A stretch of 64,000 bases of DNA, from positions 124,001 through 188,000 of the forward strand of contig AJFK01000202.1 of NCBI GenBank assembly GCA_000467715.1, written 5' to 3'. Below the pieces are notes generated by a model, which saw only the letters and a program-made list of their open reading frames with translations, ran no database searches and was not told where the DNA came from. The DNA comes from Hysterium pulicare CBS 123377 (Eukaryota; Ascomycota; Dothideomycetes; Hysteriales; Hysteriaceae). How positions within the stretch are numbered: position 1 is the first letter of the stretch; each line of letters begins with the position of its first letter. Made by a program: the position numbers and the translations under genes. Shown here one piece after another: positions 1 through 64,000 of this stretch.

Positions 1-575
1 ACCAAGCTTGCCATAAGCCACGCCCTAGCGCAGAGTGTGAAGGTTTGTCCGCCGACCGAATTCCTCTTACTTGGATGATGCTCATAATACTGTAGACTTC
101 ATTATACGAAGACCTCGTCGATAACACCATCGAAATGACGAAGGACATTCCTTCACAGATCGCGCAGTCGGGCAAGATCAATCTCAACAAAAGACAAATC
201 AACATGCAGATTGGAGAACTCTTCATCCTGCGTATTAGTATCCATCTCCAAGGTTCCGTGCTTGATGCTCCGGAATTGATGTGGGCTGAGCCGCAACTGG
301 ACCCGGTTTATCAAGCCGTTCGGAGCTACCTGGAGATGGACCAGCGAGTCGGCCTCCTCACCGAACGTCTGAACGTGATTGGAGATCTCCTTGCGGTGTT
401 GAAAGACCAACTGACGGTCACGCATGTAAGTTGATGCATTCTTGATATGCTATCGTGGGTGATACTAAATTTTGGGCAGGGCGAACTCCTCGAATGGATC
501 GTCATTATCCTCATCTTCGCGGAGATTGTTGTGGCTGCTATCAACATCTTCGTGGATCTCCATGCCGCTGACTAA
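1..575 (+). CDS. C-terminal part of a DUF155 (RMND1/Rmd1-type) protein, 5' end outside the window
   Basis: Three exons join in phase 0: 1-42, 96-425 and 480-575, with GT-AG introns of 53 and 54 nt. The joined frame contains TSLYEDLVDNTIEM, YLEMDQRVGLLTERL and THGELLEWI, which I recognise as the conserved end of DUF155 proteins. It finishes with one hydrophobic segment of about 20 residues and a short tail VDLHAAD. Known members are human RMND1, which supports mitochondrial translation at the inner membrane, and yeast Rmd1, Rmd8 and Mrx10. The C-terminal membrane anchor is typical of the family. Without the N-terminus I cannot say which fungal paralog this is or whether it is mitochondrial. 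Confidence 0.85.
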
Positions 576-1089
576 TCCGGTGCTCTGTACATATCTGTCA
601 TTCTATTCCTGTACTATATTCAACGCTTTGCAAGGATTGTAGAAAGTAAGAACGGCGTAAGAGGCGCAAGCTTCAAAATTATTGGCGTCGACTGATTTCG
701 GGGAGGTTTCATTTGTGGACGCAAGCAGCCAATTGTTGCGATGTTTTCGAAAGGGGGTGAGACAAGGACGTGAAGGTCTGAGCGTATCGTCGAGATCCGA
801 CATAGAAGAGAGTAAATTCGAAGAGGAGAGAAGAGCAGCGGAATATATGGCGCAGAAGCAGGATGTCTCTATTCTCCGGAATTCTAGATAATTTTCATGA
901 TTTGGTGTAGCATGAGAATCAATGCGGTTGCTGCAAATCCCGATCTCCGAAACCCCAGATTTATTTGATCGAGCAAGTATTGGCGCCCGTTGCACAGTGT
1001 GCCAAGCTTCACTCTAGCAGACCCTCTACTTTCACATAAAGCCATGAGCCCGCCATTCCCTCTAACAATTTCCCAATGATCCGTTCCAG
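576..1089. other. Intergenic, nothing recognised
   Basis: Between the DUF155 stop and the pik1 start. Short open frames exist on both strands, but none shows a family motif or splice structure. It presumably holds the DUF155 3' end and the pik1 promoter. Confidence 0.5.
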
Positions 1090-4000
1090 ATGAGTTGGAA
1101 CCTGCTTGAGCGCTTCATAGAGTCGGATCACTTCAATCACGATCCTTCGCTCACTGTAGCCTACCTTTCGTGAGTCTTGAAGCCACCGTTGCGTCCGCGA
1201 GCAACCGCCGAGCCGCACTGCCGAACCAAGGAGCTCAAACACTGACATCTTTCGTCCAGGCGATATGCGGACCATGTCGGAATTCACTATGTGCTCTGCT
1301 CCAAGCTCCGACAGTTCGCATATGAGGAGATCGAGTTCTTTCTCCCGCAGTACGTTGGCATCAGGACCTCCGAGGCGGGATGCCATAGCTTATGCCATGC
1401 AGATTATGTCACCTCCTCATCAGCGTCGACAACGAGTCCATGGCATTGGAAGAGTTCATAATAGATCTATGTGAAGAATCCGTCAATGGTGCTTTGCTGG
1501 TGGGGGTGATGCACTGTTCCATTGATATGCAATCGCTAATTACACGCTTCTTTACAGACCTTCTGGCTCTTCCAAACCTACCTCCACGATCTCTCGGGCG
1601 ACCCTAGCTCAAACGCTTTTAAGACTTGTAGGAGGATATATAACAAAGTTCAGCGGATTGTATTCGGCTCTGCTGAGCCGCAACGTAGGGACAAGATCAG
1701 GGAGAATGTCTTGCCGGTAACAGTACTAGCAAGTTTGATTCTTGCGAGCGTTGCAACGCCTTTTCTCCCGAGACATGCCGGACCTCTCGCCATTGCGCAA
1801 GCCCAAAAGCCTCGGCCGGTTGATGATATGATTTCGGACAATGTTCAGACTCAGAAGGTTGGACGGAGCAATACAGTTACTGGGTCTTCAAGACCGAGAA
1901 GGCCGAAGACGTCTCAGGGATACTCAGATCCAGAAGATCAAAGACTTTCAAAATCTCCTAGACCGCAGCCGAAGGAGAACCAGTCTCCCAAAGAGTTGAG
2001 AAGGAAAGCTGCTCGGCCGGCAAATCGGCCAGGACTTCCGTCTCATCGACCTTCTCTCCTTGCCGTGAGCTCCGAGGCTCGACTTAGCTCATCTTCCTTA
2101 CCCGAGTTTCGAAGTCCCGGAGTTTCTCCCCTACCGACACCTCCGGCCACCGCTGGATTAGGACCTGGACCAGGACTGAAAGTAGAGCATGTCTATCGTC
2201 GGCACGCGCATGTTGCTAGGCCCCTTACCCCGACGGCTTTGCCCCGATCGCAAAAGATAAGGCTCTTACGGTCGAACTATTTCAGAAACGAAACTCAGTT
2301 CCTGAGTGCACTAGAAGATATTTCGAATCGTTTGGTCGTTGTACCAAAACCGGCTCGTTTGAGTGCTTTGAGAGCCGAACTCGCCCTCATTGCTCAAGAC
2401 CTCCCCGCCGAGGTAGATGTACCTGTAATATGTCCTGCATTTCTCAAAGATGGAATAGCGGCTCAAAGCCAGCACCATCGTATTGTTCGGATCAATCCTG
2501 CGGAAGCCACAAGCTTGAACAGTGCAGAGCGCGTGCCATATTTACTAATGATCGAGGTACTGCGAGAAGATTTTGACTTTGACCCAGATACGGAGGCGAA
2601 CCAACAGCTGCTCGGGAAATTAATGCTGGAGAAGGGAACTACCAAGCGCCGCCTCTTCGATATCACGGATGCAGCACGACAAACGACACAGGAGAAACCA
2701 TCTGCAAGCGGGACGGATAGTGTTTTCGAGCCTGCCAATGGAGATTTGGGTAGCACTGCCCTCATTAAAGATCTTTCTGAAGAGGACATTTCAAGCGGAT
2801 TGTCGCGGGTCTCCTTGCCAAGCATTACGGCGAATGGAAAAGTACCAGCACCAAGATCATCTAGCGGAGCTAATACAATGTCTTCGATAGCTACGACCTC
2901 TACGCCACGAACATCGGACATGGAAATCAGCAGAACCAGTAGCCCGGCTCCCCGCAAAATGACCATACCGATGAGTAATCGAGCTCAAGGCCCTGATCAA
3001 CCAGACTTCTCAGCTCTTGCAACTCACATGAGGACGGCAGCCCAGATGCTGGCTCAATTAGAGGCTAGCGGTTCGAAGAGACCGAAGACAGAAGTCGCCG
3101 CGATCAAAGCCAAGATCATTGCCAGTATGCAGAATTTGGAGGAGCAAAACTTCTTAATGGAAGATTCGAATGCACCTACGTTTGATAGTATTATGGCTGA
3201 TGCAAACCCCACTGCTGTTACCGGAGAGCCTGACGAGCTGGAAGACTCCATGGGCGCTGTGGCAGACCCTGGGTCCAGCTCAGGGGCTGGTGCGGCCAGA
3301 ATGGAGAATGACCTGAAGACTGGCGGTATGCGAAGGAAGGGTGATCGAGACGACCCCAGCGCCGCGACTTTCGGTGAAGAATGGAGTGCCAAGAAAGAGC
3401 GTATACGGCGGTCATCGCCGTACGGAGCCATGCCAAATTGGGATCTCGTCAGTGTCATCGTCAAGACTGGTGCTGATCTTCGCCAGGAAGCGTTCGCTTG
3501 CCAACTCATTCAGGTCTGCTCTAAGGTCTGGCAGGATGCTAGAATTCCGGTATGGACCAAGCGCATGCGAATATTGGTGACAGGCGAATCTTCCGGTCTC
3601 ATCGAAACCATCACTAACGGCGTGTCCTTACATTCCCTCAAACGAAGTTTAACGCTTGCTGGCATAGCTGCCGGCACGAATCCACGTAAACGCATTGCCA
3701 CTCTAAAAGACCACTTCGTCAAAACGTTTGGTGAACCGGAGAGCGAAAGCTATGCGACAGGTGTCGACGCCTTCACTCGGTCTTTAGCTGCATACAGCAT
3801 GATATGCTATGTCCTCCAACTCAAGGATCGCCACAACGGAAACATCCTTATCGACAACGTGGGCCACATCATTCATATCGACTTTGGCTTCATGCTTTCA
3901 AACTCTCCCGGATCCATGGGTTTCGAGGCCGCACCTTTCAAGTTGACGCAAGAATATGTGGATGTCCTGGGCGGACTGAACGCACCAGCCTTCGAAGAGT

Positions 4001-4327
4001 TTAAAACGTTATGTAAGAAGGCGTTTCAGGCGCTTAGGAAAGAGGCGGAAAGGCTGGTCATGCTGGTTGATATGATGGGCAGGCAGAGCAAGATGCCTTG
4101 TTTTGCTGCGGGCGTAGCGGGCGTGAGCAATGCGTTAAGAGCGAGGATGATGCTGCATTTGAGTAGAGAAGAGGCGGAAGCGTTCGTGGAGGAGTTGGTT
4201 GGGAAGAGTGTGGGGAGTTATTATACTAGGCTGTAAGCACCTTTCGTTATTACCTTTCCATCGATTCAAATGGCTGACAAAAAGCAGTTACGACACATTC
4301 CAGTACCGCACGCAAGGCATATATTGA
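1090..4327 (+). CDS. pik1: Phosphatidylinositol 4-kinase Pik1
   Basis: Five exons give 993 residues: 1090-1169, 1260-1349, 1403-1499, 1558-4232 and 4288-4327. The start reads MSWNLLERF, the usual Pik1 N-terminus, followed by the helical segment with RYADHVGIHYVL and LCHLLISVDNES. The middle, about residues 150-620, is low complexity and rich in Ser, Pro and Thr. The C-terminal lipid kinase domain has KTGADLRQEAFACQ, DRHNGNI with the catalytic Asp near residue 846, and IDFGF with the metal-binding Asp near 864. A final 13-codon exon supplies the conserved ending YDTFQYRTQGIY. The enzyme makes PtdIns4P at the Golgi and nucleus and is needed for secretion. The last exon is easily missed because the long reading frame stops just after the exon 4 donor. 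Confidence 0.97.
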
Positions 4328-4489
4328 TACCGTTCAGAAAATTTACGGCATTGTTCTCATGACTATGAAGAGGTGGATCATTTTATCGAGGCATCCATTA
4401 TCTGCGATGATACTCATGGCTTGGCAAGCATTCTCAGGCGCGAATTTTGGGGCTACATTTTGGGTCGCATGTTGGCTATAAGCAGAATA

Positions 4490-4884
4490 TCACTGCACAC
4501 ATGAAACGGACGCTACTATAGTGGACGAACTCTGAATAGACGTATTTACGGGATCAACTCTCTTACTCCTCAGCGCCTTCAAATCGTTTCGGCTAACTCG
4601 ACCTGGGCGTGATAAAATGTCCTTTAGCACCGAACTACTCACATTTTCACGGGTATTCTTTCTGTCGTATGTCAAGACACCATTCCTTATATCATCAAAA
4701 GCATCCAACCTCGAATACTCTTTCGTAACCCCTCCAACAGTTCTTGTGATACATGGTCGTCTTCCCTCATCTCAGCAAATTCCTCGTCGATGTCATATAG
4801 AATGTCTAGCTGGTTCTGTAAGTCGGTAATGATGAGTTTGACTTCGTGGTTGTAGGCGTGGAACGAAGGGGCGGGATCTGCCAT
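4490..4884 (-). pseudogene. Small unknown protein gene, apparently frame-disrupted
   Basis: On the minus strand a frame starting MADPAPSFHAYNHEV runs to about 4715. It then appears to continue in another frame (EYSRLDAFDDIRNG and on to 4490) after a one-base shift near 4720. The two pieces would form one acidic, helical protein of about 130 residues: QELLEGLRK runs straight into EYSRLDAF. I found no GT-AG intron that bridges the shift in phase. It does not carry the AA-hhh-x-YQ mark of the neighbouring array. A decayed gene, a sequence error, or two unrelated short frames are all possible. Confidence 0.35.
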
Positions 4885-5789
4885 TCTCAATTGGATATCT
4901 TTCCGAGATTGGGTTCTGCTGGGCTTGGGAACGGGTGGATGAGAGCAAAGGTATGAGAGGGTAGGATGGGGAGGGATTGAAGAATGCCTGGTTTATACCG
5001 TGCAGTGTCTCGTTTCACTCTAGAAAGTCTGGTTGTGCTGCTACTATCTATATGGGCACAATTACGATGCATCGACAATCCAACTTGATGGCTTGCTCCC
5101 TTGCTATCCAACGTCAACCCCTCTCAGCGACCTCTAGAACTCTTTTCATTTCTTCCGGAAACTTACTTTCAATCTAATGCTTATCCCATCAAACGCCTCC
5201 CACAAGTTCTCCAACTCCTTCACCTCCATTCCGATCTCTTTCACCCACCAAAACCTCCTTCCGAGAAGCAACGCTTCCGAGACGGTAATGCGGGGGGAAG
5301 CAAATCTTCCGGGAAGCTTAGCTTCTCTGGCGAGTTTTTAGTTCTACAATATGTGTAAAGGAAGCTTAGCTTTCGAGGGGCAACACTTTCAGTACAGTGT
5401 TCTTTTATTACGAAAATCGTTACAGAGGCTGACTCTCTCAGACGCTCAGCCTCTGAGACGATTTTTACTTACTCCGCATATTGTAATAAAAGCAAAGCCT
5501 CCCAGGAACGGACCGCATATACATTCTAAGGTTTGAAAGTATTTCGTAAATGATAATTTGCGTATTCGACAGATGATAATTACAGATATCTCGGCGTTTG
5601 AATGATCAAATGGGCAGAGTTCATGAGCATGATTCTAACCATTTATCTCACGAGCAACCAGAGCCGTGACAAAGCTTCCAAATCTGCACGTAGAAAAGTC
5701 ACTTTCTAGTAAGTATCCAAGCAAAATACCCTTGTGTCTAACCTTCGCGGTAACAAAGTTCCAGAAAAACACCAAATCTCCGTATCCAA
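4885..5789. other. Intergenic, AT-rich, with short inverted repeats and a foldback segment
   Basis: No gene is recognised. From about 5265 to 5375 there are several related short palindromic words built on GAAGC and GCTTC (for example GAAGCAACGCTTCC and GGAAGCTTAGCTTC). They precede the foldback at 5402-5492, which is listed separately. Confidence 0.45.
5402..5492. repeat. Imperfect inverted repeat (foldback), possible MITE remnant
   Basis: The left arm 5412-5432 (AAAATCGTTACAGAGGCTGA core) pairs with the right arm 5446-5465 (TCAGCCTCTGAGACGATTTT) around a 13-nt loop, with two mismatches. Farther out, CTTTTATTAC at 5402-5411 pairs with GTAATAAAAG at 5483-5492, with about 16 extra bases on the right side. 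No target-site duplication is obvious and there is no coding capacity. It may be the core of a miniature inverted-repeat element or a structured transcript end. Confidence 0.5.
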
Positions 5790-6206
5790 TCAAGGATCAG
5801 TATCGTCCGCCTCTTCGGCCACACTGATAATCGCTTCTCGCAACGACTGAATTGCATCGAACACAAGGTCGTTGCCTTCCTTGCCCAGTGCCCTTTGATA
5901 GTACACCACTAATTTCGCTACAGCGCTCACGAAATCGCGTCTCACGTCTTCCTCAACCTCAGCCAGAAGTTCGTATCCTTCCGGAATGATGAACGGATCT
6001 ATGTCCTTCTCGTCGAGTTCCTTCCATACCTGAGCAAAGGTCACATTAGCCCTGTCTTCTCCATAGTGCTGAGTCACGAAGCTTTTTATCTTATCCACTA
6101 CGGAGTTCTGCTTTCCGGCGATTTCGGACTTGTAAAAGCGATTGATATCGGAGATACGAAGGAACAGGGTCATCATTGGTGAGTCCGGGGCGTTTGATTC
6201 ATCCAT
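5790..6206 (-). CDS. Array family member 1, small helical protein of unknown function
   Basis: Intronless, 138 residues, first Met at 6206. No signal peptide or membrane span is visible. The C-terminal third holds the family mark AVAKLVVYYQRALG at about residues 95-108, preceded by EDVRRDF and followed by an amphipathic helix with SLREAI and an acidic tail. The same arrangement recurs in at least nine further minus-strand genes up to 22 kb, which is the only basis for calling it a family. It looks intact. The function is unknown; the composition suggests a soluble helical bundle. Confidence 0.6.
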   Translation of the reverse strand: MDESNAPDSPMMTLFLRISDINRFYKSEIAGKQNSVVDKIKSFVTQHYGEDRANVTFAQVWKELDEKDIDPFIIPEGYELLAEVEEDVRRDFVSAVAKLVVYYQRALGKEGNDLVFDAIQSLREAIISVAEEADDTDP

Positions 6207-6598
6207 TTCGATTGATCAATAATTATTCGTGTAGTGGTCGAGTTGAGGGTGATTGAAGGTTGGTAATATTCTATTGAAGAGGGAAGACATAGTTGTATAT
6301 ATGATATGATCCAGTGTTTGTCGGTCTTCATTGCCGTATTGAACAGATTGCTCACTAGTATAAAGAAACAGAAAAAGCTACCAGTCATCCTGGGCAGATG
6401 TTTTGCTTCTCCAAGTCCCAAACCACGAGCAATCAGAATCACGAAACCTTATGCCAGTTTGCTTTAAACTGTCACCAGAGACATTGGGGCGCGGGCATAC
6501 TGGAAACCGGGATTCTGAACTCTTCCTTTTGACCCTCTCATCCGCTTTCCGAGGCTCCCAGAAAATGCTAGAACTATCCGAAGTCTAACATATCCGTA

Positions 6599-7086
6599 TC
6601 AGCTATCCAGTTCTCTCAGCTCGAAATCATCAAGGCTGATAAAGTCCTCCTTTGCCACACTCCTTATTGCCTGCTTCAACTCCTCCCTTGCTTCGGACAC
6701 AAGCTTCTTGTCATCCTTTCCCAATGCGACTGGATAGTATACCAATAACTTCGCCGCATCGCGCAACATATGTTGACGGATATCCTGACCCATCTTAGTC
6801 ATAAAACGTGTTGCATCTGGTTGCTCCAATCGATCTCTGCCTTTTTAGGGCGATCAACGCTGAAATCTTCCAGCGTGTCCTTATTTTTCAAGTCGAGATG
6901 TCGACCTACGAAACTCCGCACATCAGCCGTTACGGCCAGATGCCAACTGGTTAGGTCTTTTGACACGGCACTGGCTCTTTTGAGTGCCGCAAGCGTCACC
7001 ACCACTTGTGGAAGTTTTTTGACGGGCTCGCGAATCGATATAGGCGTCTTTCTACCGGCATTTCTTATTCTCTTACGAATGCTGCT
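6599..7086 (-). pseudogene. Array family member 2, disrupted copy
   Basis: The C-terminal part (frame ending at 6599) reads QDIRQHMLRDAAKLLVYYPVALG and ELKQAIRSVAKE. This is the closest match to member 1 in the window. The N-terminal part lies in a different frame from about 7086 to 6820 (VVTLAALKRASAV, then TADVRSFVG). No ATG is present before the upstream stop at 7087. The switch occurs near 6820-6840. A candidate donor (GTAGGT) exists, but none of the acceptors tried joins the frames in phase. I read it as a decayed paralog; a short unusual intron remains possible. Confidence 0.5.
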
Positions 7087-7315
7087 TTATGGAGTTACAA
7101 GAAGGCAAAAAAGGCCCGGTACTTTATATGTCAAGATCAAGAAGTGACTTTAATCTCTACGAAGCTGAAGCAGATGGTTCACGAGCATACAGCACATGAT
7201 AAAGCGAGTAAACTTACTCAAACATCCTGTTCCCACTTTCGATCACCTATCTCGCAATCACGCGGTCCAAATTTCCGGGAGATTCAGGCTGCCGCATCTT
7301 CTGACAAAGCTACTA

Positions 7316-7453
7316 TCATACCCACCTGACCACTCGCATGCAAAGCCAAGATCTTTCAGAGTATCGATACAATTCCTCCAAGGTAGCTTCCAGCTCTTGT
7401 CGTATATCGTTTCGCAGCTTATCCCGGAACCGCTTTCCGCGCTTGTCACCTCT
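7316..7453 (-). pseudogene. Array family relic 3, fragment only
   Basis: A short minus-strand stretch reads RFRDKLRNDIRQELEATLEE followed by LYRYSE and two stops. It matches the region just before and within the family mark of members 1 and 2 (EDVRRDFVSAVAKLVVYYQ; QDIRQHMLRDAAKLLVYYP). There is no start codon and no C-terminal helix. It is probably the remains of another array copy, though the match is short. Confidence 0.3.
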
Positions 7454-7582
7454 TCATATGCATCCTCGTGTAAGATGGAAAAGCTTTATGTAGGATGCTG
7501 TGTTGACCATTGCTGAAGCGGAACCCTCGAGCATTTTCGATAGGTCGCTACTCGGAAGATTTTTCGTTTCTCGGATGCCTTC

Positions 7583-7987
7583 CTAGTCAGCGTTTCCCCC
7601 CTCGAGCTCCAGCTGATGATTGACCTCATCACTCAGCGCCTCTATTGCCTCATCCTCCAATTTCCATCCTTCTTTGACACCTTCAGCACAAAGTTTTTGG
7701 TAGCATATTGTTAGCCTTGCCGCCTCCCTCAGACAAAGCTTTGCGATGCCGGCCTGCATCTTACGAGCAGAAGCTTCCGTTTGGTTCCGACCAGGACTAG
7801 GTTCCATGGCCCGTAACTTATCTTGGATACTTCTAACTTCTTGTACTTTGATACACATTGTATCGGTTGCATCGGCGAGATCTTTGAGAGAAGATGTGGA
7901 TGCGGTGGAGGCTGGAGTTGATTTGGACATGCTCTCAATCAGATATTTCAGCTTGGCATAAGGATTGGGGTTCACTTGAAGATGCAA
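7583..7987 (-). CDS. Array family member 4, small helical protein of unknown function
   Basis: Intronless, 134 residues from the first ATG. A second in-frame Met at about 7930 (MSKSTPAST) would give 115 residues and removes a segment unlike the other members, so the start is open. A Ser/Thr-rich N-terminal stretch is followed by a helix with DTMCIKVQEV. The family mark AARLTICYQKL sits at about residues 89-99 (long form). The last part is a helix with DEAIEALSDEV and a short acidic end. No targeting signal is seen. Confidence 0.5.
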   Translation of the reverse strand: MHLQVNPNPYAKLKYLIESMSKSTPASTASTSSLKDLADATDTMCIKVQEVRSIQDKLRAMEPSPGRNQTEASARKMQAGIAKLCLREAARLTICYQKLCAEGVKEGWKLEDEAIEALSDEVNHQLELEGGNAD

Positions 7988-8309
7988 GAGGTCTGTCTAT
8001 CAGTGAAGCCAACGGATCGGTTCCTCTATAAGTACCTACAGGGAAGAGAAGCAATCGATCCCAAAACTCAGACCCATCTTAGGTCATGCGACTCGATCAT
8101 TCACTGATTACCCTTTAAGTACATCACCCTTCTCTTACCTGACGCAAGCCTCGATGTAGATATCTGTTATGCAGATTCTGGGAAAGCTACATTCTTGGAG
8201 CAGATATCGCTATCCTCACACATCTCCTACCATTTTATATCTCCGTCCTCGGTATATCCAGAAGCAAATTGCCGTTCCCGACCACAACATCTCAACACCA
8301 TATTACTTC

Positions 8310-8723
8310 TCAAGCACGATCAATATCACCAGCCGATCCACCAACTTCTGGCGGGTTTATAACAGCCCTCATCTCTCGCAACAACTCTATCACCGGATCT
8401 TCACGTACCCCAAAGAGTTCCTCGTAGACTATCACAATCCTTGCCGCTGCGCCTAAGAGAATGGTTTTCAGGTCATTATCCCTAGCAAATTGAGCTATCC
8501 AAAACTCTGTTTCTCTGCTCTTATAGTACTTGATGCTCTGTGCCATGCCCATAAGCTCTTAGGTTCCATTTACAAGCTTTTGGATTCCGTCTTTCTTTGC
8601 ATTGTGGACACTCAGTAGACGTTTGTCCAACTCACTGTAAGGTGCTCGGATTGGATCGGCGATTTGAGCTACCCAGTGGAAGATCTGATTGGAAGAAAGC
8701 GGTGCTCTAATCGGATGGGTCAT
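8310..8723 (-). CDS. Array family member 5, with an in-frame stop or a 36-nt intron
   Basis: The frame opens at MTHPIRAP (8723) and runs to 8574, where TAA follows KLVNG and T. It then resumes in the same frame with SIKYYKSRETEFWI, the family mark AAARIVIVYEELFG, and a tail with LLREMRAVI. The stop lies inside a stretch that begins GTAAAT and ends GCACAG, exactly 36 nt, so removing it keeps the frame and yields 125 residues. That is shorter than any other intron here (about 48 nt or more), so a genuine stop with translation from MAQSIKYYK (8546, 78 residues) is the alternative. The first 40 codons overlap a 60-bp tandem duplication. Confidence 0.45.
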
Positions 8724-8759
8724 TTCGGTTGTCTAGTGGAAGATCTGTTTCGGCGAAAT
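8640..8759. repeat. 60-bp tandem duplication at the start of array member 5
   Basis: Two adjacent 60-bp units, 8640-8699 and 8700-8759. Both begin GGTGCTC and both contain AGTGGAAGATCTG at the same offset; they differ at scattered positions. On the minus strand the duplication encodes the repeated words PIRAP and NQIFHW or its variant, so the duplication created part of the present N-terminus of member 5. Confidence 0.75.
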
Positions 8760-8967
8760 CGATGTCCTAGGAGCGTGTTATTCTATATGTCAAGTCCAGG
8801 TTTGCTTCAAGTGGTCAAGAGATGAGAAACACGAACTGCTCCGAGATGAAAGTGCATAGCGGATCACATGGCGAATCGTGATTCCTAAAATTTGCGAAGA
8901 GCAATACTGATCAAATTAGCTTTCCATTACCTAAATCAATTCCGACGTCTCTCCCTAAGGGGCGCCG

Positions 8968-9297
8968 TTACTCATCACCTTCAGACTGGCGAATCATAGT
9001 ACGCTGCAAGGCCCTCACTGCCCTATCCCAATCATAACCAGTCATCTCTTGATAGCCTCGCATAATCTTCGCCGCCTCCTCCACATAGGGAACTGAAAGT
9101 ACTTGTGCCCCTCTAGTTTCCCAAGGTTGTTCTCCTTTGATATCTGGGTGTTTCTTTAGGAAATCTCGCATCTTTTCTATGATGCTGCCAAGTTCTAGTG
9201 CTGATTCACCGTCACACTTCCCCCTCGTATTCTGACTGGCGGTGCAAAAGTCATCTACGATCTTGTCGAAATCGCGTTCAGCTACCGTACGACCCAT
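8968..9297 (-). CDS. Array family member 6, small helical protein of unknown function
   Basis: Intronless, 109 residues from ATG at 9297. It pairs best with member 7: both have GESALELGSIIEKMRDFL or SKTALELGTTMKKIRDII, then the mark AAKIMRGYQEMTG (residues 75-87) against AAKIVIAYQSMVG. This shared layout over the whole length shows that 6 and 7 are recent relatives and fixes the start of both. No signal peptide or membrane span is seen. The function is unknown. Confidence 0.6.
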   Translation of the reverse strand: MGRTVAERDFDKIVDDFCTASQNTRGKCDGESALELGSIIEKMRDFLKKHPDIKGEQPWETRGAQVLSVPYVEEAAKIMRGYQEMTGYDWDRAVRALQRTMIRQSEGDE

Positions 9298-9635
9298 ATG
9301 GAGTATTGAAGTTAGTGACGAAGTAGCTTGGTGAATATGGAATGGAGTGCATTGAATTGGTACAATGGAGATTTATAGGGCATGGTTCTGAATCTGTGCT
9401 TCCAGTGAATGTTCCATCGAAGGCTGATTGTACCCATTCAGCAGGGAGGTCAGATCACGCGATACTACTCAGCTGCCTCAAGCCGTAAATGACTCCGCAT
9501 AAAGATGGCGTAGTAAGATAACATACCGAGTTAATTCCTTAGATGCGACGTATTGGAAAACATCTCAGAAACAAACACTCTACCCTCCCTCATCATTCAT
9601 CTAACCAGGTGCTCCTTAGTGGAAATGCTAGAATC

Positions 9636-9974
9636 CTATTTGGAACTCCAGCTGGCAGCAGCCTTCCTCAGCTCCATCTCAAACTTCCCAAACACCGCAT
9701 CTTGACCGAAACCGACCATCGACTGATATGCAATCACAATCTTTGCTGCCTCTTCAATGAAGCCAGAGGCATGGAATTTCGCCGTATCGTCGAACCTGTC
9801 ATTTTGCAGTGCGGGGTTCTGCTCAATGATATCTCGTATTTTTTTCATAGTAGTGCCGAGCTCAAGCGCGGTTTTCGAGTCGAACTTCTCATTTGACTTC
9901 GAGTTGCTGGCAATGGTGTCAAAATCCTTCTGGAGCTTCGTTAACTCAGTCCCTGTATCAAATTTTGACTTCAT
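9636..9974 (-). CDS. Array family member 7, small helical protein of unknown function
   Basis: Intronless, 112 residues if started at MKSKFDTG (9974). The open frame continues upstream to an ATG at 10118, but alignment with member 6 starts at the inner Met, and the upstream part looks like leader sequence. The N-terminal half is a lysine-rich helix. ALELGTTMKKIRDII and the mark AAKIVIAYQSMVG follow, then a helix ending RKAAASWSSK. It is adjacent and parallel to member 6, consistent with tandem duplication. Confidence 0.55.
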   Translation of the reverse strand: MKSKFDTGTELTKLQKDFDTIASNSKSNEKFDSKTALELGTTMKKIRDIIEQNPALQNDRFDDTAKFHASGFIEEAAKIVIAYQSMVGFGQDAVFGKFEMELRKAAASWSSK

Positions 9975-10771
9975 TTTTTTGTAATAGCTTTGTAAAATGA
10001 ATGAGGTTTGAGTTGAGCGATCTGGAAACATCAAACGGTCATAATGGAGTACTTGTAGGGCATTGTTCAGGTTTGCTGCTTCAGAACGCCGTGGAAGAGA
10101 AAACGATTGTTCGCTCATTCAATCTCCATAGAAACGTGTGACATGTTCCATGTGCCTCATGAGCAAGCAACGACTCAGAAACTTCAGGTCATGTGTAGCA
10201 CCCTCAGCTACAAAACATAGCCAACGTTAGGCTAAGCTTTGGTTAAGCTCATGCCAAGAGCATGGCTGCATGGGTGCTAATTAAAGGCCGTAGTACAAGG
10301 GAATGGTAGCGGTGCCGTTACCTCGTGGAATTGAGAGGGAGAAAGGCGAAAACGGGGTTTTGGAATGACGTAGCAGCGAGCATCGTCCAAAATCGACTTC
10401 GCTCAACCTTCTCAAACTCTACAGCGTCATCCGGACGCTAAGCAGTGATTTGATGCCGATTCACGAATCAAAAGTCTGCCGTTAACAAATGTTATAGAAA
10501 ATCAAGGTCGTCCACTGCCATCGTCATACTTTTATGCCTGCGGAGTCTTCTCCGAAAAGGTCTAGCCCGGACATATGCAATCGACGTCAGACACTAGTCA
10601 TTTGTGTCTTGGAACATCAAACTAAATGTATATATAACTTGATCTTGGCTACCTCTACTCAATAAGTTTGATATTTCGAGACACATTCACCAAGCTGATT
10701 TCGATTCAAAACCGCTGTTAATCTTTCGTAGAGCTCACTTCCACACGTTCAACACCAGAGAGCATCAAGTC
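9975..10771. other. Intergenic, promoter side of member 7 and of the PSD-like gene
   Basis: No further gene is recognised. The two genes are divergent here, so both promoters must lie in this stretch. A TATA-like ATGTATATATAACT lies near 10626-10639, about 135 bp before the PSD-like start. Confidence 0.4.
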
Positions 10772-12166
10772 ATGGGAGCACCTCACCAAGAAAAGACAGA
10801 TGGGGTTCCGGATGAGCACCGCATGCATCGGTATACACCATCCTGAGCCATCGAATTGGCATACATGCTTATCTCTTACAGGCCGGGACAATGGCTCCCA
10901 GCCGATCATCGCGTCCACAAAGACTGGCTGAATAATATCATCAAAGAGGTCGACAAGAACCCCAAAGACCTGCATCCCGTGCTCCAAGAGTTCAAAGAAT
11001 TGATCGAATCCAACACACGCATCTATCTCCTCGTAAACTCCATGTTTGAGCAAGTGCCCTCCAAGAAACCCTATTCCCAAGACCCAGCCGGCCACAAGCA
11101 AGTCCGGGACTACGAGCACATGCTGCAGCTGCTCAACCACATTCTCACCACATCCCCCTCGTGGAACGATAAAGGTTATTCCATAGGCATGGTCGGCACG
11201 CCCCTAAATGCTGTTCTCGACTGGCCGATGGGCACATCCAGTGGCTTCGCCTTCTTCCTCGACCCCGAAGTCAATGCCATGCTGAAAAAAGTCTTGAACG
11301 CTTGGGGCGAGTTCCTCCAATCACCTGCATCAGCCTATGTCCTCGGCTCAGATTCAATCGGCTGGTTCAGTCCCCACGGCATCGAGGATTTGTCAGCTAC
11401 CGCCAATATCGGCCAAACATCGCACAAATTCGAAGATATGTTCATCTGCGACCCCTCCGCTGAACACCACGGCTTCAAGACTTGGGACGACTTCTTCACG
11501 CGCCACATCCACGAGAACATCCGTCCAGTCGCTGCGCCAGACAATGATAACATCATCGCAAACGCATGCGAGTCTCGCACCTACAACGTTGCCCGCAACG
11601 TCTCCGGCCGTGATCGCTTCTGGATCAAAGGACAACCTTACTCGGTCATTGACATGCTAGCGCAAGACCCGCTGTACACTCACTTCATCGGTGGGACTAT
11701 TTACCAGGCCTTCCTTTCAGCACTGAGCTACCACCGCTGGCACGCACCCGTGAGCGGCAAGATCGTGAAGGCTTACGTTAAGGAGGGTACTTACTTCTCC
11801 GAGCCGTTGTTCGAGGGCTTAGGCGATCCGGCCGTGCATGAGATTGCTCAAGCTGGCGAAAGTAACGGACAAGGCTATCTAACAGCCACGGCTACACGTG
11901 CAGTCATCTTCATCGAGGCGGATAGTAAAGACATCGGCTTGATGGCGTTCCTGGGGGTTGGCATGACAGAGGTGAGCACGTGCGATATCACCGTTAAAGA
12001 GGGCCAGCGGGTCAAGAAAGGAGACCAGATTGGTATGTTCCACTACGGGGGTAGCACGCACTGCTTGTTATTTAGGAAGGGGGTGGAATTGGATGGGTTT
12101 CCGGAGGCCGGAAGAGAGCACAATGTGCCTGTACGGAGCCAGTTGGCGGTTGTGAAGAGCAACTAA
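10772..12166 (+). CDS. Phosphatidylserine decarboxylase-like pyruvoyl enzyme of the PsiD (aromatic amino acid decarboxylase) type
   Basis: Two exons, 10772-10830 and 10882-12166, give 447 residues. The N-terminal part matches the extra domain of PSD-like proteins, with FKELIESNTRIYLLVNSMFE. The catalytic part has YHRWHAPVSGKIVK, GMTEVSTCDITVKEGQ and GMFHYGGST. The serine of GGST (about residue 411) should be the self-cleavage site that forms the pyruvoyl group, leaving an alpha chain of about 37 residues. Length and motifs are closest to Psilocybe PsiD, an L-tryptophan decarboxylase, rather than to mitochondrial or vacuolar PS decarboxylases. There is no mitochondrial presequence. The substrate cannot be told from sequence. 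It is the only plus-strand gene within the first half of the small-protein array. Confidence 0.88.
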
Positions 12167-12360
12167 AATGTGGAGTTACTATGAGAAGAGTAAGCAGAGT
12201 ACATGCGATGGATACGGGATTGGCAAAATGATTGAGAGTCACAAGAATTGAGAAGGTCATATTGGCGGAGGCTACAGAATCAGGTTCCCATCCCACGTCC
12301 CTTTCAGACATTTAGATCTAGACTATGACTAATCAATGATCTCACTTCACCGGGAACTAT

Positions 12361-12760
12361 ATGACGGAGGCACCTTTAACTCCCTCATGGACTCTCAGTG
12401 TCTTCAATTTCATTCTCCCGTTCAATAACCACCCCACACTCTCAACGCGTAAGGCTTCCATCGCCTTGTCGTTCAACTTCTCAGTCCCCCACAGAGCATT
12501 TGATACGAAGTTATCATGTCCGCAAGAATTATTGAAACACTTTTCTCAAACTCTCCATTCTTCTACTCGAAAAGCTTGCTCTTCGACATCTGCGACGCCT
12601 CGATATTCAACATGCCCCAGGGCCCAGTCCGAGATCTTCTTCATCACGCTTCTGATTTCGTGAACTTACTTAATCAGCTCTCTCGTACTTGTTGTGTAGC
12701 TGTCCAAATTCAATTTGATAATCGGCTTGATCGGGCATTCTCGGAATCGGGTAAGTGAGC
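12361..12760 (-). pseudogene. Array family relic 8
   Basis: Minus-strand pieces in two frames recall the family. An opening MPDQADYQIEFGQLHNKYE lies near 12740. Further on come FEKSVSIILADMITSYQMLCGG and, after a one-base shift, EKLNDKAMEALRVE. The stretch ILADMITSYQMLCGG corresponds to the mark AAKIVIAYQSMVG of member 7. Stops between the pieces and the shift make it a pseudogene. Short plus-strand frames across the same region show no recognisable family. Confidence 0.4.
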
Positions 12761-13490
12761 TTTGCCAAGGTGGTCTGCAAATCTTTACGTGATAAGTACT
12801 CATGATTACAGACTGACGGTTTGCTTCTGTGGACTTGTTTCATGCTTTAATGATCCGATCACACGGATCGAGTCATGGACTGTCTCTAAAACAACTGGTT
12901 ATATGCCGACAGTGTAAATCCCGCATTTTCGGGGCCTCGCCCTCTTCGGCCTCTTCATTCAGAATGAGGTTTCGCTTTGCCTTAAATTCAGCTTAAGACT
13001 GACCTATTCACTTGCTTCTCTTCGGTTCTGTCACTCGGGCGTCCCGTTATAATGTAGACTATAAGATCTAACACACGTAGAATCATTGCAGAACGTTGAC
13101 GTTGGAAGGAAAGCGCTCTTTCCCGTCAACCGGATCGTTATTAACATCCTCTATATCTCCTCCGCATCATCCGCATCATCCGCATCTGCTAAAGCTAGCA
13201 GTTTCATCGCGGATGGTTTGATAAGCGCAATATTGTCTCGACTTATAGAACAACGTCGTCTTCTGCATCAATGTGTGGCTCCAAAGAGTCTCATGACATC
13301 GAGCAATTCCCCTTTATTGTTCATTGTCAAATAATCCCATACCTAAAGCTCAGTTTTACCGCAATCATTTCCTCTCTCTCCTTTCTACGAATCCTCGTTC
13401 TTGGTTATAGGGACAAGAGCCCCGCAGAGGAGCCTGGAGAGAAGACCAAGACCCGTAGAGGAGACCATCCCTCAGTTCGTTTTCCGGTTT
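12761..13490. other. Intergenic, with a 9-bp microsatellite
   Basis: No gene is recognised. Three near copies of CCGCATCAT lie at about 13162-13188. Short open frames on the plus strand look like chance. Confidence 0.4.
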
Positions 13491-13835
13491 CTACTCGTTC
13501 TGCCGAATTATGGCTAATATTGCCTGCCACAAAACCTCCAGCAGCTCATCACTTAGCGCCCTGGCCTCCGCAAAGGACTTTCCACCAAGTACCTGGTAAT
13601 TCACTAAGTCCTCCGCCGCCCAATTCAGCAGATCTTTACGAAAGTCTTGCTTTAGCCGCCCGTATACTTCCATCGTATTCCATTGAGGGTTCTGTTGTGC
13701 CGTCGCTTTTGCTTCCTTAGCAAGATTCGCCAAAAGAAGGTTGATCTTTTTTGAGTTCTTCACCCTCTCCTGGACTGTCTGCTCAAACTCTTCAAACATG
13801 GCACTAAACGCCTTTGAGCATTGGGGTTTAGTCAT
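13491..13835 (-). CDS. Array family member 9, small helical protein of unknown function
   Basis: Intronless, 114 residues if started at MTKPQCSKAF (13835). A longer frame to 13955 exists, but its extra residues resemble nothing in the other members. A central Lys-rich helix with NLAKEAKATAQQ is followed by LKQDFRKDLLNWAAEDLVNY and QVLGG, the family mark with one residue changed in spacing. A C-terminal helix ends LWQAILAIIRQNE. No targeting signal is seen. Confidence 0.5.
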   Translation of the reverse strand: MTKPQCSKAFSAMFEEFEQTVQERVKNSKKINLLLANLAKEAKATAQQNPQWNTMEVYGRLKQDFRKDLLNWAAEDLVNYQVLGGKSFAEARALSDELLEVLWQAILAIIRQNE

Positions 13836-14174
13836 AGTCTTGAATAAGAGGTTTTCTGAAGTCTTCGATACAAGAAGTAGATGAGTGATGATCTTTAATA
13901 TGGCGTATCCAGGAGTTTGTGTCGAATGGTCTGCTGAGTGCTTTGAGTAACACACTGATCATGTGGGTAATGCTATGGTCCTCTCCGAAGCAGAACCATC
14001 ACGAATGCCTTCGCAAGGTTTCTACCTTCAGAACCGCTGTTTGTTTAGAATTTATCCTGCAGGTTGCTATTGAACAACTGTCATCAGACAAGCAGTCGTA
14101 TTCACTACCCCCTGACCGGCAAAGCATTTACCTTCATCAGGAACAATCTCGGCAGCATATTCATCAACTAACCC

Positions 14175-14504
14175 TTAAGCCTGAAACTGCCGGCGCATCA
14201 GCTCAAACGCGGTCACAACCTCGATGCACTGCTCATTCCTACTGTCCATCCCTAACAGTTCCTGACAATCTAGCAATAACAGCATCGCCTGGGATAACAC
14301 TTTGTCCACGAACTCCCGAGATAACCCATGTATAAGCTGCTCTTCTGCCACCCTAGTCTGTAATCCAGGGCTCTGTGCCCAGAATTCAACCATTTTGTCG
14401 TGGATGCGAGTGCTCTCTTTGATCATATCAGCCATCTTCCTCATCAATTCGTTCAATAGAGTGGACATCTTTTCCAAGGTCTGCTGGGGAGAGGACTGCG
14501 CCAT
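14175..14504 (-). CDS. Array family member 10, small helical protein of unknown function
   Basis: Intronless, 109 residues starting MAQSSPQQTLEKM. Helical throughout: NELMRKMADMIKE, then KMVEFWAQSP (compare ETEFWIAQF of member 5), then the mark QAMLLLLDCQELLG, in which the usual Tyr is Cys. The tail FELMRRQFQA is short. The divergence of the mark shows how loose the family is. Membership rests on position, strand, length and the same order of elements. Confidence 0.45.
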   Translation of the reverse strand: MAQSSPQQTLEKMSTLLNELMRKMADMIKESTRIHDKMVEFWAQSPGLQTRVAEEQLIHGLSREFVDKVLSQAMLLLLDCQELLGMDSRNEQCIEVVTAFELMRRQFQA

Positions 14505-15198
14505 TTTGGTAGGCTTTTGAAGTGTGGCGAAGTGGAAAATGTACTGGAGATGACTGGATTTTATGCGAGCTGCGATTGCTTGAGCACATGAAGTTTGCTT
14601 AAGACTTGATCCGACCTTTTACTGTCAGCTGGGTTTTCAAAATCTAGTTATTTAAATTTGAGAAATTAAGTTGGTCACTTGGATACTCTCCCGTTCAGCT
14701 GACCGACCCAATCTAACGACAAATATCCTGTGTCCCGTCGCCAGTCCCAGCAGAAGCATCCCAAAAGTTGACGAGATAAACGAGTGCCGCTATGAAGAAG
14801 ACTCACTTGAGCAAGCTGAGAACAGCCAACGCACCCCCGATAGGAATATAACATGAGCTTCACGAAAACACTCAATCTGCACTCGAAAGTGGAGGTCCAA
14901 CCCCCACTAGTAAAAGCCAGGGGTCTACAACCAATGTAGATCTGGATAGTAGTTTTCGGTATGAACCTGAACAATTTATTATGAGTTGCTCAAATCATCG
15001 TTCTGGGCTTTCCTCGCGGCATCAGCGCTTTCGCTGAGTTCCAACCAAAAGCTAAGCAAGGTGCACAAAGTGGCGGACACGGGAATCGTCGGGGTTAGTA
15101 GGGCAGGGAGTGAGCTAAAATAACGTATATGAGCCAGCTTCCACGCGTGGTGTTGTGAATAGCATCAGTGCTTTTGTGCCTACATAAGTAATGTAAGG
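14505..15198. other. Intergenic, nothing recognised
   Basis: Contains the upstream region of array member 10 and the 3' side of the zinc-finger gene. No conserved protein signal was seen on either strand. Confidence 0.4.
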
Positions 15199-16479
15199 TC
15201 AAACTTCGGTGTGCTTCGCCGCATGCTTTTCAATGAAACCCCACTCATACTCCCTGAAGTCTTTAGTAATTCCCTCAAAAGCATCGTTGGGTATGAAGAA
15301 AGTAGAGTCGTCATCGAGTTCTTGCTGTCGATTCTCTGGCACATCACCGAATGAGGATAACGTTTCGAACGATAAGTCTGTGCTTCTGCCAGCCAGGCTT
15401 GTGATGGGGCTGCTAAAAGTCGCATCATCGACATCCTCCGTCCATGGCAAGCAGCACAGAGCTAAAACAAGAAGGTGATTTACTATGTGGTTCCCGAGGC
15501 GACCAGATGTTTCAGTCCCGTCGCAGAGAGGACACGATGGAAATATTGACTCAATTTGATAAGAACTTGTCTCCGCTGGAGAGGGCTCGTTATGTTGCTT
15601 CATATGAAATTCGAGGTCTTCAGGATTGGCAAAGTCCTGTGGCGGATGGGAGTCCGCTGGGCAACGCCATCGTAAGTTGTGTTCGTCACGCATATGTGTA
15701 ATCCAGTCTTCCTTTTGGCTGTAGAGCTGGTTCGGCCGAGGACATTCTATGAGCAGACAAACATACGCATCGAGGTCATTTCTGACATGCTCGCTAGAAG
15801 AACTCAGTCTTTGAATCCGGCATGATAGATGTGATCATTCTTACATCCAATTCTTGCGGTGTCTGGCTTGCTTGCTGGATAGTATACGGTAGCAGTACGG
15901 ACAAACTGCGTCCTCGCCTCTTGGTGCAGGGGGATATTCGATTCGTTCATCCAGGGCGACAGAGTCCCAGTCCGCTGTCCGTAATTCAGGGGGACCGTAA
16001 GCGGACGTGGCGACCATAGAGGCCATTCTGGACGTAGAGATATCTCTGGTGGCGGTTGAAGCATTTCGAAACGATGTTGGTACTGCCAGAGCGACATCTC
16101 TGGTAGTCGCTACTGGCCTTGCGGCTTGTTGATTTGGTCTGGCCGATTTCATGGGGCTTGCCGATGAGCTCTTCATCTCCTTCTGTTTCCTAGACTGCTG
16201 AGACGCACAATCTAGGAAGCATTTCCGACGAAGCAACATCGTCGAGGCCAAGCGTTCGCGGATGACTTCATTCAAGCCCGGGAATTTTCTTCGGATGAGT
16301 TCAGCTGCGTAGTAGTCCTTGAAGTTTCCCAAGTCACCGTCGTCCTCGAAAGTGGGGTTGTGCTCGCCAGCATCCTTGGGCTTACGGCTCTTTGTGCTTG
16401 CTTTATGGAAGATGTTTGAGAGCCGATGAAAGGAGCTGTCGAAGTTTGCCTTTTCCTTGAGTGTCGCCTTTAGTTTCAT
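15199..16479 (-). CDS. Fungal C2H2-type zinc-finger protein of unknown function
   Basis: Two exons, 16479-15845 and 15793-15199 (51-nt GT-AG intron), give 409 residues. The N-terminal part is basic (FKDYYAAELIRRKFPGL) and followed by a Ser-rich linker. A run of Cys/His modules follows. The first is CPYCYRILSSKQARHRKNW with EHVRNDLDAYVC; the second has IECPRPNQLYSQKEDW with HMRDEH; the third has WRCPADSH with EFHMKQH; the last is CPLCDGTETSGRLGNHIVNH. This module set, including EYPPAPRGEDAVCPYC, is common in large filamentous-fungal families of unknown function. The splice restores the first finger, which the raw frame truncates. It is divergent from the CorA-like gene about 250 bp away. Confidence 0.85.
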
Positions 16480-16727
16480 CTTGGTGTTTAACTGTGGTGT
16501 CTGTTAACGGCTCGTCACTTGAACATCGTTTTGTGATGTTCAAGCGTGTCCGTGGCGTTAGTGGCGGTCCGTGTGCTTTGCCGTGTTCGCATCTTCTATG
16601 ATAAGCAGGGTTTGCAAGGCTGAATAATGTACTATGCGCTTTTTTGCGGTTCCAGAAGAAATTTACGGTCGGATGTAAAAAGGTGGTATAATCCCTATAC
16701 CAGCCCATTTGATTCCAATATATCAGC

Positions 16728-18623
16728 TTGAACGCTGAGGCGTGCGACAACATGCTTACTGCGAGTCGAAATCTTCACCAACAAGCCCAATGTTCAACTC
16801 GGCCGCACCTTGTCTCGTCCGTACATCGAGGAAAACCACTCGATGAGATCAATACACAAATTCTCTTCGGCGTCGGACGTGATGAATATCTTGAATCCAT
16901 AAAATACCTCCCTCCCCGCACACAACTTCCGCGTCTCTACGATGCCATCGAGGTAACACATCACGGCGCAAAGGTCTGTATTCGTAGCGGCAATGTAGTT
17001 AGCGACAAAAGGTGTACTGATGTTTGATAGGACGCAGAAAATGTATGCAGCACATTACGAATCCCAGAAGCAGAGCTGGCTCATTGGCTTGACGAGGTCC
17101 GTTAAGTTTCATGTTATCGATAATGCTGCGTAGCTCCTGATCTAATATACAAAGGTATCGTTCATGGAATCTCATAGCAAAGATGATCTATTAACAAGAT
17201 CTCGATTCATGTAAGTCAGACCTTTGAATTAACGTTACCGAATCTCACGCTGACAAACTTCAGTCTCGGCCCTGCTCGCTCTTCCAGGTACTTCTACGCA
17301 TCCAAGAAATTCCCAGGTCTTGACTGCTTTCCAAGCAATGCCTTGCCGTTTTCCAAGATCTCGTTTATCGATATAATGCATAAGCTCAACCTGCCTGCGG
17401 CAACTCCTTGGCTTCTCTCAATTGACTCGACACATTTCCAGAAGTATGGCAATGAAGCGAACTGGCTCGGTCGGTTACCCCTATTCGCTTCCGTTCGATG
17501 ACTCGCCACTGAAAGTTGTAACAGGCTTCACGATGCGTCTGTCCTCCTACGGTATCCTTGAAATTGACCTGTCCGCCTCGATATCATATCAACCTAGCAA
17601 CGGGACGGTCAACGCATTCCTCCATGGATGCTCAAGCGACCAACAAGCACATGTTAGTGCTCAACTGCAGGGTCTCTCGGCTCTGACGGGACATCCGCTT
17701 CTGTTACCCGTTTGTCTCGTTCAGATGAAGTTGGAACTCATGCAGGAAGAAGAGGGGAAGTTGTGGAATCAGTTAATCCAAGCTGAGACACTAAGCGGGC
17801 AGACCGGTGCACCCGCTGTCCAGAGCCCTTCCCAGGCCGCAAGGAACGAACAAGAAGCGAGAAATGCTGGGGCGGACTTTGGTATCATCACACGCGACGT
17901 CTTGGGAGTTATACAGCGCACGACATCCGCCGAAAGCCATGCTGGGGCACTACTGCTCTCGATCGAAGAAATACGGAAAGGTATAGAGGCAGTGAAAGAT
18001 GCAACGAAAGGGGACAGGGGAGAGTACATCGGCAAGGCTGGAGCGATGCTTTCTGAAAAGTTAGATCTTGTGACTCAAACAACCCGTGTGACCTTGGGCT
18101 TAATCCAATTTATTGAAAAGCGTGCTCAAGCGCAGCAATCAGCCGTAAGTCTTCCATGTACCCCGCGTGACCAGGTAGGGTATAAGTATTTGTAAGACCG
18201 CGACTCACCAGAAAAGATCTATAATTACATTGCACAGCGGGATGCTCGAGTCCAGCGAGATTTGGCGAGATCCTCTGGCCAGGTTGCGCTGGCTTCGAAA
18301 CGGGACAGCTCCGCTATGAAGGCAATCGCGGTGCTGACTATGATATTTCTCCCTGGAACTTACATTGCAGTATGTGTATTCAAAGTCAATGTAGAAGAGC
18401 TGTGACTAATAACCATGTCTAGACCTTTTTTGCTATGCCAATCATGGATTTTACAGTCGACTCCCGTCTGCCGTCCCTGAGAGATACGTTTTGGCTATAC
18501 TGGGTTGTTGCTTTACCGGTTACAGCGACTGTGTTAGTCGTATACGCCACATTCCAGGTCTACGTAGATCAGAAACACCGGAAAGAAGACAACTTGCTGA
18601 ATACGGGTGCGGTACTGCCGTAG
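16728..18623 (+). CDS. CorA-like two-span membrane protein (fungal family)
   Basis: Seven exons give 501 residues: 16728-16952, 17031-17096, 17155-17210, 17264-17469, 17525-18144, 18238-18369 and 18423-18623, all GT-AG and in phase. A later Met at 16752 could also be the start. The N-terminal two thirds is soluble, with PWLLSIDSTHFQKYG and a coiled-coil region (EIRKGIEAVKDATKG). The C-terminus has two hydrophobic spans, VLTMIFLPGTYIATFFAMP and FWLYWVVALPVTATVLVVYA. SKRDSSAMKAIAVLTMIFLP is the usual signature of fungal CorA-like proteins. The bacterial GMN selectivity motif is not kept, so Mg transport should not be assumed. The intron at 17470-17524 was chosen because it removes a frame change and is 55 nt long. 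Confidence 0.85.
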
Positions 18624-18953
18624 GTACCAAGTATCAGCAGCGGGCATGGTCCTGCATTCGGCTCGCAACGTCATTATAGCGCTTGAACAAGGCGCTATAG
18701 ACAAAAGCCAACTGAAATCGTATCATCTAGCAAGGTGAATGAGATGTAGGTAGGTAGACATAATGATGGATTGTTGTGTTATTGCGTGGAGACCATCTAG
18801 GTGATGGCTGAGATGACATATAGGTACTAGTGTAGCAGATGATTTATTTAAGGGCATCTAATTTCCCACCCTTCCACAACGTCTTCCAACCAAATGCTCA
18901 CCTTCCACGCGATAACCGTGTAGCTATTTCCCGCTCTTCTTCCTCCATTCGCT
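18624..18953. other. Intergenic, nothing recognised
   Basis: Converging 3' ends of the CorA-like gene and array member 11. It also contains the altered C-terminal coding remains of member 11 (about 18909-18960). Confidence 0.4.
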
Positions 18954-19358
18954 TCATCTCCTCACGTACTGCTTCTGCCGCCTGTGTCGGAATGGCAAGT
19001 TCTGAATAGCTGATTCTTTCTTCATAAGAACCTTCTGAAAGGCTATCATCATGTTTGCAGCTGGACCACGCAGTTTATCATGCACATCTTTCTGTACTTC
19101 ATGTATGAATTGTTCACACTCTTTAATTGAAGGCTTTGTGCCCTTCCCATTGAAAATACTCATAGGGGAGTGCTTGAATTTGAAGTCTTGAAGCTTCTCC
19201 AGGATCTTGTGGGTGTCCTCTGAGGGATCCTTTATTTGAAGGGCGTGATGGAGCTTGTCTTCGATCTCTTGTAGCTTTTGTAACCATGGTGGTGGGGTCG
19301 GGTACATATCTCGTGGCTCAGACGCATTGGACGCTGCCAAATTGGAGATCGACGACAT
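18954..19358 (-). CDS. Array family member 11, C-terminus altered by a frame change
   Basis: 134 residues, MSSISNLAASN. The middle has HKILEKLQDFKFKHSP, then VQKDVHDKLRGPAANMMIAF and QKVLMKKES, matching VRQSIQEELISKAVDLMIRF and QDALMKTED of member 12. After that point the frame reads a basic unrelated tail and stops. Another frame carries on with AAEAVREEMKRMEEEERE and ends at about 18909, which fits the helix AVMETVRKEIGRK of member 12. A one-step frame change near 19010 therefore replaced the ancestral end. The protein may still be made with the new tail. Confidence 0.5.
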   Translation of the reverse strand: MSSISNLAASNASEPRDMYPTPPPWLQKLQEIEDKLHHALQIKDPSEDTHKILEKLQDFKFKHSPMSIFNGKGTKPSIKECEQFIHEVQKDVHDKLRGPAANMMIAFQKVLMKKESAIQNLPFRHRRQKQYVRR

Positions 19359-19687
19359 TGTAGGAATTCGTTATTAAGACCTAATTCAAGATAAGCTCTT
19401 TGTAAGTATGAATTTCTAAAACTAAGGCATCCTGGGATCTTTTGTATCCATTATTTGGTTGGGATGCTAGATTCACGTGGACATATCACATTATGATGCA
19501 AGCTGAGAATGACGATTGACCACCTCAACATGCATCACGTGGGTCATGTACTTCATGCATCCTCGCATGTTACTTTTAAATGTATGACTGAAGTCAGCTG
19601 GATGCCCCTTCAACTATCCTATCAACTCAAGCCGTTCTGGCATTTCCAGCTTCCATCTCAAACATCCGAGGAATCTTCATTATCCTT

Positions 19688-20062
19688 TCACATCAACTCC
19701 AATGCAGCTCTGGCAATTGGACCAAGTCTCTGATTGTCCCCTTTCCGCCCAATCTCTTTACGAACAGTCTCCATGACCGCTTGCAGTACGTCTCCATCCT
19801 CCGTCTTCATAAGAGCATCCTGAAAGCGAATCATCAAATCTACTGCTTTGCTTATCAACTCCTCTTGAATACTCTGTCGCACGTTATTGATAGTGTCGGT
19901 CGCAATTTCCAGGTCAGCACCTTTCAGCACCTTTTGGGAGAGCTCCTTTAGTAAGTCGATCCTGGTACTAATGTCTTGCTGTTGTTTCGTCAGCTCCGTA
20001 GATACCAGTTCGAGAGCTTTGATCAGGTCTGAGAGCTTCTGCGTGCCTAACGGTTCGGCCAT
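19688..20062 (-). CDS. Array family member 12, small helical protein of unknown function
   Basis: Intronless, 124 residues, MAEPLGTQKLSDL. The pattern of three to four helices is clear: KALELVSTELTKQQQDI (coiled coil), LLKELSQKVLKGADLEI, the mark region with KAVDLMIRFQDALM, and AVMETVRKEIGRK. It ends in a less polar stretch ARAALELM. Nearest relative in the window is member 11. It looks intact. No signal peptide is present. Confidence 0.55.
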   Translation of the reverse strand: MAEPLGTQKLSDLIKALELVSTELTKQQQDISTRIDLLKELSQKVLKGADLEIATDTINNVRQSIQEELISKAVDLMIRFQDALMKTEDGDVLQAVMETVRKEIGRKGDNQRLGPIARAALELM

Positions 20063-20620
20063 TGTGGTTACTAGATTACTTGACTTGTAATATGCAAATG
20101 GAAGATCCTGTGTCCTGAGTAGAAACCCAAAGCATCATTTTAGACAACGGAGAATACTTATACAACAATTTCAAATATTGGCAAACCGCACAAGTCAGAT
20201 AATGATCGCTGATTGTGAATCTTATGGAAACTGTTTGTACTCTCACGTGTAGACTGAAAAAATTCCGACAGCCAGATCTTCTGGCTTGGAACTTTCTCGA
20301 AAGCATCTTAGTCGCCCCTCGAAGTTGACATCAGAGCAACTGAGCTTGCTTCAGATACTGTAGGCTCCATGACCTAAGCAGCACATCTTTTACGCTTGAC
20401 ATGGCGAGCATGACCAATTTGTTACTTGTAACTCTTTCCGCACTGATTGCAAAGCATTGGTACATCCATGCACAGTCACATGTCCCGAATGCCGCATCTG
20501 GCACTTCGCGAGCAATGAGATCGTAGTCTTCGGAGGTGTCTGCCCCTAGCATAGTCTTGACTACTAGCCTATAAAGCCGATTTAGACTCGGTACAAGGTA
20601 CTAAAGTAAAGCTGCTGTCC

Positions 20621-21043
20621 TTAAGCATGCTCGGAACTTAGCTGATGAGCGCTCCCTAACCCGTCATGATTATGGATAGTATATCCATTCAACGGCCCGT
20701 ATCCAGCATTCTCTAGACGTATCTCGACCCTCCTCATTCTCCTCTCTATTGCATCAATTTCTTTACTGAGGTCTGTAATCGCGGACTGTATCTGTTGCTT
20801 GCTCTCTCTGTACTCGCCCTTCAGGTGCGCCAATTGCAGTTCGAGATCGATATGTTTCGGAGGATACCAAGGCCCCAAAATCGTAGTACCGACAAAAAGC
20901 GGGCCAGTAAACCACCAATGTAGGTCTCCTAGTCCTAGGGCGTGATGGAAGCTGGCTTTGCGAAAGAACTCGCGAATGCCTAGGGAAACCGTTTAGAGCG
21001 GTTCCGAATCCTTTAGAAAGCTTAAAAGCATACCGGTTTTCAT
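20621..21043 (-). CDS. Small protein with one membrane segment and a coiled coil, unknown
   Basis: Two exons, 21043-21034 and 20979-20621 (54-nt intron with GTATGC and CTAG ends), give 122 residues. The first exon codes only MKT and one base. The spliced protein reads FRKASFHHALGLGDLHWWF, then a short hydrophobic patch (TGPLFVGTTILGPWY), then a strongly charged helix with ESKQQIQSAITDLSKEI and DAIERRMRRVEIRLENAG typical of a coiled coil. It lacks the family mark of the array around it. The function is unknown. Confidence 0.5.
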
Positions 21044-21475
21044 GATTGTGATGGTGGATGTGGTTGAGCCAAAGCCGCTGAAAAGGAGTCGTAATTGAAG
21101 ATGCTTGGTAGCGACCGAAGCTTGGCCCAGCACTGAACACCACGTCTCTTGGTTCCCTTACACCACTATTGATAATTATGATAAGCTGATTGTGTCCATG
21201 CTTTAACGAAACATATCCATTGACAGTGTTGAATCGAAGAAAAAAATCTGTCCAATAACAGTATTCAAATTTCCAGAGATCTACAAAGTAGAATGGGTTC
21301 ACAATCAACAACTCATATGAGCCTTGCGGGTATACCTTGGAAATGACATGAGTTACTCAAACGCCACCAGCCTCCGAACTCAGTCCTCCATACCTTCCTA
21401 CTGTTTGGTGCCCTCAAGCGAAGCATCTCCAAAGACAGCACACATCTCATCCATGGTCTTATCCTTAAACTCACT

Positions 21476-22045
21476 TCAATCCTCACCCAGCAGTTCCTGA
21501 TACAAGGCCATGACGCTTGCTGCTCTCTTCACAAGGTCCCGTCGAACGTCCCTTTGTAGGCCAGAAACCAGTCGATCCTCTGTGTCCTCTTCCGCCTTCT
21601 GACTCTGGTTTTCATAACCATAGATCTTAATCAACAGGCCACCGAGGACAAGCTGCTGATCTTCTAGAGTGGCAAGTGCTTTCGTACCCGTCCTTGAAAA
21701 CATTTCAAGGCGGCTGGAAGTAGATGCGGCAGAAGGGTTGGGCGGGATAGGGTCTTGCGTTGGATAGGCGTAATGGTGTGTTGTCTGAAGAGCGCCGTAG
21801 ACTATTTCGTCAATAAGATTCATAGCGACATGATGAACGACTTGGATAGATGGGGGTCGAGGTGGCTCTTCGTCAGAACCTGAATCATCATCTTTTTGTT
21901 CTTCTTCTGTTGAGTCTGGAGCCTGTCGATCAGACCCGGCTGCGCGCCAGACAGCTTCGCGGACATAGTCTTTGATGAGTTTGATGGCGTTCTTAGCCAG
22001 GCCCTCAAGCTGGGGCTCAAGCGATACATTTGTTGGTGGCGGCAT
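21476..22045 (-). CDS. Array family member 13, long divergent form
   Basis: 189 residues if started at MPPPTNVSLEPQL (22045); an upstream in-frame ATG at 22168 would add 41. It is longer than the others, with an acidic insert (EEEQKDDDSGSDEEPPRPP) and a second helical block. The end reads LQRDVRRDLVKRAASVMALY and QELLGED, then stop. The family mark is therefore the very C-terminus, and the final helix seen in other members is missing. It is the right-most member and borders the conserved ilv3 gene. Confidence 0.5.
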   Translation of the reverse strand: MPPPTNVSLEPQLEGLAKNAIKLIKDYVREAVWRAAGSDRQAPDSTEEEQKDDDSGSDEEPPRPPSIQVVHHVAMNLIDEIVYGALQTTHHYAYPTQDPIPPNPSAASTSSRLEMFSRTGTKALATLEDQQLVLGGLLIKIYGYENQSQKAEEDTEDRLVSGLQRDVRRDLVKRAASVMALYQELLGED

Positions 22046-22520
22046 CGTAAAATACGCAAGGGCTCTCAGTAGGTCAAGTGCGGGTCGATGACAAGAAGTC
22101 GAATGAAGGAGAGTGGTAAGTTGACTATTGATGCTATTCTGAGCTGATTTATGTGTGGGAATGATCAATTACGATTGTGGAAACGACCCAGAAGCAAACT
22201 ACAGAGGTAGGTTTGATACAAGAGTTCTGTCAGCAAAGCACAATGTAATAAAGACAATCAACGAAATCATAAATGTAGTTAGTTTATCGTAGCGTGCGAT
22301 GTCTACCAGAGGGAGAATTGAGTCACCCAGAAGATTCGAAGGTTGGCTCAAATTTGCAGCACGTGGCCAAAAATGAAAAGGTAAAATGATGGATGAAATC
22401 TCTGCGTTGATATTGAAGACGAATTTTCTCTGAAGCGAAGAGGAAATTTAAGTTTCTCCATACTCCTTTTACCCACCAGGCCAGCCCAAAATTGAATATA
22501 CAGGATTCGTGTTCATGGAT
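22046..22520. other. Intergenic, nothing recognised
   Basis: Contains the promoter side of array member 13 and the 3' flank of ilv3. Marks the right edge of the accessory island. Confidence 0.4.
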
Positions 22521-24375
22521 TTATGCGTCTGTAATGCATCCATGACTTGCGTCTTTGACGTTTTTAGCGTATTTGAAGAGTGTGCCCTTAGAATATTTCA
22601 ACGGCGGCGCAGTCCATCCTTCTCTTCGCTTTTGCATCTCTTCATCACTGACATCCACGCTCAACTCTCTTGTCTCTGCGTCAATAGTGATTTCATCACC
22701 GTCTTGAACGAGTCCGATAGCGCCGCGTTCTTGAGCTTCGGGGACAATGTGACCAATTAGAAATCCGTGACTGCCACCACTGAAGCGACCGTCGGTCAGC
22801 AAAGCAACGTCATTGCCGAGGCCAGCTCCCATAATGGCGGAACTAGGCTTTAACATCTCTGGCATGCCGGGCCCTCCTTTTGGTCCTTCGTATCGAATGA
22901 TTACGACAGTCTTCTCGCCCTTCTTGATTTCGCCTGCTTCGAGGGCCGAGATGAAGTCGTCCTCGGCGTCATAAACCTTCGCTTTACCAACGAACCGAAG
23001 ACCTTCCTTTCCAGTGATCTTTCCTACACAGCCGCCGGGTGCAAGGTTGCCCCGCAAGATTTGAATGTGACCAGTCTCCTTGATCGGATTGCTCAGAGGT
23101 CGAATAATCTTTTGGTCGGCGGGGAAATCAGGAGCATTCTCCAGATTCTGTTTTAAGGTCTTGCCAGTCACAGTTATGCCACTTCCGTCAATGATACCTT
23201 CCTTGAGTAGGAACTTCAACAGCGCCGGAGTGCCACCAATATCGAAGATGTCTGCCATGACGTATTTACCAGATGGTTTGAGGTCCGCCAAGAAAGGTAT
23301 CCGGTCACTAACGCTTTGGAAGTCATCTATGGTGAGTTTGATACCCACGGAGTCAGCGATTGCGATGAGATGAAGCACGGCATTAGTAGAACCGCCAGTG
23401 ATATTTACGACAACCATGGCGTTCTCGAAAGCTTGGCGGGTGAGAATATCCTTGGGTCGGATGTCTTCTTTGAGGAGATTCTTGATGGCTCCACCCGCAG
23501 CTAAACATTCCAGTACCTTAGCTTTCGAGTTTGCAGGATTCGAAGATGACCCAGGAAGTGTCAGGCCCATGACCTCAATTGCGGTTGCCATGGTATTCGC
23601 CGTGTACATGCCTCCACAGGCGCCTTGTCCGTTGCAAGCATGTCTGATGATATCAAATCTGGTTTCTTCATTGATCTCGCCCGTGATAAATTGGCCGTAT
23701 GCTTGAAATGCTGAAACAATATCGATGTGCTGATTGTTCAACGTCCTAGCGCAACCCGGCTGAATCGTCCCGCCGTATACCATTATCGAGGGCCTATTCA
23801 CGCGTCCCATCGCCATAATGACACCTGGCATATTCTTATCACATCCCGGAATGGAAATATTCGCATCATACCACTGTCCGCCCATCACAGTTTCGATCGA
23901 ATCGGCAATGAGGTCTCGAGATTGTAGCGAATATCGCATGCCCTTAGTTCCCATCGAGATACCGTCACTCACGCCAATGGTATTGAATTGCATGCCAAGA
24001 AGTCCAGCTCTTTCTACACCTTCTTTAACTTTATTATTGAGCTCTAACAGGTGCATGTTACATGGGTTTCCAGTATACCACACGGACGATATCCCCACTT
24101 GAGCTTTGTTCATATCCTCCTCGCTCATTCCGGTGGCATATAACATAGCTTGCGATGCTCCTTGTGACTTCGGTTGAGTAATGTATTTACTGACTTCGTT
24201 CAAGTCATTGTCTGACTTGGCTCGGAGGGGTGACGAAGTTGATAGGGATCTCCTAGAATACGGTTAATTTCAATGTCTTCGTAGCAATTGATCAGATGGC
24301 TTACAAGTGAGACCATTGAGGTCTGGAGCACCATTTTGAGCGGGCCAAACTGCCCCCAAAGCGTGAGAGCGACAT
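22521..24375 (-). CDS. ilv3: Dihydroxy-acid dehydratase, mitochondrial
   Basis: Two exons, 24375-24305 and 24252-22521 (51-nt intron), give 600 residues. Exon 1 encodes [20 protein letters not shown], rich in Ser and Arg without acidic residues, a good mitochondrial presequence. An ATG in another frame upstream does not splice in phase. The iron-sulfur cysteines are visible in [16 protein letters not shown] and [12 protein letters not shown]. The end ASHGCITDA is typical. The enzyme converts 2,3-dihydroxy-3-methylbutyrate and its homolog to the 2-keto acids of valine and isoleucine synthesis. With a full presequence and no terpene cluster nearby, this is the housekeeping copy rather than a self-resistance copy. 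Confidence 0.95.
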
Positions 24376-25234
24376 GTTGTGTTGTGAATGACAGCTCTTC
24401 CGTGTGAGTCGAAGCTTGCCATTTTATTTTGCGGAGAGGACTGCGGGAGCCGATGTTCGGCCGATCAGTGTCCAATCAGAAACCATGTCTTTCTAACCTC
24501 TATGTCTCGATCGCGTCGGCTTTCGGAGCCCTGCATTCCTCCCCGACACGTGCACCAAGTCGTCCTTCACCCGTTCTGATCCTGTTTGTGGCGTCAAACA
24601 CATCTTATATGGGATTCTGATACGAATACTACCACTCGTTCGGAGACGTCCACGTCGCTGTTTCACGGATACGCAGCCTCCCCACTTCATTTTCTCTATG
24701 ATTAAGACTATGACGATTACTCGCGGGCTGGTACGGATGCAAGAATACATATTCACCCTGTATTCATAGCTTCGCCCAAATATGCCAACTAAGGCATATC
24801 TCGGTTCTTGACTCTGCCTTCGGAGGAACCTGTGCGAAAGGGAAGTCTTAAGAAAGAGGGATTCTCAACATCTGTTACTGATGTTGACAGGAAGATAAGA
24901 CTGCTATCTTAGCATAGCTCACGACCACTTATCTCTGCAGAACCCTATATTCTGATCAGGAGTAATATGAAGAACCCCTAGACTGCCGAGAGCTGATGCA
25001 ACGCAGTTGATTGAGTCATATTATCCTACTCACAGTTGACAACTTTAAGTATGTTTCATGACTGGATTATTGACATTTGACTTGCTCGAGGTAGGACAGC
25101 AAAATCTTCTATGTATCTTCCCTCCTTCATACTATAGCTTTCACACTTCTATCGTTAAATATCGAAACAACATTCTTTCACCCTCTTTCAAGCATATTCC
25201 AACGCGCCTCTCCTTGATCACCCGGAACGTCACG
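24376..25234. other. Intergenic between divergent ilv3 and GH17 genes
   Basis: No gene is recognised. It must contain both promoters. Short frames on both strands have no family motif. Confidence 0.4.
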
Positions 25235-26602
25235 ATGCTTTTCACACTCATTTATCTACTTTTCAGCAGCGCATCGGTTCCTGCTACTGCTTTCGCTCCA
25301 GTTGCCGGCTTCAACTACGGACATTACTGGCCAAACAAGACTGTCAAAAGGAAAGAAGCTTTTGTTCAGCAATTCAAGCTAGCTAAAGCTTTTTCGTCGG
25401 CCGAATATAGTGCACGCCTCTTTCAAACACGATTCGATGATTTCCAAAACCAGGCCCTTTACTCATCTGCTATTGATGCTGCGATCGAAACGGATACGAG
25501 ACTTCTTCTGGGAATGTGGCCAAAAGCTGCTACGATGGATGACGAAATATCGGCTTTGAACAATGCTCTCAATAAACATGGTCAGAAATTAATCGACCTC
25601 ATTGATGGAATCTCCGTTGGAAGTGAAGACATTTATCGCTCCGGGAGTGGATGCAACCCAGACTGCGCCAACTCTACGATCGTTAGCGACTGGGTCAACC
25701 AAGTACGCTGGAACTTAGGCAATGGCACATTTAAAGACCAGATGAAGAAAATTCCGATTGGGCACGTGGACACGGTTCAGACGTGGTTTGGCGCACAATC
25801 ACTCATAAATATCTGCGATTTCGTCGGCATCACAATCTACCCATTTTGGGCAAACAAAAGTATCAATGATGCGGGCAAAAGTTTCGACATGTCGATGGAT
25901 CAAGTCAGAAATAACACAAATCAGAAACCCATCTGGATCGCCGAGACTGGGTGGCCGTTCGCGGGTGCGACACGAGGAAATGCAAGCCCCGGAGTCGACA
26001 ACATGGACAGCTATTGGAAGGACATCGGATGCCGAGTTTCCAGTCACTACAGAACTTGGTGGTATGAATTACAAGCCGACAGCTGGGATGGGTACGATTG
26101 GGGCGTCCTCAACGGCCCGGATCAGCCTATAACACCGAGATTTGACCCTACCTGTCCATCAAGTACTTTTCAGTCCAACCAAGCATCAGCTCTTCCACTC
26201 CCTTCAGAAAGTACTTCTTCTCTCAGTCCTTCTGTTAACGGCGCAGCGACAAAAGCTCCGTGGTACTCGACCTTGGCATCAGGCATAACCCTACCCAACC
26301 ACTCTTCAGATGTCAATGAATCAGTTTTGCTCACTCCTACATCGAGCTCAATCATAAGCGATTCAGAATATACAACCATCGCCACGGCGACGGAAAGTAC
26401 GACAGTCCAACCCGAAAATTTAGGCGTCAGCGACTCAGCTTCACTCACTTCTACATTAAGCTTCCACGACCAGCATCTCTCAGGGACTAGGAAATTTGTC
26501 ACGATAACGATTACTTTGACTACAACAGTCCTGCCACGACTTTCAAGTGTCAGTGACTTGATTTCGCTCACTTCTACCTTTACTACGGTAGTCTCGCAAT
26601 GA
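25235..26602 (+). CDS. GH17 family beta-1,3-glucan-active cell-wall protein
   Basis: Single exon, 455 residues from MLFTLIYLLFSS, which begins a signal peptide (an in-frame ATG farther upstream would bury it). The mature part starts FAPVAGFNYGHYWP. The expected GH17 acid is Glu131 in SVGSED (most members have VGNE) and the nucleophile is Glu237 in WIAETGWP. After FDPTCPSS the protein becomes a Ser/Thr-rich stalk of about 145 residues with three imperfect repeats around VSDSASLTSTLS. No GPI signal is visible at the end. It probably acts on beta-1,3-glucan at the cell wall (Scw/Bgl2/Btg type). Confidence 0.85.
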   Translation: MLFTLIYLLFSSASVPATAFAPVAGFNYGHYWPNKTVKRKEAFVQQFKLAKAFSSAEYSARLFQTRFDDFQNQALYSSAIDAAIETDTRLLLGMWPKAATMDDEISALNNALNKHGQKLIDLIDGISVGSEDIYRSGSGCNPDCANSTIVSDWVNQVRWNLGNGTFKDQMKKIPIGHVDTVQTWFGAQSLINICDFVGITIYPFWANKSINDAGKSFDMSMDQVRNNTNQKPIWIAETGWPFAGATRGNASPGVDNMDSYWKDIGCRVSSHYRTWWYELQADSWDGYDWGVLNGPDQPITPRFDPTCPSSTFQSNQASALPLPSESTSSLSPSVNGAATKAPWYSTLASGITLPNHSSDVNESVLLTPTSSSIISDSEYTTIATATESTTVQPENLGVSDSASLTSTLSFHDQHLSGTRKFVTITITLTTTVLPRLSSVSDLISLTSTFTTVVSQ

Positions 26603-26905
26603 TTTTCGAATTGGGTTTCCTTGGAAATGTAGTGTTTCAGTGTTCTTGAGTCTATATTTTACTTCTTCCCTACTGTTCTTCCTTTCTTTCTGTCAACACC
26701 AACCAGTCAACCTTCAAGTCTAGTTCTATTCTTGAGCCATTATCTACTCAGGCTTAGCATCAGCAGTTTTGATTCTTAATCAATAGTATATAGCAATGTC
26801 ATTCCAAGTCTCGTCTAATCTTCTCGCCGCCTTCCTGCTTTTCTTACTCCTCTTCCTCTCCTTCAGTCTCCTCTCCTTCAGCCTTCTCTCCTTCAGTTCC
26901 ACTGT
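26603..26905. other. Intergenic between converging genes
   Basis: Contains a CT-rich run near 26830-26900 with repeated CTCCTTCAG words. No gene is recognised. Confidence 0.4.
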
Positions 26906-28285
26906 TCATAGAACGTATGAAAACTTGGGCTTGACCGGACGCGCTCTTTCCTCGTAAAGGACTTCGTCATGTTCATCCCTGATTATCGAAGTCCTGATCG
27001 GTACATCGTCCAACTTCAAGATCAAGATTCTGGATTTGTCACAGAGTGAACTCGTTGCAATGGAGAAACGAAGTCGCCGTAGGTCATCATGCATGAATCG
27101 GTGTCCACACATTCTGATCTTTTCCCAGTTGGACTTAAGAAACCAGGCGCGGACCCAACCTGGGGGCATTATGAAAAAGGGATTGCCCTGGCGAAAGCTG
27201 ACACCGTTATCTTCGATTGGCACGGGCGAGATGGATTTTATGAAGGGCGCCGAAAGATCCCGAGGAGGGCTCATGAGATGCAACCCTGACATGGTAGTTT
27301 CACATGACCAACCCATCTCAGCATACCAAGAATCGAATGTGTGGAGCGGCTCATCTATATCCTCGAACCCATGTGCGGCTTTGAAGAAAGCGTGCCCTAT
27401 CTCATGCAATATAGAGAGGGCAACGAGGAATTGGAAGTTGAGCTGCTTCGCGGAGCTTTCGGTCGCAATCGGTCCTTCTAAATGCCATCTGAATTTCTGG
27501 CCGATGACGATTTGTATGCCGTATTGAGGTTTGCTGTCCGTAACCCTCACCAAAGGGAATCGGGTTTCAGCATCGGCACCCAGTTTGGGTTCCTCGTCAC
27601 TCAGAAATCCGAATTCGGTGACTTTGCGGAGCTTCTTGAAAATCTTCTTAACTTTCTTTATTCCCTCTCGTCCATAGCCCTCTATTCTGCGGGCCAGATA
27701 CGTCCTTCCCTCCCGGTCTTCTTTCATTTCCCCCGTGGCTGTATGAGTAAACCAGTCTAACGTCTTCTTCTCTGTAATCCACAAAGATACTAGTCGTAAC
27801 GCCGGCAGAATAGTATCGTACAGCTCGTCGGGGGTATTCTTCCAATATTTCTTGCCAAGGAGGGGATGAATTTGGTTGTCTAAATCTCCAAGAGGCAAGT
27901 GTTCAAAGTTGGGCACCGCATGGGTCAGGATGCTATCGATTGCTTGGGAGACCTTTAGTCCGGCTCTCAGGTTCAAGTACGGGTGCAACTTCTCGTTTTC
28001 GTCATCACGTGGCTGGATTCCCATGCTATCTTTATCTGCTTTGGCACCCCTATCCTTCCTAGGGAGGTATTTTCGCCTGATACCTTTCATACAATTCAAC
28101 ATGGCACGTTCTTTCACAGCTTCCGCCCAAGGAAGCTCCTCGATCTTCATGCGTTTTGCTCGTCCTAGAAGCGCGGTATTATCTTGATTGTCCACATCAA
28201 TGCATTTTCTCTTTCCGTTCTTAGAGATTGATATATCATTTTGCGCAACAGCGACTTTCGATGGCTCCCTATCTGATATCGACAT
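26906..28285 (-). CDS. Putative HExxH metalloprotease-like protein
   Basis: Single exon, 459 residues starting MSISDREPSK. A basic N-terminus with possible nuclear localisation (NGKRKCID, RAKRMKIEE) is followed by a largely helical middle. HEIGHAFFKAAHG at about residues 294-306 is an HExxH zinc-binding motif preceded by a hydrophobic helix (FLVALSIL), as in zincins. A third ligand could be His305 or a Glu or Asp just after it. The protein resembles conserved fungal hypothetical proteins found in many paralogs. Protease activity is inferred from the motif only. Confidence 0.7.
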   Translation of the reverse strand: MSISDREPSKVAVAQNDISISKNGKRKCIDVDNQDNTALLGRAKRMKIEELPWAEAVKERAMLNCMKGIRRKYLPRKDRGAKADKDSMGIQPRDDENEKLHPYLNLRAGLKVSQAIDSILTHAVPNFEHLPLGDLDNQIHPLLGKKYWKNTPDELYDTILPALRLVSLWITEKKTLDWFTHTATGEMKEDREGRTYLARRIEGYGREGIKKVKKIFKKLRKVTEFGFLSDEEPKLGADAETRFPLVRVTDSKPQYGIQIVIGQKFRWHLEGPIATESSAKQLNFQFLVALSILHEIGHAFFKAAHGFEDIDEPLHTFDSWYAEMGWSCETTMSGLHLMSPPRDLSAPFIKSISPVPIEDNGVSFRQGNPFFIMPPGWVRAWFLKSNWEKIRMCGHRFMHDDLRRLRFSIATSSLCDKSRILILKLDDVPIRTSIIRDEHDEVLYEERARPVKPKFSYVL

Positions 28286-28424
28286 CGGATAGGACTATAT
28301 AAATGTTAGTCGATACATATCCGGACCATGAGAGCCATTAGTACCGCTTGTGTTACTCCTAGTGAGTAAACCGGTTCCCATTCCATATTCGATGCACGGT
28401 TCAGAGACGCCATATTGATTTGAT

Positions 28425-28748
28425 TCATATTGCTTTAGTAGTTTTCGTTGCTATAAACTCGATTTGAAGACTGTGATAAGAGGTCGCTCTTTGTATGAAC
28501 TCGATGGTAGTTGATACGAAGGTCACGATGATGAGGAAGAGGACGTTGCTGGGAATGAAGGGCGTTGTATAGAGGCAAAGGAAGATGGTGGTGCCAGTGA
28601 CTTCGTCTGTATTCACCATACCGTCCATGGTGATTTCGGATACACCCGGAGTCGCACCAAAAGCCACATCCGGAATGAAAGCGCCTGAAATTGACGTGTG
28701 GGGCCTGGGGCAATTCTGATAGTGACGCGGTCGAGGTACCGCGATCAT
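28425..28748 (-). CDS. Possible small membrane protein
   Basis: An open frame of 107 residues, MIAVPRPRHYQNCPRPHTS. Its second half holds a strongly hydrophobic stretch (TTIFLCLYTTPFIPSNVLFL and IIVTFVSTTIEFI) that could make one or two membrane spans. An overlapping frame of similar length has no such pattern. No homolog is recognised, and the frame could be fortuitous. Confidence 0.25.
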   Translation of the reverse strand: MIAVPRPRHYQNCPRPHTSISGAFIPDVAFGATPGVSEITMDGMVNTDEVTGTTIFLCLYTTPFIPSNVLFLIIVTFVSTTIEFIQRATSYHSLQIEFIATKTTKAI

Positions 28749-29948
28749 GTGTATTCACAAAGTAACGGTATATACGTGAGACTGCAATTGATACAAGCAG
28801 ATGGAGAAGTACAAGGTGAATTGAATATTTTAACTCTTGGTTGATGATTGTCCCGTCACTGCTAGAGCTAGCTGCTTCACAGCAATCAGTACTTAGTAGG
28901 TATTATGTAGTCCCCATTCTCTCCTGAATCTTCTAGGATTTTCTTTCTCAGTTCACAACGCAGAGTCACTTCGATCCGATAATGACATCATTTGAGAGTC
29001 AAAACTAGGAACAATGTAAGGACAGTCACGGTAGCCCCTCTCCTTCTTTAGTCGTCGTTACTCATCTCAACTCATGTAGGGAATAGGGAAGAATCACCAA
29101 TCCAGATGTGTAGAAACATATGATTGCTCTCTACGCTTAGAAAGGAATCATAATTTCAGAAAGTGGAATTTGGATATAAAGTAATCCTCTCAGAGTTTTC
29201 GTGCCCCTTAACGGCATTTCGATGAGCTTGCATTACTTGGTTTCCATGAGTCCGTACGCCCGATTTCGTAGAAGGGCAGTGATTTGACCACATGCCAAAA
29301 AGGGAAAGCGACATACGGACGGTTCACAAAACTTATCAGAGAACTGCTTGCTCTTTGGAAACTGGGTGTCGTGCCTAGCAGATGCCGAAATGATCCACGA
29401 TGGGTATCATTGGGATTCGTTATTTTTCGTACTACAGACCCTTTATAGCATTAGGCTGTTAGATCTAGGACTAATCTGTATGCTACCATCCGAGTGATCT
29501 CAAGGATGGCAACTGGCTTTAGTCTCTTTCCCAGAGTCCGAAATCATTTTTGTAGACTGACCGCAAAGCAAGTAGGAGAAACCCAATCTTCCGAAAATGA
29601 TGAATCACGGCACAGATGTGGCCGTTTAGCCGCTAACTGATATATTCTTTGTTGACCTTATTCTAGCCCACTTGAAGCACCCATTACCACGTTTTCATCT
29701 TACGTCTCCATTCAACAACATCCGGTAAAGGTGATACGGCTGCTAAAGGACTACCATGACAGTCAAGACAACTGAGCGAGCTAACTGCGGACTCGCACGT
29801 CTAGTACAGCGCATACAAAGATCGATCTGGTTGCAGATTGCCTTGAATATCATTTTCAAAGTAAAATATCTCTACATGAATAGGGTTAAAATGGATCGAA
29901 AGCGAAACCAGTGTGGGGCAGATGGATCATAGTGAGGGTATCTTCGAT
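28749..29948. other. Long intergenic stretch with a decayed repeat copy
   Basis: No open frame of note in 1.2 kb. Part of it (about 29270-29395 and 29607-29645) is a diverged copy of the sequence at 32607-32750, listed separately. Confidence 0.5.
29270..29645. repeat. Decayed copy of a dispersed repeat, copy 1
   Basis: Shares CGACATACGGACGG and its surroundings with 32607-32750, about 70 percent by eye over about 110 bp. The trailing GTTTAGCCGCTAAC matches GTTTAGCTGCTAAC of copy 2. About 210 bp not present in copy 2 separates the two matching parts. Many differences are C to T or G to A (for example GGTTCACAA here, GGCTCGCAG there), as expected of RIP on this copy. The minus strand can be read as KFCEPSVCRFPFLACGQI, matching copy 2. 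Confidence 0.55.
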
Positions 29949-30671
29949 CTACCACTCAAAAGAACAGGATGACTGAAGTAGTTCGACTTCAATAATTCCT
30001 TCCAGACACTTCCTATTTTGGGGAAGAGTGTGTGTCCACCATTTGCTCTCGTATGCCGTTGGTGATTCGATAACAATCGTAGGTTTGCATTTCGTGATAT
30101 CATCTTCAAGCCCGCGGTATAAGAAGTTCAAGGAGCTCCACTCGGTACCTTTCAGCTGTTCGGTAACAACTGGGTCCATGCGCTTCCATGCCTCGAGAAG
30201 TTCTTTTTCACGCCCCCGAATAGGAAAGGTACAGAGGTGGAGACGACCGACTGCTTGATGATCAATGATTTCAATAGAAAGATTGATCGTATCTGCATGC
30301 TGCTTCATTTCGCTTCTCACTCCGATAATCGCGCGGTCAACACTAGTAGCGTACGATGGCAATAGAGTATCCGTCTGAATAAGTAGAGTCAAGTGCCGGG
30401 CGTCCACTTCCTTCGTTCCAACGGGGATCCGGTATACTAGAGAGACTTCCTCATATCGAAAATGTTGTCGATCTAGTATGTTCCGCACCGACTCGAGCCG
30501 TGCACTAGACTCCTGAATCGCGGTCTGGGCACCTTCGTGAATAGTATCAAGCGGAAGGGGTTGTAGTTCCGGCCATCCTTTACGGTATGGGAGTCCTTTT
30601 CTGTCCATTTCAGCTTCGATCTCATCATTAAGCTTTGAGATCAGTCCGCTCTCCTCTTGTCTGTATGTCAT
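29949..30671 (-). CDS. Unknown soluble protein
   Basis: Single exon, 240 residues, MTYRQEESGLISKLNDEI. The protein has an early helix (QTAIQESSARLESVRNIL), then alternating strand-like segments (ARHLTLLIQTDTLLP, TINLSIEIIDHQ), and ends in LEGIIEVELLQ. There is no signal peptide or membrane span. I do not recognise the family, though its steady composition and length make a real gene likely. Fungal hypothetical proteins of this length with LTLLIQTD motifs are common. Confidence 0.6.
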   Translation of the reverse strand: MTYRQEESGLISKLNDEIEAEMDRKGLPYRKGWPELQPLPLDTIHEGAQTAIQESSARLESVRNILDRQHFRYEEVSLVYRIPVGTKEVDARHLTLLIQTDTLLPSYATSVDRAIIGVRSEMKQHADTINLSIEIIDHQAVGRLHLCTFPIRGREKELLEAWKRMDPVVTEQLKGTEWSSLNFLYRGLEDDITKCKPTIVIESPTAYESKWWTHTLPQNRKCLEGIIEVELLQSSCSFEW

Positions 30672-31549
30672 GTTGTTGGAGTGTTGAGTGTTGAGTGTTG
30701 AGTTTGGAAGAGTAGAAGAGTGGAAGTGTGGGAGTGTGGGCGTATGGAAGGGTCGAGTGTGGGAGTGTCGAGTGTGGGTTGGAGTGTATGAAGGAAGAGG
30801 AAGACTAATCGAGCGCTTTTTAACTTGCGCGTTGGCTCAAAGGAGTCGTGACTCAGAGGTAGGTCAGAAGAAATATTCAAAGAGAATCACAACCAAATAG
30901 AATCACAACCAAATAGAATCACAACCAAGGAGAATCACAACCAAAAGGAAGCGGCAGGAGAAAACAAAGACACACCATTACATCCTACAATCAACTCAAC
31001 CTTAAACGAGAGCTTGGACTATAATCACCGCTCACGCGTGGTTGAGCTTTACTGAATTCTTCTTTAAGAGTGACTATTGCAACTCCGAGCGTACCGAAAC
31101 CAAAAAAGACTACTGCCAAAAAGAAATCACAAGAGAAACGAAAATTTCTAAAGTGGAGAATCAAAAAGGACAAACCTGGAATTACCTTTAAGGGCGCAAA
31201 CTTGCTTTAAAGGGTTTCCCATAGCTTGAATAAATTGTGTAAAGCAAGCAAAATGTCGTAGAACTGTCGAAGCGGTGGAGCGGTTAAAGGAGAATTGGAA
31301 AGAAAAAGGTTAAAGCTGCTCTATTGCCGATGAACTGGATTTTAAAAGCATTACAAAGCTCGTTTCGATTATATAGAGGTAGGAGAAAGGCAAAGGGCTC
31401 ACCAAGGAGAAGCGCGAACAATCGTCGCTGGATGCTTGTCGTTCGGCCATTTTGATATGTGACGGTAGAGCTGGAAGCAGTGTCCCAAAAGTAAAATTTA
31501 AGAAAGGAGTTCTGTGACGGTTTCGAATTTCCTGTTATTGTGTCTTTTC
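30672..31549. other. Intergenic with simple repeats
   Basis: Contains a degenerate GAGTGTTGAGTGT and GTGTGGGAGTGT run (about 30678-30790) and the 16-bp tandem array listed separately. A candidate start at 31449 (MAERQASSDDCSRF, minus strand) can be spliced to a few codons, but the result is too short to support a gene. Confidence 0.45.
30883..30946. repeat. 16-bp tandem repeat, four units
   Basis: Four head-to-tail copies of AGAATCACAACCAAAT starting at 30883, 30899, 30915 and 30931. The last two differ only in the final two or three bases. It is noncoding and lies upstream of the unknown gene at 29949-30671. Confidence 0.9.
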
Positions 31550-32362
31550 TTACATCAAAATGTACATACCACAGCTCAATACCAAGATGAAAGCCCTAGA
31601 ATCCAATTCCAAGCAAGCAGCCACCGCACTTCCCGTCTGCGTCGCCGTCGTCACACTCGTCCCTGCAGCAGTCAAACTCGGACTAACGAAGCTCGTCGTC
31701 GCAGCACTACTCGTCGAACTCGCCCCAAAACTCTGACTTACGCTTTTCCAATAAACACAAGTACTATTCCCGACACAATCCTCCAGACTACCACAACAAG
31801 TACTCCCACAGCACTTGGTCCCCTCTGCACAACACACACTCCCACAGCAGGAATCCCCAAAACTACAACACCCGCCCTCCACGCCCGGACAACACGTCTC
31901 GTTGAAGTTATACCCGAACTCGTCCGTTCCACCACACCATTTACCGTTTGCGCAGCACTCGGAATCCGCGTACCCACAACTGCCATCCGGACACACTTTC
32001 GCGGACATGGGGCAGCATTCATCGTTGATGCACGTCGTGTTTTGCGGACAGCAGTGGATGCCGCAGCAGACGGAGAAGCCGTTGTAGCAGCAGGTTCCGT
32101 CGTTGCAGTCTATGGGCGCGCCGGAGGGACATTGAAGTTGGCGATGGTTGAGGTGGACGGAGTAAGTAGAGTTGTGGTCTGCTTCTGGGGTGTCGGAGAG
32201 GAAGATGGAGTCGCGCCAATGCAAGAAGGGTCGTTGGTGTGAGCTGTGGTTTAGAGACATCCTGGTTTCAGGATCTGATGAGGTGATTGCTGCGATGGTT
32301 GGAATGAGGCTTGGAAGGAGAAATGATGCATGTATAACATGCCATGCATATTTGGTGATCAT
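31550..32362 (-). CDS. Cysteine-rich secreted protein, likely GPI-anchored
   Basis: Single exon, 270 residues if started at MITKYAWHVIHASFLLPSLI, which forms a signal peptide; the open frame extends 40 codons upstream. After a short linker the body is packed with Cys pairs: CNDGTCCYNGFSVCCGIHCC, CINDECC, CCPGVEGGCCSFGDSCCG and KCCGSTCCGS. This spacing recalls granulin-like and other fungal CC-rich surface proteins. A Ser/Thr-rich stretch and a final hydrophobic tail (RAFILVLSCGMYILM) suggest a GPI signal. The antisense frame is long only because Cys codons read backwards rarely make stops. Confidence 0.75.
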   Translation of the reverse strand: MITKYAWHVIHASFLLPSLIPTIAAITSSDPETRMSLNHSSHQRPFLHWRDSIFLSDTPEADHNSTYSVHLNHRQLQCPSGAPIDCNDGTCCYNGFSVCCGIHCCPQNTTCINDECCPMSAKVCPDGSCGYADSECCANGKWCGGTDEFGYNFNETCCPGVEGGCCSFGDSCCGSVCCAEGTKCCGSTCCGSLEDCVGNSTCVYWKSVSQSFGASSTSSAATTSFVSPSLTAAGTSVTTATQTGSAVAACLELDSRAFILVLSCGMYILM

Positions 32363-32965
32363 GGTGTGAATTAACTCACGCATTAAGGCCTGCGCTTTGG
32401 GCCAGAGGGTGAAAATGAGGGGACGAGGAATCTTTATCATTTCCTCGCTGAAATGCAAGCGCGCTGCTGTGGCGCTTCGCATTGAAGTATACGAAGTCTT
32501 CGGTTCTCACATGCGATATGATGCAGGACGAGGAGGTCGAGATAAAAATACGAGGTTCCGTAACACATGAACAGAATGATCACCAATAGAGGGGCCTGGA
32601 AAGCGCCATTCTGCGATTGTCCCGCAGGGCCAAGAGGAAAACCGACATACGGACGGCTCGCAGACCTTAACGTAGAAATTGCTTGAAAGACAGGGCGCCG
32701 TGCCCAGCGAATGCCGAGACGTCCGTTTAGCTGCTAACCAATCATACCCCATGTTGGCTAGGGACAGATTGCCAAGAGATGAATTGTATGGTATTGTCGA
32801 TCTCATACACTCGGCCAACGTGTCTCTTGTCAGCGAAGAAGCCGTTGTCGATATCTAAGAAGATGGCAGCAGTTTTGATGGTGGATCATAAAGTAAAGTG
32901 TCTACTAGAGGAGATACATGTTTTATACAATAACCACAGCCGTTCTAGAAGGGAGCATATCTACA
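32363..32965. other. Intergenic with repeat copy 2
   Basis: Holds the better preserved copy (32607-32750) of the repeat described at 29270. A minus-strand open frame of 103 codons (32507-32818) covers it and is listed separately. Confidence 0.45.
32507..32818 (-). other. Open frame over repeat copy 2, possible small Cys-containing protein
   Basis: A 103-codon frame with WLAAKRTSRHSLGTAPCLSS and VCEPSVCRFSSWPCGTIAEW. In copy 1 the same frame reads FCEPSVCRFPFLACGQI. Most DNA differences within CEPSVCRF fall at third positions and are silent (TGT/TGC, GAA/GAG, CGC/CGG), which hints that the segment was once under protein-level selection. There is no signal peptide and I do not recognise the family. 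It may be a fragment of a transposon-borne or multi-copy gene. Confidence 0.35.
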
Positions 32966-34634
32966 TTACCTGTATCGTTCAAAACGTGCCTCTTCTTCCA
33001 TCTTCAACCTCACTGCCTCTATTATCTTCGCATCATACAGATCTTCTGGTGTCTTGTCGCCTTTCAGCACTTCCTTCTCATGCTTTGCCGCTTCTTCTTT
33101 AGTCATACATACAAGTTCTTTCATTTGTAACAAGGAATTTTTCTGGCCTGGCGTCCTTCTATCCATAATGCTGTCATCCGGCTTTCTCCATCTGATAAGG
33201 CATAGCCGAGTGGGAAGACCGCTGATGATACTGCGCCCGTTGAAGACCTCTTCAACAAGATAGCCAACGTCTTCTTGAGTGATGGATAGACGCAAACCCT
33301 GGTCTCCTTCTCCTTGGAATTTCGCAACGTGCTCCTCGAAACCTTGTAGGGTGCCCAAGATCCCGTCGTACATTTTGTCCCTGGATTTTGATGGTAAATA
33401 CTCATGCGGATACCCAGTGATATCTAGAATAACATGGTTGGCTACCGCCAATCCAAAAATCGCCGGCATGGTCCCTAATACAGGTAATATTCGGACCCTA
33501 AAGTCAGGAAGGACACCCAACTCGCCTACGTTGCCCTTGGCAAACTCCTCCTCTGGTAATGGGAGGAGTTGTGCCTTTCCAGGACCTGGCTTTTCTGTTG
33601 AGAAAACCACTGGAATGCCATCTTTGACTCCAAGTGCCCTAAGCCTTCTCCTGGTCGATTTCGAAAGAGGGTCATCTGTGCTCGCTGATATATCGCCGAT
33701 CAAGATCCGGGTCGGATCGGATTTGCATCCTGCTCCCATAGATGATATGACTCGGATACCATGCTTGTGGCAGTAATGAAGTAGCGCAACCTTGCTATCG
33801 ATATTATCAATAGCATCTATCACGAAATCCGGCTTGTGACCATCCATTGCTGCAAGCTGATGATCTGCACTCGATTCACTGAAAAGCTCATTTCGACAAT
33901 CGAAGTGTGTCCACGGAGTTACTTGCTCCAACCTCTTACGGATGCAATGCACCTTTGGCGTTCCTACGTCTGCAAGCGTGGCAAGAGCGTGACGATTTAA
34001 CGATGATAACGAGACCTGATCGAAGTCGATGAGGCGAAGCTTTGAAACACCTGAACGGGCCAGAGATGCGGCTGCATGGGATCCAACGCCACCGCAGCCA
34101 ACGACAATTACAAAAGAGGATCGTAGCTTAGCTAAACCTGGGTCGGTCAAGAAGACTCTGTTCCGCGCGAGCTGTTCGAGAATAAGATCTGGATGTGTGA
34201 TTAGCCACAAGTGATAGACCCAGCGAAAGTTCAATAATGAATATACCATCGTCATAATCGCCCTGTCTCGCCCTTACTGCAAGTACCACACTGCGTTCGT
34301 CTTCCTTGGATGGAGCAAATACATTTGATGCCGCACCGTACTCCGTGAGCTTCACTTTGTGAGTTAGCTTTCCATGACCTACCAATGCAAGGCATGCAGT
34401 ATTGTAAACTTCAAGTACTTGATGGAATTCTCAGAATAATGAAATGGAACTTACCCGTTGCGCTGCGTGCTCTTGGCCAAGGTCTGGTATTTCTTCCTTT
34501 ACTTCGGCAACTTTGTACATGCGTCTGGCCTTCTGAAATCCCAGGACAGCACCGCCAACGACTACGCCGGAGACAATGGCTGTGGTGATCAATTGCACAT
34601 GATGGGAAGAAGTTGTCCTAGATATCCACGACAT
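32966..34634 (-). CDS. tRNA threonylcarbamoyladenosine dehydratase-like (TcdA/Tcd family, E1-like)
   Basis: Three exons, 34634-34455, 34349-34247 and 34188-32966, give 501 residues. Exon 1 has an N-terminal membrane segment (HVQLITTAIVSGVVVGGAVL), as in yeast Tcd1 and Tcd2 of the mitochondrial outer membrane. The E1-like nucleotide-binding motif GCGGVGS is at about residues 125-131. SKLRLIDFDQVSLSSLNRHA, DFVIDAIDNIDSK and SMGAGCKSDPTR follow, all typical of the TcdA/CsdL branch. The enzyme converts t6A37 of tRNA to the cyclic ct6A form using ATP. The exon 2 acceptor was chosen to give LTEYGAASN; an acceptor 15 nt upstream is also in phase. Confidence 0.9.
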
Positions 34635-35028
34635 GGCTATGGATACCAAAGTGACATTCCATCAAGGTATAGTCCACGGAAGATGTAGTTATTGCTGTTT
34701 TTGATACATATTTGTATGCTGAAGTAATGACAATGATAACAGGTGATGATCTTGGAAGATTCTTTGGGCTGTGCACCCTTGCAATTTGACAGCCGCCATG
34801 ACTAAGCAAGAATATCTCCTTTGAGATTTTCCCAGATGACCACCATCGACAAGCGCCAGCGAACCATACTCGCTGCAACCGACGCGTCTGAAACCTTACT
34901 CACGCGCAGTTCGCCCATCTGACCTTGGACAACTACTCAACTGCCTTAAAAGCCCTCGAGTCGCTTCACCGGGAGCTTTCCAGTGCAATCCTCCATCATC
35001 TCGCCCTTACTTCCAGCTCGAGCGCGCC

Positions 35029-36030
35029 ATGTCAAAAGCGACCATCGCTATCATCGCCGCTGCAAGCGCTGCAACAGGCGCAGTAGCAACAGCAGCTCTA
35101 TATTCATTCAAGAAAGAATCTCCTGTCCCAACGACTACAACCACAACTACGATATCCACACCCGCTCGCAGCGGGCCACCAGCGCCCTTGCCATCCTCCG
35201 CCGTACTATCTAAATCCCCTCCCATCGTCGATCCAAACGGCCTCTTCCAATATGGCTTCCCCGGCCCCGTCGCAGATCTCCGTCCCGCCGCTTCTCTGAC
35301 CTCCTCCTTCGACCGACGCACCCGCAACCCAGCCTGGGTAGCCGAGCACCTAACGCCGGAATCACTCTCCACACACAACGGCGATCGCAAACACAGCGTC
35401 TTCGTCGAGGATGTCTCCATACCCGAGATGTTCCGCGCAAAGCTGAAGGATTACTTCAGGTCCGGGTATGATCGCGGACACCAGGTCCCCGCCGCGGACG
35501 CGAAGTGGAGTCAGGAGGCCATGGATTCTACCTTTTTACTCAGCAATATGTGTCCACAGGTTGGTGATGGATTCAATCGGGATTATTGGGCGCATTTTGA
35601 GGATTTCTGTAGAAGGTTGGCGGGGCACTATCCCAGTGTAAGGATTGTGACGGGCCCGTTGTATCTGCCTAAGCGGGAGCTAGATGGGAAATGGAAGGTC
35701 TCTTATGAGGTTATCGGAAACCCGCCTAATGTCGCTGTTCCGACCCATTTCTACAAAGTTATCTTTGCGGAGGATGGCAGTGTAGGCGGGAATGTGGCTC
35801 TGGGAGCTTTCGTGCTGCCAAACGCAGTCATTGCAAACGATAAGCCATTACAGGACTTTGAAGTTCCTGTTGAGGCTGTCGAGAGAGCGAGTGGCTTGGA
35901 ATTTGCGACACGTTTGCCGGCGGTGAGAAGGAAGAGGTTATGCCAGGAAGTTCAGTGCTCCCTCATCGTCAAAGAGTATAAAGAGCGGCAGAAAATGGCC
36001 TTCTTACCAAAGAATCAGAGTGGGAGTTGA
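35029..36030 (+). CDS. nuc1: Mitochondrial nuclease of the EndoG/Nuc1 type
   Basis: Single exon, 333 residues. The N-terminus is a hydrophobic Ala-rich segment (MSKATIAIIAAASAATGAVA) that fits a mitochondrial inner-membrane anchor, then a Pro/Thr-rich linker. The catalytic domain begins near residue 75 (FQYGFPGPVADLR). The DRGH motif at 148-151 carries the catalytic His. NMCPQVGDGFNRDYWAHFE gives the Mg-binding Asn, and VRIVTGPLYLP follows. Yeast Nuc1 digests DNA and RNA in mitochondria and can move to the nucleus during cell death. It is divergent from the Tcd-like gene, with starts about 394 bp apart. Confidence 0.95.
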   Translation: MSKATIAIIAAASAATGAVATAALYSFKKESPVPTTTTTTTISTPARSGPPAPLPSSAVLSKSPPIVDPNGLFQYGFPGPVADLRPAASLTSSFDRRTRNPAWVAEHLTPESLSTHNGDRKHSVFVEDVSIPEMFRAKLKDYFRSGYDRGHQVPAADAKWSQEAMDSTFLLSNMCPQVGDGFNRDYWAHFEDFCRRLAGHYPSVRIVTGPLYLPKRELDGKWKVSYEVIGNPPNVAVPTHFYKVIFAEDGSVGGNVALGAFVLPNAVIANDKPLQDFEVPVEAVERASGLEFATRLPAVRRKRLCQEVQCSLIVKEYKERQKMAFLPKNQSGS

Positions 36031-36430
36031 TCTTATAACTGGAAGGCGTGTATCTTTGAGTTTTCCCTAGCATTTAGCATTGTAACATAGACATGGCATG
36101 GTATGGAGTTATGCTATGTTCACACTGCATTCTGGCGGGTATCGAATCTAGCAATCGATATTATATTTTGAGAGGTAGCTTTTCCATGCAGTACTCTTTC
36201 TGCAACCATTATTGTACATTTCGACCAGAGCCTCCATCCAGATTCGTAGTAAATGCCCAAACATGCCCTCTAATTTTTTCCAGCCGGGATCTTACATCCA
36301 TATAATACAAAGCCGTCAGGGTAGATAGATCCAGGGAACTGGCGGCTATTGTCCTATCGCCAGACTTAGATGTATCCATTCCACCCCATCTTGCGCGATA
36401 GAATCGCCCTTCCTGATCCAATCACGTTGT
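36031..36430. other. Intergenic between converging nuc1 and tim13
   Basis: No gene recognised; presumably the two 3' untranslated regions. Confidence 0.5.
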
Positions 36431-36810
36431 CTACAACCCGCCGAGACCTCCCGTCTGCGCCTCCTTCTGTATCCTCGCCACATATTGTTTCGAAACTGTA
36501 TTCCATGCGGACATGTATTTCTCCATACACGAGGTAAAGCAGGATTCTTCGCCCTTGGATAATGAGCTGCTGGGTTTGGGTACGCAGCGCTCGAAGCAGT
36601 GCTCGTTGAGTTTCTGAAAGAGACTTAGCCAGAGATACCATTGAGACACTCTTGAGTTGACAATGATGTAGTGCATTTGGGAAGGCGACATACTTCCACC
36701 AGCATACGCGCATTCTGCATAGCTGCTTCTTGTTGTATTTGTCGCATGACGGTCGTCTTTGGGTCGCTGGAGGCGAATGCGGACATGCCGGCACCACCGA
36801 GAGAATCCAT
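36431..36810 (-). CDS. tim13: Mitochondrial import inner membrane translocase subunit Tim13
   Basis: Two exons, 36810-36694 and 36613-36431 (80-nt intron, phase 0), give 99 residues. The twin CX3C motif is complete: CFERC at 45-49 and CFTSC at 64-68, separated by 14 residues. VMRQIQQEAAMQNARMLVEK precedes it, as in Tim13. The protein forms the Tim8-Tim13 hexamer in the intermembrane space and escorts hydrophobic precursors. The upstream neighbour on the other strand is the lectin gene, with starts about 410 bp apart. Confidence 0.95.
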
Positions 36811-37219
36811 TTTGAGATATATGAGAGAAGAAGAGGGGGTGCAGTTAAGATGCCTTGACAAGAATATGAGTAGGAAGCAAAACGAGTGGATTGAAGAAAT
36901 TCCGTGTTCGTTGATAAATATCGATGAAACAGAAAGTTTCTCGCGATCGATGACAACCCCCCGGCACCCGTACGGCACCAAGCTGCTCGGCGATTCAGCG
37001 GCACGCCGAAAGGACAGCTTGACACGAGCCTCTCCACCAACCAACATCATATTCACTACCACCGTTTCACATTATATTTCCCTTTCTCTTCCCACCCCCC
37101 GTCGCTGCATTCTCTTGATCTCAATTGCGGAAGCTCAGTCTTCTTTTGCGCCATTCTTTTCTGTCTCCGCTATTCCATTTGTTAATTCACGGCGCACCGC
37201 CCATCTTGAACCCGCAACG

Positions 37220-38513
37220 ATGCTGCTCCCGCGGCCATGGACGAGCCTGTGGCTGCTGGCAGGGAGCTTGGTGACGGGGAGTTGGGGTCTGGGATTTTCT
37301 GAGCATCCTGATATCAAGGCTATATCAGTACGAAATAATTAGCTTTCAAAGCATAGGGCTGTTTACTGACGTTGGGAATATAGCTACGGACGCATAGCCT
37401 GGAACCTGTGGGTACCCCAAAATAGCCTACGAATGTGCCCACGAATGCGACAAGCTTTGAATATAGGAATGATTGCGACTAATTCAGCTGTACACAGCCT
37501 TACCTTGATTCCGACATGCAAAGCCGCTGGTTCGATTTCGGCGGAGACACCATCGTCCGAACCGACAAATACATTCGTCTCACTGCAGACAAGCCTTCGC
37601 GAGATGGATGGGTGTTCTCACGAGTACCCTTGACCGCAACAAACTGGGAGGTACGTTATACAACCTCAACCATCTTCGCTGGCGCACTCGACAGACGCTC
37701 ACACGACCACAGATCACGGTAGAATTCAAGATCCACGGCCAAGGCAACCTGTACGGCGACGGCTTCGCAATGTGGCTGACCAAGCAACGCGGCCAACAAG
37801 GCAACGTCTTCGGCGCCGTCGACAAATTCGAAGGTCTAGGCGTGTTCTTCGACACGTACAAGAACAACAGGCCGGGCACCGTCTTCCCCTACGTCATGGC
37901 GATGAACGGGGACGGAAACACAGAATACGATAAGGAGCATGACGGGAAAGCGAATGAGTTGGCTGGATGCTCAGTACGTGACTCGAACGCCGTCCGCCAC
38001 AACGTACCCCTTCCCTTTTACCCTTTCTTCTAGTGATCTAGCTTGCTCACTTGCCTTTGCATTGCTTACTGATGTTTGATCCAGGCTCGCGGTATTCGCA
38101 ATGCAGCTTTCCCTACTAAAGCCCGCTTCACCTATTTCCAAGATAAATCCCTCAAGCTAGACCTCATGTACAAGAACGAAGACGAATGGACCGATTGCTT
38201 CGAGATCCCAAATTACAAGGTCCCACCCGTCGCCTACCTAGGCTTCTCCGCCGAGACGGGCGAACTCACAGACAATCACGACATCATCAGCGTCAAGACT
38301 CTGAATCTGTATCAGCATAACACGGGCACGAATGCTGCTTCGGCGGGTCAGAGCCCTGGGAAGGGCGGAAGCAAGTTTGATAAGCTGGCGGGTGGGCAGA
38401 AGAGTAGCTGGACTTGGTTCTTTATGAAGTTTGTGCTGTTTGGATTGGCGCTGACGGGGGCGTATGTTGGGTTTACGGTTTACAGGACGAAGCAGAGAGG
38501 CTCGAGGTTCTGA
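37220..38513 (+). CDS. L-type lectin of the VIP36/ERGIC-53 group, ER-Golgi cargo receptor
   Basis: Five exons (37220-37327, 37384-37407, 37498-37650, 37713-37973, 38085-38513) give 324 residues. Exon 2 has only 24 nt. A signal peptide (LPRPWTSLWLLAGSLVTGSW) precedes LRTHSLEPPYLDSDMQSRWF, then FGGDTIVRT, YGDGFAMWLTKQ and GLGVFFDTYKNNRPG, the carbohydrate-binding beta-sandwich with its Ca-binding Asp and Asn. The C-terminus has one membrane span (WFFMKFVLFGLALTGAYVGF) and a short basic tail YRTKQRGSRF. It should cycle between ER and Golgi and bind high-mannose glycoproteins. Confidence 0.92.
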
Positions 38514-39880
38514 AGAAGGGGCAAAGGGAATGGGCGGGGGAGAATGTTTTGGCTTCAGCAAACTTCCATGCTGTTGATGCAGTTGGAAAACGGGACGGGA
38601 TGGGATGAGCGAAGCATTTATAGCGTTTCTTTGTATCATCGACACTCCTCAAATAACATTTCCTACGAAATATCACTACTTCATGAACACAGTTCAAGTC
38701 ATGGCACAAGCATGTAGAAACCAAATTTCATAGTCAAATATGTAAAAGTAAAATTTAAGTATTGTCCTCAGTATAGCTCTCTTATGTTCTCAGTTACAAC
38801 CACACGCAAACACCTCGACTCCACAATAAAGCAGAGCAAAGGCATCCACAGGGCTGCATATACAAGTTTGGCTTTTGTTACCATGCTTCATCATCGGACC
38901 ATCCCCTTCTCCGAGTGCTCACATCACCCCCGAAGGAACGACGGCACAGCGGCAGGAGGCAACCACCCTGGACAAAAACTAAACGTTGTCCATCCTACCA
39001 CCACCTCAACCAAACACATTCCATCCCAAGACCCACACGCCGCACGACAAAGGCGCATACGATTGAAAACTACAATATATGTGCCTTTAGCATCTCACCA
39101 GCAGCTCAACCATCACGAAAACACTCCTCCCATAGGAAAGAAGCCTCGGACGGGGCGCTTCGAGTTTTTTACCTTGTCGTCATGTGCGCGGCGGCATGTG
39201 GCTGGTCTGGCGGGGTAGAGGCAGTCAAGAAACCTTCATTGAAGTAGGCCTTGCTGGTGTTTTCGCGGGGCGTGGGTGTGGGGGGTTAACAAACGCGAGC
39301 GAGCGGGAATCTCAGGTGAAACTGAGCCCATACGACAGCATGCAGGCTGCGTACCCCCTCCGATTTCCGTTCTTAGCCTCGCACGAGACCGCGGACATGT
39401 GGGTCCCGCCTGGTTGATTAGACCAGAGGGTCCTACCGTTTTCGCTGTGTGGTTTTTCTTTCATTGGGATCTGTTCGAAGGACGTTAGAATGGTTGAAGT
39501 ATGAGCTGTATGATCAACTAGGCGAGGCGGAAAGGCATGAGGCTTCAGGGTGGGTGGTGGACTTACTCGCTGCTCGGTCGTGAAGAAGAGAAGAAAGATT
39601 CGAGGACGCGAAGTCGAAATAGCCGTCATGGAGGCCCGTGCACATTACGCAATCACGTGATCCACAAGGGCCAGGCAGCAGCTGTGGGCCGTGCGCCGGC
39701 ACCCCATTCATCGTCTATTCTTCAGAAGAGTATCTGAGCACATTCATAGGCATGGTTTGACGATGATGAAGCGATTGTACAGATTCTAGGTAATCCTAAA
39801 GTAAGAATATATAAGTCGACAATCTCGAAGTCAAAGAATGTTCAGTGTCCTTCTCGAAGCCTTTGTGAAAGTGTCCAAAA
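38514..39880. other. Intergenic, nothing recognised
   Basis: 1.37 kb between the converging lectin and tyrosinase genes. Several frames of 60-145 codons on both strands show no motif, no splice pattern and biased composition, and I treat them as chance. Confidence 0.45.
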
Positions 39881-41264
39881 CTATTCGTAAACATAGCAGA
39901 AAGGTCCATCCACAGTGCTGACCAGCTCACTAATCTTATACGTCTTCCTGTTGAGACCAACAACATCCAAGTCAACATTATCGCTCAAGCTCTGTAGTTT
40001 ACCTCCACCCAGCATAGAAGTCCCTCCTGAAATAACTTGCTGGCGGTTAGCGAAGTCTTGTGTCTGCCAGATGTACCAAGTCCTGTCGATCATTGAGTGA
40101 TGGAAATAGAATGCTAGTTCTCCTGGAGAGCAGTAGAAGTCGGAGCCTGGGTCACCAGAGATGGTAAAATGGCCGGATCCGTGAACGCCATTGCCCGCCT
40201 GCATCTGGCTCTGGAAGTCACCAATAGTCTTGAAGCCGGTGATGAGTGTGGCAATGTCGGACGTCTTGGAATATAACTTGGTGAGGTAATTTGAGATATC
40301 ACGCTTCAGGCACCGAGGGTTGTAGCCAAAGCCATTGCTTTGCGGGTTCTTCGGCGGTGTAGTATCTGGCATTGCAGCCATAGGTCTGTGGGATGATTAG
40401 AAGAAGGCTTTCGGAAGATACAAATGTCTGTAATCATTACCCAAGGTTCACAGTGAAGCTATCATGTCTATTAGTACAAGCTAACATATTCGGCTATCAT
40501 GTTCACTCACTTCTTGAAAGGGCCAGTAGTCACACATCCACCACCATTACCAGCTGGCTTCAGACCATTGCTTGCATGAGCAACTTTCTCGCCCTGGCCA
40601 CCCATACTGGTGTCTGACCCATCGAAAAGAGGAGATGTTTCAGGGCTGTCTGCCCATCTTCCCCAGTCCCAGTACTGAAGGCTTCAAGTCAGTAGGACAA
40701 GTCATAGGCATTGTAAGAGCAACTTACTGGCTGAGTCCCGGTATACCCACATTCAGTCCGCAGAGTTTGTTCGTATGACCATGTGTAGTATCGATGCCAG
40801 GAAAGAAAGCTCCCCTGGAATACGTTAACTAAGCCTTGCGCACCAACAAGGGTTTAACTCACAGTGCCATGAATGTTCAGTGTCTGATTCATGTGAACGG
40901 CAACGAAATCATCATAACGAGTCTTTGCTCCAGGATATTTCTTTTGGTCGAGCTTAGAGGGCTTTGTAGTTATGCATTGCACAGCGGCGATGTACTCTTT
41001 TTTCTGAGCAGCGGTAAGGTCGCCCCTAGGATCGAAATGTCAGCTAATACTGAATCGGATGTAATTGGAGGAGACAACCAACCATTCTTTTCGAACTTGA
41101 AGTTTGTCCTTGGTGCAGGTTTTCGATTTCGCAATCTGAGCGTCAACTGCTGGTCGTCCTTTCGCCTGAAGATCGCTGACGGCATCTGCGGAGGACAGTG
41201 CAGTGAAGAGAAAGAAGGACAGCAAGAGAGAGCAGAGCCCTCTCAGAGAAAGGACTTCCACCAT
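39881..41264 (-). CDS. Secreted tyrosinase (polyphenol oxidase)
   Basis: Six exons (41264-41083, 41025-40863, 40814-40728, 40674-40511, 40458-40441, 40385-39881) give 372 residues. Exon 5 has only 18 nt. The signal peptide is about residues 1-27 (LCSLLLSFFLFTALSSADA). The CuA site is in AVHMNQTLNIHGTGSFLSWH and RYYTW. The CuB site is in GVHGSGHFT and FYFHHSMIDRTW. YWDWGRWADSPE lies between them. The enzyme oxidises phenols to quinones. It is a short secreted form without the long C-terminal lid of cytosolic fungal tyrosinases, so it may act outside the cell, for example in browning or defence. Confidence 0.93.
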
Positions 41265-43073
41265 CCTGCAAACGAATGAAGAAGAGAAATACACTGGGAG
41301 AAAAGTCTAACGTCAAGAAGAGCCGCTATTGCTCAACTTATAACTATACCAATACTTTTCCCAATAAGGGAGCGCAAGGGCCTCACTCGAACGGGCCGGC
41401 ACCGCAGGGGTTCGCTACCCTGTGTAACATTGAGAAAAACAGTTTTAATAAGATTACAATCAAAACCGATCGGACACTCGTGGATGCCACAAGGTTACAT
41501 CTGGTCATCTTTCGTGATAGGACCGGTAGATGATGGTCAATATGAGTAGATCTGGATCCTGTGGGGTAAAAGCTGTCATTCAGAACAGGAAACCACGGGG
41601 CTCGGCGACAAACAATCTAATTGTGTCACAGGTCGCCTGCACAGAATTTTTAGGTATGGAAACCGGCAAGCCTCTTCGGTATGGGTGGGCATTTCAGGCA
41701 GGTGGATGGTCGGTTGAGACCAGTGGTGGTGTTGAGGTCTGAATTACTGCATGTCGAAGACCACCGCAACAGTGAATGTTCGAACATGCCTCTCAATCGA
41801 ACTCTTGCCAAGCCGGCTTTGCATCTCTTTAGCTACGCAGCGGTAATTTGCGCTCGGGCGACAGTAGAGAAATCGACAATAGCTCTGGCCGCAACCGGTG
41901 GCAAGGTTGCCTCGATGGATTCCGGAGAGTGTGATTGTGGTAGGAGCTTTGAGTTGCTGCCGCAAATACCTATTTAGAGGAGAGCATTATTATCAATCTG
42001 GCATTGCGCAGCGTCGACTTGCGAAGGAGTTCTACACTTCATCAATGGAAGAGACTCAAACATCTCTCAATGAGTGAGGCTGCGAACATGATACTAAGCT
42101 TTACTAAAGAAGAAATTTAATGGGTGTGCCTAAGCCAAGAGAAAGTAATTCAACGAAATTGATGCTTACGAAAAGTTTAGGTCCTTTTCATACAATTCAA
42201 ACGAACTTGGATATTCCTTTTCTCTCCTCTTGACCTGTCGTGATGTTTGTGGGAAATGCTTGCAGTGTATGCTTCTGCTATTCGTCGTCGGTCAATTTAA
42301 AGGCCTGGAATCTTCATTCTGCCGGCAGTAGCGCAAATCTCTCAAACTCTGGGGCAAGCGTCTACGCCTCACGGCACAGTGATCACGTCGAGCCAGAGAA
42401 AAGCCTCGTTTGACCTTGAGTGTAAGTGCGAGGGTGTATGGTTGTCCTTGACATCCTGGATTGTTGAAGCGGTCAGAAAGAGCCGTCGCCATCGCACCGG
42501 TCTGACTGACTCATCGGCTGATTATACCTTAGCCGACTCCCTCTGGCCGAATGAGATTGCCGTTGGAATATAAAGCTCATCTCTCCCCGCAAATTCCGCG
42601 CATAAGGTTTTGCGGGGTTATATTGGCTAGGAACGTGGAATCGTGGGTTACAGGTCCAACGCGAAGGACAGAGATCCCCCAAGACATCGTGGCCAATTCT
42701 ACGGTCGATCTGCGTTGTTAAATCTTGAAATAGACACAGAATGATTGGTCCGTAGCGATGTTGGGACAACGGGTTTGATGCTTGTAGTTGGCCAGGTGCA
42801 TGTCGATGTCGATGGTGTTCAGTAGTCCGGAAGCTGGTTCCGATTCGGGCCTACCACGTGCTTTCACGCGCATTTGAGTATAGGAAATAATTAAAATATT
42901 GCATCATCTCTTTAAAAACTTCGTGCTTTAGATTTCATATTTTCGACTATGCTCACCTAAGATGGCAGGGCGAAGGCAGATGATCATTTAATCACGTGAC
43001 GGAGACAGGAATGCTTCTGAAAGTCAACCACTGCCGAAACAAACCACTTTGCAGCTCCAGCTGAAGCTACAAC
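41265..43073. other. Long intergenic region, nothing recognised
   Basis: 1.8 kb upstream of the tyrosinase start. Frames of 65-100 codons occur on both strands but none has a motif, and I found no supported splicing. It may hold the tyrosinase promoter and old degraded sequence. Confidence 0.4.
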
Positions 43074-43535
43074 ATGAGTCCATCATTATGTGTGACATCT
43101 CAAGAGGTGAAGACCAGCCTCAAGGTGGGACTTCCAAAAGTTGAAATGACTCTCAGGTCTTTTACGTGTCTGAATTATGTGAGTTCAGTGGTAGCAATAA
43201 CTGCAGTGTCAGGCATACTATCCATGAACTACAAGCTATTCCCGTTGATACTCTTCTACAACTTCGGCCTCGATTTCCAAAACCGAGACATCCTCTTCCA
43301 ATTCTTATGCAAGGACGGCATGCACCAGTCGACCCCAAGTGATCGAACAGAGATCCTACGAATGTCTGGTAAAGTTCTTCGGGGCATTCCTCGCACTTCA
43401 ATCGACCCCAGCCTCATAACAACCTACTTAACCCTCTCGTTTAGTATCCCGGCAGGAAATATGCTCGGGAACTTCTTCTTCATAACCCCAAACCTCCAAT
43501 ATCCAGAAAACCCCTTCATCTCCCCACTTTTTTAA
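43074..43535 (+). CDS. Doubtful open frame, unknown
   Basis: A frame of 153 codons, MSPSLCVTSQEVKTS, with two moderately hydrophobic stretches (YVSSVVAITAVSGIL and TYLTLSFSIPAGNML). No family is recognised, and an antisense frame covers part of it. It is listed because it is the only open stretch of this size between the tyrosinase and the lectin-like membrane gene. Coding status is uncertain. Confidence 0.2.
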   Translation: MSPSLCVTSQEVKTSLKVGLPKVEMTLRSFTCLNYVSSVVAITAVSGILSMNYKLFPLILFYNFGLDFQNRDILFQFLCKDGMHQSTPSDRTEILRMSGKVLRGIPRTSIDPSLITTYLTLSFSIPAGNMLGNFFFITPNLQYPENPFISPLF

Positions 43536-43578
43536 GAATTAGAGGTTGATACATTTTCACTAGGAAACTACCCTCCAT

Positions 43579-44571
43579 CTAACCCTCCCTAACCGAGCCC
43601 TCTATCGCGACCTTAGCCGAAGGCACCACGACCGCCGGTAGTTCCGCAGGTGGCGCACCAGACATCTCATACCTGACCGGTTCGTGTGGCATCTCATACG
43701 TAGTTTGGTCTGACGAGTTCATCTCGTACTTTATGCAGTCCGACGAGTAAGGCATCTCTGATCTTTCTTGGGAGTCCATGTCTGCAGGAGGGTAAGGATT
43801 AGCGTTCCTCCTTCTGCGGCGGCGGAGGAATAAGAAGACACCGAGGAGAAGGGCTATTAGGGCGACGAGACCGATGGTGACGCCTATGGCGATGGATGTG
43901 CCAGAGGAGAGGCCTCCTGACTTTGGAGAAGATGAGGTGCTTGGTTTTGTTGAGGCGGAGTTAGTAGCGGAAGGTGTTGATGTTGATGGGGACGCGGTTA
44001 CTGTGGCTGTCTATTGAACCATGATCAGTAGATCTGCACGATGTTCAAATAAAGTTCGGCCTTCACCCACCTTAATAGTGGAGAATGTATCATCGTCAAT
44101 AGTCCCCAGTTCCTTGAATGAAAACTGCTGTCCAGGCTGCGGCGCCGTCACATTCGAATCCATAGCCATGATCGCCGAGCTCTTGACCTCCATATGCCAA
44201 TTCGTACCATTCTGCCCATTCGTCAAGTAAAACGTCCCATCGCCCCAAGTCCCAACCTGCCAAAACATGCTCTCATCGCTTACATCATATCTCGCCATTC
44301 TCGGGCGCGTCTTCCCCGGAAGTTCCTCTGTGTCTGTATACGCGGTACCAAGGTATCCGTCCGCGCCAGAGTCGAGCGTGCGCAAGACGTACGCCGAAGA
44401 GTTGAAGGGAAAGATCTGCCATTTCTGAGAAGCATTGGTCGTGTTTGTCGCTCCGAAATAAGCAGCGCCGGTTGTGCCGTTTTTGCTGAAGAGCGTGGTG
44501 CCCATCATAGACTGCGAGGTCGAGCGTTGGGACGTAATTTCGTACCACTGGTTAGAGTCGAAATTCGCCAT
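43579..44571 (-). CDS. Single-span membrane protein with a ricin-B-like N-terminal domain
   Basis: Two exons, 44571-44071 and 44010-43579, give 310 residues. The start MANFDSNQWYEITSQ was preferred over an upstream Met because the domain begins there. QKWQIFPFNSSAYVLRTL and FWQVGTWGDGTFYLTNGQ resemble beta-trefoil (QxW) repeats. After the splice comes a Ser/Thr stalk, one membrane span (SIAIGVTIGLVALIALLLGV), a basic stop-transfer RRRRRR, and a Tyr- and Met-rich cytoplasmic tail (IKYEMNSSDQTTYEMPHEPV). No classic signal peptide is present. Similar proteins are widespread in filamentous fungi with unknown role. Confidence 0.82.
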
Positions 44572-45179
44572 GCTGACGGCCTGAACTGTGAAAGTAAACC
44601 ACAAGAAAAAAAAAACACAGAGAAATATCTAAGGTGCCCAGCAGTGTGTGACCTAAAGATGTGAGACAAGACTAGGAACCGCAACCCAGGGCCATGGGGA
44701 CTTTCTCTATTTCAGGCCTCTCGGAAATTGCACAGACAGCGGCCCCCACCGGCGAGGCGCCTTTCGTCGCAGCCATTCGAGGTCATTGGTAGTTTTTTGG
44801 GCACAGCGCACAGCAGGCTGTCAGCTCAGCCTTAACGCTTTGAGTTTTCGATTGACGGGATGGGGGGCCTTGAATGAGGAACCAACAATGCGCGATGCTG
44901 CGATGCTTGGTGAACCAACAATGCGCGATGCATGGTGAACCAACAATGCGCTATGCATGGTGGGGACGGTGGGGGCCGAGACGCGAGATCAAACTATTGC
45001 GAGCCAGGATGGTGGTTGGCCTAATTTTAGTCTGTAAGCATTGAAACCCATCAATACTTGCTAGTCAACGACAAGTGTTGGCTTGAGCGGCGGTTATTTG
45101 TTAACACGACCGATATCAGAAATAATGAACGGCATGGGCTTTGATGGATAAAGGTATGTGGAGTCATTCATAACCAACA
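44572..45179. other. Intergenic with a 25-bp tandem repeat
   Basis: No gene recognised. Contains the repeat at 44879-44963. Confidence 0.5.
44879..44963. repeat. Tandem repeat, three copies of a 25-bp unit, first copy expanded
   Basis: The word GAACCAACAATGCGCGATGC occurs at 44879 and about 44914, and with one change (CTATGC) at about 44939. Units two and three are 25 bp. Unit one has about 10 extra bases (TGCGATGCTT) from an inner duplication. Confidence 0.8.
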
Positions 45180-47234
45180 CTACCTAGCATCCAAGATATT
45201 CTTCTCAATACCCACCACGGCCTCTCTAACAGACGGACAAAAATGTTTTCTCAAAAGCTCGCCTTCCCATATCGTGCTCGCGAAAGGATTGCTACCTTCG
45301 ATCTCTACTTTCCACGCATCGAATACGCCGTCGCCTCTTCGTTCTTCCGTATTCCATAATGCGCCAATCTTGCCGCCGTGGATCTTGGTGACCTTATTCA
45401 TCAAACCGAGCATTGCGAGACAGGACTTCTCCGGCAGCTGCAGGGATGTTGACATGAGTTGCTTGCAGAACGCGGCGATGCGGACTGGTGGTACAGCGCG
45501 GAGGGCGGTTGGGGGTAGAAGCACGGAGTTCAGGGAACGAAGAAGTAGTACTACTGTCGTTTGGACGTTGACCTTGTTTGTGGGTGTTGTCTGGGCAGCA
45601 ATGTTGGGTGCATGCGGATCTGGGAGGTGGAGCGACTTTGCGCTCAGCTCAATGTCCGGATTTAGGGAGACAGGATGTAAGGTGCGATAGAGATGTGTGA
45701 TGAAGAAGTTGAGATCGAGTTTGAGAGCCGATGCTGCCGCGCTTGCATCTTGTCCCTGAAGTAAAGCAAAAGCCGTGATAACACACAAGAGCGACTCTCT
45801 TGTGGCATTTCTTGGGGCACTTTCATCCTCCTCTTCCTCGTTGTCCACATCATCATCATCCTTATCAGCATTCATTGAGGTTTCTGCATAGGAGATCAAA
45901 TCCTTTAGGGCTTCCAGGATGTCTCCAAAGAAATCTTGATTGATGAGATGAGCATAGCTTGCCAGTCCTTCCAGCACGGCGCCCATCAACTTCGGTGAGC
46001 GTGCCTTTAGTATGCGGAAATATGCAACGAAAACCATCTTAAGAGTCTCTGCCTGCATTCTGTCCCGCTCCTCATGACTGACTGTGGCATCGGCCTCCTT
46101 CATCTCTTTCTCGATTACTTTCCGCTCTTTTAGCAGCTTTCGCGTCTTCTTTGTTCGAAATTCGCGTTTCTCCTTCAATTTTTTGCCCTGGTACGGCTGA
46201 TCCGAAGTTTTCTCAACCGAGTTGTACGAACCCTTCAAAGAAAATTCGGAAAGTAGACGTAAGTGTAAGAAAGTGTTCAGCACACTCTCGTCGACATTGT
46301 AGCTTTTGCCCTTCATCATCTTGGTCAACATAGTGACAGCATCCAAAGACACATTTCCATCTTCATCATTCTGGAACAATGCCTCCAGTGTCTCCCGACA
46401 TTTGATAAAGTCGCTATCGACTCGCCTTCCGCTTAGCTTATCCACGAGAATTTTCAAAAGCTCTCCTCGGAAGTTGAAGTGCGGTACTGCAATGAGAAGA
46501 TTACATGCGCAGCCAAAGGCAACAGTGGCTAAACTGGCAAGCTCCTCGGATGCCCCAGATCCGCTTCGCTTCGCAAGTTTTGCCAGCTCCCGCACATAGC
46601 CTTGGTAGCTGGAGACCAGTGTCTGCTCGAAGTTTCGTAGCTTCCGAACCTCTTTAGATAATTTCGTAGTTGTGTCGTCTTCTGACAGTGGTCGGATCCT
46701 ATATCCTGGGATGAGGTCCTTGTATATAGCGACTTGTGTTGCCAATGCCAATTTTCTGACCGTGATATTATCAGAGGAAGCAATTTGCGCCAGAGTTCGA
46801 AGTGAGCCGATATGTTCTTCAGGGTCCTCGTTGATAAGACCTGCTATCCGCGCCAGCTCTTCCTTCGCTTCAACGATCTGCTGCCGCTGTGGAACTTTTG
46901 GCTTTTCTTCCACTTCCTGCTCCAAATCTTCGTCCTGCTCTTCACCTTCGCTCCCAGAGCCCAAGAAGCTGTCCGCTTCCTCCATATCTTGGCCCTCTAC
47001 CTCCAGAGTGGGTTCTTGTTCTACCCATCCTTCGGAAGTCCTTATTGGTAGTTTCGGGTTCTCCTTTTGTTCCCTCTTCAGTTTGCGCGGCCGTTGCTCG
47101 TACTCTTGCTCGAGGTTCCATTTCGCTGCGTTCGAGACAAAAGCTGGTTTTTGCTGCTTCGTATGTGAATTGGCTGTACCATTAGTCTCAGGTGGAGACA
47201 ATCGTCTCCTTTTCGCGGCGGGCATTCTCGACAT
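45180..47234 (-). CDS. noc3: Nucleolar complex-associated protein 3
   Basis: Single exon, 684 residues if started at MSRMPAAKRRRLSPPE (47234); two further in-frame Met codons lie around it. The N-terminus is basic and acidic low complexity (SFLGSGSEGEEQDEDLEQEV). AKEELARIAGLINEDPEEHI and GSLRTLAQIASSDNITVRKL mark the NOC3 domain, and EKREFRTKKTRKLLKERKVI is the basic linker. The CBF/MAK21-type C-terminal part ends with STIWEGELLRKHFCPSVREA. Noc3 works with Noc2 in intranuclear transport of pre-60S particles and also in DNA replication licensing. It shares a 174-bp divergent promoter region with nip7. Confidence 0.95.
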   Translation of the reverse strand: MSRMPAAKRRRLSPPETNGTANSHTKQQKPAFVSNAAKWNLEQEYEQRPRKLKREQKENPKLPIRTSEGWVEQEPTLEVEGQDMEEADSFLGSGSEGEEQDEDLEQEVEEKPKVPQRQQIVEAKEELARIAGLINEDPEEHIGSLRTLAQIASSDNITVRKLALATQVAIYKDLIPGYRIRPLSEDDTTTKLSKEVRKLRNFEQTLVSSYQGYVRELAKLAKRSGSGASEELASLATVAFGCACNLLIAVPHFNFRGELLKILVDKLSGRRVDSDFIKCRETLEALFQNDEDGNVSLDAVTMLTKMMKGKSYNVDESVLNTFLHLRLLSEFSLKGSYNSVEKTSDQPYQGKKLKEKREFRTKKTRKLLKERKVIEKEMKEADATVSHEERDRMQAETLKMVFVAYFRILKARSPKLMGAVLEGLASYAHLINQDFFGDILEALKDLISYAETSMNADKDDDDVDNEEEEDESAPRNATRESLLCVITAFALLQGQDASAAASALKLDLNFFITHLYRTLHPVSLNPDIELSAKSLHLPDPHAPNIAAQTTPTNKVNVQTTVVLLLRSLNSVLLPPTALRAVPPVRIAAFCKQLMSTSLQLPEKSCLAMLGLMNKVTKIHGGKIGALWNTEERRGDGVFDAWKVEIEGSNPFASTIWEGELLRKHFCPSVREAVVGIEKNILDAR

Positions 47235-47408
47235 TGTTGTTGGAGAGCTGTGTTGACTCTGGGCATTAAAAAGATAAAATTCTGGCTTGGCGGTCGGCGC
47301 GGAGGGCAATTTGTCCCGACTTTCGAACTTTTTTATCTAGAGCATTCAATTCATAGTTCCACGCATAACAACGACCTTAAACCTGTTCAATTGCTACAAT
47401 AGAAAACA

Positions 47409-48072
47409 ATGCGACCCCTAACAGAAGCAGAGACGAAGACGCTCTTCGAGAAACTAGCCTCCTACTGCGGCAAAGGCATTTCCAACCTCATCTCCGACCC
47501 CACCTCAAAATCAGACCGCCATGTCTTCCGGATACAAGTACAACCTTCCCCAGCATCTCCAATGTTCACCCCTTCTCTAATCTTTCAATCCAGAATTCCC
47601 GTGTCTACTACGTCCGCGAATCCCTCGCCAACCTCGCAACCTCCGTCCGCCGCGACGCTCTCCTCTCTCTAGGCACATGTCTCGGAAAATTCACCAAGAC
47701 TGGGAAGTTCCGAATGCATATCACCGCTCTACCTGTAGTCGCACCGCATGCGAGGTACAAGGTTTGGGTTAAGCCGAATGGCGAGATGCCGTTTCTTTAT
47801 GGTGGGAATGTGGTTAAGGCGCATGTAGGGAGGTGGAGTGAGGATTGTCCTGAACATCAGGGAGTTGTGGTTTTGAATATGAGTGATACACCTTTGGTAA
47901 GCATGTCCGTGCATGGATTACGTATGGATGCTAATGGGGACAATAGGGATTCGGAGTCAGTGCTAGGTCGACGGCGGAAGCGAGGCGGTTGGATCCTACG
48001 GGCATTGTGACGTTTAGACAGGGTGATATCGGAGAGTACTTAAGAGAGGAGGATACGCTTTTCACTACGTGA
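47409..48072 (+). CDS. nip7: 60S ribosome biogenesis protein Nip7
   Basis: Three exons, 47409-47537, 47594-47896 and 47947-48072, give 185 residues against about 180 for the family. The start is [57 protein letters not shown] and the PUA-domain part ([40 protein letters not shown]) are all conserved. The end is [15 protein letters not shown]. Nip7 binds pre-60S particles and is needed for 27S pre-rRNA processing. Both introns, 56 and 50 nt, are phase 0. Confidence 0.96.
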
Positions 48073-48336
48073 GGATCAACTTCAGAGGATGTACGGAAAA
48101 GCTAGGCTAGAGCATGTCGCCAATTTTGGCAAAGGAGCATGGAGTTAGTAAACTTGACGCAAGGAATCGTCCGGCCGGGGTTGTGACGGCTGTGATAGAG
48201 CTCTTGATACTAGATCTGAAGAGATCGAGAATGAAGGAAGCGACGGCATCTTGGTGCATATGAGCATACAATGGAGACAATTAACGAGGCGTAGAGGTCA
48301 CGCATGAAGATTCAGGGAGAACAATTATTAATCTTA

Positions 48337-49974
48337 CTATCCCAGACGTACTCTCTTCCATATCCTCAAACATTCCTGTAAATCCGAGACCACACTCCCC
48401 GTAGGCTCTGTAGCCGTCGACCTAATCACAAACAGCACAAAAGATGCCAGAGCAAAGATAAATTGCTCTTCCCTCAGTGCCAAATAATGCGTCTTCGTCA
48501 TCCCCCCACTCTGCGTCCAACTCTTCCACAGATCCAACATGACAGAAATCCTCTTCGCAAACCCCTCATCCCTAATCATTCCAAAAAGAATCTGCTCCAC
48601 GATAGCCGCAATAGTCGTGCTCTCCTGAATATACTTCTTCTTGACAAAAAACCTCCTATTCGCATCCGCCACAACCGCAATCCCCAATTTCTGCGAATTC
48701 ATAGCCTCAGCAATCTCCTGCTCTCGTCTCTGCTCTTGCCTCAACAGCCTGCGTCTAGATTCATTATGGAATTCAAAAGTTTCTTGATCGATGCGTTTCC
48801 GCCGCGCGACGTCACGCTGTTCGGGTGGAAGACGGTTCTCTTCGCTCATTTTCCGTGCTTGTTCCGAGAAGCGGACGTGTCGCTCGAATTGTTCGGCTCT
48901 ATCGTCGTAGGGCGAGCGCCAGGTTGGGACTTCTTCGTCTGCGAGGGCATCTAATAAGACCATGACGCCGCAGGGGACGGTTTCGCGTCGCGCAACGGCA
49001 AGAACATCGTCTGGGATGGCGAAGCTCCATAGTCCGCCTTGAGGAGCGCCGAGGGCGGTGGCGGCGCATGAGAACCAGAAGCCGGAGTTACAGCAGTCGT
49101 TGCCGTCGCGTTTGTCGTGGAGATGGGGAAGGGAGAGTCTGTGTTTTGGATTGTCTTCTCCGTATGCTTCTTCGATGCCGGACGAGCCTACGCGAAGGCG
49201 GATTGAAGAGGGATGGGCTGAGTGGATTGAGTTGGCTCTTGTGTTAGGTCCGCTATCATCGTCTAGGAAGCCTCCCTTTTCTTCCTTCTTTGGCTTGTTC
49301 TCGAGATTGTCCAGAGCTTGTATTACATCTTCTTCCTGTCGCGGAGGGTTCACCCTCGTCCAATAAGGCGGTAAAGAGTCGTAACTTCTTCGATCCCACT
49401 CACTCCTCCATTGTAATGACAGACTCAATATCCCATCCGAATCATCGCTTGTCGCAACCATGAGGACCGCATCCGCAGACATGGGCGCAAGCAATAGCTT
49501 TGTCCCAGCCGGTGTCCATAGTCCTGACGTCCTCAAATCGCCAAAACCTTCTTTACTAGGCACAGCGCCTCGATCCAAGAGGAAAGCAATAAGATGCTCA
49601 AAATCAATCTCCGCCTGAGGCTGGCTCAGTTCGTCATGATATTGTAGCCTATAAGCCTTAACCCCAATAACCATCTCTTTCCAATTGAATATTGTCCAGC
49701 TTCCTCCCTTCAAGCTACTCGACCTCTCGCTCAGCGCGAAATACGGCGGATCCGATCTATCGAGCGGTGTGATGCTTCGACGCGGTATTTCGATTTCGAC
49801 GATGCCGGAGAGGAGGGCGCTGCGCGTGATTGCTGTGACCCCATTTCTATATAGCGTGCGCTGAATCTCGCGCAACGTGAAGAAGGATTTCAGACAGGTG
49901 TAGATAGTGGGTAAGACACCTAGAACGGCAAGCGGCACGCCTACGTAGGTTATTATGTCCACGGCGGACACCAT
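48337..49974 (-). CDS. Conserved fungal membrane-anchored protein of unknown function
   Basis: Single exon, 545 residues, MVSAVDIITYVGVPLAVLG. The only clear membrane segment is near the N-terminus (residues 6-28), followed by SFFTLREIQRTLYRNGV. The rest looks soluble, with GLWTPAGTKLLLAPMSADAV, NSGFWFSCAATALGAPQGGL and a charged coiled-coil region (RRRLLRQEQRREQEIAEAM). I recognise the type from many Pezizomycotina genomes but know no function. A 264-bp gap separates it from nip7, with which it converges. Confidence 0.75.
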   Translation of the reverse strand: MVSAVDIITYVGVPLAVLGVLPTIYTCLKSFFTLREIQRTLYRNGVTAITRSALLSGIVEIEIPRRSITPLDRSDPPYFALSERSSSLKGGSWTIFNWKEMVIGVKAYRLQYHDELSQPQAEIDFEHLIAFLLDRGAVPSKEGFGDLRTSGLWTPAGTKLLLAPMSADAVLMVATSDDSDGILSLSLQWRSEWDRRSYDSLPPYWTRVNPPRQEEDVIQALDNLENKPKKEEKGGFLDDDSGPNTRANSIHSAHPSSIRLRVGSSGIEEAYGEDNPKHRLSLPHLHDKRDGNDCCNSGFWFSCAATALGAPQGGLWSFAIPDDVLAVARRETVPCGVMVLLDALADEEVPTWRSPYDDRAEQFERHVRFSEQARKMSEENRLPPEQRDVARRKRIDQETFEFHNESRRRLLRQEQRREQEIAEAMNSQKLGIAVVADANRRFFVKKKYIQESTTIAAIVEQILFGMIRDEGFAKRISVMLDLWKSWTQSGGMTKTHYLALREEQFIFALASFVLFVIRSTATEPTGSVVSDLQECLRIWKRVRLG

Positions 49975-50464
49975 GATGGCCTACTCCTCTTTGAAGAGGA
50001 TATTGAAGAGGTTGTGGAAGACATTTGTTCCGCAATTGGGATTTTCTCGAATGGCGCCTCGGACTTTCGCTCAGGGGAAATTGGTGGCTGTTTCGAGTGG
50101 GGAGCTGAAGTGGCTTGCTGCAATCAATGGGAAAGTGATAGCGCGTCACGAAGCTCCGGTTACACAGCAGTAAATGTAATTTCTTAGAACGCATCATCAA
50201 GTTGAAGTGTGATCTGAACTAAGTGACAGATCTTTTGCGATGCTGTGGTGGACCTATTGGCAATCAATGTCCCAGAAACACATTACTAACCATTACTTAC
50301 ATGAACGCTTTTGGCTAGCGGACTGGATAGAAGTTTCAAATGGCTTTTTGAAGAGCATATTATTTTGATTTGAAAGCTAATTCATAAAACATTCCTAATG
50401 AAGGGTAACTTCATCGGCATCCCCTATAGGAGCGCAGTCTCCAGTTCATCCATCGTAACAACAT
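49975..50464. other. Intergenic, nothing recognised
   Basis: Upstream region of the 545-residue protein gene and 3' flank of the Ddr48-like gene. No further gene is supported. Confidence 0.45.
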
Positions 50465-51303
50465 TTAATAGTTGTCATTGCTGCGGCCACCACCACCACC
50501 ATAGCTATCAGTGTTTCCGCTACCATACGTGTCAGTGTTGCCACTGCCGTAGGTGTCAGTATTTCCGCTGCCGTAACTATCAGTATTTCCGCTATTATCT
50601 CCAAAACCCTTCTCCTCGCGCTTGGCTCGTCCCTTCTCGGCCATGCCTTCGTTCTTCATCATGCCACCAGCCTTCTCCATGAGCTTGCCCATGGTGGAGT
50701 CTATGTTGAATTAGTCTTCAGTCAGTCCAACGGTGTGTGGAAGAACTTACCACCCTTCTTGTTCTGAGAGTTATCATCATCACCGTAACTACCTGACTTA
50801 TTGCCATAGCCAGCGCCACCAGTAGCGCCAGAGCCGTAGCTGTCATTGCCTCCAGAGTAGGGCGCGCCATCGTCACGGCCAAAGCGCGTGTTGGAGGTGT
50901 CGACGTTGGATGGATCCGAAGACGACTTGTTGCCGAAGCCTGCGCCACCTGTGGCGCCAGAGCCGTAGGTGTCATGGCCTCCAGAGTACGCGTTTGAGTC
51001 GTCACGACCGAAACGTGTGTTTGAGTTATCGTAGTTGTCGGATGGGTCTGAAGACTTCTTGTTACCATAGCCTACGCCTCCAGTGGTACCAGAGCCGTAT
51101 GTATCGGTGCCAGTGTTACTGTTATCTCCGCCAAATGTGTTGCCTCCTGTGTCTCCTCCGAAAGTGTCGTCAGAGCGCTTGTTGTTGCCGTAGCTATCAT
51201 TTCCACCTAATCCAGAGTTATCTCCATAGCCACCGCTTTGTTGGTTGGAGCCGTAGCCACCACTCTGCTGGTTGGAGCCATAGCTGTCATCGTTGTAAGA
51301 CAT
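50465..51303 (-). CDS. Ddr48-like Gly/Ser/Tyr/Asn-rich stress protein
   Basis: Two exons, 51303-50751 and 50700-50465, give 262 residues. Before the intron the protein is a chain of SYGSNQQSGGYG and DTYGSGATGG-type repeats with two long copies of SSDPS...NTRFGRDD. The second exon opens with a short conserved helix, STMGKLMEKAGGMMKNEGMA and EKGRAKREEKG, followed by five SGNTDTYG-type units. SYGS and TYGS repeats resemble yeast Ddr48, a heat-shock and DNA-damage responsive protein. The whole chain is predicted disordered and hydrophilic. The 24-bp DNA repeats make it prone to length change. Confidence 0.75.
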
Positions 51304-51422
51304 GATTGAGATAGGTCTTAAGATTCAAAAGTGATTTAAAATGTAAACGGGAGATTAAGTTGGAGGAGTTTCAATTGAGTTGAATTGAGAGATTAATCGT
51401 CATGATGCTGTAGGACTGGCCG

Positions 51423-51508
51423 CTATTTATGCATCTTCGATACCCCTCCATACCTACGTACTTCAGTTCACGCAAGTACAGAAAGTCAGGTTTTGGCGGG
51501 GTAAGGGG
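51423..51508. promoter_or_regulatory. Candidate stress-response elements and TATA-like box upstream of the Ddr48-like gene
   Basis: CCCCT at 51443-51447 and AGGGG at 51504-51508 match the STRE core bound by Msn2/4-type factors. They lie about 140 and 200 bp upstream of the start. A TATA-like GCATAAATAG (minus strand) lies at 51423-51432. Such pentamers are common by chance, so the assignment leans on the gene type. Confidence 0.35.
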
Positions 51509-52152
51509 ACTAGCTATGTCGTCACAGGCCTCTGCGCGTCAGGTGTTGCCTCTGGGAGATCGGAGAAGGCGTGCTTTTTCAGCTTCGCGTGCAACCAGAT
51601 TCTGATAAAGGAACTGCGGCTAAACCAAAAGCGAACCGTTATGCGTAACTTGTGGCGATTCTAGATCCCGGGAATGCTCAACCCCACAGTTTTGCGATGG
51701 AAAGGAAGAACAGGGCTCCGGCAGCTAATAATTCGGGCACCCATAAGACAGAAGAACTTGATTTTGAAGAACGCTTGCGCCTTAGGAGTATCCCGCTTTG
51801 TGTTCCGAATGGCGTGCACAACGTGGGTTCTTCTAAGATTCCTATACGCTCTCCCAATAATCACTCACTATAGTCGTAATTGAGGTGCTTCAAAACAAGC
51901 ACTCGGCGGCAGGGCCTGATCTTCGGACCCATGTGACGCAGGAGATCCAAGCATGTTTTATGATTCGCATGAGGTTGGTGCTGGCCATCACTTTTCCAAT
52001 CTTTGAACCTAGCCGATCTGAGATAAGGCTGTCCCGGTGCCCCTTGCGTCATCCCGCTGTTCATCATTGCACCGCCCCATCAATATTCTGCACTGTGCAT
52101 AGGGGCGCCCCGCTACACCAAACGCGCTGCAATTGTATAACGTGCACTCGGC
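51509..52152. other. Intergenic, nothing recognised
   Basis: Between the Ddr48-like promoter and the 3' end of cwc15. Open frames here (51652-51883 and 51885-52235) lack motifs and the second overlaps the end of cwc15. Confidence 0.45.
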
Positions 52153-53173
52153 TCAACGCACATATCTGCCCTATCATTCGATTCAGCTTCGGTCTCTCCG
52201 ACAAGAGGCAATCATCAAAGGTCAACTTACCATGAATCGCTTGTGGAAATCCGACCGGAGCATGTCATTGACAAATTCTTTTTTCTTCTTGTCATCTGTT
52301 CCTCTAGCCTGGTTCTTGAAAACAACATCGTCGTCCCATCTAAAACAGTTGTCAGCTGAGAATAACCGGAGGTAATGCGACTGCACTTACCGGCGCTTCA
52401 TGTTAAAGTCCTTCGGATTGAGTAAAGGATTACCCCTGGCAATGTCAAATTCGCGTTGCTCTTGTTCTTTAGCCGCTTCTTTAGCTTCCTGCAAATACAC
52501 TTAGCATTCATAGCAATAACATCGCCATGAGACGGTACCTCTTTAGCTTTGGCTTCAGCACGTTCCCTCTTTATCTTTTCCAGCTCACGCATAAGCTCCG
52601 CAGTCTCATCTTCTTCCTCCCTAACACAAGGTCAATCGTGTTCCACAGTAGAGAAAAACAAGACGTACTCCTCGTCACTGCTTTCACTGCTTTCACTATT
52701 ATCTCCATCGGAGTCTGCATCGATATCTTTGGCTTCCTCCAATATCAGGCGTCTCCTTTTAGCTTCCGATTCTTCGTCTTCACCATCGGCTGTAGACCCT
52801 TCCAGTTGGCGTTTGGGTATAGTATAGGTGGGTTCGGCGGCGTCGTCATCCTCGGAAATGGTTCCTCCGTTCTTCTTTGCGAAATGTGCTGCTTCCGCCG
52901 CAAGAAGCTCCGCACGCAGGTCGCGTACGCCAGCATCTGCGCTGCCGCCTTGCCCGGGTTGCCTAATGATTTGTAAGTATAATGTAAAAGGCCATAATGC
53001 CGAGGGAGACGTGCCTATGCTTGAGCACGGTATGTGCAGGGAGGAGTCGTTGATGGTAGGCGACACCGCGCTGAGCTTCTTTTCCTCGCGCCTAGATTGT
53101 TAGCTTTCGTATTCGGTATCTGGTAAAATTGGACACTTACAGGATCAAACGTCGGCCTGTGTGCTGTAGTCAT
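52153..53173 (-). CDS. cwc15: Spliceosome-associated protein Cwc15
   Basis: Seven exons (53173-53141, 53091-53015, 52962-52669, 52620-52539, 52488-52391, 52339-52231, 52170-52153) give 236 residues. The start [20 protein letters not shown] and [20 protein letters not shown] are the family hallmark. An acidic middle ([16 protein letters not shown]) and a basic coiled coil follow. The end is [18 protein letters not shown] and [14 protein letters not shown]. The last 18-nt exon supplies GRYVR, without which the protein would end in an unusual VS. Intron 2 (53014-52963) has a GC donor. Cwc15 belongs to the Prp19-related complex of the active spliceosome. It is divergent from rrp45. Confidence 0.95.
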
Positions 53174-53361
53174 ATTTGCGAGGGTGATGTGGGTATAGCA
53201 ACGTCAAAATAAGGTGTTGATGGTCGAAGAAGTGAGACTCACGCAATTGGAAACCTTCGATGGGAAAAGTACGCTAGGCAAAACGTTTCTCCGCCTTAAA
53301 AGCCGTTACTCATAGGAAATGAAATTGAAGCTGTTTATTCTTTTGGACCAACAGCCAGAAT

Positions 53362-54352
53362 ATGCCCCGAGAAGCTGAGATATCTGTCAATGAGCGCGAG
53401 TTCATTCAACAAGCACTACGGGAGGACACTCGCCTGGATGGACGCCCTTTTGATACCTTCCGGCGCATAGAGCTCTCGTTTGGGGAGGAATATGGCGTTG
53501 CGGATGTACAGCTTGGGAAGACGAGGTATTCGCTCTTGAGAGGTAACCTGTGTATGTGACTAATCTGACCAGAGTTATTGCAAAGATATCGGCGGACGTA
53601 ACTGCACCCTTAGCCGACCGTAAATTCGATGGCGTCTTCAGTATCGTCACAGAATTCTCACCCATAGCATCACCCGCTTTTGAAGTCGGTCGGTACGTAA
53701 TTCGAGAGTCTTAATGCATTTAATACTTCATTCTAAGCGCCCTAACTGAGCTCATAGACCTACAGATGCCGAAGTCATTCTTTCCCGCATTCTTGAGAAG
53801 GCTATTCGTCGTAGCGGAGCCCTGGACACCGAATCCCTATGTATCATCGCGGGTCTGAAGTGTTTTTCACTCAGAGCTGACGTGCATATCATCGATCACG
53901 ATGGTGGTTTGATTGATGCATCCTGCATAGCAGTCATGGCTGCCCTACAACATTTCCGGAGGCCAGACGTCCAAGTGGAAGGCGAGAGCGCAACCATCTT
54001 TAGCCTTCGAGAACGCGAACCAATACCTCTATCCATATTACACCACCCATACTGTGTAACTTTCTCATACTATGAATCTGGAGAGCTAGTCATCGTGGAC
54101 GCCAACTTGGCAGAGGAACAGGTTCGCCAGGGCGAAGTAGTAGTCACCATGAACAGGCACGGAGAAGTTTGTCAGATTGCGAAATATGGTGGGATTACGG
54201 TTGATGCCTTGTCTTTATTGAACTGCACAGGCGTCGCATTGGAGAAGGTTAAAGATATAAGCAAGTTCATCCAAAGCAAATTGGAGGAAGATGCCAAGAA
54301 GAGAGATGTGGGAGGCCTGATGGCTGAACTCAGCGCTGAGAATGCTAGGTGA
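53362..54352 (+). CDS. rrp45: Exosome core subunit Rrp45
   Basis: Three exons, 53362-53525, 53573-53692 and 53758-54352, give 292 residues. MPREAEISVNEREFIQQALR and EDTRLDGRPFDTFRRIELSF are the RNase PH-like N-terminus. VADVQLGKTRVIAKISADVT, ESLCIIAGLKCFSLRADVHI and LIDASCIAVMAALQHFRRPD follow, as in Rrp45/PM-Scl75. The protein is part of the six-subunit ring of the RNA exosome and is catalytically inactive in eukaryotes. A donor at the stop (AG, then GTGAGG) could splice to 10 further codons at about 54397; I kept the simpler end. Confidence 0.95.
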
Positions 54353-55267
54353 GGGCAATGTCAAATGCCTCTTGATGGCTTTCTCACAGTATCACTGCGC
54401 ATCAATTCTCGAGGCTTTAAAGGAGTTTTCCAACGAGGGTCCAAAAGGCTGGATACTTGCATGGATTTGAGTTTCCAAAGCCAGTCGGCAACTCGTATTG
54501 ATCATGCAGGCATTAGGACCGAACCGAGGCATCCGAGGAGAGTGGTTGAGAAAAAGTAGCACTGTTGTGCAAGATGAGCAGTAAAGGAGCATTCGAGAAT
54601 TGAGGTGTCGAAGATGAGGCATCCTCCAACAATGACGAACTGAAGGCTTCAAAGGTCAATTGAAATAGTCATTAATTTTCGTAGGTATTGTACAGTGTTA
54701 GAATATGGCAATGCCGCCTGAAAGGAAGAAGTAGTCCAGCTTGATACGAAGATTAATAATGGCCATTAGAATTTAAGTATTTATTACTATGCCACTGATA
54801 TGTCCGGGCATCAGCGATTGCTGTCGTTAAGTATTTGAATTCAAGACGCCCTGACCAGGAACATTCGCGATAGGCGTTGTGGTGCAACTCTAGCAGCGAA
54901 GTGAACACCAATCGACGTGCTACAATTGCTGACTACAAGGAACGGCTGCTTGTCAAGCTTAGCGCATCAGATCGACAAATAGTGGTATTTGTATTTTGGT
55001 TCTCCCCATAAACATCACCTTGGTCTGGGCGGAAGATATTAGCAAGCACCTCGGGCGAATAATGAAGATGTTAAAAGCGTGGGAATGCCTCGATGCCAGG
55101 TCGTCTCAAGCCGACACTCGCGTCATCGCTTCTGCTCCAACAGTGGCGTTCCATTCGCAAACTTGACGTCTTTGACTATTTTTATTTTCTATTTTCTCTA
55201 CTCCCTACCACTAACAACACCCTAACTCGTGCTTCCTATCTCGTCCTTCTACGCAGCATCCTCGAAA
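54353..55267. other. Intergenic, nothing recognised
   Basis: 3' flank of rrp45 and promoter of the next gene. AT-rich, with no supported gene. Confidence 0.45.
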
Positions 55268-56210
55268 ATGACTTCCAAGCTGGTTCCGAAGAATCCGGCG
55301 GAGGTGATGGTAATTCGTGATGTTGTCCCAAACACTATCACGACATGTTCCGTACCATTTCTGAGGTTCGGCAAAATAAAGGTTGGCGGAAGAGGCACAA
55401 TAGGTATTATTCTTCCTGAAACGCGGTGTGTCATAGTTGCTAAATGCGATACCAGTGCGCTTGCGATCCGGAGCTCTTGCTGTCTTCTCGCCTGTTGCAT
55501 TAACGGATGAACTCAAAAGAAGAGTAGCGAAGATGGGGGAGGTGAAATATATCACAGCACTCGATGCTGAGGTAAGCACATTCATCTCTAGATTTTGATG
55601 GATTTAACGGCTATCTTCTGTCATGTTAATGATCTCTAACATTCTCCAGCACCACATCTTTCTTGGCCCATGGCATGCTGCGTATCCCAAGGCCAAAGTG
55701 CTTGGTCCAGACGGGCTTCCAGAGAAGCGCACAAAGCAAAAGAACGAAAACGTGCCTTTCAGCGTCGTCTTTACCGCAAAGAAACCAGCAACCGTGGATC
55801 CCGAGTTCGATGCCGAGTTTCAGTACGAGTTCGTACATGCGCATCCCAATAAGGAACTCGTTTTCAATCACAAACCGACGAAGACTCTCATTCAAGCTGA
55901 CTTGATATTTAATCTGCCTGCCAACGAGCAATACAGTAAGACCGGCGAACCGGCGGCGACCGGAGTCTTGACCAAGATTTTCACTTCGCTCAATAGCACC
56001 AGCGGCAAAGCCATGGGCCAAAAGCGGTTTATTTGGAATGCGATTAGTTCGAGCGATCGAACCGGCTTCAACGCTTCCATTGCCAAGATCGACAAGTGGA
56101 ATTTCGACAGAATCATTCCCTGCCACGGCGATGTCATCGAGACTGGTGGCAAAGCCATTTTCCAGAAGATTATGGGATGGCATCTCGAAGCTCAGAAAAC
56201 TTCTCAGTGA
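55268..56210 (+). CDS. DUF4336-like protein (metallo-beta-lactamase-fold relative), unknown
   Basis: Three exons, 55268-55403, 55456-55571 and 55650-56210, give 270 residues. The start MTSKLVPKNPAEVMVIRDVV is followed by FLRFGKIKVGGRGTIVRLRS and GALAVFSPVALTDELKRRVA. EHHIFLGPWHAAYPKAKVLG replaces the usual metal-binding HxHxDH of beta-lactamase-fold enzymes with a reduced set. Near the end WNFDRIIPCHGDVIETGGKA corresponds to the late motif with the conserved CHGD. This order is what I know from fungal DUF4336 proteins. No signal peptide is visible. The substrate is unknown and activity uncertain. Confidence 0.8.
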
Positions 56211-56538
56211 AGCTAGGGGTTCATCGAAGAATTATACCGATTGAGGGGATTCATGGGGATTTTTTCCTTTTGAATCATGATAGTGATACCTTTTCCTTCT
56301 CCATTGTAGAACAAACGTAGCATAATACAGATCGTTTTCATAGTCGTGTCAGTTAATGCAATATAGAAAGTCGTTCCCAACGCTTTCGTGATGTTCAATC
56401 CAGTGCATGGATAACCGGATTGGGAAATCTGTGACATGTTTCGGTTATCGATAAAGGCTCTCCGTTCGCAATGCTATAACACGTCAAGCTTCGCGTCGAA
56501 CAACACTTATGAGAATGGGTGGGCAATAGAAAGTAGTC
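56211..56538. other. Intergenic, nothing recognised
   Basis: Between two plus-strand genes; no feature beyond likely transcript end and promoter. Confidence 0.4.
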
Positions 56539-59408
56539 ATGGACTTTGTGAGACCTTCCTATTGCTAATATTTCCGTTCATGTACTAATCTTTGTTCTTG
56601 CTAGTGGACGCGATTGATCGGAGGATCCCAGAAGAAACAGGCCACCGCGAACAACCCCCAGCAGCGTCTGGCACGCTTCAAGCGGGTTTACAACGAAATC
56701 TTGGTGCGCATGCAATCTCTAAAGTGACAAGAACCGCTTTCAACTGACTTCAGCTCAGCAAACATGGCACAAGACCCGCTCGTTGGCCTCGGATGCCCAA
56801 GCCGCGGTAGATATCCGCATGTGCTTCCAACGTCTTACCTCGATCCTAAACGACGAATCACGGTCACCTGCGCCTCACCTTTGCCTCTCCTTCGCAGCGT
56901 CTCAACAAATATATACCGCGGTCTCGAAGATAGCTTCCACAGCTTACAATGAGGGGGTAGTCAGGGACGCTGTGGCCGTATTCGGAGCGCTCATTGATAG
57001 CGAGGAAGAGGATTTCTTGGAGAACGGTGCTTTTTCACTATCTCTCATGAATTTTATCGGTCGCATAGTGGGTGGAGGGGGGATGGCAATTGGAGAAGAC
57101 ACTGAGGCGGAGATTGTGGAGTTGTTGTTTGGGATAGCTGCGAAGATACGGTTACAACCCGAGATACTGCCAATATGGTTCACCTCTCATGCGGCAGATT
57201 TAAATGGTCGGCTGGTGAATCAGAAGGCCGACTTTGCTGGAGTTACCCAGAAAGAGGATTTCCCTTTATGCTACCAGCTCATCGACCATGTCCATCATGA
57301 AGGCCGTATCGGGGATTTTGCGCGGACAGGCTTGCTGTACATTTTCGAATCTGCCTCGAAGTCGCGAGACCTGGAACAATGGATTGTTGGGAGTGACCTG
57401 CCCACGCTTATGGCCAGTGGATTGGGAGCTTTGTATAGTCAGCTCAGCAGGTATAAATCCCCTCTTGCATTGCTCCCAAGCCTTCTAACAGTTCTCAGGA
57501 AATTATCCATTCTTCATCCAAAGAAGGATCTACCCCTTATTCTGACTTTCTCAGATTACGTGGAGATGCAGGCTTCTCCACAAGCTGAAAGCCTTTTCTC
57601 GCCCGATTTTCAGATTCACATGGATACTTTTCTCTCGTACCTTACGTTCTGGCAAGACGTGCTCGAGCATTGCAGATCTATAGATGTTCGACATACTTTG
57701 ATCGACCATTTCCAAGTTCTGTTTCTTCAACAGCTCTTGTTGGTACATGCTGAACCTGCTTCTAAGACTTCGCTAACGAGGAGCTAGATACCCTTCACTA
57801 TTAGAGTCTTCCGATGTTGACGGTGGCTCTTCAGTAGCAGTTTTAACCTACCTCCGGCGTATCCTTGATGCGCTCGACCATCCCGAACTTGTTCACATGA
57901 TCCTGCACTACCTACTGGCTCTACCGGACTGGCAAGACTCGAGGCCGAGGACACCGCGATCACCAATAGCTGCTAAACGGCGCATGTCTTTGATGATGCT
58001 CAACCAGGCAGAAAATGAGGATGACCGAATGAATCCTTCTTTATTCAACCTGAAAGATTTGATTATGACCAGTGCGGCGTCGAGCAATCCTCAAACAGTC
58101 ATTGCGGCCTTGAAGCTCTCCACCATCATCCTAAGTAAGAATCATGGCTACGCCGTTGGCACTTTGGTCAAAACTTTCGATGTTCACCAGCGTGAACCTC
58201 AACGCACTGTTGGCGCTCTCAATGCCGAAATGGAATCGTACCTCTCCCTTGCTATTGCTTTGGCGGGGGAGACAGGAGTGGACGAAGCGTATGAGAGTCA
58301 TTTGAAAGATACACTAAGCATATTGGAAACCCATCCATGTTCGCTGAAGTCGCTGGCATTGCCTGACTCACCGCTGCCAACAAAGGATTATTTTTCCATG
58401 GACGATCCGCGAGACGTCAGCGCGCATTACCTGATCCCAGAAGATCCTCTTCTCCAAGCTCTATTAGACTTACTCGTGAGGTTCTTAACTAATGATGTTG
58501 AAACCAACCTTGGACTCACAGAAACAATCATCAACCTTGGGGCCTGCTCTCAGTTGCGGCTCGAGGGATGGCTTTCAGTGGAACCGTCTAATTATCAATT
58601 TACGGATACTTTTGATCAGAATCAACAGCAGACGGAGACCGAATATCTTCGCAACATGGAGAAAGCAGCCAGGCAACCTACATGGACATCATCTGCCACA
58701 CCTCCACTACTTGCATGTTTACAATCTTTGCAGTCTCAACTTGATGCACTACGAGCGGAGATCAGCGCTTTTGACGAGCATCTCGCAAACCGCAAGCAAG
58801 CATTCCAAGTTCATGAAGAGATCAACGAAGCGATGAAAACACCGACACCCCAACCTCGACCAACTCGATCCTCAACAGAGCTTCCTCCAGGCACTTGGAC
58901 ACCGCAGATACCCAAGCACGTCTTGGAGGGTTCAGGTACGCCGTCACGAAATGGCTCGCCAAGGGGAAGAAAGGAGACTCTTAGTTTCAAGGACACGCCA
59001 GCCTCGTCTCCAGGGCCATCGAGATTTGGCGGTCAAACGTTGGCTGGTTCTTCTTCCCGAGGGATGTCGCCACTCCCAGCTCCGCGTGCTTCCAATCGTC
59101 AAACCACGCTTATGGCAGACGTCTTTAGTAATCTAGCTGAAGTAGCTGAAGCCGACGTCTTGAAGCAACGTATCAAATTCAAAAGGCGAGCAGAAGCAAA
59201 CGAGTTCGATGTCATCATCCCCAAAGAGCCTGCACACCATAAGAAAACTCCCCAAGCTTATATTGAGGCTGAGGAAGGCGAGGAAATACGAGAAGCAAGT
59301 CTAAGCCATATTCTCACGAATACTGTTATACTACAAGAATTCGTGCTGGAATTAGTTGCACTTTTACAGGTGAGGGCTAGCTTGTTCAGCGAAGTTAGGT
59401 TCGCATAA
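56539..59408 (+). CDS. FHF complex subunit, HOOK-interacting protein (FHIP/RAI16 family)
   Basis: Four exons, 56539-56547, 56605-56703, 56759-57738 and 57788-59408, give 902 residues. Exon 1 has only 9 nt and codes MDF. It reads on as MDFWTRLIGGSQKKQATAN, then RLARFKRVYNEIL and QTWHKTRSLASDAQAAVDIR. The alpha-helical repeat body includes ENGAFSLSLMNFIGRIVGGG and SLLESSDVDGGSSVAVLTYL. A Ser/Pro-rich insert lies at about 720-800, and the end is ILQEFVLELVALLQVRASLF. In Aspergillus the FTS-Hook-FHIP complex links early endosomes to dynein. The exon 3 donor GTTGGT was chosen because it restores LLYPSLLES. Confidence 0.9.
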
Positions 59409-60053
59409 CTTTCTACCACTGCTGCAAGTTGCTTTTTAAACCTTTTCCGCAGTCGTTATATCTGTGGTGGAGTAGGAGTCTAAAGTATATACCCAATCAA
59501 TCAGTTTCTTAGCATTCATCACGTGCACGATATGGTAGCTGCCGCGACCTCCATTCACCTCCCTTCTCGGAGGTGAATTGTGATGTGGAGGCTTACGTAA
59601 ACGCTAATGGTGAATCGGTGGATACCTTTATTCTTCACATTCACTACAGTTCTGTACGACGTCGGCTTATTTTAAGTACAATAGAGATAATAGGTATTGA
59701 GACCTCCTATTATACACTACTGTTATACTCTACTCTCTTCCTAGAATAGCAGAGGCGGTATTATGCTTGCTGCATTCTACCTACAATACGAAAGGCTCTA
59801 TTGTTCTCAACTACATCTATGCAACTCTTCTTGCTTCTTCATCCGAACTCTCTTCCTCCTCAACATCTCACTGCCATCATTCCGTCTCTTGCCTTTTCGG
59901 CTATTGCGCAAGCTTCTCGGGCACCGTTCCGTTTCTTTTCTCCTGCTGCTGGTCAGCTTTTTACGTCTTTTCGACCTCTCGTCTCTCTACAGCCATTTCC
60001 TTACGCTTTTTCCAGCTTCCTCCCTCAAAACATCAATCAAAAAGCCTCTCAAA
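59409..60053. other. Intergenic, with a short inverted repeat
   Basis: ATTCACCTCC at 59553-59562 and GGAGGTGAAT at 59569-59578 form a perfect 10-bp stem with a 6-nt loop. Its role is unknown. A long open frame runs through the last 290 bases into the next gene but reads as leader sequence. Confidence 0.5.
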
Positions 60054-60644
60054 ATGCGCGAAGCCCCCGGCCCCAACCCCTGGACCCGCCCCATCTCTCC
60101 CACTCCGCCCTCCTCCCGTAGCGCCCACTCCCCAAATCCAAAAGAAGCTCGCCTACACCCCTACGTCCTCTGGCTCAAGCGCAAATACCGCGACAAATTC
60201 GTCGAAGAACCGCCTCGGCCCCGTTTCGGCCACATGAGCAGCCTCCGAGAGCGACACAAGATAGGGGACCCGGCGCGTGCTGCCAAAAGCCAGACTAGCC
60301 TGCTAGACGCTCGGTCAAACCTCGTCGAGAAGACTATGCCTGCGCAGCCGTTGGGTGGGAAATGGACGAAGCGGGAGCGGAAGTTGAGGTTGAGGCGGAT
60401 TAATGGGCGGATGGCGTGGGATGGGAGTTTGGTGGTGCAGTATCAGACTGAGAAGAGGAGGATGGTTTTGGATCCGCGGGCTGCGGGGGTGGCGAGGAGA
60501 TTGAGGAAGAGGGTGGGGGTTTCTGGGGAGTGGAGGGGGGAGGAGATGGAGGAGAGGATGTTTTGGGGTTCGGAAAGGGGGCTCACCAGAGTTGGGGTCC
60601 CTTTGAGCGCTCGGGCTGTGTTTGTTGTTTCTGTGGAGGGTTGA
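60054..60644 (+). CDS. Small basic protein, unknown
   Basis: Single exon, 196 residues from MREAPGPNPWTRPISPTP. The same frame is open 97 codons upstream, but those residues are Leu/Phe/Ser-rich with little order and look untranslated. The protein is Arg-rich and Pro/Ser-rich, with ARLHPYVLWLKRKYRDKFVE, GGKWTKRERKLRLRRINGRM and DPRAAGVARRLRKRVGVSGE. It could bind nucleic acid or sit in mitochondria. I do not recognise the family, though its composition is typical of fungal orphan genes with conserved cores. Confidence 0.6.
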   Translation: MREAPGPNPWTRPISPTPPSSRSAHSPNPKEARLHPYVLWLKRKYRDKFVEEPPRPRFGHMSSLRERHKIGDPARAAKSQTSLLDARSNLVEKTMPAQPLGGKWTKRERKLRLRRINGRMAWDGSLVVQYQTEKRRMVLDPRAAGVARRLRKRVGVSGEWRGEEMEERMFWGSERGLTRVGVPLSARAVFVVSVEG

Positions 60645-61450
60645 GATTGGGGTGGAAAAGGGGTTTTAGTGGATTAACTGGCTTCATGATGGATGTTTGG
60701 TTGTCGATTTAGGACTTTTGAAGATGAGATGTCTAAAAAAGGGGTTTGGTGTTGGAATGATTGGGATTTTAATACGAGTTGGAGTTGTTACTTGGCTTAG
60801 TATTACTGTCCAGGCTTCTAGAATAAGGGACTTTATTCTTCTGCTTTCCAACTTTAAAGACATATCGGGTGTGCTACGCAAGTTCAGTTTTGCCAATATT
60901 ATAACTCTAGATACCTATAGCCCTGAATCCGTAAATCAAAAGCTCTTAAACTCACTCGCAAGCCTCTCTGTCCGAAATTGAATAACGGCATATATAAGGT
61001 ACAAATATTTGCACTATCCATCTCGAGGCTTTCCAATTTGCCAGAATGGATGTGGACTTTTACTGGTGATTAAGACTGTTGAGGACTTGATCTTACACAT
61101 TTGGGGACTTCATTTCTCCAATGCTCTGGGTTCAACATATCTTGTTCCAAACCGACTCAGTTAAATGCTAGCCAAGGGCATACCCAAGTGTAGGAGAAAT
61201 TTGGACCGCATCACAACAGCTTCAAGAGAGAAGAAGGAGAGGCATTTTCGGCTCGGGAAATCAATCATCCGGCGCAAGCTAAGGTTAAGCTCCCTTCCCA
61301 CTCTCCAACACCGAACGCGTTGATCTTACTCCAACTTCACATCCACGCCTTCGCTCCTCACTTACTCTCGACCCAGACTTCCTACCACCGGCTACGTTAC
61401 GCCTTCCGACAGACTTCTGAATATCGCGACTGCTCTCTATAGCCACTGAG
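60645..61450. other. Intergenic, nothing recognised
   Basis: Upstream region of the INO80 subunit gene. An open frame at 60697-60981 lacks any motif. Confidence 0.4.
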
Positions 61451-63176
61451 ATGCCTCAGTCAGGTACGTATGTCAATTCCTTAAAGTTTGCGATGCTTGC
61501 CAGATGCCCTGCTTCACTTGGACCTTACCTGAATTCAATCGGTTTTCGCCATCGATAATAAACTCCCTGCAATTTATCCCTCGGCTATGGATCGCGATTC
61601 TGAAGAAATGCACCACGTTGGCACACTGAGCCCTCTACCTCGAAATCTAGTCTACTTATCGTCCCGATGGAAGGATACTGGCGGTCTCAATGAACCTTGC
61701 TCGGCCGGACCTGGGGAATCTTTTCGGCTATTCTTAGCCCAAGATCAGAGTAAGCTATGAATCGCCAAAGCTGCGGTATTGGTGATTTTGTTAACCTCAA
61801 TCAGGGTACTATGGCATGCCGGAACTCATATACAAACTATTCCATTTCCGAGGGCAGCTCACCCGCTTAGATGTGATCAGCGAGGTGTTCACGATGTTTC
61901 GGAGGCATTCGCTAGGACGGGAAAAGGATGAGCTCATCGAAGAAATAGACCGGACCATGGCCCTTGATGGCGCTTTCTGTCAGGTTGGCTCCTCGGAGTC
62001 GTATACATTAGCACCAGAGGTCATTTTGTGTCGGTCTGGCCACCACAAAGACTTGCAGCTGCTTCCTGGGAAATCCTTCAGTACGGGTTAGTGATACACC
62101 AGTACCATCCATGAACAGCGATCGTCATGGCAACGCCTTCAGGTATCTTCATCTTTAGGAATGGATTCAAATCTACCTCCGGCTAGCCATCAAGGCCTTG
62201 GTCTCCTCGTCACTCTAGACGAAGGACAGCGGACTCGATCATACGCAGGACGGCGCTTCCCGAAACCCCTGGTCTCCAAAGCCCATCAGGATCCTTTCCC
62301 TTTCTCCATTCTCGCACAGATTGTTTCTCTTACTTAAGTTCGTGAAAGCATAGCTAACGTTCATTTGTAGGGCGGGCAGCCTCTCAGAAAGAACTTCCTC
62401 CGTCAGTCGAGGTAGCATATTACCGAAAATGCATTGAGCTTAGAAGACGAATCAACGATATTGAGGAGAACAATGATGGGACACGGTTGCGAATCAGGCG
62501 ACTCAATCGAGCCATACAGAAAATGCGACTGGAACGCGCTTTCCTTCTTGATGAACTCTCTAAGCGTATGGAATATAATGTGGACGATTCGGATCGCAGT
62601 AGCAGCCCACCTCCGACGCCTACGGACAAACCTCTACGAAGTAAGCGTTCTCATCGCAAGACCACACCAACACAAGGTAGTCAACTGGGTAGTCTCGCGG
62701 CTCAGCCACAATCACCAACTTCAGCCCAGCACCAACCACAGCAAATCCTGCATCCCCTGAACCCGATGTCTTCTACTCAGTCGACGCCAGACCCCAGCCG
62801 TTCGGGCCCAATCTTCTTCAACCCATCTGCCAGTGCCGCCTCACCCCATGGCGTAAACGGAACTAGCCAAGCAAGTCTCCCTCCACTACATTCAGCACTT
62901 CCGCCCCTGCATCCGCAGCGTTCGAACCAAGGTCACGGACTCCCTCCCCAGAGCGGAACCTACTATGACAGCACGTACGACGAGCAACGTGCACAGGATA
63001 ACGATGCCGAATACGCTAGCTCAGGTGGTCGTCGACGTGCTCATTCTGGAGCTCAACCTCCAGATGCTCGCGAGTCGACTAACGGTGATGCGCGAGATCG
63101 GGATACCGAGATGGGCGAAGCGCCGCCTACTTCTGGGGCTGGGTTTGGTGGTGGGTTCACGGCGGTGAATAGGTAG
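61451..63176 (+). CDS. INO80 complex subunit F-domain protein (chromatin remodelling)
   Basis: Two exons, 61451-61463 and 62371-63176, give 272 residues. The 13-nt first exon codes MPQS plus one base, joined in phase over a 907-nt intron to GRAASQKELPPSVEVAYYRK. The conserved helix reads CIELRRRINDIEENNDGTRL and RIRRLNRAIQKMRLERAFLL. This is followed by PPPTPTDKPLRSKRSHRKTT, as in fungal INO80 subunit F-type proteins. The rest is Pro/Ser/Gln-rich and disordered, ending GAGFGGGFTAVNR. The short N-terminus matches the family. The intron holds the separate frame at 61587-62091, which could alternatively serve as alternative first exons. Confidence 0.8.
61587..62091 (+). CDS. Gene nested in the INO80-subunit intron, unknown protein
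   Basis: Two exons, 61587-61749 and 61805-62091, joined in phase by a 55-nt GT-AG intron, give 149 residues. It starts MDRDSEEMHHVGTLSPLPRN and continues FRLFLAQDQRYYGMPELIYK, LFHFRGQLTRLDVISEVFTM and LIEEIDRTMALDGAFCQVGS. A well-formed intron of the size usual here and a balanced composition argue for coding. It lies entirely inside the 907-nt intron of the INO80 subunit gene on the same strand. Instead of stopping at 62091, a donor at 62089 (GTTAGT) could join it in phase to the INO80 exon at 62371. I do not recognise the family. Confidence 0.5.
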
Positions 63177-63636
63177 GGGAATGGAGGAGAGGCCCGCAGC
63201 CCATCTACCATCTACTTCTTCACTTTGCTGACTGGGCCTTCTTTCGGAGTTCTATTGTCGGCTTTGTGGCTGAGATGAACTTTTCTGAGTCTTTCCTCAG
63301 GACTAAGTTACAACATTAGGAAAAGGGTTAAGTATGCATTGGGCTATGGCGTTTTTCAATCGGAGGAAATCAGCGTGGGCGTTGTGCTTCGGGATCGTAT
63401 CATACACATGGGATACTATTGAGGGGATCAGGATGGATCGCTGAGGGTTTCTTCTTTCTACTTCCATGTAGTGTTGTCACGATCAGCATGAGAGTACAGT
63501 GAGGAAGTGCCTCGCTATCTCTGGCTCCTAGCATTCAAATCAAAATACAGGAAATACTATCGTCATCTCAAAATATGATTTCTTCTCTCATGACGGTTGT
63601 AAACTTTCTATTAGTATAATCGTACCTAATACAGAT
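63177..63636. other. Intergenic between converging genes
   Basis: 3' flanks of the INO80 subunit gene and tlg2. No gene recognised. Confidence 0.5.
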
Positions 63637-64000
63637 CTAGAATACAAAAGGAGCATCCTCCATCTCCTGCCATAATCTCCTCTTCCTCCTATGCCAATCC
63701 CTCCTCGCTCTCGACGTTGCAACTTGCCAACTGTCATCTCCATACCCCGCGGTCCCGCGATCCAGGAGAACGCTTGCTGGTGGCTGAGCCGGGGTCTGAG
63801 GAACGTCCGGCGAACTCGATCCTTTCCGACTCAGCTTCAACCCCAGCAAGATAAACATCCCCGCAACCAAAATAATAAGAAGAAGCATAATCTTCCTCTT
63901 AATACTCCGTCGCTGATACCCCGACGCAACAGTCAACTCCTTATCCGCCGCCTTGACATCCACCGCCATGCGTTCAACATTATAATCGATGCGATCAAGC
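63637..64000 (-). CDS. tlg2: t-SNARE Tlg2 (syntaxin 16 type), C-terminal part, 5' end outside the window
   Basis: The minus strand from the window edge reads LDRIDYNVERMAVDVKAADK and ELTVASGYQRRSIKRK, the end of the SNARE helix, then one membrane anchor (IMLLLIILVAGMFILLGLKL). This is the Tlg2/syntaxin 16 pattern, including ADKELxVASGYQ. Unlike yeast Tlg2, which has a short luminal tail, it carries about 60 further residues with PQTPAQPPA and a basic RARRDWHRRKRRLWQEM stretch. Tlg2 works in endosome to trans-Golgi fusion. The likely start and most of the SNARE helix lie beyond base 64000. Confidence 0.88.
   Translation of the reverse strand, partial: LDRIDYNVERMAVDVKAADKELTVASGYQRRSIKRKIMLLLIILVAGMFILLGLKLSRKGSSSPDVPQTPAQPPASVLLDRGTAGYGDDSWQVATSRARRDWHRRKRRLWQEMEDAPFVF

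What the first reader, a model, noticed from the sequence alone, without database searches (positions are those of the whole stretch)
5790..22045. One-strand array of at least ten small helical paralogs plus three relics, family unrecognised
Seen: thirteen minus-strand coding units or fragments (5790, 6599, 7316, 7583, 8310, 8968, 9636, 12361, 13491, 14175, 18954, 19688, 21476) share a layout. A variable helical N-terminus leads to an Arg/Lys/Asp helix, then the mark AA-hhh-x-[YF]-Q-x-h-h-[GM], and in most a last amphipathic helix with an L-R/K-x-A-I pattern. Most are intronless, 105-140 residues long, without signal peptide or membrane span. Pairs 1/2, 6/7 and 11/12 are closer to each other than to the rest. 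Inference: an expanding, fast-changing family in one lineage, of the kind often tied to conflict (self/non-self recognition, antagonism, host interaction). I know no named family with this mark.
Basis: partly seen in the sequence, partly recalled or inferred. Interest (0 to 1): 0.88.

Follow-up and report, generated by a model that had tools for sequence, protein, structure and literature searches.

The report
Tandem array of small helical genes
A fungal chromosome carries a row of about eleven old, strongly diverged copies of one small helical protein gene, some of them short or decayed; the family matches nothing convincing in the libraries searched, and its job is not known.

Summary
The observation largely holds. 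With each member and its nearest sister left out, 11 of 11 return above the first non-member. Shuffled training sets gave no hit below 0.05 in 30 of 30 runs. The mark, with spacing corrected to AA-x(5)-[YF]Q, occurs in 6 of 1605 ORFs, all six members. Seven units have all three segments in one frame; four (m02, m05, m11, m13) are short or broken. Of two further relics, m08 is weakly supported and m03 is not. The 11 all lie on the minus strand. AlphaFold2 gives moderate-confidence all-helical models. No Pfam, NCBIfam, PADLOC, PHROG, PDB or fold match is convincing, but no fungal proteome could be searched. My best reading is a birth-and-death family of cytosolic helical modules, most likely used in intracellular recognition or conflict. 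That function is inferred: there is no partner gene, population or expression evidence. Drift of a dispensable family fits almost as well.

The parts
5790..6206 (-). member 1, whole, 138 aa
   Evidence: model
6599..6799 (-). member 2, core and last helix; a possible upstream part (6802-7086) is in another frame, so short or broken
   Evidence: core 0 of 1000 resampled; upstream part 131 of 1000; the upstream ORF came at E 0.07 in one run
   Evidence: 292 of 1000 as good
7583..7930 (-). member 4, whole, 115 aa
8310..8552 (-). member 5, core plus last helix, 80 aa; no first long helix found, stop codon in frame upstream of its ATG
   Evidence: core 0 of 1000; upstream 340 of 1000
8968..9297 (-). 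member 6, whole, 109 aa; sister of member 7
9636..9974 (-). member 7, whole, 112 aa from the ATG that fits the family; the ORF's first ATG at 10118 would give 160 aa
   Evidence: 5 of 1000 as good
13491..13835 (-). member 9, whole, 114 aa
14175..14504 (-). member 10, whole, 109 aa
18954..19358 (-). member 11; first helix and core in one frame, last helix apparently in another frame
   Evidence: core 0 of 1000; C-terminal part 17 of 1000
19688..20062 (-). member 12, whole, 124 aa
   Evidence: model
21476..22045 (-). member 13, 189 aa with a longer, unlike N-terminus; stops right after the mark, so no last helix
   Evidence: core 0 of 1000; C-terminal trace 72 of 1000

Best explanation
An old tandem array of one gene family on one strand, grown by local duplication and decaying copy by copy. 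Each whole copy makes a cytosolic protein of 109-138 residues. It is predicted to be all helix: two long helices and one or more shorter ones, the conserved AA, YQ and G lying in or at the end of the second long helix. I infer that they pack as a bundle whose core is kept while exposed positions may change, and that copies act as interchangeable binding modules. The likeliest use is intracellular recognition or conflict: small, variable helical proteins watched by, or interfering with, a fungal cell-death or immune receptor or a foreign element. Shown: the family, its decay, two tandem pairs, strong divergence. Predicted: helices. Inferred: packing, binding role, conflict.
For: Family. Codon pattern. 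Most conserved columns include A73, A74, Y80, Q81, G85, L96 of the m12 numbering. Helical models. Adjacent pairs 6/7 and 1/2. Short or broken copies. N-terminal 25-residue hydropathy negative in 10 of 11 (m02 is a fragment). Analogy: a passage of PMC10197012 says fungal receptor-driven cell death answers small endogenous proteins such as SEC-9 or the 208-residue HET-C, and that fungal NLRs show a birth-and-death mode.
Against: No NACHT, HET or gasdermin match in the 19 ORFs scanned. No strain data, no expression data, no positive-selection test (two of three pairs saturated). Models have pTM of only 0.42 and 0.49. Conservation and hydrophobicity are not correlated over helices two and three (Spearman 0.15, p 0.31), so 'kept core, free surface' is not demonstrated. 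Decay is just as expected of dispensable genes.
Confidence: 0.33

Rival explanations
1. Ordinary dispensable lineage-specific family: a weakly constrained helical gene duplicated in tandem and is drifting and dying, without any arms race.
For: Four of 11 clear copies are short or broken. Divergence is large, end branches of median 1.38. No receptor-type domain in 19 ORFs scanned.
Against: Seven copies stay open despite very large divergence, and in 9 of 11 units codon usage points to the claimed frame even with stops ignored, which suggests continued selection on protein.
Confidence: 0.32
2. Membrane-active helical bundle of the HeLo / MLKL / RPW8 / plant CC kind: the copies are cell-death executors without their receptors.
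For: The plant protein RPP13-like 4 (6j5t) recurs in two profile searches within its first 91 residues, E 1.1 and 0.71. One of 10 members matches Pfam RPW8 at 0.08, another a Bacillus haemolysin family at 0.011.
Against: These E-values are near chance for the number of searches and come beside designed helical proteins and F-BAR domains. Foldseek finds no PDB match at E<=0.001 for either model. N-termini are mostly hydrophilic.
Confidence: 0.1
3. Effectors that act in another organism after leaving the cell by an unconventional route.
For: Clustered, small, strongly diverged genes without known domains.
Against: No hydrophobic N-terminus in 10 of 11 units and only a mean of +0.24 in m12; few cysteines (0-4).
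Confidence: 0.1
4. Artefact: unrelated generic amphipathic helices that look alike.
For: Helical proteins give spurious matches, as the PDB lists show.
Against: Leave-out retrieval 11 of 11; 30 of 30 shuffled training sets without a hit below 0.05, though 5 of 30 had one hit below 0.6; corrected mark found only in members; adjacent pairs supported by the tree.
Confidence: 0.02

Closest known systems
Fungal allorecognition small targets (HET-C, SEC-9) answered by NLRs
   Same: small intracellular fungal proteins, variable; HET-C has a GLTP fold (passage), which is helical (recalled)
   Different: HET-C is a single polymorphic gene of a known fold; here a tandem array, fold unmatched, no receptor domain found in the ORFs scanned
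HeLo / MLKL / RPW8 / CC four-helix domains
   Same: short helical bundles (recalled); faint echo of plant RPP13-like 4
   Different: no significant sequence or fold match; mostly hydrophilic N-termini
Birth-and-death gene families in fungi, for example class II hydrophobins (PMC2253510, title and start of abstract seen in the listing)
   Same: gain and loss within a gene family
   Different: hydrophobins carry eight conserved cysteines (same listing); here 0-4 cysteines and no sequence match

Membership tests
One homologous family in this window | a profile of some members retrieves the others above background | tested here: met
   11 of 11; fails for unit 3 and is weak for unit 8
One homologous family in this window | members share a predicted fold | tested here: inconclusive
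   two of 11 modelled, similar helix order, pTM 0.42 and 0.49; not superposed; both used the same 11 sequences
Any Pfam, NCBIfam, PADLOC or PHROG family | good profile match, shared by members | tested here: not met
   10 of 11 members scanned (m02 left out). No Pfam match reaches its cut-off. No family listed, 57 matches more than one of 10. NCBIfam best E 0.01 (cut-offs shown for one member only). Two PHROG single hits are below 0.001 (6.4e-5, 3.9e-4)
HeLo / MLKL / RPW8 / CC | significant sequence or fold match | tested here: not met
   best E 0.08 (RPW8) and 0.71 (6j5t); no fold match at 0.001
HeLo / MLKL / RPW8 / CC | membrane binding and cell killing | not testable with these tools
   needs expression
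Fungal allorecognition gene | polymorphic alleles under balancing selection, incompatibility on fusion | not testable with these tools
   no genome held for the window, no strains
Fungal allorecognition gene | linked receptor or executor gene (NLR, HET, gasdermin) | tested here: inconclusive
   none in 19 ORFs; intron-split genes were not modelled and other ORFs were not scanned
Secreted effector | N-terminal signal peptide | tested here: not met
   hydropathy only; no dedicated predictor was run

The most novel reading that the evidence does not exclude
The array is a recognition locus built from a helical family not yet described: a set of diversified cytosolic modules that set the identity of the strain or block foreign elements through one shared receptor.
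Probability: 0.15. Interest if true: 0.75.

Novelty: new member of a known kind. Interest (0 to 1): 0.4.

Why it matters
If the conflict reading is right, it adds a new protein family to fungal self/non-self or antiviral systems. If not, it is still a clean case of a fungal family visible only by profile, with whole copies and relics side by side, useful for tracing gene birth and death.

Tried and rejected
The mark as written gave no hit and a looser form with the same spacing two, one of them a member; the spacing was corrected at the end. The family alignment could not be used for a collection scan; single members gave no confirmed relative: m07, m01, m12, m06, m09, m10, m13 in viral contigs (7 scans), m07 and m01 in genome contigs, m07 in plasmids. 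These are prokaryote, plasmid and virus collections, so the misses say little about fungi. PHROG and PADLOC single-member hits (best 6.4e-5 to a DNA methyltransferase family, next 3.9e-4) were set aside because only one of 10 members hit each. The designed pentatricopeptide hits (best 1.2e-6, no single stretch passing, absent) were set aside as repeats summing weak matches. A shared promoter word was sought in 10 upstream regions (m02 left out): the commonest were TTTCCA in 6 of 10 (background 0.13) and AGCAAAC in 4 of 10 (0.02), not tested further. A possible plus-strand relic at 16921-17280 beats 1000 of 1000 resampled copies of itself but has a window-wide E of only 0.35 and lies, by eye, where a CorA-like gene begins; not accepted. 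Codon test: the first version penalised stops and gave 11 of 11; the fairer one gave 9 of 11, and five ORFs of other frames over members scored below zero. Paper searches (15, 15, 12, 1, 3 and 8 papers listed) showed none that I could tie to this family; I saw listings only, except passages of PMC9815663 and PMC10197012.

Full report
The window looks fungal by its genes (a phosphatidylserine decarboxylase with a PSDC domain, a PI3/PI4-kinase domain, a dihydroxy-acid dehydratase, NOC3), and no genome is held for it. The species is not identified.

The family. Pairwise BLAST of 10 members (m02 left out) shows one strong pair, m06/m07 (8.5e-12 in a fixed search space), and otherwise only matches of 0.001 and weaker, so relatedness must be judged by profile. 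Two of the seven (m04 0.18, m10 0.51) would not stand alone, since shuffled ORFs reached 0.11 in 20 sets. With each member and its sister left out of the profile, all 11 rank above the first non-member in a search of 2484 ORFs, E 1.6e-6 to 0.077. In the m13 run the first 'non-member' (0.07) is 6802-7086, the possible upstream part of m02. Thirty profiles from shuffled training sets gave no hit below 0.05; 5 of 30 gave one hit below 0.6, three of these being members.

The mark. AA-x(5)-[YF]Q matches 6 of 1605 ORFs, all of them members (m04, m06, m07, m09, m11, m13). The other five carry variants at one or two of these positions.

Genes, not noise. With stops penalised the claimed frame scores best of six in 11 of 11; with stops ignored, 9 of 11, m09 and m10 being narrowly beaten by another frame. 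In the five pairs tabled, identity is lowest at the third and highest at the second codon position, as under selection on protein, though aligning by protein favours that.

Decay. Seven units have all segments in one frame: m01, m04, m06, m07, m09, m10, m12. In m02 a possible first part lies upstream in another frame; m05 has no first helix; in m11 the last helix seems to lie in another frame; m13 stops right after the mark. Support for those lost parts, by a profile of the seven whole members against first-order resampled DNA, is poor to fair: m02 upstream 131, m05 upstream 340, m11 C-terminus 17, m13 C-terminus 72 of 1000 as good. 'Broken' is fairly likely for m11 and possible for m02; 'short' is safer for m05 and m13. 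Assembly errors cannot be excluded. Unit 8 is weak (5 of 1000) and unit 3 fails (292 of 1000).

Evolution. The tree of 11 short rows is mostly unresolved: 6 of 8 inner branches are open. It supports m06/m07 (98/95) and m01/m02 (93/91), both adjacent in the array, while m11/m12 is not resolved. dN is 0.40 and dS 0.90 for m01/m02 over 47 codons; the other two pairs are saturated in dS. This means weak constraint or old age; positive selection is not shown.

Anatomy. AlphaFold2 with the 11 paralogues gives m12 helices 7-46, 51-84, 91-107, 115-123 (pLDDT 72.5, pTM 0.42) and m01 helices 10-48, 57-66, 75-106, 112-135 (pLDDT 76.0, pTM 0.49). The mark lies in the second long helix and ends at its tip. 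Conserved columns include 73, 74, 80, 81, 85 and 96 of the m12 numbering (mostly A, A, Y, Q, G, L). Coordinates were not seen, so packing is inferred. Foldseek found nothing at E<=0.001 in PDB for either model or in BFVD for the m01 model.

Known families. No Pfam match reaches its cut-off, and no family listed from the four libraries is shared by two of the 10 members scanned. Profile searches of PDB list designed bundles, F-BAR domains and, with both profiles, the plant protein RPP13-like 4 at E 1.1 and 0.71. I keep the last as a lead only.

Mechanism. I favour, at about one in three, a set of diversified helical binding modules used in recognition or conflict inside the cell; a dispensable drifting family is nearly as likely. 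The analogy is that fungal receptors respond to small endogenous proteins such as HET-C and SEC-9 (PMC10197012, passage). No receptor domain was found among 19 ORFs of the window; intron-split genes were not modelled.

Verdict. A real tandem family with decayed copies, correctly spotted by eye; the mark's spacing needed correction, one relic fails and one is weak; function open. 'Unrecognised' holds only for the libraries searched here.

Noticed in passing
8641-8760: Two head-to-tail copies of a 60-base unit, 72% alike, just upstream of member 5.
   Followed up: no
16921-17280 (+): Plus-strand stretch with stops that resembles the family core; 0 of 1000 resampled copies as good but window-wide E 0.35.
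   Followed up: partly
17446-18700 (+): Gene that looks by eye like a fungal CorA-like membrane protein, 5' part apparently broken or split by introns; its ORF 17446-18195 has no Pfam match at 0.01.
   Followed up: no
10865-12166 (+): Phosphatidylserine-decarboxylase-like gene with the PSDC domain inside the array, on the other strand; may be an accessory rather than housekeeping decarboxylase (recalled).
   Followed up: no
20640-21065 (-): Small gene between members 12 and 13, by eye with one short intron, a hydrophobic stretch and a coiled coil.
   Followed up: no
15199-16479 (-): Zinc-finger-like gene inside the array, in two ORFs (one matches Pfam zf-C2H2_4 below cut-off).
   Followed up: no
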